Of a stretch of DNA of 43,267 nucleotides, positions 1 to 43,267 are shown piece after piece. Both the position numbers and the translations under genes were made by a program. Below the pieces are notes generated by a model. That model did no database searches. It was not told the DNA's origin and saw only the letters and a program-made list of their open reading frames with translations. Numbering within the stretch: the stretch's first letter is position 1; each line of letters starts with the position of its first letter. This DNA is from Desulforamulus putei DSM 12395 (GTDB lineage Bacteria > Bacillota > Desulfotomaculia > Desulfotomaculales > Desulfotomaculaceae): NCBI RefSeq assembly GCF_900129195.1, contig NZ_FQUY01000023.1, positions 1 through 43,267 of the forward strand, read 5' to 3'.

Positions 1-1
1 A

Positions 2-304
2 GAAGATATCAGACACACCCCATGGGGCAAAGAACTATACAAAATGCGTGGTGAGACCATTGAAAGGGTCTTTGCAGACGCTAAAGAAAAGCATGGGATG
101 CGTTATACTAATTTGCGAGGCTTGAGGAAAGTCGGGCATTACCTCACGCTTCTTTTCGCATGCATAAATTTAAAAAAGCTGGCCCTGTGGAAGAAAAAAC
201 AAGGGATGCTTCCACCGGCAGTGCCTGTTTTTTCTTTGGTTTTATCTAAAATTCGTAAAATCTTCACTTTCAACCAAACACCGCTTCTAAGCCTTTCGGC
301 CTAA
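2..304 (+). mobile_element. IS1182-like transposase, C-terminal fragment (cut by window edge)
   Basis: The reading frame is already open at base 2, so the gene begins outside the window; only about the last 100 residues are visible. The stretch ETIERVFADAKEKHGMRY followed by LRGL, and then a CINLKKLALW motif, is typical of the C-terminal end of DDE transposases of the IS1182 group, where the E of ETIERVF would be the third catalytic acid (family knowledge). The last 25 or so residues run into the hairpins downstream and look non-conserved. I cannot say whether the full element is intact, and no clear terminal inverted repeat is visible here. Confidence 0.75.
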
Positions 305-315
305 AAGCGGTGTTT
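276..315 (+). terminator. hairpin at transposase 3' end
   Basis: The 11-bp arms 276-286 and 305-315 (AAACACCGCTT / AAGCGGTGTTT) are perfectly complementary, with a short GCC/GGC pairing inside the loop. The hairpin overlaps the transposase stop codon. There is only a short T tract after the stem, so it could equally be an element-end structure. Confidence 0.5.
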
Positions 316-327
316 GTCTACAGTCTG

Positions 328-355
328 AAGCAACGCCGTCAGGCGTTGCTTTTTA
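328..355 (+). terminator. Rho-independent terminator
   Basis: A perfect 10-bp stem (328-337 with 342-351) with a GTCA loop is followed directly by a T run. It would end transcription from the transposase. Confidence 0.75.
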
Positions 356-421
356 CCGGTTATTCGGCATTTTGGGTGTACTATTGTCCCCAGAACAGGT
401 TCAGACATAAAAATATTATCA

Positions 422-652
422 CTAACAATATTTGTCTTTAAATGCTTGTTCGTTTAAAACAAGCAAGCCCTTTGCCGACAGCTTAATCCGATCGCCAATT
501 TGATAACGGCAATAATCCTGCGGGTCTTTTTCGGTTAGCTCCACCAGGATGTAATCGGGATTTATTTCTCTGACAATTCCATATTTAGGATAAGTGTCCT
601 TGGGCCAGAGACGAACTCTGGTCCCGACTTTTAATTGACTCAACTTGCTCAC
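422..652 (-). CDS. small hypothetical protein, possible KOW/SH3-like fold
   Basis: A 76-residue protein if it starts at the GTG at 650-652; a TTG at 701-703 would give 93 residues. Neither start has a convincing Shine-Dalgarno sequence, so the start is uncertain. The visible core reads VGTRVRLWPKDTYPKYGIVR, then DYILVEL and RYQIGDRIKLS. That is an alternation of short basic and hydrophobic strands around glycine, as in KOW-like or SH3-like small barrels. I do not recognise a family. It stands alone, convergent with the mobile-element remnant and divergent from the patatin-like gene. Codon use and the intact frame make it plausible as a real gene, but function cannot be assigned. Confidence 0.5.
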   Translation of the reverse strand: MSKLSQLKVGTRVRLWPKDTYPKYGIVREINPDYILVELTEKDPQDYCRYQIGDRIKLSAKGLLVLNEQAFKDKYC

Positions 653-774
653 CTGCTTGTTTCTGTTCGGTTCAATTTTATCGCAAAAAACAAAGTGGAT
701 CAACTTACCAGTCCATACTCATTCACCACCGTTTTTGATGCGTCATAAAATAAACTTAGCAGGTGGTGGTCGAA

Positions 775-1677
775 ATGCCGAAGACAATAGGCTTAGCCCT
801 GGGTGGGGGCTTTGTTTTGGGAGCAGCCCACGTAGGAGTGCTCAAGGTGTTGGAGGAAAACGGAATAAAACCCCATATGATCGCGGGGACCAGTGCAGGA
901 AGCATTGTTGGGTCGTTATATGCCTACGGCTGGACAGTAGACCAATTGGATATCATGATCCGCAAACTAAAGCCCGGCATGTTTATCGATGAATTTGCTG
1001 CCATAGAAAACTTTTTTGTTATGACAATTAAACTAATCTTTGATGTTTTGCACCTTCCTTATCCCTTTCGTTCTCCCCTGGGGTTAATGAGGGGTGTTAA
1101 ATTAGAACAATTTATAAAATCCAAGCTGGGTCAATATCAGTTTGAGAATGCCCCCCGCCAACTGGCCATTACCTCCGTTGACATCACCAACGGCAAGAAG
1201 GTCATTTTTCTCAGCCGACAGGACAGGTTGCGATTAAAAGCCAAAGGCGACCAGGTGTTTGTCAGCGGGGTACCGGTATGGCAGGCAGTCCGGGCCAGCA
1301 CCGCTGTGCCGGGACTTTATGAGCCAAAGGAAATTAACGGCTACCTGCTGGTGGACGGCGGCCTGCGGGAAAATGTGCCGGCCCAGGTTCTCAAAGCATT
1401 GGGAGCAACCACTGTCATTGCCGTGGATTTGGGCAACGACGGCGAAGAACCGAAGGTGCCCCGCAATATCGCGCAAATGATGAGTCAGACCCTGGACATC
1501 ATCCGCTCCGAAGCCATCGAATATGTACTGGACGACAACGCCGATGTCCGCATCCGCCCGTTGTTAAAGGGAGTCGGTTCCTGGGAATTTCATAAAATAC
1601 CCTACATCATTGAGCAGGGAGAAAAGGCCGCCCGGGAACTGCTACCGGATATTCTAAGAGTTTGTGGAAGAAGATAG
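775..1677 (+). CDS. patatin-like phospholipase (RssA/NTE family)
   Basis: A 300-residue serine hydrolase of the patatin fold, expected to be a lipid acyl hydrolase in the cytoplasm or at the membrane. Visible motifs are the glycine-rich oxyanion-hole loop GGGFVLG (residues 10-16), the nucleophile elbow GTSAGS with Ser40, and the DGG motif with catalytic Asp194 in LLVDGGLREN. Together they give the Ser-Asp dyad of the family. I chose the ATG at 775 because AGGTGGTGG lies 6-14 bases upstream; the earlier GTG at 763 would lie inside that Shine-Dalgarno site. The protein is full length for bacterial RssA-like proteins. There is no signal peptide. It stands as a single gene; the true substrate cannot be told from sequence. 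Confidence 0.88.
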   Translation: MPKTIGLALGGGFVLGAAHVGVLKVLEENGIKPHMIAGTSAGSIVGSLYAYGWTVDQLDIMIRKLKPGMFIDEFAAIENFFVMTIKLIFDVLHLPYPFRSPLGLMRGVKLEQFIKSKLGQYQFENAPRQLAITSVDITNGKKVIFLSRQDRLRLKAKGDQVFVSGVPVWQAVRASTAVPGLYEPKEINGYLLVDGGLRENVPAQVLKALGATTVIAVDLGNDGEEPKVPRNIAQMMSQTLDIIRSEAIEYVLDDNADVRIRPLLKGVGSWEFHKIPYIIEQGEKAARELLPDILRVCGRR

Positions 1678-1773
1678 TATTTTCAACTCCTTACAACATC
1701 GGGGTCAGGCTTGACTTATTGACTTTTTTAAGAAAACCGGTCAAAAACCAGTAAACCCATATGGCACATTTGG

Positions 1774-1802
1774 TTGTGTCAGAAAGCCTGTAACACTATA
1801 AT
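1774..1802 (+). promoter_or_regulatory. putative sigma-A promoter of the PHP phosphatase gene
   Basis: TTGTGT at 1774-1779 and a perfect TATAAT at 1797-1802 are separated by 17 bases. The -35 is weak (3 of 6). Transcription would start near 1809, about 80 bases before the start codon. Confidence 0.5.
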
Positions 1803-1891
1803 GTAGATAAACAGCTTGTGAAAAACATAAGGAGTCAAAAAGTTAAGCCAACCCCAATGGATGACTTTTCTATTGAAAAGAGGTGTTTAGC

Positions 1892-2695
1892 ATGCCGGTG
1901 GACTACCATATCCACACCTTTCGGTGTGGACATGCCGTAGGAACAGTAGAAGAAGTTGTGGCGGCGGCCCGCAGGAAAGGCTTAAAAGAGTTCGGTTTTT
2001 CCGAACACCTGCCCATGTATTGGCTGCCGGAGGAAAAAAGAAACCCGGAACTGGCTATGCCCTGGTCCCACCTGGAAATTTATATCTCCGAAGTGAGACA
2101 AGCCCGGGTAGCCAACCCGGATTTATCCATAAAACTGGGAATCGAAGCAGATTACATCCCCGGCCATGAGGAGGAACTCAAGGGGATCCTCTCCTCATTG
2201 CCCCTGGATTATGTACTGGGCTCCGTCCATTTTCTTGGCGACTGGGCCTTCGACGATCCCGAGTGCATCGAAGAATATAAAAACCATGACATCCGTGACC
2301 TGTACTGCCGGTACTTCCAACACGTTCAACAGGCAGCAGCCTCCGGACTGTTTGATATTCTGTCCCACCCGGATCTGATTAAAAAGTTTGGTTTTAAGCC
2401 CGACGGCCCCTTAACAGACCTGTACCGGAAAACCGTCCGGGTCATGAAACAATACGATGTCTGCGCCGATGTCAACACCGCCGGCTGGCGCTATCCCTGC
2501 GCCGAACTGTATCCGTCCCCGGAATTTCTCAGGCTCTGCCTGGCACACGGTGTCCCCGTAACCCTCGGATCAGATGCACATAAACCGGAGCAAGTGGGAG
2601 AAGGACTCGACCGGGCGGTAGCCCTCCTCAAAGAAATCGGTTTTCGGCAAGTGGCTACATTTAAGCAGAGGAAACGGACAATGATCGATCTGTAA
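1892..2695 (+). CDS. histidinol-phosphatase, HisJ/PHP family
   Basis: A 267-residue PHP-domain phosphoesterase of the HisJ (HisK) type, which in this family removes phosphate from L-histidinol phosphate in histidine synthesis using a trinuclear metal centre. Metal-ligand motifs are visible: DYHIHTFRCGHA at the N terminus (H-x-H plus a second His), GFSEHLP, the Glu in LGIEADYIP, GSVHFL, LSHPDLIKKFG and, near the C terminus, GSDAHKPEQVG. The ATG at 1892 has AAAAGAGGTG eight bases upstream and gives the standard MPVDYHIH start. No other his genes are nearby, so a generic PHP phosphatase role is possible. Length fits the family. Confidence 0.85.
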   Translation: MPVDYHIHTFRCGHAVGTVEEVVAAARRKGLKEFGFSEHLPMYWLPEEKRNPELAMPWSHLEIYISEVRQARVANPDLSIKLGIEADYIPGHEEELKGILSSLPLDYVLGSVHFLGDWAFDDPECIEEYKNHDIRDLYCRYFQHVQQAAASGLFDILSHPDLIKKFGFKPDGPLTDLYRKTVRVMKQYDVCADVNTAGWRYPCAELYPSPEFLRLCLAHGVPVTLGSDAHKPEQVGEGLDRAVALLKEIGFRQVATFKQRKRTMIDL

Positions 2696-2698
2696 ATA

Positions 2699-2766
2699 AA
2701 TTCAAGTCAAGAACCGTCCCCGACTTGAATTGGAATTCAAGTCGGGGACGGTTCTTGACTTGAATT
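2699..2766. repeat. perfect 33-bp inverted repeat with 2-nt spacer
   Basis: Bases 2699-2731 and 2734-2766 are exact reverse complements around a GG spacer. Each arm itself begins and ends with AATTCAAGTC/GACTTGAATT-like ends around GAACCGTCCCC. It begins three bases after the PHP phosphatase stop codon. It could act as a bidirectional terminator-like hairpin, but there is no T run. The core GAACCGTCCCC resembles dispersed REP/RAYT-type repeats that I recall from Clostridia (from memory, not searched). Confidence 0.9.
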
Positions 2767-2870
2767 CGTGCAGCATAACCAAGTCCAAATAATGGATTTG
2801 GTTAATTTTTTTGCCAAAAATATCAAAAACAACCGCGGGGCAGAAGGAGTTTTTACCAATACAGCGAATA

Positions 2871-2920
2871 AAAGTGGTGTAAAGTGGTATTAAGTGGTGG
2901 GAAATACCCAAAAAGTGGAG
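2871..2920 (+). promoter_or_regulatory. MraZ operator: AAAGTGG repeats at 10-bp spacing
   Basis: Three consecutive decamers, AAAGTGGTGT (2871-2880), AAAGTGGTAT (2881-2890) and TAAGTGGTGG (2891-2900), are followed by a fourth GTGG unit, AAAGTGGAG, at 2912-2920. They lie immediately before the mraZ start. Direct GTGG/TGGG-type repeats at one-helical-turn spacing are the known MraZ binding sites in other bacteria. The Mollicute version, as I recall it, is AAAGTG boxes spaced by four bases. This strongly suggests autoregulation of the dcw operon by MraZ. Confidence 0.85.
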
Positions 2921-2929
2921 CATGATATC

Positions 2930-3358
2930 ATGTTTATGGGGGAATTCCAGCACAACATCGACTCAAAGGGTCGTCTCATAATACCTGCCCGCTTCCGTGA
3001 AGGTCTGGGTGACCGGTTCATTGTCACCAAGGGTTTGGACAACTGTCTTTTTGTTTACCCTCTCCAGGAATGGGCTGAGGTTGAACAAAAACTTAAGTCA
3101 CTGCCCTTTGCCAGGGCAGATGCCCGGGCCTTTGTACGTTTTTTCTTTTCCGGAGCCACTGAATGTGAAGTAGACAAACAGGGGCGTATTTTGCTGCCCA
3201 ATAACTTGCGAGAATATGCCAAACTGGACAAAGAAACCGTCATTGTAGGGGTCTCGACCCGGGTAGAAATCTGGTCCAAGGAAGAATGGGACCGTTACAA
3301 TGCGCAGGCCGAAGCCTCCTTTGAGGAACTGGCGGAAAAGATCGTTGACCTGCTCTAA
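2930..3358 (+). CDS. mraZ: transcriptional regulator MraZ
   Basis: A 142-residue MraZ, the DNA-binding repressor that opens the dcw cluster. It contains the two AbrB/SpoVT-like half-domains with the DxxxR signatures, [12 protein letters not shown] in the first and [13 protein letters not shown] in the second. The ATG at 2930 gives the canonical [15 protein letters not shown] start and has GGAG nine bases upstream. The in-frame GTG at 2894 would lie within the operator repeats. The AAAGTGG repeats just upstream are its likely own binding sites. A 158-base gap separates it from rsmH, within which no separate promoter is convincing. Confidence 0.95.
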
Positions 3359-3479
3359 CCTGAACATCAATGATCATAAATTGCATGATTTAAGGTATTA
3401 AAGAAATACTTTATTGTCAAAAATAAGTGCCAGGTAATAGACTGGCCTGAAGTGCCAATTTAATTTTTTGTCTCTGACA

Positions 3480-3507
3480 TCGAAGCTCGAACTTCTTAAC
3501 CTCGAAA
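3480..3507. repeat. heptad repeat, TCGAA family (upstream of rsmH)
   Basis: Three 7-base units in phase, TCGAAGC, TCGAACT and TCTTAAC, are followed by a slipped fourth, CTCGAAA. They end nine bases before the rsmH start. The same family recurs inverted at 14301-14321, also just before a dcw gene. Confidence 0.6.
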
Positions 3508-3516
3508 GGGGAAACA

Positions 3517-4455
3517 ATGGAATTTAAACATGTCTCGGTATTGTTAAAGGAGTCCATTGAAGGATTAAAAATCAACCCCCGGGGAATTTATGTTGACTGT
3601 ACCCTAGGGGGCGCAGGACATAGTATTGAAATATTGCGTCATCTGGGACCGGAGGGACAACTGATAGGCATTGACCAGGATCCGGCAGCCATTGCCAATG
3701 CTGCGGAAAAGCTTCAGGGGTTCGCCGGTCAGTTTCGTGTGGTGCAAAGAAATTTTTCCCAATTAAAGCACGTTCTGGACGAACTGGCAATCCCTGCGAT
3801 AGACGGGGCGTTGTTTGATCTTGGTGTTTCCTCCTACCAATTGGATACCCCCGAACGGGGGTTTAGCTACATGCATGATGCTGAATTGGATATGCGCATG
3901 GCGCCGGATCAACCCTTCAGTGCCAGGGATTTGGTCAATCAACTCTCCGAAGAGGAGTTAACGGATATCATTCGACGATATGGTGAAGAACGCTGGGCCA
4001 AACGAATTGCCTCCTTTATTGTAGCGGAAAGAAAAAGGCAGCCCATTACCACCACCGGGAAGCTGGTGGAAGTCATCAAGGCTGCCATTCCGGCCAACGC
4101 CCGGCGAGAGGGTCCCCATCCGGCCAAACGAACCTTCCAGGCTCTGCGTATTGCAGTGAATCATGAGCTGGACATTCTCAGTCAGGCCGTGCAAGATGCC
4201 GTGGAGGTATTAAAACCGGGCGGCAGGATCTGTGTTATTACCTTTCATTCGCTGGAAGACCGTATCATTAAAGATACCTTTAAGGAATTGGCCAACCCGT
4301 GCACATGCCCGCCGTCATTCCCGGTTTGTGCATGCGGCAGGCAGCCGCAAATCAAAATCATTACCGGTAAGCCCATTGAACCAAGCAGGGAAGAAGTGAA
4401 AAACAATCCCCGGGCGCGCAGCGCCAAGCTGAGGATAGCGGAGAAATTGATTTAA
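3517..4455 (+). CDS. rsmH: 16S rRNA (cytosine1402-N4)-methyltransferase RsmH (MraW)
   Basis: A 312-residue S-adenosylmethionine-dependent methyltransferase that modifies C1402 of 16S rRNA in the ribosomal decoding centre. The N terminus [17 protein letters not shown] and the SAM-binding loop [10 protein letters not shown] (about residues 26-35) are characteristic. Others visible are [27 protein letters not shown] and the late motif [16 protein letters not shown]. Length is normal. ATG at 3517 follows GAAAGGGGAAAC. It is the second gene of the dcw cluster, as in most Firmicutes. A C-terminal Cys cluster ([13 protein letters not shown]) is common in the family. Confidence 0.96.
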
Positions 4456-4534
4456 CATCAATGACGATCCCCCGAGGCAGAATGGCCCCGTCTCCCAAAC
4501 AGAAGGTTCTAAAACGGATGGTAGGTGCATAAGT

Positions 4535-5068
4535 TTGAATGTAGCACAGGAAAAATTTAGCTATATGCTGCCCGAAGAAAGGCAACAGCAAAATGTCAGG
4601 GCCAGAAGGCAATTATCCAAAAGGACCATACGCAAGGGCAAAATTCTGGTAACCGGCTGTATTCTTGCTTTATTCATCACCGGCCTCACCATTGCTTACT
4701 ACTATGCCCAGGTGGCTGCGGTGGGTTACCAAATCAGCCAGCTGCAAAACGAGCTGGCGAATCTACAGGCCGAGCAAGAATACCTGGAGTCTCAAGCTAA
4801 CCAGTTACTGTCTTTACAACGAATTGAGGCCATTGCCACCACCAAATTGGGTATGGTGAAACCGAATCCCAAGGAAGTGGTTCTGGTTGCCGCCTTACCT
4901 AAGAGTCCACAGGAAGGACAAAACAGCCCAACCAATCAACCGAAGCCTCAAGGGGCGCATGAACATACCGTTGGTGATAAGGATAACCATGAACAGAGGG
5001 AGAACGGGAAAAGTCCTATCATTGAGGCATTGATGGATCTGGTAAATCGTTGGGAGAAGAAACGTTAG
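4535..5068 (+). CDS. ftsL: cell division protein FtsL
   Basis: A 177-residue single-pass membrane protein of the FtsL/DivIC type. After a basic cytoplasmic tail (RARRQLSKRTIRKGK) there is one hydrophobic segment (about residues 38-58, ILVTGCILALFITGLTIAYY). A leucine-zipper-like coiled coil follows (ISQLQNELANLQAEQEYLES), then the short conserved RIEAIATTKLGMVKP motif typical of FtsL. It forms the FtsQLB-type complex with DivIB and activates septal synthesis. The TTG start at 4535 has AGGTG upstream. The Pro/Gln-rich C-terminal tail of about 60 residues is longer than usual. Located directly before the class B PBP, as expected. Confidence 0.88.
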   Translation: MNVAQEKFSYMLPEERQQQNVRARRQLSKRTIRKGKILVTGCILALFITGLTIAYYYAQVAAVGYQISQLQNELANLQAEQEYLESQANQLLSLQRIEAIATTKLGMVKPNPKEVVLVAALPKSPQEGQNSPTNQPKPQGAHEHTVGDKDNHEQRENGKSPIIEALMDLVNRWEKKR

Positions 5069-5106
5069 GAAGCGGTGACCGCCAGGCCTGCAGGGAGGAA
5101 TCAGGG

Positions 5107-7251
5107 TTGAAGACCACCAATATAGTTATCCGCAGGAGAATAACCGGTCTTTTCTTACTGGCCACCGCTTTTTTGTCATTAATTATTGTACGTCTGGCAT
5201 GGGTCCAAATTGTGAAGGGGGATGAGTATCGCCAGAAAGGCATTATCAACCGGATGAGGGATGTACCGGTGGAGGCGAAACGCGGCAGCATTTTGGACCG
5301 TAACGGCAATGAGCTGGTCACCAGTGTCAGCGCCGACTCCGTTTATGCAATACCCAATCACATCAAAAACCCCGATGAAGTAGCAGCTCAAATTGCCCCC
5401 TTACTGGGAATGGATGTGACCAGGGTTAAAAGCATTATTACCAAGAAGTCACGTTTCGAATGGCTTAAAAGGAAAGTAGACTTTGAGACATCGCAAAAAA
5501 TCAAAGCTTTAAAAATTGAAGGAATCGGCTTTGCGGAAGAGAGCAGGCGTTATTATAAGCAGGAAACCCTGGCTCCCCATATTCTGGGTTTTACCGGGAC
5601 AGACAACCAGGGGCTGATGGGAATGGAAGCCGCCTTTGACGAAGAGCTGAAGGGAATACCCGGCAGAATTGTCATCGAACATGACGCCGCAGGACGGGAA
5701 ATTCCCCAGGCTTTGCACCAGTACATCCCGCCAACCCAGGGAAATAACCTGGTGCTGACCCTGGACCAGACCATCCAGCATTTTGTGGAGCGGGAACTGG
5801 ACAAGATTGTGGCAGCGCATCATCCTAAAATGGCGGTTATTATCGTGATGGACCCCAAGACCGGCGAGGTGCTGGCCATGGGCAACCGCCCGACCTTTAA
5901 TCCCAACAAGTGGCGGGAAGCGCCCCAGCAGGTTTGGGATCGTAACCCCGCAATCTGGTATAATTACGAACCGGGTTCCACCTTTAAGATTATTACCGCT
6001 GCCGCGGCCCTGGAAGAAAATGTAGTGAAGCCAGGCGACCGCTTCTATGACCCCGGCTACTACCAGGTGGCCGATCGCAAAATTCGCTGCTGGAAAGCCG
6101 GCGGTCATGGCAGTCAGAGTTTTGAAGAAGTGGTACAAAATTCCTGCAACCCGGGATTCATCCAAATAGGTTTGAACCTGGGGAAGGAAAAGTTTTATAA
6201 ATATATCCGGGCCTTTGGCTTTGGTCAACCCACCGGTATCGGTCTGCCCGGTGAAGCAAAGGGTATTATGATCCGGGAGAAAGATGCCACCAACCTTAAC
6301 ATCGCAACCATGTCCATTGGCCAGTCCATCGCTGTCACACCCATTCAGTTGTTAACGGCTGTTTGTGCCGTGGCCAACGGCGGCAAACTGATGAAACCGC
6401 AACTGGTCAAAAGAGTGGAAGACCAAAAGGGCAATGTGATCAAAGAGTATAAGCCGGAAATGGTACGGCAGGTGATTTCCGAGGAAACTGCCAAATTAAC
6501 CAGTCAACTGCTGGAGAACGTTGTCTTTAAAGGGACCGGTAAAAATGCCTTTGTGGAGGGTTACCGGGCCGCAGGTAAAACCGGTACGGCCCAGGTGGTG
6601 GCAGAGCGGGGCGGTTATGCCAGCGGCAGATATGTAGCATCCTTTGCCGGTTTTGCACCGGTCAATGATCCCAAAATTGCCGTGCTGATTATGATTGCTG
6701 AACCCCAGGGGGGCGCCTATTACGGCGGCGTAGTGGCGGCTCCGGTTTTCTCCCCCCTGGCCCTGGATATACTGCGTTACCTGGGAGTACCGGAACAAAA
6801 GAACTTACCCAAACCCAAGACCAATCCCTGGGAAGTGGAAGAGGAGCGAATCGAGGTAGCGGTTCCCAACGTGGTGAACCTGCCGTTGGATGAAGCGCAG
6901 AAAGTCCTGCGGGAGGCCGGCCTGGCCTTTGAAACCAGAGGTCAGGGCAGGATGGTATATGGTCAGATACCGGAAAGCGGCGCTCTGGTATTATCGGGCA
7001 CCACCGTTATTCTGGATCTCTCGGGTTCCGGAGGGGCCAAAAACAAACAGGGAGAACAGGTTTCGGTACCCGACTTGAAGGGAATGACCATCCGGGAGGC
7101 GGGGAACTTGCTGGAGAGCCTGGGGCTTACGTTAGAACCCACCGGTTCCGGGCTGGCGGTTACCCAGAGCCCCGCCGCCGGGCATAAATTACCCCGGGGC
7201 AGTACCGTAAAGGTGGAGTTTAAACCTCCGTCATCGGAAAATAAACCGTAA
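5107..7251 (+). CDS. spoVD: class B penicillin-binding protein, SpoVD/FtsI type
   Basis: A 714-residue septal peptidoglycan transpeptidase. It has an N-terminal membrane anchor (GLFLLATAFLSLIIVRLAWV), then the PBP dimerisation domain starting with VPVEAKRGSILDRNG. The transpeptidase domain has all three active-site motifs: STFK with Ser291, SCN at 346 and KTGTAQ at 491. Two C-terminal PASTA domains follow (starting about VAVPNVVNLPLDEAQ and VSVPDLKGMTIREAG). B. subtilis SpoVD has one PASTA and PBP2B two, so this gene may serve both vegetative and sporulation septation. I chose TTG 5107 because AGGGAGGAA lies six bases upstream; the longer start at 5050 overlaps ftsL and has no such site. Confidence 0.92.
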   Translation: MKTTNIVIRRRITGLFLLATAFLSLIIVRLAWVQIVKGDEYRQKGIINRMRDVPVEAKRGSILDRNGNELVTSVSADSVYAIPNHIKNPDEVAAQIAPLLGMDVTRVKSIITKKSRFEWLKRKVDFETSQKIKALKIEGIGFAEESRRYYKQETLAPHILGFTGTDNQGLMGMEAAFDEELKGIPGRIVIEHDAAGREIPQALHQYIPPTQGNNLVLTLDQTIQHFVERELDKIVAAHHPKMAVIIVMDPKTGEVLAMGNRPTFNPNKWREAPQQVWDRNPAIWYNYEPGSTFKIITAAAALEENVVKPGDRFYDPGYYQVADRKIRCWKAGGHGSQSFEEVVQNSCNPGFIQIGLNLGKEKFYKYIRAFGFGQPTGIGLPGEAKGIMIREKDATNLNIATMSIGQSIAVTPIQLLTAVCAVANGGKLMKPQLVKRVEDQKGNVIKEYKPEMVRQVISEETAKLTSQLLENVVFKGTGKNAFVEGYRAAGKTGTAQVVAERGGYASGRYVASFAGFAPVNDPKIAVLIMIAEPQGGAYYGGVVAAPVFSPLALDILRYLGVPEQKNLPKPKTNPWEVEEERIEVAVPNVVNLPLDEAQKVLREAGLAFETRGQGRMVYGQIPESGALVLSGTTVILDLSGSGGAKNKQGEQVSVPDLKGMTIREAGNLLESLGLTLEPTGSGLAVTQSPAAGHKLPRGSTVKVEFKPPSSENKP

Positions 7252-7264
7252 AAAATGGCCAGGG

Positions 7265-7301
7265 AAACCCTGGCCTCCCATTCAGGGGGGCCAGGGTTTT
7301 T
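7265..7301 (+). terminator. Rho-independent terminator after spoVD
   Basis: The 11-bp stem 7265-7275 / 7289-7299 (AAACCCTGGCC / GGCCAGGGTTT) ends in a short T run. It splits the dcw cluster, so murE needs its own promoter; a TATAAT at 7350-7355 is present but has no good -35 at the right distance. Confidence 0.7.
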
Positions 7302-7375
7302 AAAGCCGGCATCAAGCATAAATGAAGCACAATTGGAAAGAATAGGAAGTATAATGAGTTCGAGGGGGGTTCAAG

Positions 7376-8848
7376 GTGTTATTAAATCAGCTGCTGGAAG
7401 CCATTGACGTTATTTTCGTAAAGGGTCGTCAGGACATAAATATAGAAGGTATTTGCTATGATTCCCGCCAGGCGTTGCCGGGTACACTCTTTGTGGCCAT
7501 CAAGGGTTATCAAACCGACGGGCACCGGTATATTGACAAGGCCGCAGCAGCCGGGGCTGTGGCAGTTGTATTGGAAAATGACGTGGCTGTGCCGGAGGGG
7601 TTGACGGTGATTAAGGTGGCCGATAGCAGGAAGGCCCTGGCTCTGCTGTCAAGCCAATTTTATGGTCATCCTTCTAAACAGTTAACCATGGTGGGGGTCA
7701 CCGGCACCAACGGAAAAACCACCACCACACATTTGATGGCGGCCGTTTGGCGGCAAGCCGGCATAAAACCCGGCGTTATCGGTACCATTCATAATTTAAT
7801 CGGAGAAAAAGTGCTGCCCGTTACCAATACCACCCCCGAATCTCTGGATTTGCAAAAACTGCTGGCCCGGATGGTTGAGGAAGGGGTGAAGGGCGTGGCC
7901 ATGGAGGTTTCCTCCCACGCCCTGGCTTTAAATCGGGTTGCCGGTGTGGATTATGACCTGGCGGTGTTCACCAATATAACCCAGGATCACCTGGATTTTC
8001 ACGGCACCATGGAAGAATACCTGGCCGCCAAGGCAAAACTTTTTGCTATGGACATCAGATATGCCGTAATTAATGCCGATGACCCCGCCGCGGAACACCT
8101 GGTCAAGGTAAGCCGGGGGAAGGTCTATACCTATGCCATTGACCGGGATGCGGATGTCAAGGCAAAAGATATTCAAGTAACGGCCAAAGGAGTCAGTTTT
8201 ACCGCCAGCGGGCCCTGGGGAGAACACAAACTGGAGTTAAAATTAACCGGGCGTTTTAATGTTTATAATTCCCTGGCGGCCTATACCGCAGGAATGGCCC
8301 TGGGTTTTCAGGCACAAGACGTAAAAGCCGCCCTGGAAAGTGTCACCGGAGTTGCCGGGCGCTTTGAACTGGTGGATCAAGGCCAGGATTTTGCTGTAAT
8401 TGTGGATTATGCCCATACGCCGGATGGGCTGGAGAATATATTAACCACCGCCAGGCAGATTACCGACGGCAGGTTAATCACCGTCTTTGGCTGCGGTGGC
8501 GACCGTGACCGCTCCAAGCGGCCCGTTATGGGAGAAATCGCCGCCAGGTACAGTGATTTGGCGGTGGTGACCTCTGACAACCCTCGTACGGAGGACCCAG
8601 CAAGAATTATTCAAGACGTGGTGGAGGGTGTCAGTAAGATCGCTGCCCCGGAAGGTTACCTGGTGATTCAGGACCGCCGGGAGGCCATCAACCGGGCCAT
8701 TGATCTGGCACAAAAAGGCGATGTGGTGGTGATCGCCGGCAAGGGCCATGAGGATTACCAGATTATCGGCACTACCAAATATCCTTTTGATGACCGGTTG
8801 GTGGCTAAAGAAGCTTTGGCCCGCCGTCTCAACGTTCCCCGGGTCTGA
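7376..8848 (+). CDS. murE: UDP-MurNAc-tripeptide synthetase MurE (meso-diaminopimelate-adding)
   Basis: A 490-residue Mur ligase that adds the third residue to UDP-MurNAc-L-Ala-D-Glu in the cytoplasm, using ATP. The ATP loop GTNGKTTTT is at residues 110-118. The C-terminal motif DNPRTED begins at residue 401; the DNPR sequence is the known signature for meso-diaminopimelate rather than lysine. Other Mur-ligase blocks visible are EVSSHAL, TNITQDHLDFHG and VDYAHTPDGL. The GTG start at 7376 has GAGGGGG seven bases upstream. It begins a run of ligase genes (murE, murF, mraY, murD). Confidence 0.96.
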   Translation: MLLNQLLEAIDVIFVKGRQDINIEGICYDSRQALPGTLFVAIKGYQTDGHRYIDKAAAAGAVAVVLENDVAVPEGLTVIKVADSRKALALLSSQFYGHPSKQLTMVGVTGTNGKTTTTHLMAAVWRQAGIKPGVIGTIHNLIGEKVLPVTNTTPESLDLQKLLARMVEEGVKGVAMEVSSHALALNRVAGVDYDLAVFTNITQDHLDFHGTMEEYLAAKAKLFAMDIRYAVINADDPAAEHLVKVSRGKVYTYAIDRDADVKAKDIQVTAKGVSFTASGPWGEHKLELKLTGRFNVYNSLAAYTAGMALGFQAQDVKAALESVTGVAGRFELVDQGQDFAVIVDYAHTPDGLENILTTARQITDGRLITVFGCGGDRDRSKRPVMGEIAARYSDLAVVTSDNPRTEDPARIIQDVVEGVSKIAAPEGYLVIQDRREAINRAIDLAQKGDVVVIAGKGHEDYQIIGTTKYPFDDRLVAKEALARRLNVPRV

Positions 8849-8853
8849 AAAAG

Positions 8854-8888
8854 GAAGTGAAAAGTCAGAGGTAGGAAGTGATAGGTAA
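8854..8888. repeat. heptad repeat, GAAGTGA family (murE-murF gap)
   Basis: Five 7-base units in exact phase: GAAGTGA, AAAGTCA, GAGGTAG, GAAGTGA, TAGGTAA. They fill almost the whole 43-base gap between murE and murF, and the last unit supplies the AGGTAA that could serve as the murF ribosome binding site. The same family occurs inverted at 10296-10316. Confidence 0.7.
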
Positions 8889-8891
8889 AGT

Positions 8892-10271
8892 ATGCTACCC
8901 TATACGATAGATAAAATTGTCGAAGTTACCGGCGGTACCCTTCTGCAAGGGAATCCGGCGACCTCGATAAAAGGGCTCTGTACCGACAGCCGTAAAATAA
9001 AGAACGGTGAAATCTTTGTGGCCCTGCAAGGGCTGCAGGCAGACGGTCACGATTTTGTGGATAAAGCCCTGGAGCAGGGGGCAGCTGCCCTGCTGGTCTC
9101 TCAAAGGATTCATGCAGCGGCGGGAGTGCCGGTGGTGCTGGTGGAGGATACCCTGCAGGCGCTACAGCAACTGGCCGCTCATAACCGGGCCCGCCTGAAC
9201 ATCCCGGTGGTGGCGGTGACGGGCAGCAACGGTAAGACTACCACCAAGGATATGATTGCTTCGGTGTTGAATACCCGTTACAATACCCTCAAGACGGAGG
9301 GCAATTACAACAACGAGCTGGGGCTTCCCTTAACCCTGCTTCATTTAACTGAAGAACATCAAGCCGCCGTGGTGGAAATGGGTATGAGGGGTCCCGGGGA
9401 AATTGATTTTTTAGCGAGACTGGCCAAACCAACCGGGGCGGTCATTACCAACATCGGGGAAGCCCACCTGGAGCGCCTGGGGTCGGTGCAAAACATTGCC
9501 CGGGCCAAGACCGAGGTGTTGGAACATATCGGGGAAGAGGGCTTTGCCGTCCTAAACGGGGACAGTCCCTTTCTCAGGGAGCTGGCAGGCCGTTGTAAGG
9601 GTAAGGTTTGGCTGTACTCCCTGGAAGGACCGGGGGACATCCGGGGGTATGAGATCAGACCCGACGGCCACGGGGTCCGGTACCAAATCCTTTACCCCGG
9701 TGGTCAGGGTGAAATTCGTTTACCGGTGCCGGGCAGCCATAATGTTATGAACAGCATGGCTGCGGTGGGTGTTGGCCTGCGGCTGGGCTTAACCTTTGCT
9801 GAAATCGCCCGTGGACTGGAGCAAGTGGCCCTGACCCACATGAGGCTGGAAATGATAAATTGCCAGGGTATGACTATCATTAATGATACTTATAATGCCA
9901 ATCCCTCATCTGCCAAAGCAGCCCTGAAAGTGCTGCAGGAAACTGCAACGGGTAGAAAAATTGCCGTTTTAGGAAACATGTTTGAACTGGGTGAACTGGA
10001 ACAACCGGGGCACCGGGAGGTGGGAGAAGCGGCAGCCGGTTTGCAGGTGGATTACCTGGTAACCGTGGGCCATCTGGCCCAATGGATCGCTGAAGGAGGC
10101 TTAAAGGGCGGGTTATCCCCCGAGAGAGTCCGCCAATGCGAAAACAACCAACAGGCTATGGAAATTTTAAAAGAAATTTTACAAACCGGTGATACAATTT
10201 TGGTAAAAGGCTCCCGGGGCATGCGCATGGAGGAAATTGTAAAAGAACTGGTTAAAGACTGCCGACAGTGA
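8892..10271 (+). CDS. murF: UDP-MurNAc-tripeptide--D-Ala-D-Ala ligase MurF
   Basis: A 459-residue Mur ligase that attaches D-Ala-D-Ala to the UDP-MurNAc-tripeptide, completing the cytoplasmic pentapeptide precursor. The ATP loop GSNGKTTTKDM begins at residue 111. The MurF-type N terminus (TDSRKIKNGEIFVALQG) and the block NDTYNANPSSAKAAL are visible, as is the late GNMFELG motif. ATG at 8892 is preceded by a weak AGGTAA that belongs to a 7-bp repeat. Full length. Located between murE and mraY, the usual order. Confidence 0.95.
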   Translation: MLPYTIDKIVEVTGGTLLQGNPATSIKGLCTDSRKIKNGEIFVALQGLQADGHDFVDKALEQGAAALLVSQRIHAAAGVPVVLVEDTLQALQQLAAHNRARLNIPVVAVTGSNGKTTTKDMIASVLNTRYNTLKTEGNYNNELGLPLTLLHLTEEHQAAVVEMGMRGPGEIDFLARLAKPTGAVITNIGEAHLERLGSVQNIARAKTEVLEHIGEEGFAVLNGDSPFLRELAGRCKGKVWLYSLEGPGDIRGYEIRPDGHGVRYQILYPGGQGEIRLPVPGSHNVMNSMAAVGVGLRLGLTFAEIARGLEQVALTHMRLEMINCQGMTIINDTYNANPSSAKAALKVLQETATGRKIAVLGNMFELGELEQPGHREVGEAAAGLQVDYLVTVGHLAQWIAEGGLKGGLSPERVRQCENNQQAMEILKEILQTGDTILVKGSRGMRMEEIVKELVKDCRQ

Positions 10272-10295
10272 TGTTGAGAGATAAAGGGGAAATTT

Positions 10296-10316
10296 TTCTC
10301 ACTTCCCACCTTTCAC
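10296..10316. repeat. heptad repeat, GAAGTGA family inverted (murF-mraY gap)
   Basis: Three units on the plus strand, TTCTCAC, TTCCCAC, CTTTCAC. On the minus strand these read GTGAAAG, GTGGGAA, GTGAGAA, the same family as at 8854-8888. Confidence 0.6.
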
Positions 10317-10331
10317 AAGGGAGGAGTAATA

Positions 10332-11333
10332 ATGGATTATACAGCGGTTTGGCTGGCAGCGGGGATTAGTTTACTGGTTACCCTGGTGTTGGGTCCAATT
10401 ACCATACCTCTTCTCAGAAGATTGAAATTTGGCCAAACCATCCGGGCCGAAGGACCGTCCGGGCATATGGCCAAATCAGGCACACCCACCATGGGCGGTA
10501 TCATGTTTCTCATCGCTATTGCCGTTGCCGGTGCAGTATTATTAAGGAGCGGCATTCCGGGCCGGGCAGAGGGTTTGGTGGTTTTAGCCGTGACCCTGGG
10601 TTACGGTCTGATCGGTTTTTTAGATGATTTTATCAAGGTAGCGCTGAAAAGAAACCTAGGTTTAAAGGCCAGGGAAAAAATTTTGGGCCAGCTCATTTTT
10701 GCCGCCGTTCTGGCAGTGGTTGCCGTGTTCCAGCTGGGCAGGGGAACCGATTATCTGATTCCCTTTTCCGGCTTTTTCACCCCGGGAGGCATTGGATTTG
10801 ATCCGGGGTGGTGGCCTTTTTTCGGTATCACTGTACTCGTGCTGCTGGGGACCAGCAACGGGGTTAATTTAACGGACGGCCTGGATGGCCTGGCTGCCGG
10901 CGCCACGGTATTTACCTCGGCGGCCTTTGTACTGCTGGCCCTGCTCAGCGGCAAAGTGGGTACTGCCATTGTTTTGGCGGCAGTTGCCGGCGGTTGTCTG
11001 GGCTTTCTGTTTTACAACCGACACCCGGCCAAGGTCTTTATGGGAGATACCGGTTCCCTGGCCCTGGGAGGCGCCCTGGGAGCCGCAGCGGTGGTAACCC
11101 GCAGCGAATTGCTGCTGGTTATTATTGGCGGACTGTATGTGCTGGAAACCCTTTCCGTCATCATTCAGGTCATATCTTTTAAAACCACCGGCAGGCGTGT
11201 CTTTCGCATGAGCCCGCTGCATCACCATTTCGAACTTTCCGGCTGGTCGGAAAGAAAGGTTGTTGCCTTCTTCTGGCTGCTGAGCTTCCTTTTTTCCGTC
11301 ATCGGTTTATTGGGGATAAAAGGGCTGGGCTGA
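10332..11333 (+). CDS. mraY: phospho-N-acetylmuramoyl-pentapeptide transferase MraY
   Basis: A 333-residue polytopic membrane enzyme that transfers phospho-MurNAc-pentapeptide to undecaprenyl phosphate, making lipid I. About ten hydrophobic segments are visible. Catalytic and Mg-binding motifs are present: FLDDFIKV with the adjacent aspartates, NGVNLTDGLDGLAAG, MGDTGSLALGG, and the histidine motif SPLHHHFELSG. ATG at 10332 follows an AAGGGAGGAG ribosome binding site. Length is standard. Sits between murF and murD as in most dcw clusters. Confidence 0.96.
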   Translation: MDYTAVWLAAGISLLVTLVLGPITIPLLRRLKFGQTIRAEGPSGHMAKSGTPTMGGIMFLIAIAVAGAVLLRSGIPGRAEGLVVLAVTLGYGLIGFLDDFIKVALKRNLGLKAREKILGQLIFAAVLAVVAVFQLGRGTDYLIPFSGFFTPGGIGFDPGWWPFFGITVLVLLGTSNGVNLTDGLDGLAAGATVFTSAAFVLLALLSGKVGTAIVLAAVAGGCLGFLFYNRHPAKVFMGDTGSLALGGALGAAAVVTRSELLLVIIGGLYVLETLSVIIQVISFKTTGRRVFRMSPLHHHFELSGWSERKVVAFFWLLSFLFSVIGLLGIKGLG

Positions 11334-11385
11334 AGCTTTGGGGTATTCCTTTGGGGTCTGGCCATCGGCCGTCAGCCGTCAGCCT
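11334..11385. repeat. bipartite intergenic repeat with TCAGCC heptads (mraY-murD gap)
   Basis: A leader module resembling GGGTATTCCTTTGGGGT (11341-11357) is followed by four 7-base units in phase, CTGGCCA, TCGGCCG, TCAGCCG, TCAGCCT (11358-11385). The same leader-plus-heptad arrangement begins at 12812 after murD. Confidence 0.65.
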
Positions 11386-11445
11386 TGAAATTTTTAGGAT
11401 TGGTAATGTATGAATTACTTTTAGTTGAAAAAAGGAGAGCGAAAA

Positions 11446-12810
11446 GTGGATTTGGCAGGAAAAAGAGTTTTGGTGGTGGGGGCCGGGGTCAGCGGCCAGG
11501 CAGTGTGCGAATTTTTACAGGCCAAACAGGCCAGGGTAACCCTCACGGATGCCAGAACCCGGGAACAAATGGGGCAGGTAGCGGATCAATTGTCACGGAG
11601 GGGAATTAACCTTATATTGGGGGCTTATCCTACGGTTAGCCAAGAATCCTATGACCTGCTGGTGGTCAGTCCCGGGGTTCCCCTGACGGTGGCCCCTGTG
11701 GCCCAGGCAGCGGCTTCCGGTGTCCCGGTCCTGGGCGAACTGGAACTGGCCTATCATTTTGCCAGGGCGCCCATCGTAGCCATTACCGGAACCAACGGCA
11801 AAACCACCACCACATCTTTAATTGGGCAGATGTTTCGGGAGGCCGGTTATAAAACCCTAGTGGCAGGCAATATCGGTTTGCCGCTGGTCAGTGAAATCGA
11901 AAATTATACCGCCGATGATATAGTGGTGGCCGAGGTCTCCAGTTTTCAGTTGGAAACCACCCGCCATTTCTCGCCCAAAGTGGCGGTAATCTTAAATATC
12001 ACCCCGGACCACCTTGATCGCCACGGCTCCATGGAAGAATACATAAGGGCAAAAGCACAAATCTTTGCCCGGCAAAAACCCACTGATTGGGTCGTGTTAA
12101 ATTATGATGACCCAAATACCAGGGAACTGGCAGGGGATTGTCCCTCCCGGGTCATATTTTTCAGCCGTCGGCATATCTTAGAAAGAGGAAGTTTTGTCCA
12201 GGACGGTAAAATTATGGTTGCAGACCAGTCGGGACCCAGGGAGATTACCGGTGTTGATTCCCTGCGGATCCCGGGCAGCCACAATTTAGAAAACGCCCTG
12301 GCTGCCGTTGCGGCGGGCCACGTCATGGGTCTGGCACCGGCTGACATTGCCCGTACCCTGGGTCGTTTCACCGGTGTTGCTCACCGCCTGGAATATGTTG
12401 CCACCCTGAACGGCGTGGATTATGTCAATGACTCCAAAGGCACCAACCCCGACGCAGCCATCAAAGCGCTGGATGCCTACGATGTTCCCATCGTGTTGAT
12501 TGCCGGAGGAAAAAACAAAGGGGTTTCCTTTCAGGAGTTTGCCGAAAAAATTAAAGAAAAAGTAAGGGTCCTGATTACGGTGGGGATACACGGTTATCAA
12601 ATTGAAGAGGCCGCCAGGGAACAGGGGTTTACCAACATTTTCCCGGCCCGGGACTACCCCCACGCCGTGCAGTTGGCCTACGAACAAGCCAGACCGGGGG
12701 AAGTTGTACTTCTTTCCCCTGCCTGCACCAGCTGGGACATGTTCAAAAACTTTGAAGAGCGTGGAGAGTTGTTTAAGAAGCTGGTGCTGGAACTGAAGGA
12801 CAAGGCTTAA
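11446..12810 (+). CDS. murD: UDP-MurNAc-L-alanine--D-glutamate ligase MurD
   Basis: A 454-residue Mur ligase that adds D-glutamate to UDP-MurNAc-L-Ala. It shows the Rossmann-like N terminus [19 protein letters not shown], the ATP loop [10 protein letters not shown] from residue 115, [30 protein letters not shown] and the late [18 protein letters not shown] motif that is diagnostic for MurD. GTG at 11446 is preceded by AAAGGAGAG; an earlier in-frame TTG at 11425 has no ribosome binding site. Full length. Confidence 0.95.
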
Positions 12811-12811
12811 G

Positions 12812-12995
12812 GCTTAAGGGTATTTCTTACGGGTCTGGCCGTTGGCTGTTAGCTATTGGCTATTGGACGTTGGCTGTTGGTTGTTAGTTTTGCTCCCCCA
12901 AATAGGGCTTGACAATGATATTATTGGCCCCCAAAAGCCAAAATAACCCGTAAGTCTATCAACAGGACCCCAGAGAAATACCCGTAAGGCTAAAG
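12812..12995. repeat. long heptad array flanked by inverted modules (murD-spoVE gap)
   Basis: A leader module with GGGTATTTCTTACGGGT (12818-12834) is followed by eight 7-base units in perfect phase at 12835-12890: CTGGCCG, TTGGCTG, TTAGCTA, TTGGCTA, TTGGACG, TTGGCTG, TTGGTTG, TTAGTTT. An inverted, imperfect copy of the leader module lies at about 12963-12993 (AGAAATACCCGTAAGG on the plus strand), so the 197-base gap is bracketed by inverted repeats. A TTGACA at 12909 has no -10 at a usable distance. Confidence 0.75.
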
Positions 12996-13007
12996 GAGGT
13001 AGAAACC

Positions 13008-14111
13008 ATGCGTTTAAAGAAGAGACCACCGGACTTTGTCTTGTTTTTGACGGTTCTCATGTTGTTAACCATTGGTCTGATTATGGTCTTTTCTTCCAGT
13101 GAATATGTAACCATGGTACGATACGGGGACAGTTTCTACTTCTTTAAAAGGCAGCTTCTCTGGGCGCTTTTCGGACTGGCAGCCATGTTCTTTATGATGA
13201 ACTTTGATTATTACCGGTTAAAGCGCTGGATAGGGCCCATTGTTTTGACGGGGTTTATCCTCCTGATCGCAGTGCTGCTGCCGGGTGTCGGCCAGGTGGT
13301 AAACGGGGCGCGCCGTTGGATTAATCTGGGCTTTATGGCTTTCTCACCGGCGGAACTGGTAAAACTATGTATGATTATGTTTGTGGCCTTCGGTTTATCG
13401 AAAAAAGGAGAAAGGTTAAACTCCTTTACGGAGGGGCTGTTACCTTACCTGGTTGTGATGACGCTGGCCGCCGGACTGATTTTATTACAGCCTGACCTGG
13501 GGACAGCCATTGTATTGTGCGGTACGATATTTATCATGTTCTTTGCTGCCGGGGCCAGACTCTCCCACCTGGGAGGCCTGGCGGGCTTGGGTTTGCTGGC
13601 GGTGGGATTGGCCATTTACTTTGAACCCTACCGGATGAAACGATTTCTGGCCTTTCTGGACCCGGAGGCAGATCCTCAGGGGACCGGGTATCATATTATT
13701 CAATCCCTTTATGCTCTGGGCTCCGGCGGGTTATTCGGGGTAGGGCTGGGACAAAGCAAGCAAAAGTTTCTCTACCTGCCGGAAAATCACACGGACTTTA
13801 TTTTCGCCATTACAGGAGAAGAACTTGGTTTTATCGGGGCCTCCCTGATCGTCTTGCTTTTTATTATATTTGTCTGGCGTGGTCTGAAAATTGCCGTCAC
13901 GTCACCGGACCCCTTTGGCAGCCTGCTGGCGGCAGGCATCACCAGTGGTATCGCCCTGCAAGCCCTGATCAACATGGGGGTGGTAACCGGGTCCATGCCG
14001 GTTACCGGAGTTCCGCTGCCATTCATCAGCTATGGCGGCACCTCGCTGCTCTTTACCCTGATGGGAATCGGTATCGTTTTGAATATTTCCAAATACACCA
14101 CACCACGATGA
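13008..14111 (+). CDS. spoVE: lipid II polymerase/flippase-family protein SpoVE/FtsW
   Basis: A 367-residue SEDS-family membrane protein, the glycosyltransferase partner of class B PBPs such as the SpoVD/FtsI encoded upstream. It has about ten membrane segments and the SEDS motifs NGARRWINLGFMAFSPAELVKL, then QPDLGTAIVL, LYALGSGGLFGVGLGQSKQK and the C-terminal PVTGVPLPFISYGGTSLL. In dcw clusters of spore formers this position is annotated FtsW or SpoVE, and sequence alone does not separate the two roles. ATG at 13008 follows a strong TAAAGGAGGT site. Length is normal. Confidence 0.92.
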   Translation: MRLKKRPPDFVLFLTVLMLLTIGLIMVFSSSEYVTMVRYGDSFYFFKRQLLWALFGLAAMFFMMNFDYYRLKRWIGPIVLTGFILLIAVLLPGVGQVVNGARRWINLGFMAFSPAELVKLCMIMFVAFGLSKKGERLNSFTEGLLPYLVVMTLAAGLILLQPDLGTAIVLCGTIFIMFFAAGARLSHLGGLAGLGLLAVGLAIYFEPYRMKRFLAFLDPEADPQGTGYHIIQSLYALGSGGLFGVGLGQSKQKFLYLPENHTDFIFAITGEELGFIGASLIVLLFIIFVWRGLKIAVTSPDPFGSLLAAGITSGIALQALINMGVVTGSMPVTGVPLPFISYGGTSLLFTLMGIGIVLNISKYTTPR

Positions 14112-14189
14112 GGAAACAACTTAATATTTTAACTTTCGCACGTAGATAATATGTTAGGTACAGGCACCAGGTATCCCAAAGCGGGTTAT

Positions 14190-14270
14190 CTGGCCTTTGG
14201 TCATTGGCTGTTGGCCATTGGCCTTTAGCTTTTGGGACCAAAGGCCAATGGCCAACAGCCAATAACTAAG
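14190..14270. repeat. heptad array folded as an inverted repeat (spoVE-murG gap)
   Basis: Plus-strand 7-base units CTGGCCT, TTGGTCA, TTGGCTG, TTGGCCA, TTGGCCT, TTAGCTT run from about 14190. They are followed by the reverse complement of the same series, giving perfectly paired 24-base arms at 14203-14226 and 14240-14263 with a 13-base loop. A transcript would form a very stable hairpin between spoVE and murG. There is no T run, so it is not an ordinary terminator. Confidence 0.75.
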
Positions 14271-14300
14271 AACAAAAGTGCTACCAAAGAGGTTAAAAAT

Positions 14301-14321
14301 GAACTTCGAACCTCGAACAGA
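14301..14321. repeat. heptad repeat, TCGAA family inverted (upstream of murG)
   Basis: Three in-phase units GAACTTC, GAACCTC, GAACAGA, which match the reverse complement of the family at 3480-3507. They lie 16 bases before the murG start. Confidence 0.6.
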
Positions 14322-14336
14322 AAAGAGGTGAAGGTT

Positions 14337-15452
14337 GTGCGTGCCATCTTGACGGGCGGCGGTACCGGTGGTCACATTTACCCGGCCCTGGCCATTGCCA
14401 GAGGGCTGCAAAACCGTTTTCCCAATACAGAAATCCTATATGTAGGAACCAACCGTGGTCTTGAGGCGGATATCGTACCCAAGGCCCATTTCCCTTTCCG
14501 GGCCATTACGGTATCCGGCATGGAAAGAAAGATTTCTTTCACCAATTTCAAGGTACTGTGGCAGGCCTGGCAGGGCTACAGGGAGGCAGCCCGCATTGTC
14601 AAAACCTTTAAACCGGATGTTGTCATCGGCACCGGCGGCTATGTCTGCGGGCCGGTGGTAATGGCGGCGGCCAGGCGAGGGATACCCACTTTAATTCATG
14701 AACAAAATGCTTTGCCCGGTATCACCAACCGCATTCTGTCAAAGTTTGTGGACCAGGTTGCGGTTACCTTTGAGGACTCCCTTAAATATTTTCCCGGCAA
14801 GGCCAAAGTGACGCTTACCGGTCTGCCGGTGCGGCCGGAAATTATGCAGGCGAAACGAACCGATGCCCTGACTTCCCTGAATTTAAGCGGCGAAAAGCTG
14901 ACCCTGCTGGTCTTTGGCGGCAGCAGGGGGGCCAGAAAAATAAACCAGGCCATGGCGGAGGTCATCAAAAAGTACGGCAACCATCCGAAAATACAAGTAT
15001 TGCATGCCACCGGACAAGCGGGGTACCAGGAATTTCTTCATGAATTAACAAACAACGGTATTGATTTGGATAAATATGTCAATATTATCATTAAGCCCTA
15101 TTTGTACAACATGCACGAAGCGCTGGCCGCTGCAGATCTGGTTATAAGCCGGGCCGGAGCAGCGACCCTGGCGGAACTGACCGTTTTAGGACTGCCCTCT
15201 GTTTTAATCCCTTATCCTTATGCCTCGGAGAATCACCAGGAATATAATGCCCGGGCACTGGCGGACCGGGGAGCGGCGGTACTGATTAAGGATGCCGAAC
15301 TGACAGGCAGCAAACTGGTTGGAACAATAGAAGGAATTATAAACCAGCCCGACAGGTTGCAAAGCATGTCCCGGGCCAGTCAAAAATTGGGGCGGCCCGA
15401 GGCGCTTAATGATATTATAAGATGCGTGGAAAAGATTTTGCCGCGGCAATAA
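14337..15452 (+). CDS. murG: UDP-GlcNAc:lipid I N-acetylglucosaminyltransferase MurG
   Basis: A 371-residue GT-B glycosyltransferase that converts lipid I to lipid II on the inner face of the membrane. The N-terminal loop [16 protein letters not shown] (residues 6-21) and the second glycine loop [11 protein letters not shown] are characteristic. So are the donor-site block [11 protein letters not shown] and the [14 protein letters not shown] motif. I chose GTG 14337 because AGAGGTG lies six bases upstream and it gives the usual VRAILTGGG start; the open frame extends to 14232 but runs through the repeat hairpin. Confidence 0.95.
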
Positions 15453-15683
15453 CATGGTCAATGATTGCCGGGGCAGTCTTTTATTGGTACGGGACAGGAC
15501 AAGCCCCGGGGAGAGGCTGGGCAGTAACACCTCCCGGCGAAGATGCATAGTATGGCTTACAGAAACGCTCTTTCGGGAAAGCAAAGGGTTGGCCGGTGGT
15601 GTAATCTTTACGCCGGTGTAAGAAAGTGCAGAAAGAAAGCTTTAACTCGGGGGGCAGTCTTGTTTCGGGAAGGAGTGATTTAA

Positions 15684-17063
15684 GTGCAGGGAAACCTGAA
15701 GAGAGTTCATTTTGTCGGCATCGGCGGCGCCGGTATGAGTGGCATTGCCACAGTTCTGCTGGGGATGGGCTACCGGGTGTCGGGTTCCGATATTAAAAGG
15801 TCGGCCGTCCTTGAACGGCTGAAGGCTTTGGGTGCCACATGCCACATCGGACATGAGGCCGGCAATATTACCCGGGATATTGATACAGTGGTCATTTCTA
15901 CAGCCATTTCTCCCGACAACCCGGAAGTTCTGGAGGCCAGGCGACTGGGCATCCCGCTGGTGAAGAGGGGGGAAATGCTGGCCCGGCTGATGAGAGAAAA
16001 ACGAGGTATAGCAGTGGCCGGGGCCCACGGTAAAACCACCACCACGTCCATGACAGCCCTGGTTCTGGAAGAGAACGGGCTGGATCCCACCATACTGATC
16101 GGAGGTGACTTAAGCAACATCGGTGGGAATGCCAAATTGGGCCGGGGAGAACTGCTGGTGGCCGAGGCTGATGAAAGCGATGGTTCGTTCCTATTGTTGG
16201 ATCCCCAGGTGGCTGTGGTCACCAACATTGAGGACGATCACCTGGACTATTACGGGAGCCAGGAGAAGCTTGTGGAGGCTTTTCAGGCATTTCTCCGCAA
16301 AGTGCCGCAGGATGGAGTGGCGGTGATTTGCCTGGATGATCCCATCCTGAAAGAAATGAGAGAAGGTCTGCCCTGTCCGGTGATCACCTATGGATCGAGG
16401 GATTCCGGTGCGGACTATGTTTTGCATTCCTTTGCAACAAAGGATGGCATGAACTGCGGGGAAGTGTACTGTGGGGGTGAAAAGCTTGGTACGCTGGAAC
16501 TGCGTGTTCCCGGCTATCATAATCTTTTAAACGCCTTGGCCGCCATAGCGGTGGGCCGCCATCTGGGCCTTGATTTTGCTCAAATAACCGGAGCTTTAAG
16601 GTTGTTTAAGGGGGCCAAAAGGCGTTATCAATTGGTCGGAGAAGCCAGAGGGGTTCGGGTGGTGGACGACTATGCCCACCACCCCACAGAAGTGAAGGCG
16701 ACCCTGCAGGCAGCAAGATCGGCACACCCGGGAAGAATTATTGCCGTTTTTCAACCCCACAGGTATACCAGGACCCGTCAGCTTTACCGGGAATTCGGGC
16801 AATCCTTCGGTAAGGCGGATCTGGTCATTTTGACCGATATTTATGCCGCCAGTGAGCAACCCATTGAAGGGGTGCATACGAAGTTGATTATCGAAACCAT
16901 TCCCAGGCGGGAAGGTCAACAGGTCATGTACCTGCCCAGTCTGGCAGAAGCGGCAGATTTCCTGGTGAAGGAAGCCAGGAGCGGGGATCTGGTTTTAACC
17001 ATGGGCGCCGGTGATGTTTGGACACTGGGTGGGGAACTGTTAAAGAGACTGGAGGAAAAGTAA
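15684..17063 (+). CDS. murC: UDP-MurNAc--L-alanine ligase MurC
   Basis: A 459-residue Mur ligase that adds L-alanine to UDP-MurNAc, the first peptide step. It shows the N-terminal Rossmann loop HFVGIGGAGMSGIA, the ATP loop GAHGKTTTTS from residue 113, EADESDGSFL, NIEDDHLDYYG and the C-terminal VVDDYAHHPTEVKATL and VFQPHRYTRTR blocks. GTG at 15684 has AAGGAGTG six bases upstream. A 231-base gap after murG contains a direct repeat GGGGCAGTCTT (15470-15480 and 15651-15661) but no gene I can support. Confidence 0.95.
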   Translation: MQGNLKRVHFVGIGGAGMSGIATVLLGMGYRVSGSDIKRSAVLERLKALGATCHIGHEAGNITRDIDTVVISTAISPDNPEVLEARRLGIPLVKRGEMLARLMREKRGIAVAGAHGKTTTTSMTALVLEENGLDPTILIGGDLSNIGGNAKLGRGELLVAEADESDGSFLLLDPQVAVVTNIEDDHLDYYGSQEKLVEAFQAFLRKVPQDGVAVICLDDPILKEMREGLPCPVITYGSRDSGADYVLHSFATKDGMNCGEVYCGGEKLGTLELRVPGYHNLLNALAAIAVGRHLGLDFAQITGALRLFKGAKRRYQLVGEARGVRVVDDYAHHPTEVKATLQAARSAHPGRIIAVFQPHRYTRTRQLYREFGQSFGKADLVILTDIYAASEQPIEGVHTKLIIETIPRREGQQVMYLPSLAEAADFLVKEARSGDLVLTMGAGDVWTLGGELLKRLEEK

Positions 17064-17065
17064 GC

Positions 17066-17977
17066 ATGGGTTATACTTCACTGGCGGGTGAACTTCAGTC
17101 ACTGATCAGGGGATCCGTACAGACCAATGAGCCAATGAAGAAGCATACGACCTGGCGCATCGGTGGCAATGCCGACCTTTTTGTGGATCCCGGTGACAAA
17201 GAAGATGTTCGTCGGGTGGTGGAGTTTGTCGAAAAAAATGACATCCCTCTGACGGTGATCGGAAACGGCTCGAACCTGCTGGTAAAGGACGGCGGCATCC
17301 GGGGGGTGGTTCTTAAGGTGGGGCGAGGACTGGCAGGAATTTCTGTGGAGGGTACCACCATCAAAGCCGGCGCCGGGACTATGCTGCCGGAACTGGCGGC
17401 AGCGGCCCGCAGGGCCGGGGTGGGCGGTTTCGAATTTGCCGCCGGCATTCCCGGCTCCCTGGGAGGAGCCATTGTGATGAATGCCGGGGCGGTGAACGGT
17501 TGTGTGGCGGATGTCCTGCACTCCATTGAGGTGTTAAACGAACATAACCGGTTTGTAACACTGAATAAAGAGGAACTGGGATTTGCCTACCGCACCAGTA
17601 ATCTACAGGGCAAGCCCGTCATTTGCGTCTCCACCCTGTGGCAGGGTTACGTAAAGGATAGGGGTTTAATTGAACAGGAAACCCGGGATTATTTATTAAA
17701 AAGGAAAGCTGCCCAGCCCCAGGGGTATCCCAATGCAGGCAGTGTTTTTAAAAACCCCGCGGGAGATTATGCGGGAAGATTAATCGAAGCATGCGGGGGC
17801 AAGGGACTCAGGGTGGGGGATGCCCAGGTTTCAACCAAACATGCCAACTGGATCTTAAACCTTGGCAACGCCACTGCACGGGATGTTCTGACCTTGATAG
17901 AAAAAATAAGAAAAATGGTGCAGGACCGTTTCGGTGTAGACCTGCACCTGGAAGTGAGAGTGTTGGGAGAAGATTAG
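17066..17977 (+). CDS. murB: UDP-N-acetylenolpyruvoylglucosamine reductase MurB
   Basis: A 303-residue FAD-dependent reductase that completes UDP-MurNAc synthesis. FAD-binding motifs NGSNLLVKDGGIRG and GIPGSLGGAIVMNAGA are visible, with the catalytic serine in NAGSVFKNP (Ser226) and a C-terminal glutamate in HLEVRVLGE. KRKAAQPQGYPNAGS and the overall length fit the short (type II) MurB without the extra loop. ATG 17066 begins two bases after the murC stop, with GGAGG in the murC end as its ribosome binding site. The frame extends upstream into murC but has no start signal there. Confidence 0.95.
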   Translation: MGYTSLAGELQSLIRGSVQTNEPMKKHTTWRIGGNADLFVDPGDKEDVRRVVEFVEKNDIPLTVIGNGSNLLVKDGGIRGVVLKVGRGLAGISVEGTTIKAGAGTMLPELAAAARRAGVGGFEFAAGIPGSLGGAIVMNAGAVNGCVADVLHSIEVLNEHNRFVTLNKEELGFAYRTSNLQGKPVICVSTLWQGYVKDRGLIEQETRDYLLKRKAAQPQGYPNAGSVFKNPAGDYAGRLIEACGGKGLRVGDAQVSTKHANWILNLGNATARDVLTLIEKIRKMVQDRFGVDLHLEVRVLGED

Positions 17978-17991
17978 GCGGAGGTGGCAAC

Positions 17992-19245
17992 ATGGAGAAG
18001 TTCGTGATTGTAGGGGGCAACCGCCTAAAGGGAACCATCAAAGCAAACGGATCAAAAAATGCATCCTTACCGATTCTGGCGGCAACTTTACTAAGCGGCG
18101 GTGTATGCAAAATCCATCAAGTTCCCCGGTTAAAAGACGTGTTTGTTATGCAGGAACTTCTTAATTACCTGGGGGCCAAGACAACCTTTGAGGGCAATAC
18201 CATGACAGTGGACTGTACCCATGTACAGCCCCAGGAGATTTCTGAGGACCTGATGAGAAAAATGAGGGCATCCAACCTCGTTTTAGGTCCACTGCTGGGT
18301 CGTTTCGGAAACGTCAAGATCTCCTACCCCGGGGGTTGCAACATCGGGTCTCGTCCCATGAACCTTCATTTCAAGGGTTTATCCGCCCTGGGGGCAAAAA
18401 TCTCAGAAAAATTTGGTTATATTTCTGCTGAAGCCAGTCAGTTAACTGGCGCGGTCATTCATTTTGATGTTCCCAGCGTTGGGGCTACGGAAAATTTAAT
18501 GATGGCCGGCGTCCTGGCTCAAGGTACTACGATCATAAGGAACGCAGCCAAAGAGCCGGAGATTGTGGATTTGCAGAATTTTCTCAACGCCATGGGCGCC
18601 AGGATTGTGGGTGCCGGTACAGATGTCATTCGCATTGAAGGGGTGAAAGAATTAGGTTCGGTTACCCACACTGTGATTCCGGATCGTATTGAAGCAGGAA
18701 CCCATATGATTGCAGGAGCCATCACCCAGGGAGATGTTACGGTGGCCAATGTCATACCGGAGCACCTGGATCCCGTCATCTACAAACTAAGGGAAGTGGG
18801 TGTGGCGGTGGAAGTAGGTGACGACTGGGTGCGTGTTCAGGGTACCGGGCAACTGAAGGCTGCAGATATTAAAACCATGCCTTATCCGGGCTTTCCGACG
18901 GATATGCAGCCTCAGATGATGGCCCTGCTGACTGTTGCCGAAGGGACCAGCGTCATCACCGAGACCATTTTTGAAAATCGTTTTAAACATGTGCCGGAAT
19001 TCCGCAGAATGGGAGCGGATATTTATCTGGAAGGACACACGGCGGTTGTCAAGGGAGTTAAGCGACTGACCGGCGCCTGTGTGGAGGCTAGCGATCTCCG
19101 GGCGGGGGCTGCCCTCATACTGGCGGCTCTGGCCGGGGAAGATGGTACGGTGCTGAGCAACATTGAACACATCGACAGAGGATATGAAAGAATTGAAAAG
19201 AAATACAATGCCTTGGGTGCACGTATTATAAGAGTCAACAGTTAG
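17992..19245 (+). CDS. murA: UDP-N-acetylglucosamine 1-carboxyvinyltransferase MurA
   Basis: A 417-residue EPSP-synthase-fold enzyme that transfers enolpyruvate from PEP to UDP-GlcNAc, the first committed step of peptidoglycan synthesis. Lys22-Asn23 of [11 protein letters not shown] and the active-site Cys116 in [11 protein letters not shown] are present, so this copy should be fosfomycin-sensitive by that criterion. The late RAGAAL block is visible. ATG 17992 follows GGAGGTGG 14 bases after murB. The open frame runs back to 17791 inside murB, but that part overlaps murB and is a shadow. Confidence 0.95.
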
Positions 19246-19258
19246 TGACTCTTTTTTT
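19231..19258 (+). terminator. Rho-independent terminator overlapping the murA stop
   Basis: A 7-bp stem AGAGTCA/TGACTCT (19231-19237 with 19246-19252) is followed by seven Ts. The murA stop codon lies in the loop. Confidence 0.75.
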
Positions 19259-19267
19259 GGTTTTGCC

Positions 19268-19298
19268 TTGGACAAGTAATGTTTGTTTCAGTTATAAT
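19268..19298 (+). promoter_or_regulatory. putative sigma-A promoter of the divIB operon
   Basis: TGGACA at 19269-19274 and a perfect TATAAT at 19293-19298 with an 18-base spacer, right after the murA terminator and 45 bases before divIB. Confidence 0.65.
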
Positions 19299-19342
19299 GT
19301 TGTAAAAACATAGACGGAAAAATTTAGGCAAGGAGTGGGACT

Positions 19343-20098
19343 GTGTATCGACCTCATACAGGAACCCCACGAAAAAAGAACCACTTGATACAAAGTGTTT
19401 TTTTTATTTTACTGGTGGCAGCGGCTGTTTATGTTTTACTCCAGTCACCTTTTTTTGAGATCAAATCCATTACAGTGTACGGTAATCGTCAGTTGACGAA
19501 GGAAGAAATTATTCAGTTTTCCGGTATACATATCAATGCCAATATCTTCAAGGTTAACCTGTCCGAGGCGGAAAAAAGGTTGAGCCTGGTTCCGTTCATT
19601 AAAAGCTCGGAAATGAAGCGTTCCTTACCAAATAAGATCATTATTACTGTTGTGGAAAGAACGGCTGTGGCGCTTCTGCCGGTACAAAACGGCTTTATTA
19701 AAGTGGATGCCGATGGGGTATACTTGCAAAAGGGCCAAATTGCTTCGGCTTTACCCATCATTACCGGTCTGCAGGTAAAAGTAAACGAGCCCGGCAAACC
19801 CGTTGTATCGGAAAACCTGCCGGTGGCTTTAAAGACCCTGTCCCAATTACCCCGTTCGTTAGTGATGAAATTATCAGAAATTAATATCAATAAAGCAGGG
19901 CAAATCAGCTTGTATACCATCGACGGTGTCCAGGGAAGACTTGGATTGCCCAGGGATATTGAATACAAAGGCGCTGTTTTCCAGCAGGTATTAAACAGCC
20001 TGAAGGAGCCCGGCAATGAGATAGAATATGTAGACATATCCAACCCAAGGGTGCCTGTGGTCAAATACTCAAAGCATCAACCGGAGGGCCAACAGTGA
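19343..20098 (+). CDS. divIB: cell division protein DivIB/FtsQ
   Basis: A 251-residue type II membrane protein. A basic N terminus and one membrane segment (about residues 17-36, SVFFILLVAAAVYVLL) precede the extracellular POTRA domain FFEIKSITVYGNRQLTKEEI, followed by the beta domain with LPNKIIITVVERTAVALLP. It bridges FtsL and its partner at the septum. GTG 19343 follows AAGGAGTGGG. It begins a transcription unit behind a terminator and a TATAAT promoter, and its stop overlaps the next start by four bases (GTGA), suggesting translational coupling. Confidence 0.88.
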   Translation: MYRPHTGTPRKKNHLIQSVFFILLVAAAVYVLLQSPFFEIKSITVYGNRQLTKEEIIQFSGIHINANIFKVNLSEAEKRLSLVPFIKSSEMKRSLPNKIIITVVERTAVALLPVQNGFIKVDADGVYLQKGQIASALPIITGLQVKVNEPGKPVVSENLPVALKTLSQLPRSLVMKLSEININKAGQISLYTIDGVQGRLGLPRDIEYKGAVFQQVLNSLKEPGNEIEYVDISNPRVPVVKYSKHQPEGQQ

Positions 20099-20796
20099 AA
20101 GTGGAAAAATACCAGTGGGGCATTGTATTGGTCGGCATCGTTTTAGGGTTAATGGTGTCGGTTCAGTATCGGTCTTACAAAGACATTAACGAAACGCCGC
20201 CCATCGCCAGAGTACAAGCCCTGTCCAATGAAATTAATCAAAAAAGAGAAGAGCGTAACCGGCTGCAGCAGCGGGTTAACGAATTGCGGGAAAAATTGGA
20301 TAAAAAGGCTACGGTATCTGATATTAACCACAGTGAACTGGAAACCTACCGGATTATTGCCGGTACCAAAGCGGTAACCGGGCCGGGTGTGGAAGTAACG
20401 CTCAATGACAGTAATGTGGCCCTGCCCCCCGGACAGGACCCCAATTTATATGTGCTGCATGATGAAGATGTGCTCCGGGTTATCAATGAATTAAAGGCGG
20501 CAGGAGCGGAGGCCATGGCCTTAAACGGTGTCCGATTAATCGCCACCAGTGAGATACGATGTATCGGACCCACCATTCTCACCAACAAGAATAAAAGACT
20601 ACCTGCTCCCTTTACCATCACTGCCATCGGCAATCCGGAAACCCTGGAAAACTCGCTGTTTATGAAGGGTGGCGTGGTGGAACAACTGAAAATCTGGGGC
20701 ATCCAGGTACAGGTACGGAAAAAAGCCAGCCTGGAAATTGCCGAGTATACCGGGCCCACCACCTTTGAGTACGCCCGGCCGGTAGAGGAAGAATAA
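20095..20796 (+). CDS. DUF881 family membrane-anchored protein, copy 1
   Basis: A 233-residue protein of the DUF881 (YlxW/YlxX-like) family, found next to division genes in many Gram-positive bacteria; its molecular role is not known. It has one N-terminal membrane segment (WGIVLVGIVLGLMVSVQYRS), a coiled coil of about 40 residues (NEINQKREERNRLQQRV) and a C-terminal globular domain with the family motif GPGVEVTLND and VINELKAAGAEAMALNGVRL. GTG 20095 overlaps the divIB stop and has GGAGG upstream. It is followed after six bases by a second DUF881 gene. Confidence 0.85.
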   Translation: MKVEKYQWGIVLVGIVLGLMVSVQYRSYKDINETPPIARVQALSNEINQKREERNRLQQRVNELREKLDKKATVSDINHSELETYRIIAGTKAVTGPGVEVTLNDSNVALPPGQDPNLYVLHDEDVLRVINELKAAGAEAMALNGVRLIATSEIRCIGPTILTNKNKRLPAPFTITAIGNPETLENSLFMKGGVVEQLKIWGIQVQVRKKASLEIAEYTGPTTFEYARPVEEE

Positions 20797-20802
20797 GGCG
20801 GG

Positions 20803-21516
20803 ATGGTTATGAATAAAACACTCTATATCTCTATTATGCTGGTTTCGGTGGTTTTGGGAATGATGGTGGCTTTTCAATTCCGGACCACCGGCAGGGTGGA
20901 TTCCGGCGTTCCCATCGACCGTGTACAACTTCTGACAACCGAGTTAAAACAAATTGAAAAAGAATATAACACGCTGTTAATGGAAGCAAGCGATCTGGAA
21001 AGCAAATTGGCCCAGGCGGAAAAGGGCCGACCGGAGGCATCCCAGGCGGTACAGAAGGAATTGCAAAAGGTTCGTCAAATTGCCGGGATGACTAAATTAG
21101 AAGGTCCCGGCGTGGAGGTTACCCTGGCGCCTATTAAAAAGGACGACCTGCAAGCCGGAGAAAATCTTTTTACCGTACGGGACGAGGACTTGCTCAGGGT
21201 TGTTAACGAACTCAGGGCCGCCGGCGCGGAAGCCCTGTCGATTAACGGTGAGAGAATTATTTCCACCACTGAAATCCGTCTGGCGGGAACTTTCATTGAC
21301 GTCAACCTGACAAGAATTTCTCCCCCTTATTCTGTGCTGGCCATCGGGGCGCCGGACCAACTGGAGAGCGCCCTGTTAATTAAGGGTGGCCTGGTGGATA
21401 CCATGCGGGACTGGGGAGTTGCTGTTACCGTGACAAAAAAGGAATCGCTAACGGTACCGGCATATAACCATCGCATTAACATTGAATATGCCAAACCGCT
21501 GAAGGAGGAAAAATAA
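20803..21516 (+). CDS. DUF881 family membrane-anchored protein, copy 2
   Basis: A 237-residue paralogue of the previous gene with the same plan: membrane segment (ISIMLVSVVLGMMVAFQF), coiled coil (LKQIEKEYNTLLMEASDLES) and domain with GPGVEVTLAP and VVNELRAAGAEALSINGERI. Tandem DUF881 genes between divIB and ftsA probably arose by duplication. The start is either ATG 20803 or ATG 20809; a GG-rich site (AAGGCGGG) precedes both. Two bases separate it from sbp. Confidence 0.85.
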   Translation: MVMNKTLYISIMLVSVVLGMMVAFQFRTTGRVDSGVPIDRVQLLTTELKQIEKEYNTLLMEASDLESKLAQAEKGRPEASQAVQKELQKVRQIAGMTKLEGPGVEVTLAPIKKDDLQAGENLFTVRDEDLLRVVNELRAAGAEALSINGERIISTTEIRLAGTFIDVNLTRISPPYSVLAIGAPDQLESALLIKGGLVDTMRDWGVAVTVTKKESLTVPAYNHRINIEYAKPLKEEK

Positions 21517-21518
21517 CT

Positions 21519-21860
21519 ATGTGGGCAGGTATCTTATTGGCCCTGGTGGGACTGACCCTGGGGGTTATCATAGGTTTAAATGTTCCCATGGTACTACCCC
21601 AGGTTTATGCCCAGTACCTGGGGCTGGGGGTCCTGGCAGCATTGGATTCGGTTTTTGGCGGCATTCGCGCAGCCCTGGAAAATCACTATGATAACCGCAT
21701 TTTTGTGACCGGTTTTTTCAGCAATATTTTACTGGCCGCAGGTTTGGCTTATATCGGCACCAAATTGGGTGTTCCGCTGAGCACAGCGGCAGTGGTGGCC
21801 TTTGGCGTGCGTTTATTTCAAAATCTCGCCATTATACGACGGCATTTACTAAAAAAATAA
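21519..21860 (+). CDS. sbp: small basic protein Sbp (DUF1290)
   Basis: A 113-residue integral membrane protein with three to four hydrophobic segments. The sequence GLNVPMVLPQVYAQYLGLGV followed by LDSVFGGIRAALE is typical of DUF1290, the YlxX/Sbp family located before ftsA in Bacilli and Clostridia. Function is unknown. ATG 21519 begins two bases after the DUF881 stop and GAAGGAGG precedes it, so these genes form an operon with divIB. Confidence 0.85.
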   Translation: MWAGILLALVGLTLGVIIGLNVPMVLPQVYAQYLGLGVLAALDSVFGGIRAALENHYDNRIFVTGFFSNILLAAGLAYIGTKLGVPLSTAAVVAFGVRLFQNLAIIRRHLLKK

Positions 21861-21881
21861 AGTATTTTTGATAGATACGTA

Positions 21882-21910
21882 AAAGGGAATTTCTATTCTA
21901 TGTTGAATTT
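21882..21910 (+). promoter_or_regulatory. putative sigma-H promoter of ftsA-ftsZ
   Basis: AAAGGGAAT at 21882-21890 and GTTGAATTT at 21902-21910, spaced by 11 bases. The sigma-H consensus as I recall it is RnAGGAwWW, 11-12 bases, then RnnGAATww. The match has one mismatch (GGG for GGA) in the -35 and none in the -10. The expected start is near 21915, 34 bases before ftsA. B. subtilis ftsAZ also has a sigma-H promoter used in sporulation. Confidence 0.6.
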
Positions 21911-21948
21911 TACATTTTAAGTAAACAGTTGCCTGGGAGGTGCCTGGC

Positions 21949-22926
21949 TTGGCCAGGAGACATATTGTTGGTGGACTGGATATTGGCACCACAAAAGTGG
22001 TGTCAGTGATCGCGGAAGTCAGCCCTAACGGCTACCCTGTCATCAAGGGGTTGGGAGAATGTCCCACCCTGGGAGTTCGTAAGGGTGTGGTTGTTGACAA
22101 AGCCTCATTAGGCAAGTCCATCGCCCATGCTGTAGGGTTGTCGCAAGCCATGGCCGGCGAAACCATCAGTGAATTTTATGGTTCCTTTCCGGTTGTTAGT
22201 CAACTGACTGGAACTTTGCAGATTACCGATGAGCAGTTATCTGAAAGCATTGCCATGGCAGGGGTGAAAATCCTGCAAGTAATTCCGTCAGTAATTGCTT
22301 CAGGTGAAGCAGTTTTGACCGATACTCATAAAAAAATAGGCACGGTGTTAATGGACCTGGGAGGAGCCGTGACCGGTTTAGCGGTTTTTGATCAGGGGGT
22401 GCCCGTTTACACCCATTCACTGCCCATTGGCAGTGAACATATTACCAGCGATTTAGCGGTGTGTCTGCGGACCTCTATCAGTGAAGGAGACCGGATCAAG
22501 CGGTCCCTGGGTCTGATTGAGCCGGACCCCGCAAGCACTTTGGAAATCAGCGGTGTAGGGGGGCATGAAAGAAGGAAAGTGCCTGCCGGCGCAGCCAGAG
22601 ATATTATAAAATCACGAATCCAAGAAATTTTTGAGCTGGCCCATCAGGAATTAAGCCAACATTTCAGGCTTGCATCATTAACCGGTGGATTCATTTTGAC
22701 AGGTGGTGGGTCTTTATTAAAGGGAGTCTTGGATTTGGCCATTTCCCAAATGAATTGTTGCAAGGTGGCAGTTGGTTCCCCCGCCAAGGTAGGTATACCC
22801 AGGGAGGAATGGACCAGCCCCGTGTACGCTTCAGCCATTGGACTGGTACTCTATGGAGCCAAACGAAGTACCCGCCGCTCAGGACGCCTTTCCGGATGGC
22901 GTGAAGTTTTAGACAGGTTTATGTAA
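21949..22926 (+). CDS. ftsA: cell division protein FtsA, short form
   Basis: A 325-residue actin-like protein expected to tether FtsZ to the membrane. Actin-family phosphate motifs are visible: GGLDIGTTKVVSVIAE near the N terminus, LMDLGGAVTGLAVF in the middle and GGFILTGGGSLLKG late, then SPVYASAIGLVLYG. The last residues (RLSGWREVLDRFM) could form the amphipathic membrane-targeting helix. Usual FtsA proteins are over 400 residues; here about 70 residues of subdomain 1C appear absent between QITDEQL and AMAGVKILQVIPS. TTG 21949 has GGGAGG eight bases upstream; the GTG at 21940 overlaps that site. Forty bases separate it from ftsZ. Confidence 0.85.
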   Translation: MARRHIVGGLDIGTTKVVSVIAEVSPNGYPVIKGLGECPTLGVRKGVVVDKASLGKSIAHAVGLSQAMAGETISEFYGSFPVVSQLTGTLQITDEQLSESIAMAGVKILQVIPSVIASGEAVLTDTHKKIGTVLMDLGGAVTGLAVFDQGVPVYTHSLPIGSEHITSDLAVCLRTSISEGDRIKRSLGLIEPDPASTLEISGVGGHERRKVPAGAARDIIKSRIQEIFELAHQELSQHFRLASLTGGFILTGGGSLLKGVLDLAISQMNCCKVAVGSPAKVGIPREEWTSPVYASAIGLVLYGAKRSTRRSGRLSGWREVLDRFM

Positions 22927-22966
22927 ATGAAGCGGCTCGATGGCATAAATACGGAGGAGGATAATC

Positions 22967-24019
22967 ATGCTTGACTTTGAATTGGACCTGGATCATTTTG
23001 CGAACATTAAAGTAATCGGTGTCGGGGGCGGCGGCAATAACGCGGTGAACCGCATGATCAGCGCCGGGTTGAAAGGCGTTGAGTTTGTTGCGGTTAATAC
23101 AGACGCCCAATCACTGTTCTTGTCCCAAAGCAACCACAAAATACAGATTGGCACCAAACTGACCAAAGGTTTGGGTGCCGGAGCCAACCCGGAAATCGGC
23201 TGTAAAGCCGCTGAAGAAAGCCGTGACGAAATTATGCAGGCCCTCAAGGGCGCCGACATGGTCTTTGTTACCGCCGGTATGGGCGGTGGCACCGGAACCG
23301 GAGCAGCGCCGGTGGTGGCTGAGATTGCCAAAGAACTTGGCGCCCTGACCGTTGGCGTTGTTACCAAACCCTTTACTTTTGAAGGAAGAAAAAGGCTTAC
23401 CCAGGCGGAACAAGGAATTGAGAATTTAAAGAGTAAAGTGGATACCTTAATTACCATCCCCAACGACCGTCTATTACAGGTCATTGATAAGCATACTTCC
23501 ATTGTGGAAGCTTTTCGCATCGCCGATGACGTCCTGCGCCAGGGTGTTCAGGGTATTTCCGACCTGATTGCCGTACCCGGCCTGATTAACCTGGATTTTG
23601 CCGATGTTAAGACAATTATGAAGGATACCGGTTCTGCTCTGATGGGAATCGGCAGCTCCACCGGAGAGAACAGGGCCACCGAGGCGGCCCGCATGGCCAT
23701 CTCCAGTCCCCTGTTGGAAACCTCCATTGAGGGTGCCAGGGGCGTATTGTTAAATATTACCGGTGGTTCCTCCCTGGGCCTGTTTGAAGTCAACGAAGCA
23801 GCAGAAATTATTGCCCAGGCGGCAGATCCGGAAGCCAACATTATTTTTGGCGCAGTGATTGATGAGAGAATGAACGAAGAAGTACGGGTAACCGTGATTG
23901 CCACCGGTTTTGATCACCATGTACCTGCGAGAAAAGAGAAGAAAAAACCGGAAATGGATATTAAGCCCTTTGCCAGCCACGATGACCTGGATATTCCGGC
24001 CTTCCTGCGCCGACGTTAA
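22967..24019 (+). CDS. ftsZ: cell division protein FtsZ
   Basis: A 350-residue tubulin-like GTPase that forms the Z ring. The N-terminal [20 protein letters not shown] block is present, as are the tubulin signature GGGTGTG (residues 106-112) and the T7-loop [12 protein letters not shown] very short linker leads to the conserved C-terminal peptide [12 protein letters not shown] that binds FtsA. The linker is only about 20 residues. ATG 22967 follows GGAGGAGG. It is the last gene of the division part of the cluster and is followed by a terminator. Confidence 0.97.
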
Positions 24020-24116
24020 GAATTGGACCTACCCGGATTAACCAGCAGGTTAAACCCATCATTTACTACAAAAATGTAGAACTAACACTAAAAAAACCTG
24101 GAATTAATTACCAGAT

Positions 24117-24151
24117 ATTGACAAGTTTCCCTGACCCTGGCGTTGTATAAT
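24117..24151 (+). promoter_or_regulatory. spoIIG-type Spo0A-dependent promoter of spoIIGA-sigE
   Basis: TTGACA at 24118-24123 and TATAAT at 24146-24151 are separated by 22 bases, far from the 17 of a normal sigma-A promoter. This is the unusual spacing I recall for the B. subtilis spoIIG promoter. A Spo0A-box-like sequence, CTTGTCAAT on the minus strand (24117-24125), covers the -35. A second, weaker one, TGTAGAA at 24075-24081, lies about 80 bases before the predicted start near 24158, matching the two-site layout of spoIIG. Confidence 0.65.
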
Positions 24152-24167
24152 ACTGCCAGGGTTTTTT
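24134..24167 (+). terminator. Rho-independent terminator of ftsZ
   Basis: ACCCTGGC (24134-24141) pairs with GCCAGGGT (24155-24162), followed by a run of Ts to 24167. The 13-base loop contains the TATAAT of the spoIIGA promoter. Confidence 0.75.
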
Positions 24168-24253
24168 GTTCCTGGTTTAGATGGAATATTTGGCTTAACT
24201 GAGCCATATGATGGTATTGACCACCTTTGTGTTTTATGATGGGGTAGGCACAG

Positions 24254-25162
24254 ATGAGACAAGTGGTCTACTTAGATGAAATTATATTTGTAAACTTGGT
24301 GATGAACCTTACTGTGCTTTGGCTAACGTCCAGATTTATCGGGAAAAAAGGTTCCCCTGCCAGGATGATAACCGCTGCAGCAGTGGGGTGTATTTATGCC
24401 TTGGTGGTTTTTGTCCCCGGTTTGGGCCTGGCGGCTGGCTTGTATGCCAAATTATTGACAGCGGTTATGATGGTTTTAATAGCCTTTGGATTTGCCCCTT
24501 GGAAAAAGGTTTTGCGCAGTTTCCTTTATCTTTTGCTGGCTGGTTTTGCCGTGGGCGGGATTGCTTCCGGTCTGCACTACCTGTGGCAAAATACGCTGGT
24601 TGTTCAATCAGACGGCCGGTTGGCTGAAATTGGGTACAACAAGTGGCTGGTTTTATCCTGCACCGTAGCTTTGTGTTACTGTGCGGGGAAATGGGGAGCC
24701 ACCCTCTGGCTCAAGCGTGCAGGACAAACCGCCGATAAAATACCTTTGACTGTCACCCTGTGGGGGAAAAAGGTTTCCCTGGAGGCGCTGGTAGATACCG
24801 GCAACCAACTGGTCGATCCCTTGAGTCAGCACCCGGTTGTGATTGTGGAATATGAAGTTTTGAAGCCATTGCTGCCTGAAGAAATTTGCGGGCTTTTCCA
24901 TGAGGGGAAGACCCGGGACGGGTCTCACATGATCCTGTCCCTGTCCGAAACATCCTACGCCAAACGCCTGAGGTTGATACCCTTTCAGTCCCTGGGCAGG
25001 GAGAACGGTATATTATTAGGAATTCGACCGGATGTCATTGAAATCCGCTATAACGATAAAAAGCAGCAGGTTAAAGATGTGGTGGTAGGAATTTATGATC
25101 AAAAACTTAGTCCTGAGACCGCCTACAGGGCTTTGCTGCACCCGCAATTGCTGGCTTCTTAG
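24254..25162 (+). CDS. spoIIGA: sigma-E processing peptidase SpoIIGA
   Basis: A 302-residue membrane-embedded aspartic protease that cleaves pro-sigma-E at the sporulation septum after signalling by SpoIIR. The N-terminal half has about five hydrophobic segments beginning VVYLDEIIFVNLVMNL. The C-terminal half carries the protease motif EALVDTGNQLVDPLS with catalytic Asp181, close to the position in B. subtilis. Near the end RLIPFQSLGRENGILLGIRPD is typical of the family. ATG 24254 follows a GGGG-rich site. It is transcribed with sigE, its substrate gene, 33 bases downstream. Confidence 0.93.
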   Translation: MRQVVYLDEIIFVNLVMNLTVLWLTSRFIGKKGSPARMITAAAVGCIYALVVFVPGLGLAAGLYAKLLTAVMMVLIAFGFAPWKKVLRSFLYLLLAGFAVGGIASGLHYLWQNTLVVQSDGRLAEIGYNKWLVLSCTVALCYCAGKWGATLWLKRAGQTADKIPLTVTLWGKKVSLEALVDTGNQLVDPLSQHPVVIVEYEVLKPLLPEEICGLFHEGKTRDGSHMILSLSETSYAKRLRLIPFQSLGRENGILLGIRPDVIEIRYNDKKQQVKDVVVGIYDQKLSPETAYRALLHPQLLAS

Positions 25163-25195
25163 GAGCCTAAGGAATGGGTTCAGGGAGGGAGATGC

Positions 25196-25921
25196 TTGAA
25201 AAACGCCTGGCATTTTAAAATACTGATCCGGCTCTATGTGGCCCGGGTTATTCACTGGCTGGGGTACCGGCAGGAAGTTCATTATGTAGGCAGCAGTGAA
25301 GCTTTGCCCCCGCCGCTTTCCAACGATGAAGAGAATGATTTGATTGAGCGGCTGGGCAGCGGGGACGTCAAGGTCAAAAATATACTTATTGAAAGAAACC
25401 TGCGGCTGGTGGTGTATATTGCCAGAAAGTTTGAAAATACCGGTGTGGGTATCGAGGACTTGGTATCCATCGGCACCATTGGTTTAATTAAAGCCGTCAA
25501 CACCTTCGACCCGCATAAAAAAATAAAGCTGGCCACTTATGCTTCCCGATGCATTGAAAATGAAATTTTAATGCATCTGCGAAGAAATAACAAAACCCGT
25601 TCGGAAGTTTCCTTTGATGAACCCTTAAATATAGATTGGGACGGTAACGAATTACTCCTGTCCGATGTGCTGGGAACGGAAACGGATATTATTTACAAAA
25701 ACCTGGAAGAGGAAGTGGACAAGAAGCTGCTGCACCAGGCCCTGCTGAAATTATCCGGTCGTGAGAGGCGAATTATGGAGCTTCGTTTTGGGCTAAACAA
25801 CGGGTCAGAAAAAACCCAAAAGGAAGTGGCTGATATGTTGGGGATCTCCCAATCTTATATTTCCCGGTTGGAAAAGCGAATTATTAAGCGTTTAAAAAAA
25901 GAAATTCATCGCCTGGAGTAA
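25196..25921 (+). CDS. sigE: RNA polymerase sporulation sigma-E factor (pro-form)
   Basis: A 241-residue sigma-70 family protein controlling early mother-cell genes. The first 29 residues form a hydrophobic/basic pro-sequence. Cleavage is expected just before [13 protein letters not shown], by comparison with B. subtilis pro-sigma-E. Region 2 shows [17 protein letters not shown], then [19 protein letters not shown] and [17 protein letters not shown]; region 4 shows the helix-turn-helix [23 protein letters not shown] 25196 follows GGAGGGAG. It forms an operon with spoIIGA and ends at a strong terminator. Confidence 0.96.
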
Positions 25922-25951
25922 TTTGAAAGAGACAGCAATATGGAGAGTTAG

Positions 25952-25991
25952 CCCTAAAAACAACGTATAGAGGTTGTTTTTGGGGTTTTTT
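25952..25991 (+). terminator. Rho-independent terminator of spoIIGA-sigE
   Basis: A 13-bp stem (25952-25964 with 25973-25985, one T-G pair) has an 8-base loop and is followed by six Ts. Confidence 0.85.
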
Positions 25992-26008
25992 ACTGCCCTC
26001 GAATACAT

Positions 26009-26038
26009 GTATATAAGAAATTTGCCAAGGTAATAATG
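26009..26038 (+). promoter_or_regulatory. putative sigma-F promoter of sigG
   Basis: GTATA at 26009-26013 and GGTAATAATG at 26029-26038 with a 15-base spacer. This fits the sigma-F pattern as I recall it (GYWTA, about 15 bases, GGNNANAHTR) at every specified position. It lies between the sigE terminator and sigG, about 75 bases before the start codon. sigG transcription by sigma-F is the known arrangement in B. subtilis. Confidence 0.6.
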
Positions 26039-26112
26039 AACCTGTAAGGTCAAGAGCAAACGTTTTATCACTGGTACCACCGGTATTAGAAACAACGTTG
26101 GGAGGCCGATCA

Positions 26113-26886
26113 ATGCTGGTAAACAAGGTCGAGATCTGCGGAGTGAATACATCCAAACTTCCTGTACTAACAAACAGTCAGATGAGAACTTTGTTTGAAG
26201 CAATGCAACAAGGAGATAAGGATGCCAGAAATGAGCTGATTAACGGCAATCTCAGGTTGGTACTCAGTGTTATACAACGTTTTACCAACCGTGGCGAGTA
26301 TGTGGACGACCTGTTCCAAGTAGGCTGCATCGGCCTCATGAAGGCCATCGATAATTTTGACCTGAGCCAAAACGTAAAATTTTCTACCTATGCAGTGCCT
26401 ATGATCATCGGTGAAATAAGGAGATACCTGCGTGACAACAACCCCATCCGGGTGAGCAGATCCCTGCGGGATGTTGCTTATAAAGCTTTGCAGGTGAGGG
26501 ACAGCCTGGTCAATAAATATTCCAGGGAACCCTCCATAAATGAAATTGCCGGAGAACTAAAAATACCCAGGGAAGAAATCATCTTTGCTCTGGATGCCAT
26601 CCAGGAGCCCATCTCCCTGTTTGAACCCATCTATCATGACGGGGGAGACCCCATTTTTGTGATGGATCAAATCAGTGACGAAAAAAACCAGGACTTAAGC
26701 TGGCTTGAGGAGATTTCCATCCGGGATGCCTTAACAAGGCTCAGTGACAGGGAAAAGCATATTTTAACGCTGCGGTTTTTTGAAGGAAAGACACAAATGG
26801 AGGTGGCCGAGGAAATCGGCATTTCCCAGGCTCAGGTTTCCCGCCTGGAGAAAGCTGCCCTCAACCACATGCGAAAGTATGTATGA
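26113..26886 (+). CDS. sigG: RNA polymerase sporulation sigma-G factor
   Basis: A 257-residue sigma-70 family protein for late forespore genes. The N-terminal VEICGVNTSKLPVL motif is diagnostic for sigma-G (the segment known for anti-sigma and Gin interaction). Region 2 shows NGNLRLVLSVIQRFTNRGEY followed by DDLFQVGCIGLMKAIDNFDL; region 4 shows QMEVAEEIGISQAQVSRLEK. ATG 26113 has GGGAGG seven bases upstream; a TTG 15 bases earlier lies inside that site. Separated from sigE by a terminator, so independently expressed. Confidence 0.96.
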   Translation: MLVNKVEICGVNTSKLPVLTNSQMRTLFEAMQQGDKDARNELINGNLRLVLSVIQRFTNRGEYVDDLFQVGCIGLMKAIDNFDLSQNVKFSTYAVPMIIGEIRRYLRDNNPIRVSRSLRDVAYKALQVRDSLVNKYSREPSINEIAGELKIPREEIIFALDAIQEPISLFEPIYHDGGDPIFVMDQISDEKNQDLSWLEEISIRDALTRLSDREKHILTLRFFEGKTQMEVAEEIGISQAQVSRLEKAALNHMRKYV

Positions 26887-26908
26887 TTTGAGAAGTGCGA
26901 TAAAGAAG

Positions 26909-26932
26909 TAGGGCTTTGAGGCCCTATTTTTT
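26909..26932 (+). terminator. Rho-independent terminator of sigG
   Basis: TAGGGC (26909-26914) pairs with GCCCTA (26921-26926) with a six-base loop and a T run to 26932. Confidence 0.75.
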
Positions 26933-26981
26933 GTGTAGAAGTAACAAGTTCTTGCATATACATTAATTGGGAGGTGGCAAA

Positions 26982-27251
26982 ATGATCAAGATTTCTGACC
27001 TGCGGGTAAGAGAGGTTGTAAATATAGTGGACGGAAGACGGTTGGGACTTATTAAAGACATTGACATTGATTTGGAAGCGGGTCGCATTGCCGCCATCAT
27101 TTTACCGGGACAAGGCCGCTTCCTGGGTCTTTTCGGGCGGGAAGACGAACTGATTGTCCCCTGGGATAAAATCAAAAAAATCGGCATTGATACCATCCTG
27201 GTAGAAATAGCCCCCTATCAGAACCCCGGGGAAGATTCCTTCCGTTATTAA
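26982..27251 (+). CDS. ylmC: YlmC/YmxH family PRC-barrel sporulation protein
   Basis: An 89-residue protein with a single PRC-barrel domain. The sequence KISDLRVREVVNIVDGRRLG followed by DIDLEAGRIAAIILPG and the late LIVPWDKIKKIGIDTILVE match the YlmC/YmxH family that accompanies sigG in spore formers. No enzymatic function is known. ATG 26982 follows GGGAGGTGG; the in-frame TTG at 26967 has no such signal. It sits alone between the sigG terminator and the AT-rich leader of the LUD operon. Confidence 0.88.
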   Translation: MIKISDLRVREVVNIVDGRRLGLIKDIDIDLEAGRIAAIILPGQGRFLGLFGREDELIVPWDKIKKIGIDTILVEIAPYQNPGEDSFRY

Positions 27252-27568
27252 AGCATTTATTATGTTAAGATTTGTTAAAATGTTATGACTGTTTGATAAA
27301 GGGCGGAACCCTTGCAAAAATGATTGCATTTTGTCGAAAACTTTAATATACTTAAATTCAGAAAATGGCTGGCTGATTAAAAAAGAATACAGTATATTAG
27401 GAAATGTTAATAAATAATTAGCATTTCTTAATTTTTTCTATTTTTGATCAGGGCGGAAGCCACATCTTGAGACGGGAACTGTGGTCAGACCATCATGCCC
27501 TCATAATGGTTAGAAAGTAAATTTTATTATAAAGGTTCCAAAAAAATATATCTTAAGAGGTGGATTGC
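27252..27568 (+). promoter_or_regulatory. AT-rich structured leader of the LUD operon with Spo0A box
   Basis: This 317-base non-coding stretch is very AT-rich apart from two short GC patches, both beginning AGGGCGGAA (27300 and 27450). The first forms a small AGGG/CCCT hairpin, followed by TGCAA/TTGCA. Around the second, AGGGC (27450-27454) can pair with GCCCT (27497-27501), enclosing CCACA/TGTGG (27460-27464 with 27480-27484). A consensus Spo0A box TTTGTCGAA lies at 27330-27338. I do not recognise a known riboswitch. A TAATAT at 27344-27349 could be a -10, but no -35 is at a usable distance. Confidence 0.5.
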
Positions 27569-28162
27569 ATGAGCGCCGTACAAGCGAAGATTCCTATGAA
27601 AGACGCTTACAGTGAATTTAAAGGGGAAGCTTTGTACGAAAAATTTAAAACCGCTGCCGAAGCATTATCCGCGGAAGTACACAGGGCGGCCAATCTGGAG
27701 GAGGCTCGTCAACTGGTTGCCAAATTAATTGGTGAATTGAAGATTGAGAAGGCTGTTTATGCTTCTTCCCCGTTGGTTGACGAAGTGGATATAAAAGCTA
27801 TCGGGAGCAAACTGGGCATTGTAATGACCGATGAGAATTTACGGCAGAACGCTGCGGACGCCGGTCTGGGCATTTCCCAACTGGACTATGCCATTGCTGA
27901 AATCGGTACGCTGGTAGGCAATGCCACCAGTATTGAAAGCCGCATGGTATCCATTCTGCCGCCGGTTCACATGGTATTTGTGCGGACCAAAAACCTTTTG
28001 CCCACTCTGTTAGATGCCATTGCTGTTTACAATAAAAACCTTGGCGAGCTTCCCAAATACCTCACCTTTGTCAGTGGTCCCAGCCGTACCGCGGACATTG
28101 AAAGGGTACTCACCATTGGCGTGCATGGTCCTGGAAGATTAATCATCGTGTTTATTGACTAG
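27569..28162 (+). CDS. LUD-domain protein, LutC/LldG-like
   Basis: A 197-residue LUD-domain protein related to LutC (LldG/YkgG), a subunit of the three-part lactate-oxidising complex LutABC. Visible family features are DAGLGISQLDYAIAEIGTLV, then ESRMVSILPPVHMVFV and, near the end, LTFVSGPSRTADIE followed by GVHGPGRL. ATG 27569 has AGAGGTGG six bases upstream. Ten bases separate it from the large Fe-S partner, so they form an operon. No lactate permease or D-lactate dehydrogenase is next to it, so lactate as substrate is inferred from the family alone. Confidence 0.88.
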   Translation: MSAVQAKIPMKDAYSEFKGEALYEKFKTAAEALSAEVHRAANLEEARQLVAKLIGELKIEKAVYASSPLVDEVDIKAIGSKLGIVMTDENLRQNAADAGLGISQLDYAIAEIGTLVGNATSIESRMVSILPPVHMVFVRTKNLLPTLLDAIAVYNKNLGELPKYLTFVSGPSRTADIERVLTIGVHGPGRLIIVFID

Positions 28163-28172
28163 GAGGTACAAC

Positions 28173-30317
28173 ATGGCGACAGCAAAATTAAAGCAAGAAA
28201 TTAATGCTGCCCTGCAAAAAGATAACTTAAAGGGTGCCCTGGGCCGTTTCGGGGAAGCCTATCCCGCCGCCCGCGAGAAGGCCTATGAAGGTAAGGATTT
28301 TGAAGCAATTCGCGAAAAAATTCGCATTGCTAAAAGCTACGCTGCAGAAAACATGGAGAAACTGGCTGACCAGTTTGCTGCCAATGCAGAGAAAAACGGC
28401 GCCATCGTGTTCCGGGCGAAAACCGCCCAGGAAGCCAAGGAATACATTCTTAAGGTGGCCAGGGAGAACAATGTAAACCACATTATTAAGTCCAAGTCCA
28501 TGGCTTCTGAAGAAATTCACCTCAACAAGTTCCTGAATGAAAACGGCATTCAGGATGTTGCGGAATCCGACCTGGGTGAATGGATTATTCAGCTCTGCGG
28601 CCAGCGTCCGTCTCATATGGTGATGCCCGCCATTCACATGACCCGTGGTGAAGTGGCTGAGGTTTTCTCCAAGGAAGTTAATGAAAACCTGGAGCCGGAT
28701 ATTCCCAAACTGGTTAAAGTGGCCAGGGAGAACCTGCGTAACAAATTCCTGCGGGCCGAAATGGGTATTTCCGGCGCCAACATTGCCGTGGCTGAAACCG
28801 GCACCATCGTGATGTGCACCAACGAAGGGAACGGCCGTCTGACCACCACCGTACCTCCGATACACGTTGTTCTGGTGGGTATAGAAAAACTGGTGGCGAA
28901 GTTTGAAGATGTAGGCCCCATCCTGGAAGCCCTGCCCCGCAGCGCCACCGGTCAGAAACTGACCAGTTATGTAACCATGATGACCGGGCCCACCGCCGCC
29001 ATTGACATGGACGGCAACATCATCGAGCAAAAGCAAATGCACATTGTGCTGATGGATAACGGTCGCACCGAAATGCGTAACGACCCCATTTTCAAACAAG
29101 CCCTGCAGTGTATCCGCTGTGCTTCCTGCCTCAACGTATGCCCCGTATTCCAGCAGGTGGGCGGACACGTGTATGGCGACGTGTACACCGGCGGTATCGG
29201 CACCATTCTGACTGCTTTCTTGAACAGCTTTGAAAAAGCCGGCGAACTGCAAAACCTCTGTCTGCGCTGCGAGCGCTGCAAGACTTTCTGTCCCGGTAAG
29301 GTTGACATTCCCAGCCTGATTGTGGAACTGCGCCGCCGTACCGTGAAGAAAGACGGACTGCCTATGGGTCAAAAGTTAATTCTGGAGAAGGTGCTGACCA
29401 ACCGTAAACTGTTCCATTCCTTGATCAGAACCGCCTCCCTGGCCCAAAAACCCTTTGTAAAGGGTAATATGATTCGTCACCTGCCCCTGTTCTTCTCCGG
29501 TCTCACCGAAGGCCGCAGCCTGCCTGCGGTTGCTTCTACACCGCTGCGTGACAGGGTCGGACACTCGGTACCCAGGGGTAAAGTAAAGGCCAGGGTTGCT
29601 TACTACGCCGGCTGCCTGGGCGACTTTGTCTATCCCGAACAGGGTGAAGCCGCCTACAAGGTGCTCAACAAAATGGGCATGGAAATTGTATTCCCCCTGG
29701 AGCAAACCTGCTGCGGTATTCCCGCCAGCCAGATGGGTGCTCCGGAGGTTGCCGTAAAATTGGCCAAGCAGAACATCGAGGCCTTTGAAAAGGAAAATGT
29801 GGACTACATTGTTTCCCTGTGCCCCACCTGCGTGGAGGTGCTGAAACACCACTACCTGGATCACTTCAAGGATGACCCGGCCTGGAGAGCCCGGGCCGAG
29901 AAAATTGCTGCCAAAGTCATTGATTTCGCTTCCTTCGTAGCCAAGCACGGCAAGGATCTCAAATTTAAGGGTCTGGGCATCAATGCAACCTACCACGATT
30001 CCTGTCACATGAAGCGGGCCCTGGGTGTTTGGCAAGAGCCCCGGGAGCTGCTGAGCAAGGCAGGGGTCAACATTACCGAAATGAAGGGCTGTGACGAGTG
30101 CTGCGGCTTCGGTGGTTCATACTCCATTAAGATGCCGGAAATCTCTCTGGCCATCCTGGACAAGAAACTGGCCAATGCCGAAGCCACCGGCGCCGGTGTA
30201 CTGGCTCTGGACTGCCCCGGTTGCAAAATGCAGATCAGCGGCGGCCTGGACGCCAAGGGCAAAAACATGGCCGTTAAGCACACCGCCGAACTGCTGGCAG
30301 AAGCTTTAAAAGAATAG
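28173..30317 (+). CDS. LutB-LutA fusion: LUD/4Fe-4S/CCG-domain protein (LldF-LldE-like)
   Basis: A 714-residue fusion of two subunits that are separate in Bacillus. Residues about 60-300 are the LUD domain (SMASEEIHLNKFLNENG, then AETGTIVMCTNEGNGR). Two 4Fe-4S motifs follow: CIRCASCLNVCP from Cys313 and CLRCERCKTFCP from Cys363. The C-terminal 250 residues are LutA-like with two CCG domains (CCGIPASQMG at about 513; CDECCGFGG from Cys640). Similar fusions occur in sulfate reducers, where they act in L-lactate oxidation (family knowledge). ATG 28173 follows AGGAGGT. It is soluble and ends at a terminator. The electron acceptor is unknown. Confidence 0.92.
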   Translation: MATAKLKQEINAALQKDNLKGALGRFGEAYPAAREKAYEGKDFEAIREKIRIAKSYAAENMEKLADQFAANAEKNGAIVFRAKTAQEAKEYILKVARENNVNHIIKSKSMASEEIHLNKFLNENGIQDVAESDLGEWIIQLCGQRPSHMVMPAIHMTRGEVAEVFSKEVNENLEPDIPKLVKVARENLRNKFLRAEMGISGANIAVAETGTIVMCTNEGNGRLTTTVPPIHVVLVGIEKLVAKFEDVGPILEALPRSATGQKLTSYVTMMTGPTAAIDMDGNIIEQKQMHIVLMDNGRTEMRNDPIFKQALQCIRCASCLNVCPVFQQVGGHVYGDVYTGGIGTILTAFLNSFEKAGELQNLCLRCERCKTFCPGKVDIPSLIVELRRRTVKKDGLPMGQKLILEKVLTNRKLFHSLIRTASLAQKPFVKGNMIRHLPLFFSGLTEGRSLPAVASTPLRDRVGHSVPRGKVKARVAYYAGCLGDFVYPEQGEAAYKVLNKMGMEIVFPLEQTCCGIPASQMGAPEVAVKLAKQNIEAFEKENVDYIVSLCPTCVEVLKHHYLDHFKDDPAWRARAEKIAAKVIDFASFVAKHGKDLKFKGLGINATYHDSCHMKRALGVWQEPRELLSKAGVNITEMKGCDECCGFGGSYSIKMPEISLAILDKKLANAEATGAGVLALDCPGCKMQISGGLDAKGKNMAVKHTAELLAEALKE

Positions 30318-30327
30318 TCTATAGAAT

Positions 30328-30359
30328 AGAGGTTGGGAGTAAGTCCCGGCCTCTTTTTT
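30328..30359 (+). terminator. Rho-independent terminator of the LUD operon
   Basis: An 11-bp stem (30328-30338 with 30344-30354, two T-G pairs) and a five-base loop are followed by a T run. Confidence 0.85.
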
Positions 30360-30371
30360 GCTTCTTTATTT

Positions 30372-30412
30372 CTGGTCATGGCCATCGGCCCTCAGCCCTC
30401 GGCCTTCGGCTT
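30372..30412. repeat. heptad repeat, TCGGCC family (LUD operon-splB gap)
   Basis: Units CTGGTCA, a 6-base TGGCCA, then TCGGCCC, TCAGCCC, TCGGCCT, TCGGCTT in phase. The sequence just upstream (GCTTCTTTATTT) resembles the leader modules before the arrays at 11334 and 12812. Confidence 0.65.
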
Positions 30413-30450
30413 TTCTTAAGTATCACTAAATGTACACAGAACAAATTTTA

Positions 30451-31509
30451 TTAAACCAAATACTCCACCCTGGCTGCCGGAAAGTACCGGTTCACCAGAT
30501 TTTCCATGTGTTCCTTTACCTCGGCCAGACTTTCCTTCGGGTATACGTACTTGCCGTAACCGAACTGGCCGTACTTGAATTGACGCTTTTCTTCATCCAT
30601 ATCCAGCCGGGAATGGGGGAAGATCTCGTTAATGTTATTTTTTGCCCGCCGGGTAAAGCGGTGGGTGATAAACTCAAAGGTCAGGTCCTGTCGGGACAGA
30701 GGGTCCAATACCCGGTCCAGTTCCTGGAAGAGTTCGCTGTAACCCTGCTGCCAGCCGTCATACAGTATGATGGGAGCCACCAGGAAACCCAGGGGGTAGC
30801 CAGCCCCGGCCACTTTGCCGGCAGCGGCTGCCCGTTCCTGCATGGAAGGGGTACCGTGCTCAAAATTTTTTATGACGGGTTCGGCGTTAAGACTGAAGCG
30901 GAACCGGGTACGGCCGTTGTGTTTGGCATCCAGCAGGGAATCCACATCGGTAAACTTGGTTACAAAGCGGAACCGGGCGTGTTCTTGCCGGCCAAAGAAC
31001 TCAATGATCTGCCTTAAAGCGCCGGTATACCGCTCCACGGGGATGGGGTCTGAAGTGGCAGCCCCTTCAAAAACGGTTTCTCCGGGCAGGCGCTCTTTTA
31101 TGTAGGACTTAGCCCTGTCTAATATTTCTTCGATGTTAACATATACCCTGAGATAAGGCTTCTTCCCCAGATTGGTCAGTAAATAGCAGTATTCGCATTT
31201 GCCGGGACAACTGGTCACCAGAGGGAGCTGGTAGTGGGCCGAAGGCTTGCAGGTTTGAAATTCTTTTCCCCTTCTTATCCCCACCACCAGGGTGCGCTTG
31301 GCTTCCATAAAGGCTTCCTGGGCCGTCTTGCCCGGGATGCCGGTAACCCGGTTGTGGGCGCCGGTCACCGTGACCGGGATCCCCTCGGACCGGAAGCGGT
31401 CCCGCAGCCTGCGGCCCAGTTCATACTCCAAAGCCGCCGGTTCGATAAAAACCCTTTTAGGAATAAAAATATTGGTTGCTGTGTTTTTTTTCAGTGTAGT
31501 GTTTGCCAT
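30451..31509 (-). CDS. splB: spore photoproduct lyase
   Basis: A 352-residue radical-SAM enzyme that reverses the thymine spore photoproduct during germination. The radical-SAM motif SCPGKCEYCYLLTNLGKKPY supplies the C-x3-C-x2-C ligands for the 4Fe-4S cluster. FEGAATSDPIPVE and FVTKFTDVDSLL are also family-like. Length is normal. I favour the start at 31509 (MANTTL), because AAGGAAG lies five bases upstream; the ATG at 31527 has no ribosome binding site. It is convergent with the LUD operon and divergent from nrdR. It supports the host being an endospore former. Confidence 0.93.
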   Translation of the reverse strand: MANTTLKKNTATNIFIPKRVFIEPAALEYELGRRLRDRFRSEGIPVTVTGAHNRVTGIPGKTAQEAFMEAKRTLVVGIRRGKEFQTCKPSAHYQLPLVTSCPGKCEYCYLLTNLGKKPYLRVYVNIEEILDRAKSYIKERLPGETVFEGAATSDPIPVERYTGALRQIIEFFGRQEHARFRFVTKFTDVDSLLDAKHNGRTRFRFSLNAEPVIKNFEHGTPSMQERAAAAGKVAGAGYPLGFLVAPIILYDGWQQGYSELFQELDRVLDPLSRQDLTFEFITHRFTRRAKNNINEIFPHSRLDMDEEKRQFKYGQFGYGKYVYPKESLAEVKEHMENLVNRYFPAARVEYLV

Positions 31510-31574
31510 CATATCTTCCTTTTTCATATTTATTTGATTTTATTTAAGTATTTCGCAGGTCTTTTGGATTATGT

Positions 31575-31601
31575 AACAGGGGACCCGCGTCCTGTTTTTT
31601 T
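31575..31601 (+). terminator. terminator-like hairpin in the splB-nrdR gap
   Basis: AACAGG..GGAC (31575-31584) pairs with GTCCTGTT with a GG bulge, and is followed by a long T run on the plus strand. No plus-strand gene ends here, so it is either a relic or ends a short unannotated transcript. Confidence 0.45.
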
Positions 31602-31690
31602 ATTTTTTCCATGGATGTTAAAAACGGGAGGAAATGAAAGGTAAGAACAACCATACCGTATAGATTGGTAAAATTTACTGATAAGCGGCA

Positions 31691-31719
31691 TTGACTCTCA
31701 ATATATGGTATTTTATAAT
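31691..31719 (+). promoter_or_regulatory. sigma-A promoter of nrdR-nrdDG, with possible operator
   Basis: TTGACT at 31691-31696 and TATAAT at 31714-31719 with a 17-base spacer, a near-consensus promoter. Just downstream lie a palindrome AACATATTGTT (31732-31742) and the dyad ACAAT...ATTGT (31743-31761). They could be operator sites for the encoded NrdR, although neither matches the NrdR box consensus I recall. Confidence 0.75.
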
Positions 31720-31794
31720 TAGTCTGCCCACAACATATTGTTACAATTATATTACCATTGTGAAGTAAACCCTATATCTTGGGGGTGACCGTAA

Positions 31795-32268
31795 GTGCGT
31801 TGTCCCTTTTGCAGTTTTCCGGAGAGCCGGGTGTTAGACTCCAGGCCGGCCGATGAAGGCAACAGTATCCGGCGCCGCAGGGAATGCGGTGAGTGTGGTA
31901 AAAGGTTTACCACCTATGAAAGGGTGGATGAACGACCCCTGGTGGTGGTGAAGAAGGACGGGCGGCGGGAGGTCTTTGACCGTAGCAAGTTGCTGGCCGG
32001 GTTAATGAAGGCCTGTGAAAAAAGGCCCGTACCCCTTCAGAAAATTGAAGATACTGTTCATTACATCGAGCGGGAACTGCGCAGCCACATGGAACTGGAA
32101 GTACCCAGCCATGTGGTGGGGGAACTGGTGATGAACCGGCTGCTGGAACTGGACGAGGTGGCCTATATTCGGTTTGCCTCGGTTTACCGGCGGTTTGGTG
32201 ATATCCAGAGTTTTCTCCAGGAAGTGGAGAAACTGTTAAAGAGTAAGGAGATAAAGGGGGCCCTGTAG
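31795..32268 (+). CDS. nrdR: transcriptional repressor NrdR
   Basis: A 157-residue regulator of ribonucleotide reductase genes. The N-terminal zinc ribbon MRCPFC...CGECGKRF has four cysteines, and the ATP-cone domain begins at about residue 48 (VVVKKDGRREVFDRSKL). In this family dATP/ATP binding controls oligomerisation and DNA binding. GTG 31795 follows GGGGGTGA. Two bases separate the stop from nrdD, so it is co-transcribed with the reductase it is expected to repress. Confidence 0.96.
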   Translation: MRCPFCSFPESRVLDSRPADEGNSIRRRRECGECGKRFTTYERVDERPLVVVKKDGRREVFDRSKLLAGLMKACEKRPVPLQKIEDTVHYIERELRSHMELEVPSHVVGELVMNRLLELDEVAYIRFASVYRRFGDIQSFLQEVEKLLKSKEIKGAL

Positions 32269-32270
32269 AG

Positions 32271-34301
32271 ATGTTTACCAAGATTAGGAAAAGGGACGGC
32301 CGGGAAGTGGCCTTTGATGAAACCAAAATCACCGACGCTATCTTTAAAGCGGCCAAAGCGGTAGGCGGTGAAGACCGTCAAACGGCCATGGAACTCACCC
32401 TGGAAGTCTTGAAAATGCTCAAGAAACAATATAACGGTCATATATTTGGCGTGGAAGAAGTTCAGGATATTGTGGAAAAGGTGCTGATCGAGGCAGGTCA
32501 TGCCCGTACCGCCAAAGCTTATATTTTGTACCGTCACCAGCGGACCCGCCTGCGGGAGGCCAAAAGCGACCTGATGGATGCGGTGGAGGAAATCCTGGAA
32601 GAAACCAACCGGGAAAACGCCAACGTATCGAACTCACCCTCCGCCAAGATGCTGCAGATCGCCAGCGCAGCCAGCAAGAAGTATTATTTAAGCCGGTTAA
32701 TTCCTGAAGAAATGTCCCAGGCCCATGTCAGGGGAGATATACATATTCATGATCTTGAGTTTTATGGAAAAACTTTGACTTGCCTTCAAATCCCATTAGG
32801 AAAATTGCTAAAAGAAGGATTTAATACCGGGCATGGTTATATTCGGCCGCCCAGGCGTCCTACTTCGGCCACTGCATTAGCCGCAATTATTTTACAGAGT
32901 TCTCAAAACGACATGCACGGCGGACAGTCTTTTGCTTTCTTTGACCGTGACCTTGCACCCTATGTGGAAGATGCCAGTGATCATGAGACCTACCAGGCCA
33001 TGGAGGCCCTGATCTATAACTTGAACAGCATGCATAGCCGGGCCGGCGCCCAGGTGCCTTTCTCCAGCCTGAACCTGGGAACTGAAACATCCGAAGCGGC
33101 ACGGAAGGTAATCCGAAACCTGCTGTTAGCCTATGAGGCCGGTCTGGGACGGGGAGAAAACCCCATCTTCCCTAACATCATCTTCAAAGTAAAGGAAGGC
33201 ATTAACCTGAACCCCGGCGATCCTAACTATGATTTATTTCAGTTAGCCATTCGGGTATCCTCCAAGCGTTTAAATCCCACCTTTAGCTTTATGGATTCTT
33301 CCTTCAACAGCGAATACGGCGATCAGGTGGGTTACATGGGATGCCGGACCCGGGTAATTGCTAACCGCCGGGGGCCTGCGGTTACCGACGGCCGGGGGAA
33401 CCTGTCCTTTACCACCATCAATTTACCCAGGATTGCCATTAAGGCCGAACGCAACCTGGATAAGTTTTACCGGTTACTGGATGAAACCCTGGATTTGGCC
33501 TGCCGCCAGTTGTATCATCGCTTCCGGGTGCAAGCCAAACTCAAAGTGAAGGATATGCCCTTTATCATGGGGCAGGGCCTGTATCTGGGTTCCCAGGGGC
33601 TCAAACCGGACGATGTCATTGAAGATGTGATTAAACACGGCACCCTGTCGCCCGGCTTCATCGGCCTGGCCGAAGCCCTGGTGGCGCTGACCGGCCAGCA
33701 TCACGGTCAAAGTGAGGAAGCCCAGGCGCTGGGTCTGGAAATCGTTTCTTATCTGCGCCGCAAGGTTGATGAGGCTGCTGAGCAATACAACCTCAACTAT
33801 ACCCTGCTGGCCACCCCGGCAGAAAGTGTGTCGGGCCGGTTTGCCAAGCTGGATCGCAAAGAATTTGGCATTATTCCCGGTGTTACCGATAAAGCTTACT
33901 ACACCAACTCCTTCCATGTGCCCGTGGGCTATCCCATCGGCATCTTCGAAAAAATCTCTCTGGAGGGGCCTTATCATAAATTCTGCAATGCCGGGCACAT
34001 CAGTTACATCGAAATGGCTTCACCGCCGCTGCACAATCCCCAGGCTGTGGAGGCCATTATCAAACACATGCGGGCCAGCGACATGGGCTATGCCGCCATC
34101 AACTTCCCGGTGGACTATTGCACTTCCTGCAATGTCACCGGTGTTATCAACCAGGACAGCTGCCCGCGCTGCGAATCCCCGGAAATTCGCCGGGTTCGCC
34201 GTATCACCGGCTACCTCAGCACCGTAGACCGGTTTAACGATGCCAAAGTGGCGGAACTAAAGGACAGAGTGGTACACTCCGGGTTTGATCTAAGGGATTA
34301 G
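32271..34301 (+). CDS. nrdD: anaerobic (class III) ribonucleoside-triphosphate reductase
   Basis: A 676-residue glycyl-radical enzyme that reduces ribonucleoside triphosphates to deoxy forms without oxygen. An N-terminal ATP-cone (KIRKRDGREVAFDETKI) is the allosteric site. The core includes SSQNDMHGGQSFAFFD. The zinc site near the C terminus is CTSCNVTGVINQDSCPRC, followed by the glycyl-radical loop RRITGYLS with Gly647. The loop has serine where many NrdD have GYLG. ATG 32271 overlaps no gene and follows nrdR by two bases. Activated by the NrdG encoded next. Confidence 0.96.
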   Translation: MFTKIRKRDGREVAFDETKITDAIFKAAKAVGGEDRQTAMELTLEVLKMLKKQYNGHIFGVEEVQDIVEKVLIEAGHARTAKAYILYRHQRTRLREAKSDLMDAVEEILEETNRENANVSNSPSAKMLQIASAASKKYYLSRLIPEEMSQAHVRGDIHIHDLEFYGKTLTCLQIPLGKLLKEGFNTGHGYIRPPRRPTSATALAAIILQSSQNDMHGGQSFAFFDRDLAPYVEDASDHETYQAMEALIYNLNSMHSRAGAQVPFSSLNLGTETSEAARKVIRNLLLAYEAGLGRGENPIFPNIIFKVKEGINLNPGDPNYDLFQLAIRVSSKRLNPTFSFMDSSFNSEYGDQVGYMGCRTRVIANRRGPAVTDGRGNLSFTTINLPRIAIKAERNLDKFYRLLDETLDLACRQLYHRFRVQAKLKVKDMPFIMGQGLYLGSQGLKPDDVIEDVIKHGTLSPGFIGLAEALVALTGQHHGQSEEAQALGLEIVSYLRRKVDEAAEQYNLNYTLLATPAESVSGRFAKLDRKEFGIIPGVTDKAYYTNSFHVPVGYPIGIFEKISLEGPYHKFCNAGHISYIEMASPPLHNPQAVEAIIKHMRASDMGYAAINFPVDYCTSCNVTGVINQDSCPRCESPEIRRVRRITGYLSTVDRFNDAKVAELKDRVVHSGFDLRD

Positions 34302-34325
34302 GTGAGAATTAGGAGGTGCATCCCC

Positions 34326-34871
34326 TTGACCGTTAAACTTCGCCTGGGGGGCATCGTCACCAACAGCGTGGTGGACGGCCCCGGACTGCGGACGGTGGTG
34401 TTCCTGCAGGGGTGTCCCCGCCGCTGTCCGGGCTGCCATAATCAAGAACTGCTGGATGCAGAGGGCGGCAGGGAAGTGACCGTCGAGGAAGCCCTGCAGG
34501 AAATCAAGGCTACCATTTCTCCCATTACCCAGGGCATTACCTTCTCCGGCGGAGACCCGCTGCTGCAGCCGGAGGCAGTGTACAGCCTGGCTAACGGGTT
34601 GAAAAAACAATTTCCCCGGCTGGATATCTGGTTGTACACCGGCTACCGGTACGAGGAAATAAAAAACCTGCCGGTGTTGGAGCTGGTGGATGTCCTGGTG
34701 GACGGGCCCTTTGAACAGGATAAAAAGGATCTGGCCCTGGCCTTCAGGGGCTCATCCAATCAGCGGCTGATTGACATTCCCCAAAGCCGGCAAGCCGGTC
34801 GAGTGGTGGAATGGCGGCTGCCTGTATGGGATCCGGTTATTTATCATGTCCATGATCCGGTGAAAGGGTAG
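34326..34871 (+). CDS. nrdG: anaerobic ribonucleotide reductase activating protein NrdG
   Basis: A 181-residue radical-SAM activase that generates the glycyl radical on NrdD. The motif GCPRRCPGCHNQEL gives the C-x3-C-x2-C ligands; FSGGDPLLQPEA and DIWLYTGYRYEEIKNLP are also characteristic. TTG 34326 has AGGAGGTG seven bases upstream; the frame is open to 34302 but without such a site. Twenty-four bases separate it from nrdD, within one operon. The last 20 residues after RQAGRVVEWRLPVWD are an unusual extension. Confidence 0.93.
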   Translation: MTVKLRLGGIVTNSVVDGPGLRTVVFLQGCPRRCPGCHNQELLDAEGGREVTVEEALQEIKATISPITQGITFSGGDPLLQPEAVYSLANGLKKQFPRLDIWLYTGYRYEEIKNLPVLELVDVLVDGPFEQDKKDLALAFRGSSNQRLIDIPQSRQAGRVVEWRLPVWDPVIYHVHDPVKG

Positions 34872-34901
34872 CAAAACGGGCGGCGGGAGGTGAAAAAAGG
34901 G

Positions 34902-35537
34902 ATGCCGGATTTTCATGCCACAGAACTGTACCAGATCACAAAATGCAGAGATTGTCCCAACGCTGTGGTGAATACGGAACAAATGGCAAAGGCCTGTGCC
35001 GAGCTTTTTAAAGAGATGGATTTCACCGGCTGGCAATTGGCCCGACTGGGGGGAGCCAAACCTAAACACCACGATATTTTTAGTGTGGCCATCGCCGGCT
35101 GCCCCAACTCCTGCAGTCAGCCCCAGATTAAGGATTTTGGCCTGCAGGGGCAGGCCGTACCCGAGGTGGGGGAAGGTTGTACCGGCTGCGGTCTGTGTGT
35201 GGCAGCCTGCCCGGATCAGGGCATCCTGCTGGGGGAGAAAGGACCGCAAATTGATCCTTCCCTGTGCCTCAATTGCGGTAAATGTGCCAGGTGTTGTCCG
35301 ACCGGCGCCATTACCATCAGCAAACAAGGTTATAGAGTGATGCGGGGCGGTAAGCTGGGGCGCCGGCCAAGGCTGGCCGAGGAAGTATGTTCCCTGACTG
35401 ATGAACAGGGGGCTTTGCAATGGCTTCGGCAAACCATTGAATTATTGAAGACAGAAGGGCGCCCCGGGGAGAGAGAGAGATTGGGCGCTTTATTAGAGCG
35501 AATCGGAAAGAAAAATAATAAAGATAAACCAAAATAG
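34902..35537 (+). CDS. small sulfite/nitrite reductase-like 4Fe-4S protein with ferredoxin domain
   Basis: A 211-residue protein resembling the C-terminal half of siroheme sulfite/nitrite reductases fused to a two-cluster ferredoxin. CRDCPNAV (about residue 15) and GCPNSCSQPQIKDFG hold four cysteines arranged like the siroheme-linked cluster site. They are followed by CTGCGLCVAACP and CLNCGKCARCCP. Such small proteins occur in anaerobic Clostridia and methanogens; their function is not established. The usual N-terminal half-domain is missing, so sulfite reduction is doubtful. ATG 34902 is nine bases after GGAGGTG, and a GTG at 34890 is the alternative. It follows nrdG by 30 bases and probably shares its transcript. 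Confidence 0.8.
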   Translation: MPDFHATELYQITKCRDCPNAVVNTEQMAKACAELFKEMDFTGWQLARLGGAKPKHHDIFSVAIAGCPNSCSQPQIKDFGLQGQAVPEVGEGCTGCGLCVAACPDQGILLGEKGPQIDPSLCLNCGKCARCCPTGAITISKQGYRVMRGGKLGRRPRLAEEVCSLTDEQGALQWLRQTIELLKTEGRPGERERLGALLERIGKKNNKDKPK

Positions 35538-35540
35538 TTC

Positions 35541-35569
35541 TCGACATTTGTCGGGTGTTGTCATATAAT
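35541..35569 (+). promoter_or_regulatory. putative sigma-A promoter of a short leader RNA
   Basis: TCGACA at 35541-35546 and TATAAT at 35564-35569 with a 17-base spacer. The start would be near 35576, where GTGCA-TAT-TGCAC (35577-35589) forms a 13-base palindrome. About 60 bases later comes the terminator at 35611-35640. Confidence 0.55.
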
Positions 35570-35610
35570 TGAGCATGTGCATATTGCACACCCGCCTTTT
35601 ATTTTGTTAA

Positions 35611-35640
35611 ACTCGGCCTTTTTGCCGAGTCTTTTTATTT
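35611..35640 (+). terminator. Rho-independent terminator before the TM1266-type gene
   Basis: ACTCGGC (35611-35617) pairs with GCCGAGT (35624-35630), followed by a long T-rich run to 35640. It can end the nrd operon or act on the short leader starting near 35576. Confidence 0.85.
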
Positions 35641-35745
35641 AAATAAAAATGTCATAAAAATTTAATTTTTGCGAAAAAGGTTTTTATATATAAACATCTA
35701 ATTAACCCCTTAGAATTAACAAGTTAGATTAACCAGGGGGGATTC

Positions 35746-36006
35746 ATGATGGAAAACAGTGTAGGCGGCGTGGTCATTGTTGTGGAAGATCGTGCGAGGC
35801 TGGCCCCAAAGGTAAATGCCATTCTGACGGAGTACGGGGATCTCATAGTGGGCCGGGTGGGACTGCCATACCGGGAAAAGAATAAATACGTCATTACCAT
35901 TGTTGTGGACGGCGACGTTGCGGTGGTTAAGGACATGGTCAGCAAACTGGAAAGCCTGGGAGAAATTCAGGTCAAGCTGGCCCTGAGCGGTATTTGTAAT
36001 CCATAG
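35746..36006 (+). CDS. TM1266 family protein (iron-only hydrogenase system regulator-like)
   Basis: An 86-residue small protein of the TM1266 family, an ACT/NikR-C-like fold usually encoded near [FeFe]-hydrogenase maturation genes and annotated as a putative regulator. The pattern GGVVIVVEDRARLAPKVNAI, then ILTEYGDLIVGRVGLPYR and ITIVVDGDVAVVKDMVSKL fits. It has no DNA-binding domain. Start is ATG 35746 or 35749, after AGGGGGG. No hydEFG gene is in the window; its neighbour is a CMD-like gene behind a terminator. Its role here is unknown. Confidence 0.8.
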   Translation: MMENSVGGVVIVVEDRARLAPKVNAILTEYGDLIVGRVGLPYREKNKYVITIVVDGDVAVVKDMVSKLESLGEIQVKLALSGICNP

Positions 36007-36020
36007 GTTGTGTTGTTAAG

Positions 36021-36047
36021 GAGGTGTCGTGCAAACACCTCTTTTTT
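36021..36047 (+). terminator. Rho-independent terminator after the TM1266-type gene
   Basis: GAGGTGT (36021-36027) pairs with ACACCTC (36035-36041), followed by a T run to 36047. The next gene begins 31 bases later without an obvious promoter. Confidence 0.8.
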
Positions 36048-36078
36048 ATCAGCATGTACGTAGCGTTGGGGGCTGAAA

Positions 36079-36387
36079 ATGGATTTATTGAAAACGCTGG
36101 AGAGATTGCAGGAAGAAAAACCCGAAGTGGCCGCAGCCATCGGTCATTTACGGCAGGCCGTTTTGGCAAATTCCTCACTGGATGCCAAAACCGCCAACCT
36201 GGTGGCCATTGGGATTGCCACGGCCATGCGAAATCAGGATGCTTTAATGGGACATATTAAAATGGCTAAAGCGGCAGGGGCCGGCAAGGATGAGGTAATA
36301 GGTGCTATTCTCCTGGCCATTCCCTCCAGTGGTGTACCGGGAGCTCTGGCCGCCCTGTCCCTGGCCTGGGAACTTTATGAAGAATAG
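36079..36387 (+). CDS. carboxymuconolactone decarboxylase family protein, cysteine-less
   Basis: A 102-residue all-helical protein of the CMD/AhpD-like superfamily. The pattern NLVAIGIATAMRNQDALMGH, then IKMAKAAGAGKDEVIGAI matches the family core, including the conserved histidine of the H-x2-x-A region. The C-x2-C pair of AhpD-type disulfide reductases is absent (no cysteine in the protein), so a peroxidase-partner role is unlikely. ATG 36079 follows GGGGGG. It is placed after the TM1266-type gene, separated by a terminator; function unknown. Confidence 0.75.
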   Translation: MDLLKTLERLQEEKPEVAAAIGHLRQAVLANSSLDAKTANLVAIGIATAMRNQDALMGHIKMAKAAGAGKDEVIGAILLAIPSSGVPGALAALSLAWELYEE

Positions 36388-36405
36388 GCTTTTGCTTTTG
36401 GAAGC

Positions 36406-36433
36406 AAAGGCTAAGCCAAAAGCCAATGGCCAT
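36406..36433. repeat. heptad repeat, AAGCCAA family (after CMD gene)
   Basis: Units AAAGGCT, AAGCCAA, AAGCCAA, TGGCCAT in phase. This is the reverse-complement form of the TTGGCCT-type family in the dcw gaps. Confidence 0.55.
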
Positions 36434-36474
36434 TCAAATATGCCTTGGTCAACAAGCTTTTACATTTTTAAACT

Positions 36475-36514
36475 ACAGGTCTGTACCCTGGAGAACGGTA
36501 CAGGCCTGTTTTTT
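36475..36514. terminator. bidirectional terminator between the CMD and cooS genes
   Basis: A 13-bp stem (36475-36487 with 36497-36509, one T-G pair) with a nine-base loop. The plus-strand side has a run of six Ts and the minus-strand side a weaker one. It lies between two converging genes and overlaps the cooS stop. Confidence 0.75.
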
Positions 36515-38636
36515 ACGGCTTGGGCAAATTGGCCGAAAGACCTAGCGCTGCCCTTTTCTTTTCTATATGTTCAATATAAATGTCGGCCGCCTTTTCCGCA
36601 TCCAGTTCAATCATTACTTTACCGAGACCCAGGGTTTCGGTGGTTTCGGTAAGGGTTTTTACCACCACTTCGCTGCCGGTCACCGAGGGAACCGGGGCCA
36701 CGTGGACCAGCCAGCCCATGGCCACGGCGGTGCAGGCATCGGCCACCGCCTTTTGCTCCAGGTACTCGGGGGCGCCAATGACCAGCGGCAGTGCATTGGT
36801 GTCCACATCCAGGGCATCGGCCAACTCCATGGCGGTGTGGGTCATTTTGCCGATATCCACGCAGGCGCCGTAGGACAGCACCGGGGGAATGCCCAGGGAC
36901 CGGCAGACCTGTCGCAATCCGTTGCCTGCTTCGTTGGCAGCCTCCGGCCGGCACAGGCCTGTATACTCAAAGACCGCCGATACACAGCCGCCGGACAGCA
37001 CCAGAACATCCCGTTCCATGAGGGCTTTGGCCAGTTTGAAGGCATTGCTGCCGCCCTGGCCGTACCTGGCGGTGGTGCAGCCCACCAATGTGGCAATACC
37101 ACGGATATTGCCGTTGGCAATTTGATCAATCAAGGGCTGCCAGTTGCCGCCCAGGGCCTTTTTCACGGACTCGGTGGAGAAGCCCACCATGCATTCGCTG
37201 ACGTGTGGTGGTATATAGACATTGCGGTTTTCTGCTTTTCTCTTCTTGAAGGATTCGATGGCCCGCTCCAGGCATTCCTCCGCCTGTTTTTTCATCTGCT
37301 CCGGTTTGAAATCCAGCGCTTCGGTGTCCGGGAAGCGAATGACCGGGTCCACACTCAACAGTTTGGCGCCAAAACGCCGGGCAAACAGGGGCAGGGTGGG
37401 AACGGTGCAGTTATAATCAAACATAAACAGATCCACGCAGCCAGTGGCCAGCAGGTATTCCTCGGACAGCCATTCGCCTTCCTGGCCGGCCAGGGCGGGC
37501 ATGTTGTGGGAGCCGGAGTAATTTATGAGCTGCTGGCCTTCGCAGACGTGTCCCATCACCTGAATTCCTGCAGCCCCGGCCTCTCTGGCTTTTTGCTGCC
37601 ACTGTTCGGTGGAGGCCAGGTCGATGACCACATGGGCCAGCAAAGGCATATGGCCGTTGGTGATAATGTTTACCTTGGCAGGATCCAGCAGGCCCATGTT
37701 CATCTTGCGGTGGGTGATCTCCTGGGTTCCCATGAGGATCTCCTGCAGGAGGTCAAGGGCCCACAGGCCCTGGAATTCGTTGGCCACTCCCAGGCGCACG
37801 CAGGTCAGCAGGAAATCCACCGGGTCGGCGCCCAGGTTGGTCATGCACTTGGTCTGGGCAAAGCCCACCTCGGAAAAGGCGCCGCCGGGGAAGAGGCCCA
37901 GCTTCCGCCACAGTTCCTTACGGCGTGCCGGGGCAAAGGCTTCCACCAGTTTGGATGCCTGGAAATGGGGCCGGTGGATGTCTTCAATAAAGAAATCGGC
38001 AAATTCCACCGCCAACTGTTCGATGGGCTTGTTGGTGTCCATACCCAGAAAGTGAGCATATTTCTTCAGTTTTTCCGGTTCCCGGATTGTCAGGCCGCTT
38101 TCCGGATGGGAACCGGCCGCTCTCAAGGTACGGGCCGCCTGCAGGGCATGGTAGCAGTTAGCTGCCGTGCCGATGGTGGTATGACGGTAGGTGAAATTCC
38201 GGGCTACCATCACGTGGGCGTCGACACCGCAAACGCCTCGCTGGGCCTTCTTGCTAATCCGGCAAGGACCGTTGGCGCAGAGCTGGCAGGAAAGGCCGGG
38301 GGCACAGAAGTTGCACTGGGGCTGCTGCTCAGAAAAACGGTCAAAAACATTGGTTAATCCCTGGTTGTGCACCACCTGGTACATTTCCCGCATGGCCGGG
38401 TCCACAATGACATTTAAAGGGTAACCCTCCCTGGACTGATCATCCTTTTTAATATGCTCCCGCTGCCAGCGGTACAGCTCTTCCCCCCGGGGCGAAGGCT
38501 CAAACTTCCGGTAATCATAGGGCACTTCGGTCTTGTTGCGGTCCCGGTGAGCGCCGGGATCGTTGGTGTCGGCCCGGTGGGTGGGATCGCTGTTGTGTAT
38601 CAGGGTATCGTAGTTTTCATTGTTCTTATCAGACAT
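36513..38636 (-). CDS. cooS: anaerobic Ni-carbon-monoxide dehydrogenase catalytic subunit
   Basis: A 707-residue CooS that oxidises CO to CO2 at a Ni-4Fe-4S cluster. Family ligands are all present: NGHMP, HVCEGQQ, DYNCTVP, LVGCTTA, LSGGCVS and GACVDIG. B-cluster cysteines are Cys117, 120, 125 and 136. The dimer-bridging D-cluster motif is Cys108-x2-Cys111 instead of the C-x7-C type, which in D. vulgaris CODH binds [2Fe-2S] (recalled). The protein has about 70 more N-terminal residues than R. rubrum CooS. ATG 38636 follows AGGGGGG. No cooF, cooC or ACS gene is adjacent; a Crp/Fnr gene lies just upstream on the same strand. Confidence 0.95.
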   Translation of the reverse strand: MSDKNNENYDTLIHNSDPTHRADTNDPGAHRDRNKTEVPYDYRKFEPSPRGEELYRWQREHIKKDDQSREGYPLNVIVDPAMREMYQVVHNQGLTNVFDRFSEQQPQCNFCAPGLSCQLCANGPCRISKKAQRGVCGVDAHVMVARNFTYRHTTIGTAANCYHALQAARTLRAAGSHPESGLTIREPEKLKKYAHFLGMDTNKPIEQLAVEFADFFIEDIHRPHFQASKLVEAFAPARRKELWRKLGLFPGGAFSEVGFAQTKCMTNLGADPVDFLLTCVRLGVANEFQGLWALDLLQEILMGTQEITHRKMNMGLLDPAKVNIITNGHMPLLAHVVIDLASTEQWQQKAREAGAAGIQVMGHVCEGQQLINYSGSHNMPALAGQEGEWLSEEYLLATGCVDLFMFDYNCTVPTLPLFARRFGAKLLSVDPVIRFPDTEALDFKPEQMKKQAEECLERAIESFKKRKAENRNVYIPPHVSECMVGFSTESVKKALGGNWQPLIDQIANGNIRGIATLVGCTTARYGQGGSNAFKLAKALMERDVLVLSGGCVSAVFEYTGLCRPEAANEAGNGLRQVCRSLGIPPVLSYGACVDIGKMTHTAMELADALDVDTNALPLVIGAPEYLEQKAVADACTAVAMGWLVHVAPVPSVTGSEVVVKTLTETTETLGLGKVMIELDAEKAADIYIEHIEKKRAALGLSANLPKP

Positions 38637-38665
38637 AATGACCCCCCTTATGATTTTCTGGTCTG

Positions 38666-38695
38666 ATTATTCCCAGTGAAGGGACAATTATGCAA
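38666..38695 (-). promoter_or_regulatory. putative sigma-A promoter of cooS
   Basis: On the minus strand, TTGCAT (38690-38695) and AATAAT (38666-38671) have an 18-base spacer, about 30 bases before the cooS start. No clear Crp/Fnr half-sites flank it. Confidence 0.45.
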
Positions 38696-38704
38696 TGAAG
38701 ATAA

Positions 38705-38736
38705 ATGAAAAGCACCGTGTGATGAACACGATGCCT
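38705..38736 (-). terminator. terminator after the Crp/Fnr gene
   Basis: A 9-bp stem (38712-38720 with 38726-38734, one G-T pair) has a T-rich run on the minus strand after it. It separates the regulator from cooS. Confidence 0.65.
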
Positions 38737-38739
38737 TTG

Positions 38740-39423
38740 TTATTTCAATAAATTTTCTAATTTATTTTTGTCCAGGACCATAATTTGCTGCCGGTCCACG
38801 TCAATGGCGCCGGCCCGCTTGAAACTGTTTAACATCCGGTTGATGGTTTCCCGGGTACTGCCGGTGAGGTTGGCCAGTTCCTGGTTGGTGAGGTTAAAGT
38901 TAATCAGGGTGCCCCCGGGTTTTTGAATGCCATGTTCTTCGGCCATTTTAATCAGGGTATAGGCCAGTCGCCGGGCGGTATCGTGAAGGGCCAAATTCAT
39001 AACTTTTTCCTGAGCGGCCCGCAGGCGCCGGGACATGATACGCAGCATCTCCACAGCGATACCGGGGTTTTGACTGATCAACCTTTCAATGTCCTGGTTG
39101 CGCAGGACCCCCACCACGCAATCCTCCTGTACTTCAGCGGTGGCAGGGTAGTTTCCGCCGTCAAACAGGACCACTTCCGCAAAGACCTCGCCGGGGTTCA
39201 CAAAATGCAGAATGTGTTCCCGGCCGTCTTCCAACCTCCTGGTAAGTTTAATTAAACCGGATTTTAAAATGTAGAGGGCTTCCCCCGGTTCCCCCTCCAT
39301 AAAGATGAAGCGGCCTTTTTGATAGCTGCGCTCCAGCAGCAGGTTGGAGATTTCCCGCAACTGACTTTCGGGCAAACCGTAAAACAGCGGAATCTTTGCT
39401 AGATACTTTACATTATTCTCCAA
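38740..39423 (-). CDS. Crp/Fnr family transcriptional regulator
   Basis: A 227-residue regulator with an N-terminal cyclic-nucleotide-binding-like domain (FIFMEGEPGEALYILKSGLI, then NPGEVFAEVVLFDGG) and a C-terminal winged helix (NQELANLTGSTRETINRMLN). It has no N-terminal cysteine cluster like FNR, and no obvious CooA-type haem ligands (no Cys/His pair at the expected place), so the signal is unknown. Start: TTG 39423, six bases after the AGGGGGAG site; a TTG at 39429 would sit directly on that site. Its position before cooS suggests it may regulate CO dehydrogenase (inference). Confidence 0.88.
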   Translation of the reverse strand: MENNVKYLAKIPLFYGLPESQLREISNLLLERSYQKGRFIFMEGEPGEALYILKSGLIKLTRRLEDGREHILHFVNPGEVFAEVVLFDGGNYPATAEVQEDCVVGVLRNQDIERLISQNPGIAVEMLRIMSRRLRAAQEKVMNLALHDTARRLAYTLIKMAEEHGIQKPGGTLINFNLTNQELANLTGSTRETINRMLNSFKRAGAIDVDRQQIMVLDKNKLENLLK

Positions 39424-39435
39424 TACCAACTCCCC

Positions 39436-40194
39436 CTACCAGCGTATGCTGCAGAATCTCCTGCGGAAGGTTTGGATTACCGTGGACTGGCTGTCCCAGC
39501 CATGGGGCTTCCGGTTAAACCCTCCAAAAACCTCCACTTCATCAAAGCCGGCTGTATGTAAAAAACTTTCTAATTCCGCCCTGGTTAAGGGACGCAGGGG
39601 AACCTGGCCGCTGCCCAAACTGTGCTGGCTGCCGTTGCTGTCGTTTTTAATCAGAGAGGTTTTAAAGTCGATCAAGCCGTCGGGCCGGAAATCATACTGC
39701 CGGGTAAAAATAATTCCTGCCTGCTTGTTAACAATATCCGGCAGTTGAGTGATGTTGCCCTTTAAAATGCGGTCGTAGTTTACCGTTTGCAGGATCAGTG
39801 TACCCCCGTGGTAAAGGTGTTCTTTCATTTGGGTAAGGGCGGTTATAATGTCTTTGTCCGTTAGCAGGTGGACCAGTGAATTGCCGATACAGATTACTGC
39901 ATCAAATTTGCCCTCAATGTCTTCCAGATTTCTCATATCCCCGGTACGGAAATCCACGGCCAGCCCTTCCTTACGGGCTTTCTCTCGGGCCAATTTAATC
40001 ATGTCCGGTTCGTAATCCACGCCCACCACACTGAGGCCCCACCTGGCAAACTCCAGCGAATAATTCCCCGAACCGCAGGCCAGGTCCAAAACCCGGCTGA
40101 CACCAAGGTCGCCAAAGACCTGCCGGAAAAATTTTAACTGTTCTTCTCCCGCCGGAAAAATATCATCGTAATACTGGCTCAGGTCTTTATACAT
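39436..40194 (-). CDS. class I SAM-dependent methyltransferase
   Basis: A 252-residue Rossmann-fold methyltransferase. The SAM motif VLDLACGSGNYSLEFARWG lies at about residues 35-53, followed by VVGVDYEPDMIKLAREKA, DFRTGDMRNL and FDAVICIGNSLVHL. The substrate cannot be told. ATG 40194 follows GAGGTG; the frame extends four codons further upstream without a better signal. It ends 12 bases before the Crp/Fnr start, so the two are co-transcribed on the minus strand. Confidence 0.8.
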   Translation of the reverse strand: MYKDLSQYYDDIFPAGEEQLKFFRQVFGDLGVSRVLDLACGSGNYSLEFARWGLSVVGVDYEPDMIKLAREKARKEGLAVDFRTGDMRNLEDIEGKFDAVICIGNSLVHLLTDKDIITALTQMKEHLYHGGTLILQTVNYDRILKGNITQLPDIVNKQAGIIFTRQYDFRPDGLIDFKTSLIKNDSNGSQHSLGSGQVPLRPLTRAELESFLHTAGFDEVEVFGGFNRKPHGWDSQSTVIQTFRRRFCSIRW

Positions 40195-40363
40195 ATTGCA
40201 CCTCAATGTTTTTATTAATATTGTGCCCCCGCAATTTTTTCTCAGCGGTTGTTTTCATTGTAATAGAAGGAGAAAAATATGGCAATCATGGGGGATAAAT
40301 GAATACAATTAATCTTTTTGCTACAGATTAGCTGTCAAAACTATAACAGAAAAGGGGGCACAT

Positions 40364-40831
40364 ATGAATAAAACCCTGCTACATACCTCCTGATTATCAT
40401 AGGAGTCTTACTTTTGCTCAGCCCGCTGATTACCCAAATACCACCCCTGCAGGGAAAGCTGGACGGTCCGGGGTTTTGCGGTTCCTGCCACCTGATGGAC
40501 CCGTGGGTGGAGACCTGGAGTCACAGCGCATACAGGGAGGTGGCCAGCTGCAGTGATTGTCACATCCTCCATGACGTAATCAGAGGCGCCTACTATAAAG
40601 CCTTTGTGGGTGTGCGAGACACCGTCGACATGGTGCTGGGCACCTGGCCCGCTCCCATCAAGTTAAGCAGTCATGGCGGGGTGGTGACACAGGAAAATTG
40701 CTACCGCTGCCATAGTACCGTTATCAGCAACCAAACTGCTGAAAGCCCAGCACCCTGACTACGAATTTTCCCAGGGCGGTGTACACAATGCGGCCGGGGT
40801 CTCCTGTGCCGATTGTCATATGCCTTACATG
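40364..40831 (+). pseudogene. nrfH-like tetrahaem cytochrome c, frameshifted and truncated
   Basis: Four C-x2-C-H haem motifs can be read in order: CGSCH (followed by LM, the H-x-M of NrfH haem 1), CSDCH, CYRCH and CADCH. A membrane anchor (LLIIIGVLLLLSPLI) precedes them. The reading frame is broken twice. The ATG at 40364 runs into a stop after nine codons while the anchor is in another frame. The third motif's frame ends at 40758, but the sequence [20 protein letters not shown] and CADCHMPY continue in the next frame. After CADCHMPY the nrfH tail is lost and ResB sequence follows. No nrfA is present. A decayed nitrite-reduction locus. Confidence 0.75.
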
Positions 40832-41175
40832 AAAAACGCAGTTTTGACTTTAAAGTGGAAGAAGGGGAGAGAATTTTCCTGGGAGGGCCTGCTCGCCTTG
40901 AACTGGAGGTCCACTGGCCCAGGTACTTCGTATTTAGTCAAGGTGTTCCCTTTACCATGGGGATCGCTGAACTGGGTGAACCGGTAAGACTGTTGAACAA
41001 GGAAGTAGTCTTTACAAACCGTATACCCTATACCGGGTTGCAGGTAAAAAAAGACCCCGGTTTGCCATTGATTTGGGCCGGCTTTATTCTTTTCCTCATC
41101 GCCCTGCCCGTGCGCCTGTATGTGAGACTCGATGAAATCTGGCTGGCCGAAATTGGTATTTTGCATCACTTTTGA
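40832..41175 (+). pseudogene. resB-like cytochrome c biogenesis protein, C-terminal fragment
   Basis: The frame open from 40813 contains a tail typical of ResB: VFTNRIPYTGLQVKKDPGLP followed by LIWAGFILFLIALPVRLYVR, that is, the YTGLQV-x2-DPG-x3-W-x-G motif and last membrane segment. The large N-terminal part of ResB (over 300 residues in usual members) is missing, and the frame joins nrfH-like sequence upstream. It ends where a group II intron remnant begins. It is part of the same decayed locus and is unlikely to be functional. Confidence 0.7.
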
Positions 41176-41281
41176 GAGAAGTGACTGAGGGTTTATCAAG
41201 AGCCGTATACGAGGCCCGTACGTACGGTTCTGTGAGGGGGCTAACGCCGTAGTAAATTACTACGACGTTACTCTACTCGAT
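41176..41281 (+). mobile_element. group II intron 3' remnant (domains V and VI)
   Basis: Bases 41200-41230 fold as a domain V. GAGCCGTA pairs with TACGGTTC with one G-T pair, a two-base CG bulge follows on the 3' side, and TACG pairs with CGTA around a short loop. The AGC catalytic triad lies in the first arm. Downstream, 41242-41270 form a domain VI-like hairpin (CGTAGTA/TACTACG plus TAACG/CGTTA with an A mismatch), and the intron would end at CTACTCGAT (41273-41281). No intron-encoded reverse transcriptase or 5' end is visible, so this is a fragment. Confidence 0.8.
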
Positions 41282-41358
41282 TGTCCTATTATTAACCTCC
41301 CGGCTCCTTCCTTCATAAGATGTCACAGAGACTATTTTACCGAAAGGAAGGGACAGAG

Positions 41359-42549
41359 ATGGCTGTATATATTGTTCAACCGGGGGATACCCTTTCTGGA
41401 ATTGCAGCAAGATTTAATACCACCGTGGAAGAGCTTCAACGCCTGAATAATATTGCAAACCCTAACCTTATATTTGTCGGTCAGCAAATAACGGTGCCTG
41501 ATACTGTTGCACCGAGTCCCACACCCACACCTTCGCCGGAAGAAACTTCCGGGGAAACTGAACAGGTAACCCGGCAATACAGCAGTATTGTTCGCGCGCT
41601 GGTAGGAAGGAGGCCCTATACAGCAAGAATCGTAGACGGACTTCTCTATATCTTGATGTTGGATCAACGGGTTTACCGGCAGGGGCAGGGCGTAAGGATC
41701 ACCTTATTTAAAGTAAATATCAGTAACCGGACCATCACGTTACGCTATAATACCGGCCAGCGATTTGAACTGGTTGTGCGCAGAGCTGCGGACAATGTAG
41801 AGGTTTGGCGTTATTCCCGGGGGCGTTTCTTTACCCAGCAAACGGGCACTGTTACCATCCAACCAAATCAATATGCAATATATCGGTTCACCTGGGATCA
41901 AATGAATAATTTAGGGAGACAGGTGAGACCCGGGGACTATGTCTTAGAGGCTTTCAATGTAGCCCGGGGTTTGCAAAACATTCCTATAAGAATTCGATTC
42001 AGGATTCGCGAGGGGGATGTCACCCCTACACCTGCCCCAACTGTTCCGCCCATTGAGTGCACCGGAGAAAACTTGCTGCGGAACCCGAATTTCGAAAGCT
42101 GGATCAGCGCCACCCAGCCCCGAGATTGGAACGCCACCAACGTACGCCGCTCCGAGGTCGCTTTCACCGGCAGATTTGCGGTGGAAATGGGGAACATCCC
42201 GGACGAACCGGCCACCCTGTCTCAGACCTTTGCCATCGTTCCGGGCAGCAACAACCGGGTCAGCTTCCGGGTGGCCGAGGATGTAGAGGGTTCCAGGATG
42301 GGTAACTTCAACTTCGGCGTTCAGGTCTTCTTCCGCAACCGGGCCGGTACGGTGGTAGGCGTGGCGCCCCAGGGCCCCTTCTCCCCGGCCTTGATCGAAG
42401 ATGAGGTTTACGAATTGTTTAGCTTTACCACCGGTCGAGTGCCTGCCACAGCAGTGGCCGCGGAATTACGCTTTACCTTTGACCCCCGCGCCACCAACCG
42501 AAGCCGCATTCGTATTGACAGCGCTGAATTCCGCTGTCTGAGTCTTTAA
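41359..42549 (+). CDS. LysM and BsuPI-domain protein
   Basis: A 396-residue protein in three parts. The first is an N-terminal LysM domain ([20 protein letters not shown] to QQITVPD, residues 2-48), expected to bind peptidoglycan or chitin-like glycans, followed by a Pro/Thr linker. The second is a BsuPI-like beta domain (about 95-230, containing [20 protein letters not shown] and [10 protein letters not shown]), related to an intracellular proteinase inhibitor. The third is a C-terminal jelly-roll-like domain beginning [12 protein letters not shown], similar to carbohydrate-binding modules. No signal peptide is seen, so a spore-coat or mother-cell location is possible. ATG 41359 has AAGGAAGG upstream; the frame is open to 41320 without a better start. 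Confidence 0.8.
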
Positions 42550-42552
42550 AAA

Positions 42553-42585
42553 AATCCCCAGGGGTTTCATAACCCCCTGGGGATT
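42553..42585. terminator. bidirectional terminator between the LysM and FmdB genes
   Basis: A 12-bp stem (AATCCCCAGGGG at 42553-42564 with 42574-42585). The plus-strand A run before it becomes a T run on the minus strand, making it a strong terminator for the FmdB gene. Confidence 0.8.
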
Positions 42586-42808
42586 AATGTTTGCAGGCGC
42601 TGCAGTTGCTGGAAGTGCAGCCTTTGCAGCTGTCGCCCCGGCTGCCGGCCAGCGCGCCGGGGTTATTGACAATAAAACCGGACATGACCCTGGTGGGGCC
42701 GGGGGCCTGGCAGGCAGGGCAGGTCAGGTTTTGACCGTTTTCCCCCATGGCACAGAGTTTTTGAAACTTGTGATGGCATTTACCGCAGCGAAATTCATAT
42801 ATAGGCAT
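42584..42808 (-). CDS. FmdB family zinc-ribbon protein
   Basis: A 74-residue protein with the FmdB/CxxC-CxxC zinc ribbon: MPIYEFRCGKCHHKF then CPACQ, with the four cysteines. A C-terminal Cys-rich tail (DSCKGCTSSNCSACKH) is frequent in this family. It is a putative regulatory protein of unknown role. ATG 42808 has AGGTG eight bases upstream. It converges on the LysM gene with a shared terminator. Confidence 0.88.
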   Translation of the reverse strand: MPIYEFRCGKCHHKFQKLCAMGENGQNLTCPACQAPGPTRVMSGFIVNNPGALAGSRGDSCKGCTSSNCSACKH

Positions 42809-43267
42809 GGATCAAACACCTGGTTCAAAAAAGTTTACAATACCTAACAATAGTTAGATTTTTGTAAACCCGGCCCCCCATGACCAGGCTTTACACCTCC
42901 ATGAAAAATTTTCCCTGGGGTGACAGGGGGCCTCGGCCCCAGGAGTCTCACCCGGACGGAAAAACAGCGCTTTACGGGCACAAAACGCGGCCATATGGAA
43001 AACCACGGGGGTTTCCGTCTTGCGTTGACCGTCCAGCGAAAGCCTTGCGGCTCTGCTTCCCGCGATCTGTTAGATGCGGCCTACCGGTTGTTCCCGTACT
43101 CCGGCTAAACGGGGTCACCTACTTGATAAAGCAAGGTGCTTCAAGTCATGCCAGACAGAGTAAAACGATTCCTGTTTGAAACGGGTCAACCCGTTGTGTA
43201 CAGAAATCTTTCCGTCCAGCCGCTTGAAGAGTTGCTTCACCTTTCGGGTCATCCCTCTTCCTTCCCC
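42809..43267. other. GC-rich, hairpin-prone stretch without a convincing large gene
   Basis: No protein that I recognise is encoded here on either strand. CCTGGGG (42916) can pair with CCCCAGG (about 42939), and GGGGCC with GGCCCC lies within. AACGGG/CCCGTT form a small hairpin near 43179-43195. The stretch is markedly richer in GC than the intergenic regions to its left. It could hold the edge of an insertion element or an RNA, continuing beyond the window. The open frame at 42880-43179 (plus) has biased composition and no start signal. Confidence 0.4.
43115..43252 (-). CDS. possible 45-residue small protein
   Basis: On the minus strand, an ATG at 43250-43252 is preceded by a GGAAGGAAGAGGG purine-rich stretch. 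The product begins MTRKVKQLFKRLDGKISVHN and ends LKHLALSSR. It resembles the start of a transposase or other element protein that stops early, but I cannot place it in a family. The stop at 43115-43117 is in frame with no clear continuation. Confidence 0.3.
   Translation of the reverse strand: MTRKVKQLFKRLDGKISVHNGLTRFKQESFYSVWHDLKHLALSSR

Follow-up and report, generated by a model that had tools for sequence, protein, structure and literature searches.

Promoters of the spoIIG type, in which an over-long spacer separates the two hexamers and transcription is controlled by Spo0A, are already known. The spacer of the B. subtilis promoter is 22 bp, and the 0A boxes at spoIIG are said, by the title of Baldus 1994, to be weak. 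PMC12090719 places the effect of Spo0A at spoIIG after the closed complex, and PMC3485338 gives an about tenfold lower affinity in C. difficile for a C4A change in the 0A box. In the relevant passages of PMC3789822 and PMC7438776, the one promoter named before C. difficile spoIIGA is of the sigma-A type.

The locus described here lies in a stretch of 43,267 nucleotides of Desulforamulus putei DSM 12395, analysed as a whole and referred to as the window. It shares with spoIIG of B. subtilis and C. difficile the operon, the sigma-A-type -35 and -10 elements, the over-long spacer and, if weakly, sequences resembling 0A boxes over the -35 and ahead of it. It differs in that the -10 sits in a terminator loop, an arrangement seen at 0 of 40 ftsZ-adjacent loci outside the order studied, and in that a sigma-E-like promoter follows. 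The same hairpin resembles an ordinary intrinsic terminator in its GC-rich stem, its U-run and its position after a co-directional gene, but its loop of 8-11 nt holds the full -10 of the next operon, a feature conserved across the order. Searches of open-licence literature turned up neither a spoIIG promoter placed in the loop of a terminator nor a sigma-E promoter before spoIIGA; the classic spoIIG work is in subscription journals. Because ftsZ is transcribed during growth, when expression of sigE is expected to do harm, spoIIG needs insulation.

The spoIIG locus of the window

The genes ftsA, ftsZ, spoIIGA, sigE and sigG stand in a row, and in a profile search the flanking genes passed the curated cut-offs for FtsZ, SpoIIGA, SigE and SigG. 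The features are as follows.

22967-24019, + strand: ftsZ (TIGR00065, 460 bits), co-directional with spoIIGA; in this genome the hairpin would stop read-through from it
24075-24081, + strand: degenerate Spo0A (0A) box TGTAGAA, 43 nt upstream of the P1 -35
24117-24125, - strand: CTTGTCAAT, weak 0A-like box overlapping the -35, the reverse complement of ATTGACAAG at 24117-24125
24118-24123, + strand: P1 -35, TTGACA
24124-24145: P1 spacer, 22 bp
24133-24142, + strand: hairpin left arm GACCCTGGCG, within the P1 spacer; 10-bp stem
24146-24151, + strand: P1 -10, TATAAT, in the hairpin loop
24154-24163, + strand: hairpin right arm TGCCAGGGTT, containing the P1 start predicted at about 24158 from the position of the -10
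24162-24167, + strand: terminator T-run of six T, which would double as early transcribed sequence of P1
24183-24212, + strand: P2, a sigma-E-like promoter, with GGAATATT at 24183-24190 and CATATGAT at 24205-24212; start expected near 24219
24254-25162, + strand: spoIIGA, the pro-sigma-E processing protease (TIGR02854, 231.7 bits)
25196-25921, + strand: sigE (TIGR02835)
26098-26886, + strand: sigG (TIGR02850)

The occurrence of TATAAT in the loop of a terminator-like hairpin between ftsZ and spoIIGA-sigE-sigG is confirmed as real. An earlier note on this DNA had described a spoIIG-type promoter, with TTGACA and TATAAT 22 bp apart and the -10 inside the loop of a terminator hairpin; the distance is as claimed (24118-24123 to 24146-24151), the promoter type is borne out by conservation in relatives, and the nesting by both the fold and its conservation in relatives. 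The stricter detector used below found no separate terminator between ftsZ and the P1 -35 in this genome, and Rfam over 23900-24400 returned only sub-threshold, implausible matches.

Two side observations belong to the neighbourhood of the promoter. Directly before the P1 -35, TGGAATTAATTACCAG at 24099-24114 forms an imperfect inverted repeat, and a CCA-rich core recurs at that place in the genus and in several families. The FtsA homologue (21940-22926) has an unusual start or N-terminal part: relatives align mainly to its second half at 22-39% identity, compared with 63-99% for the adjoining FtsZ.

Fold and chance background

For the RNA of 24124-24172 the folding energy is -17.2 kcal/mol, whereas shuffled versions average -7.94 (sd 2.11); this is a z of -4.39, and none of 200 shuffles did as well; over the wider stretch 24060-24200 the fold z is just -1.64. 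The 134 nt from 24157 on, in which the P1 hairpin is absent, give a fold z of -1.26. On both strands of 381,001 bases of the same genome there are 196 copies of TATAAT, seven of which are enclosed by a helix scoring at least 6, and a T-rich tail accompanies one of the seven (1 of 196 overall); of the 20 promoter-like copies, those with a -35-like hexamer, none is nested. A chance origin of the nesting is rejected on the strength of the shuffles, the genome background and the conservation. A generic consensus scan lists neither P1 nor the hairpin, because it is limited to spacers of 16-18 and loops of 3-8.

Conservation of P1 and its spacer

Relatives were drawn from a single order, presumably Desulfotomaculales. 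A first set of 60 relatives yielded SpoIIGA in 58, and 101 genomes of the order yielded it in 96; a class-level search did not extend beyond this order. The comparison covered upstream stretches from 97 genomes, of which 93, from 46 genera and 17 families, were kept. P1 sites were picked by -35/-10 similarity alone, with spacers of 20-23 allowed and the hairpin ignored, which gave 95 picks. Those of G027 and G044 (spacers 20 and 23) were dropped as not orthologous in place, the G027 pick overlapping P2. No pick was obtained in G061, which has a stem around a weak TAGACT, or in G066, which is cut by a contig end, and G009, a partial match, was left out. The locus of G027 (L026) has a strong P2 motif, yet in the 420 nt upstream of spoIIGA nothing resembling P1 stands where it usually does, and P1 may have been lost or displaced there. 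The set from outside the order started from 80 named loci; the 12 that do or may belong to the order were removed, leaving 68 that are largely from Paenibacillus.

Among the 95 picks the spacer is 21 bp in 69, 22 bp in 24, and 20 and 23 once each, so that 21 bp, not the 22 bp of the window, is the commoner value. Lack of spacer conservation had been set beforehand as what would count against the promoter reading; the spacer is 21 or 22 bp at every one of the 93 kept sites (20-23 allowed). In the window P1 directly precedes spoIIGA-sigE, and here as at the kept sites it consists of TTGACA/TATAAT-like hexamers across a 21-22 bp spacer. Outside the order, where 15-25 bp was allowed, 59 of 60 scored sites have 21 bp and 8 of the 68 loci have no site. 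Since the long spacer is present there without the hairpin, it belongs to spoIIG promoters in general and does not result from the hairpin.

Spo0A boxes

The 0A-like boxes claimed for this promoter are both present (24075-24081 and 24117-24125), but the upstream TGTAGAA is weak, lacking the contacted C4 of the 0A core, and is conserved in some families only. Within the genus a box with at most one mismatch occupies the window's box position in six of nine genomes, as TGTAGAA in five and as exact TGTCGAA in one. More widely, 15 of 46 genera have a box with at most one mismatch in the 80 nt upstream, where 7.7 would be expected, and the reverse 0A motif (core TGTCGAA) peaks at the -35 itself across genera. 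Conservation of a box at a fixed position is strong in families f1, f14, f16 and f18, and many other genomes show none; of the 15 f16 genomes, 13 have exact TGTCGAA at a distance of 32, 33 or 42 nt upstream of the -35, and near-matches occur in f14 and f18. Judged by these patterns, control of P1 by Spo0A through weak boxes is likely. Most f16 sites (e.g. L156, L161 and L170) have an ATAACA-like hexamer as the in-register -35, with GACA 10 bp upstream beside the exact TGTCGAA, an arrangement suggesting tandem 0A boxes in 10-bp steps.

The nested hairpin in the order

Of the 93 genomes, 74, from 34 genera and 14 families, have a terminator-like hairpin with four or more bases of the -10 in its loop. 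With a stricter detector 67 of 93 are nested, and just 7 of the 26 others have a separate terminator. A Watson-Crick helix score of at least 6 is reached by 67 of 93 genomes of the order and by 4 of 60 outside it. The loop is 8-11 nt long and holds the complete -10, and the stems vary among genomes: CCCTGGC/GCCAGGG, CCCCGGTT/AACCGGGG, AGTCTGGT/ACCAGACT, CCCTGACC/GGTCAGGG, CCTCGGC/GCCGAGG and AGTGCCGGTGTT/AATACCGGCACT.

The two arms vary together. With one genome per family (n=17), arms score 7.44 as a helix with their own partners and 4.56 (sd 0.40) with permuted partners, no permutation of 2000 being as high; with one genome per genus (n=46) the values are 6.60 and, for cross-family swaps, 4.37 (sd 0.24, maximum 4.96 of 200). 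In these positive tests the register was free and was re-optimised alike for real and swapped arm pairs. Fixed-column covariation in an alignment anchored on the -10 was negative, with 55.8% paired against 54.4% shuffled, a score of 0.185 against 0.194 and thus no covariation above the shuffles, because the arm registers differ, the distance from arm to -10 varying by a few bases. At the single variable position of CCXGG...CCYGG the genus states are 10 T-A, 8 C-G, 3 T-G and 4 C-A, a weak association (Fisher p 0.047). Mismatches of the G-U type outnumber those of the A-C type 10 to 3, with 12 of A-G/G-A, an asymmetry that is suggestive only.

The hairpin is also polar: in 67 genomes the 8 nt after the right arm contain on average 5.96 T, while the 8 nt that precede the left arm contain 1.90 A. 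Such a one-sided T-run points to one-directional selection at the level of RNA, as expected of a terminator and unlike a DNA operator. A stable GC-rich hairpin with a T-run is accompanied by compensatory pairing in the register-free tests, the fixed-column test not being positive, and the neighbour comparisons place it where co-directional transcription must stop.

Neighbouring genes

Where ftsZ lies within 440 nt upstream, 47 of 50 loci of the order are nested, and in all three that are not (G012, G019 and G036) the promoter is preceded by a separate terminator, compared with 7 of the 47 nested ones. When ftsZ at any distance found (up to 1300 nt) is counted, 59 of 66 loci are nested and all seven non-nested ones have a separate terminator, those of G019 and G040 passing only the looser rule and being missed by the stricter one. 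At ftsZ-adjacent loci outside the order the picture is reversed: none of 40 is nested and 30 have a separate terminator, with 2.1 expected from shuffles. The difference in separate terminators between 7 of 47 (nested, order) and 30 of 40 (outside) gives a Fisher p of 1.8e-8 with kinship ignored.

The hairpin also occurs where other genes precede spoIIG. Neighbour orientation was assigned by homology of open reading frames among genomes and by Pfam on ten of them; assignment by the longest open reading frame alone was ambiguous owing to shadow frames and was dropped. In family f8 (19 genomes), a same-strand SelD-like (AIRS) gene ending 25-100 nt upstream goes with nesting in 7 of 7, and a divergent nearest conserved reading frame with nesting in 0 of 8. 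Two further members of f8 are non-nested and have a separate terminator, G089 with SelD 364 nt away and G040 with ftsZ; G098 is nested. In family f3 a co-directional SpoIIM-like gene (below cut-off) precedes three nested sites of three (G011, G037, G053), and a divergent prephenate dehydratase (G045) or DAHP synthase (G078) precedes none of two. SurE in G022 and a homologous reading frame in G058 and G088 are co-directional, and all three sites are nested. Eight relatives in the window's own genus are all nested with ftsZ 540-832 nt away or, in G001, not found, and in most of them a DUF2007-like reading frame (Pfam was run on one) lies between ftsZ and spoIIGA. Two cases count against the rule: G095 (f8) is nested although its sole annotatable upstream reading frame, weakly GerPC-like, is divergent, and in G020 the site is nested and a divergent gene lies 375 nt off.

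The hairpin had been taken for the ftsZ terminator. It does follow ftsZ here, but it is not tied to that gene, others preceding it elsewhere. What it tracks is the promoter together with a need to stop incoming transcription, so that insulation of spoIIG in general is the role indicated by these comparisons.

A second, sigma-E-like promoter

The leading motif common to all 97 downstream stretches is TGTCATAAa-N13-GGCCATATAATGGTA, here called P2, with 40 sites in 48 training genera and a mean score of 22.2 against 4.2-5.3 in five shuffled runs. It exceeds the 99th percentile of its own shuffles in 83 of 93 genomes of the order, on part of which the matrix was trained, and in 4 of 46 outside. 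Its elements and spacing agree with the sigma-E logo legend in PMC517825, which gives 12 bp between an 8-nt and a 10-nt element. P2 is thus like sigma-E mother-cell promoters in its ATA-type -35, its CATA-type -10 and the 12 bp between elements, as described in that legend, and differs from them in standing ahead of the operon of sigE itself and in the conserved GGTA that follows the -10. The same motif, at scores above the shuffled 95th percentile, stands before other mother-cell genes of the lineage, namely spoIIIAA (20 of 29), spoIID (12 of 29) and spoIVA (9 of 29), and is found inside these genes in 0, 1 and 0 of 29.

A genome-wide search with a sequence-only P2 model, in which 150 of 1528 first-look candidates were scored, returned P2 itself (E 7.5e-4) and, among the scored candidates, one other and weak match (L195, G000:C23:374366-374398, E 0.686); with that coverage the search says little about the regulon. 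P2 had been overlooked at first reading. Its sigma-E-like sequence implies autoregulation of sigE/spoIIG across the order as a prediction, and if P2 is used a second 5' end is expected near 24219.

A probable one-way insulator and alternative explanations

The interpretation of the earlier note is supported, with corrections: a spacer of 21 bp is the commoner one, there is no tie to ftsZ, the upstream box is weak and P2 had gone unseen. The account that probably applies is that P1 is the Spo0A- and sigma-A-type spoIIG promoter with its -10 in the loop of an intrinsic terminator, that the whole acts as a one-way insulator, and that P2 amplifies. The sequence itself shows the anatomy, the conservation, the arm covariation and the neighbour dependence, and its evolution supports a function of the hairpin, its polarity and its link to upstream transcription; the start, the termination, the escape and the dependence on Spo0A and sigma-E are inferred. 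RNA polymerase arriving from the co-directional upstream gene, ftsZ here, would transcribe both arms; with both arms in the RNA the hairpin and the U-run would form and transcription would stop before spoIIGA. Polymerase starting at P1, at about 24158, would begin inside the right arm, and since its transcript would lack the left arm the hairpin could not form and it would escape the terminator and proceed. The sigE gene would in this way be kept off during growth while the operon retained its own promoter, and P2, further downstream, would then boost expression of the operon in the mother cell.

With the terminator placed beyond the promoter elements, each terminating polymerase must cross P1. 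This geometry allows reciprocal interference, in which upstream polymerases, besides terminating, would sweep P1 on their way to the stop, so that ftsZ transcription during growth would occlude spoIIG, and Spo0A~P and polymerase loaded on P1 would conversely keep ftsZ transcripts from reaching the terminator. The conserved placement of the terminator downstream of the -35 and -10, unlike that at the 30 of 40 outside loci, makes traversal of P1 unavoidable and favours such interference, but DUF2007-, SpoIIM-like-, SurE- and SelD-like genes replace ftsZ elsewhere, which argues against order-wide selection for coupling to ftsZ, and we regard interference as an unlikely explanation of the nesting. 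Equally speculative is a mutual-exclusion switch, in which transcription from upstream (ftsZ here) would silence P1 while ending in it, a P1 loaded with Spo0A~P would cut the upstream transcript short of the 3' hairpin that protects it, and P2, which lies downstream of the entire element and so is not swept by polymerases that have terminated, would take over once sigma-E is active and lock the mother-cell state.

A role in the DNA itself, as a protein operator or as a cruciform that exposes a single-stranded -10 and aids opening despite the long spacer, might be read from the perfect inverted repeat centred on the -10 and from a spacer 4-5 bp over the usual 17; the one-sided T-run, the retention of the long spacer where there is no repeat (59 of 60 outside sites with 21 bp) and the loss of the repeat beside divergent neighbours (0 of 8), which promoter opening does not predict, make it highly improbable. 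In many genomes GGG and then a T-run come right after the expected start, as though the right arm and T-run were kept as early P1 transcript (A/G-GGG-TTTTTT) with a use in, for instance, promoter escape or UTP-sensitive reiterative initiation; we give this very little credence, as it leaves unexplained a complementary, covarying left arm and the loss of the hairpin beside divergent neighbours. A coincidence of compaction, likewise highly improbable, with an ordinary terminator and an ordinary promoter overlapping in a short intergenic region, would suit those ftsZ-spoIIGA gaps of just about 150 nt but hardly the persistence of nesting in gaps of 500-1200 nt with intervening genes or its near absence at other TATAAT copies (1 of 196).

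Implications

The locus is a warning for annotation pipelines in which terminators and promoters are sought independently of each other, under the usual limits on spacer and loop. The conserved, sigma-E-like P2 suggests positive feedback at sigE, which goes unmentioned for C. difficile in the relevant passages of PMC3789822 and PMC7438776. The arrangement also makes promoter occlusion between genes of division and of sporulation a question to consider, and it offers a compact and testable candidate for a one-way insulator. At most scored loci outside the order the terminator stands before the promoter; in this order the two are fused, and the fusion appears to have been kept by compensatory change.
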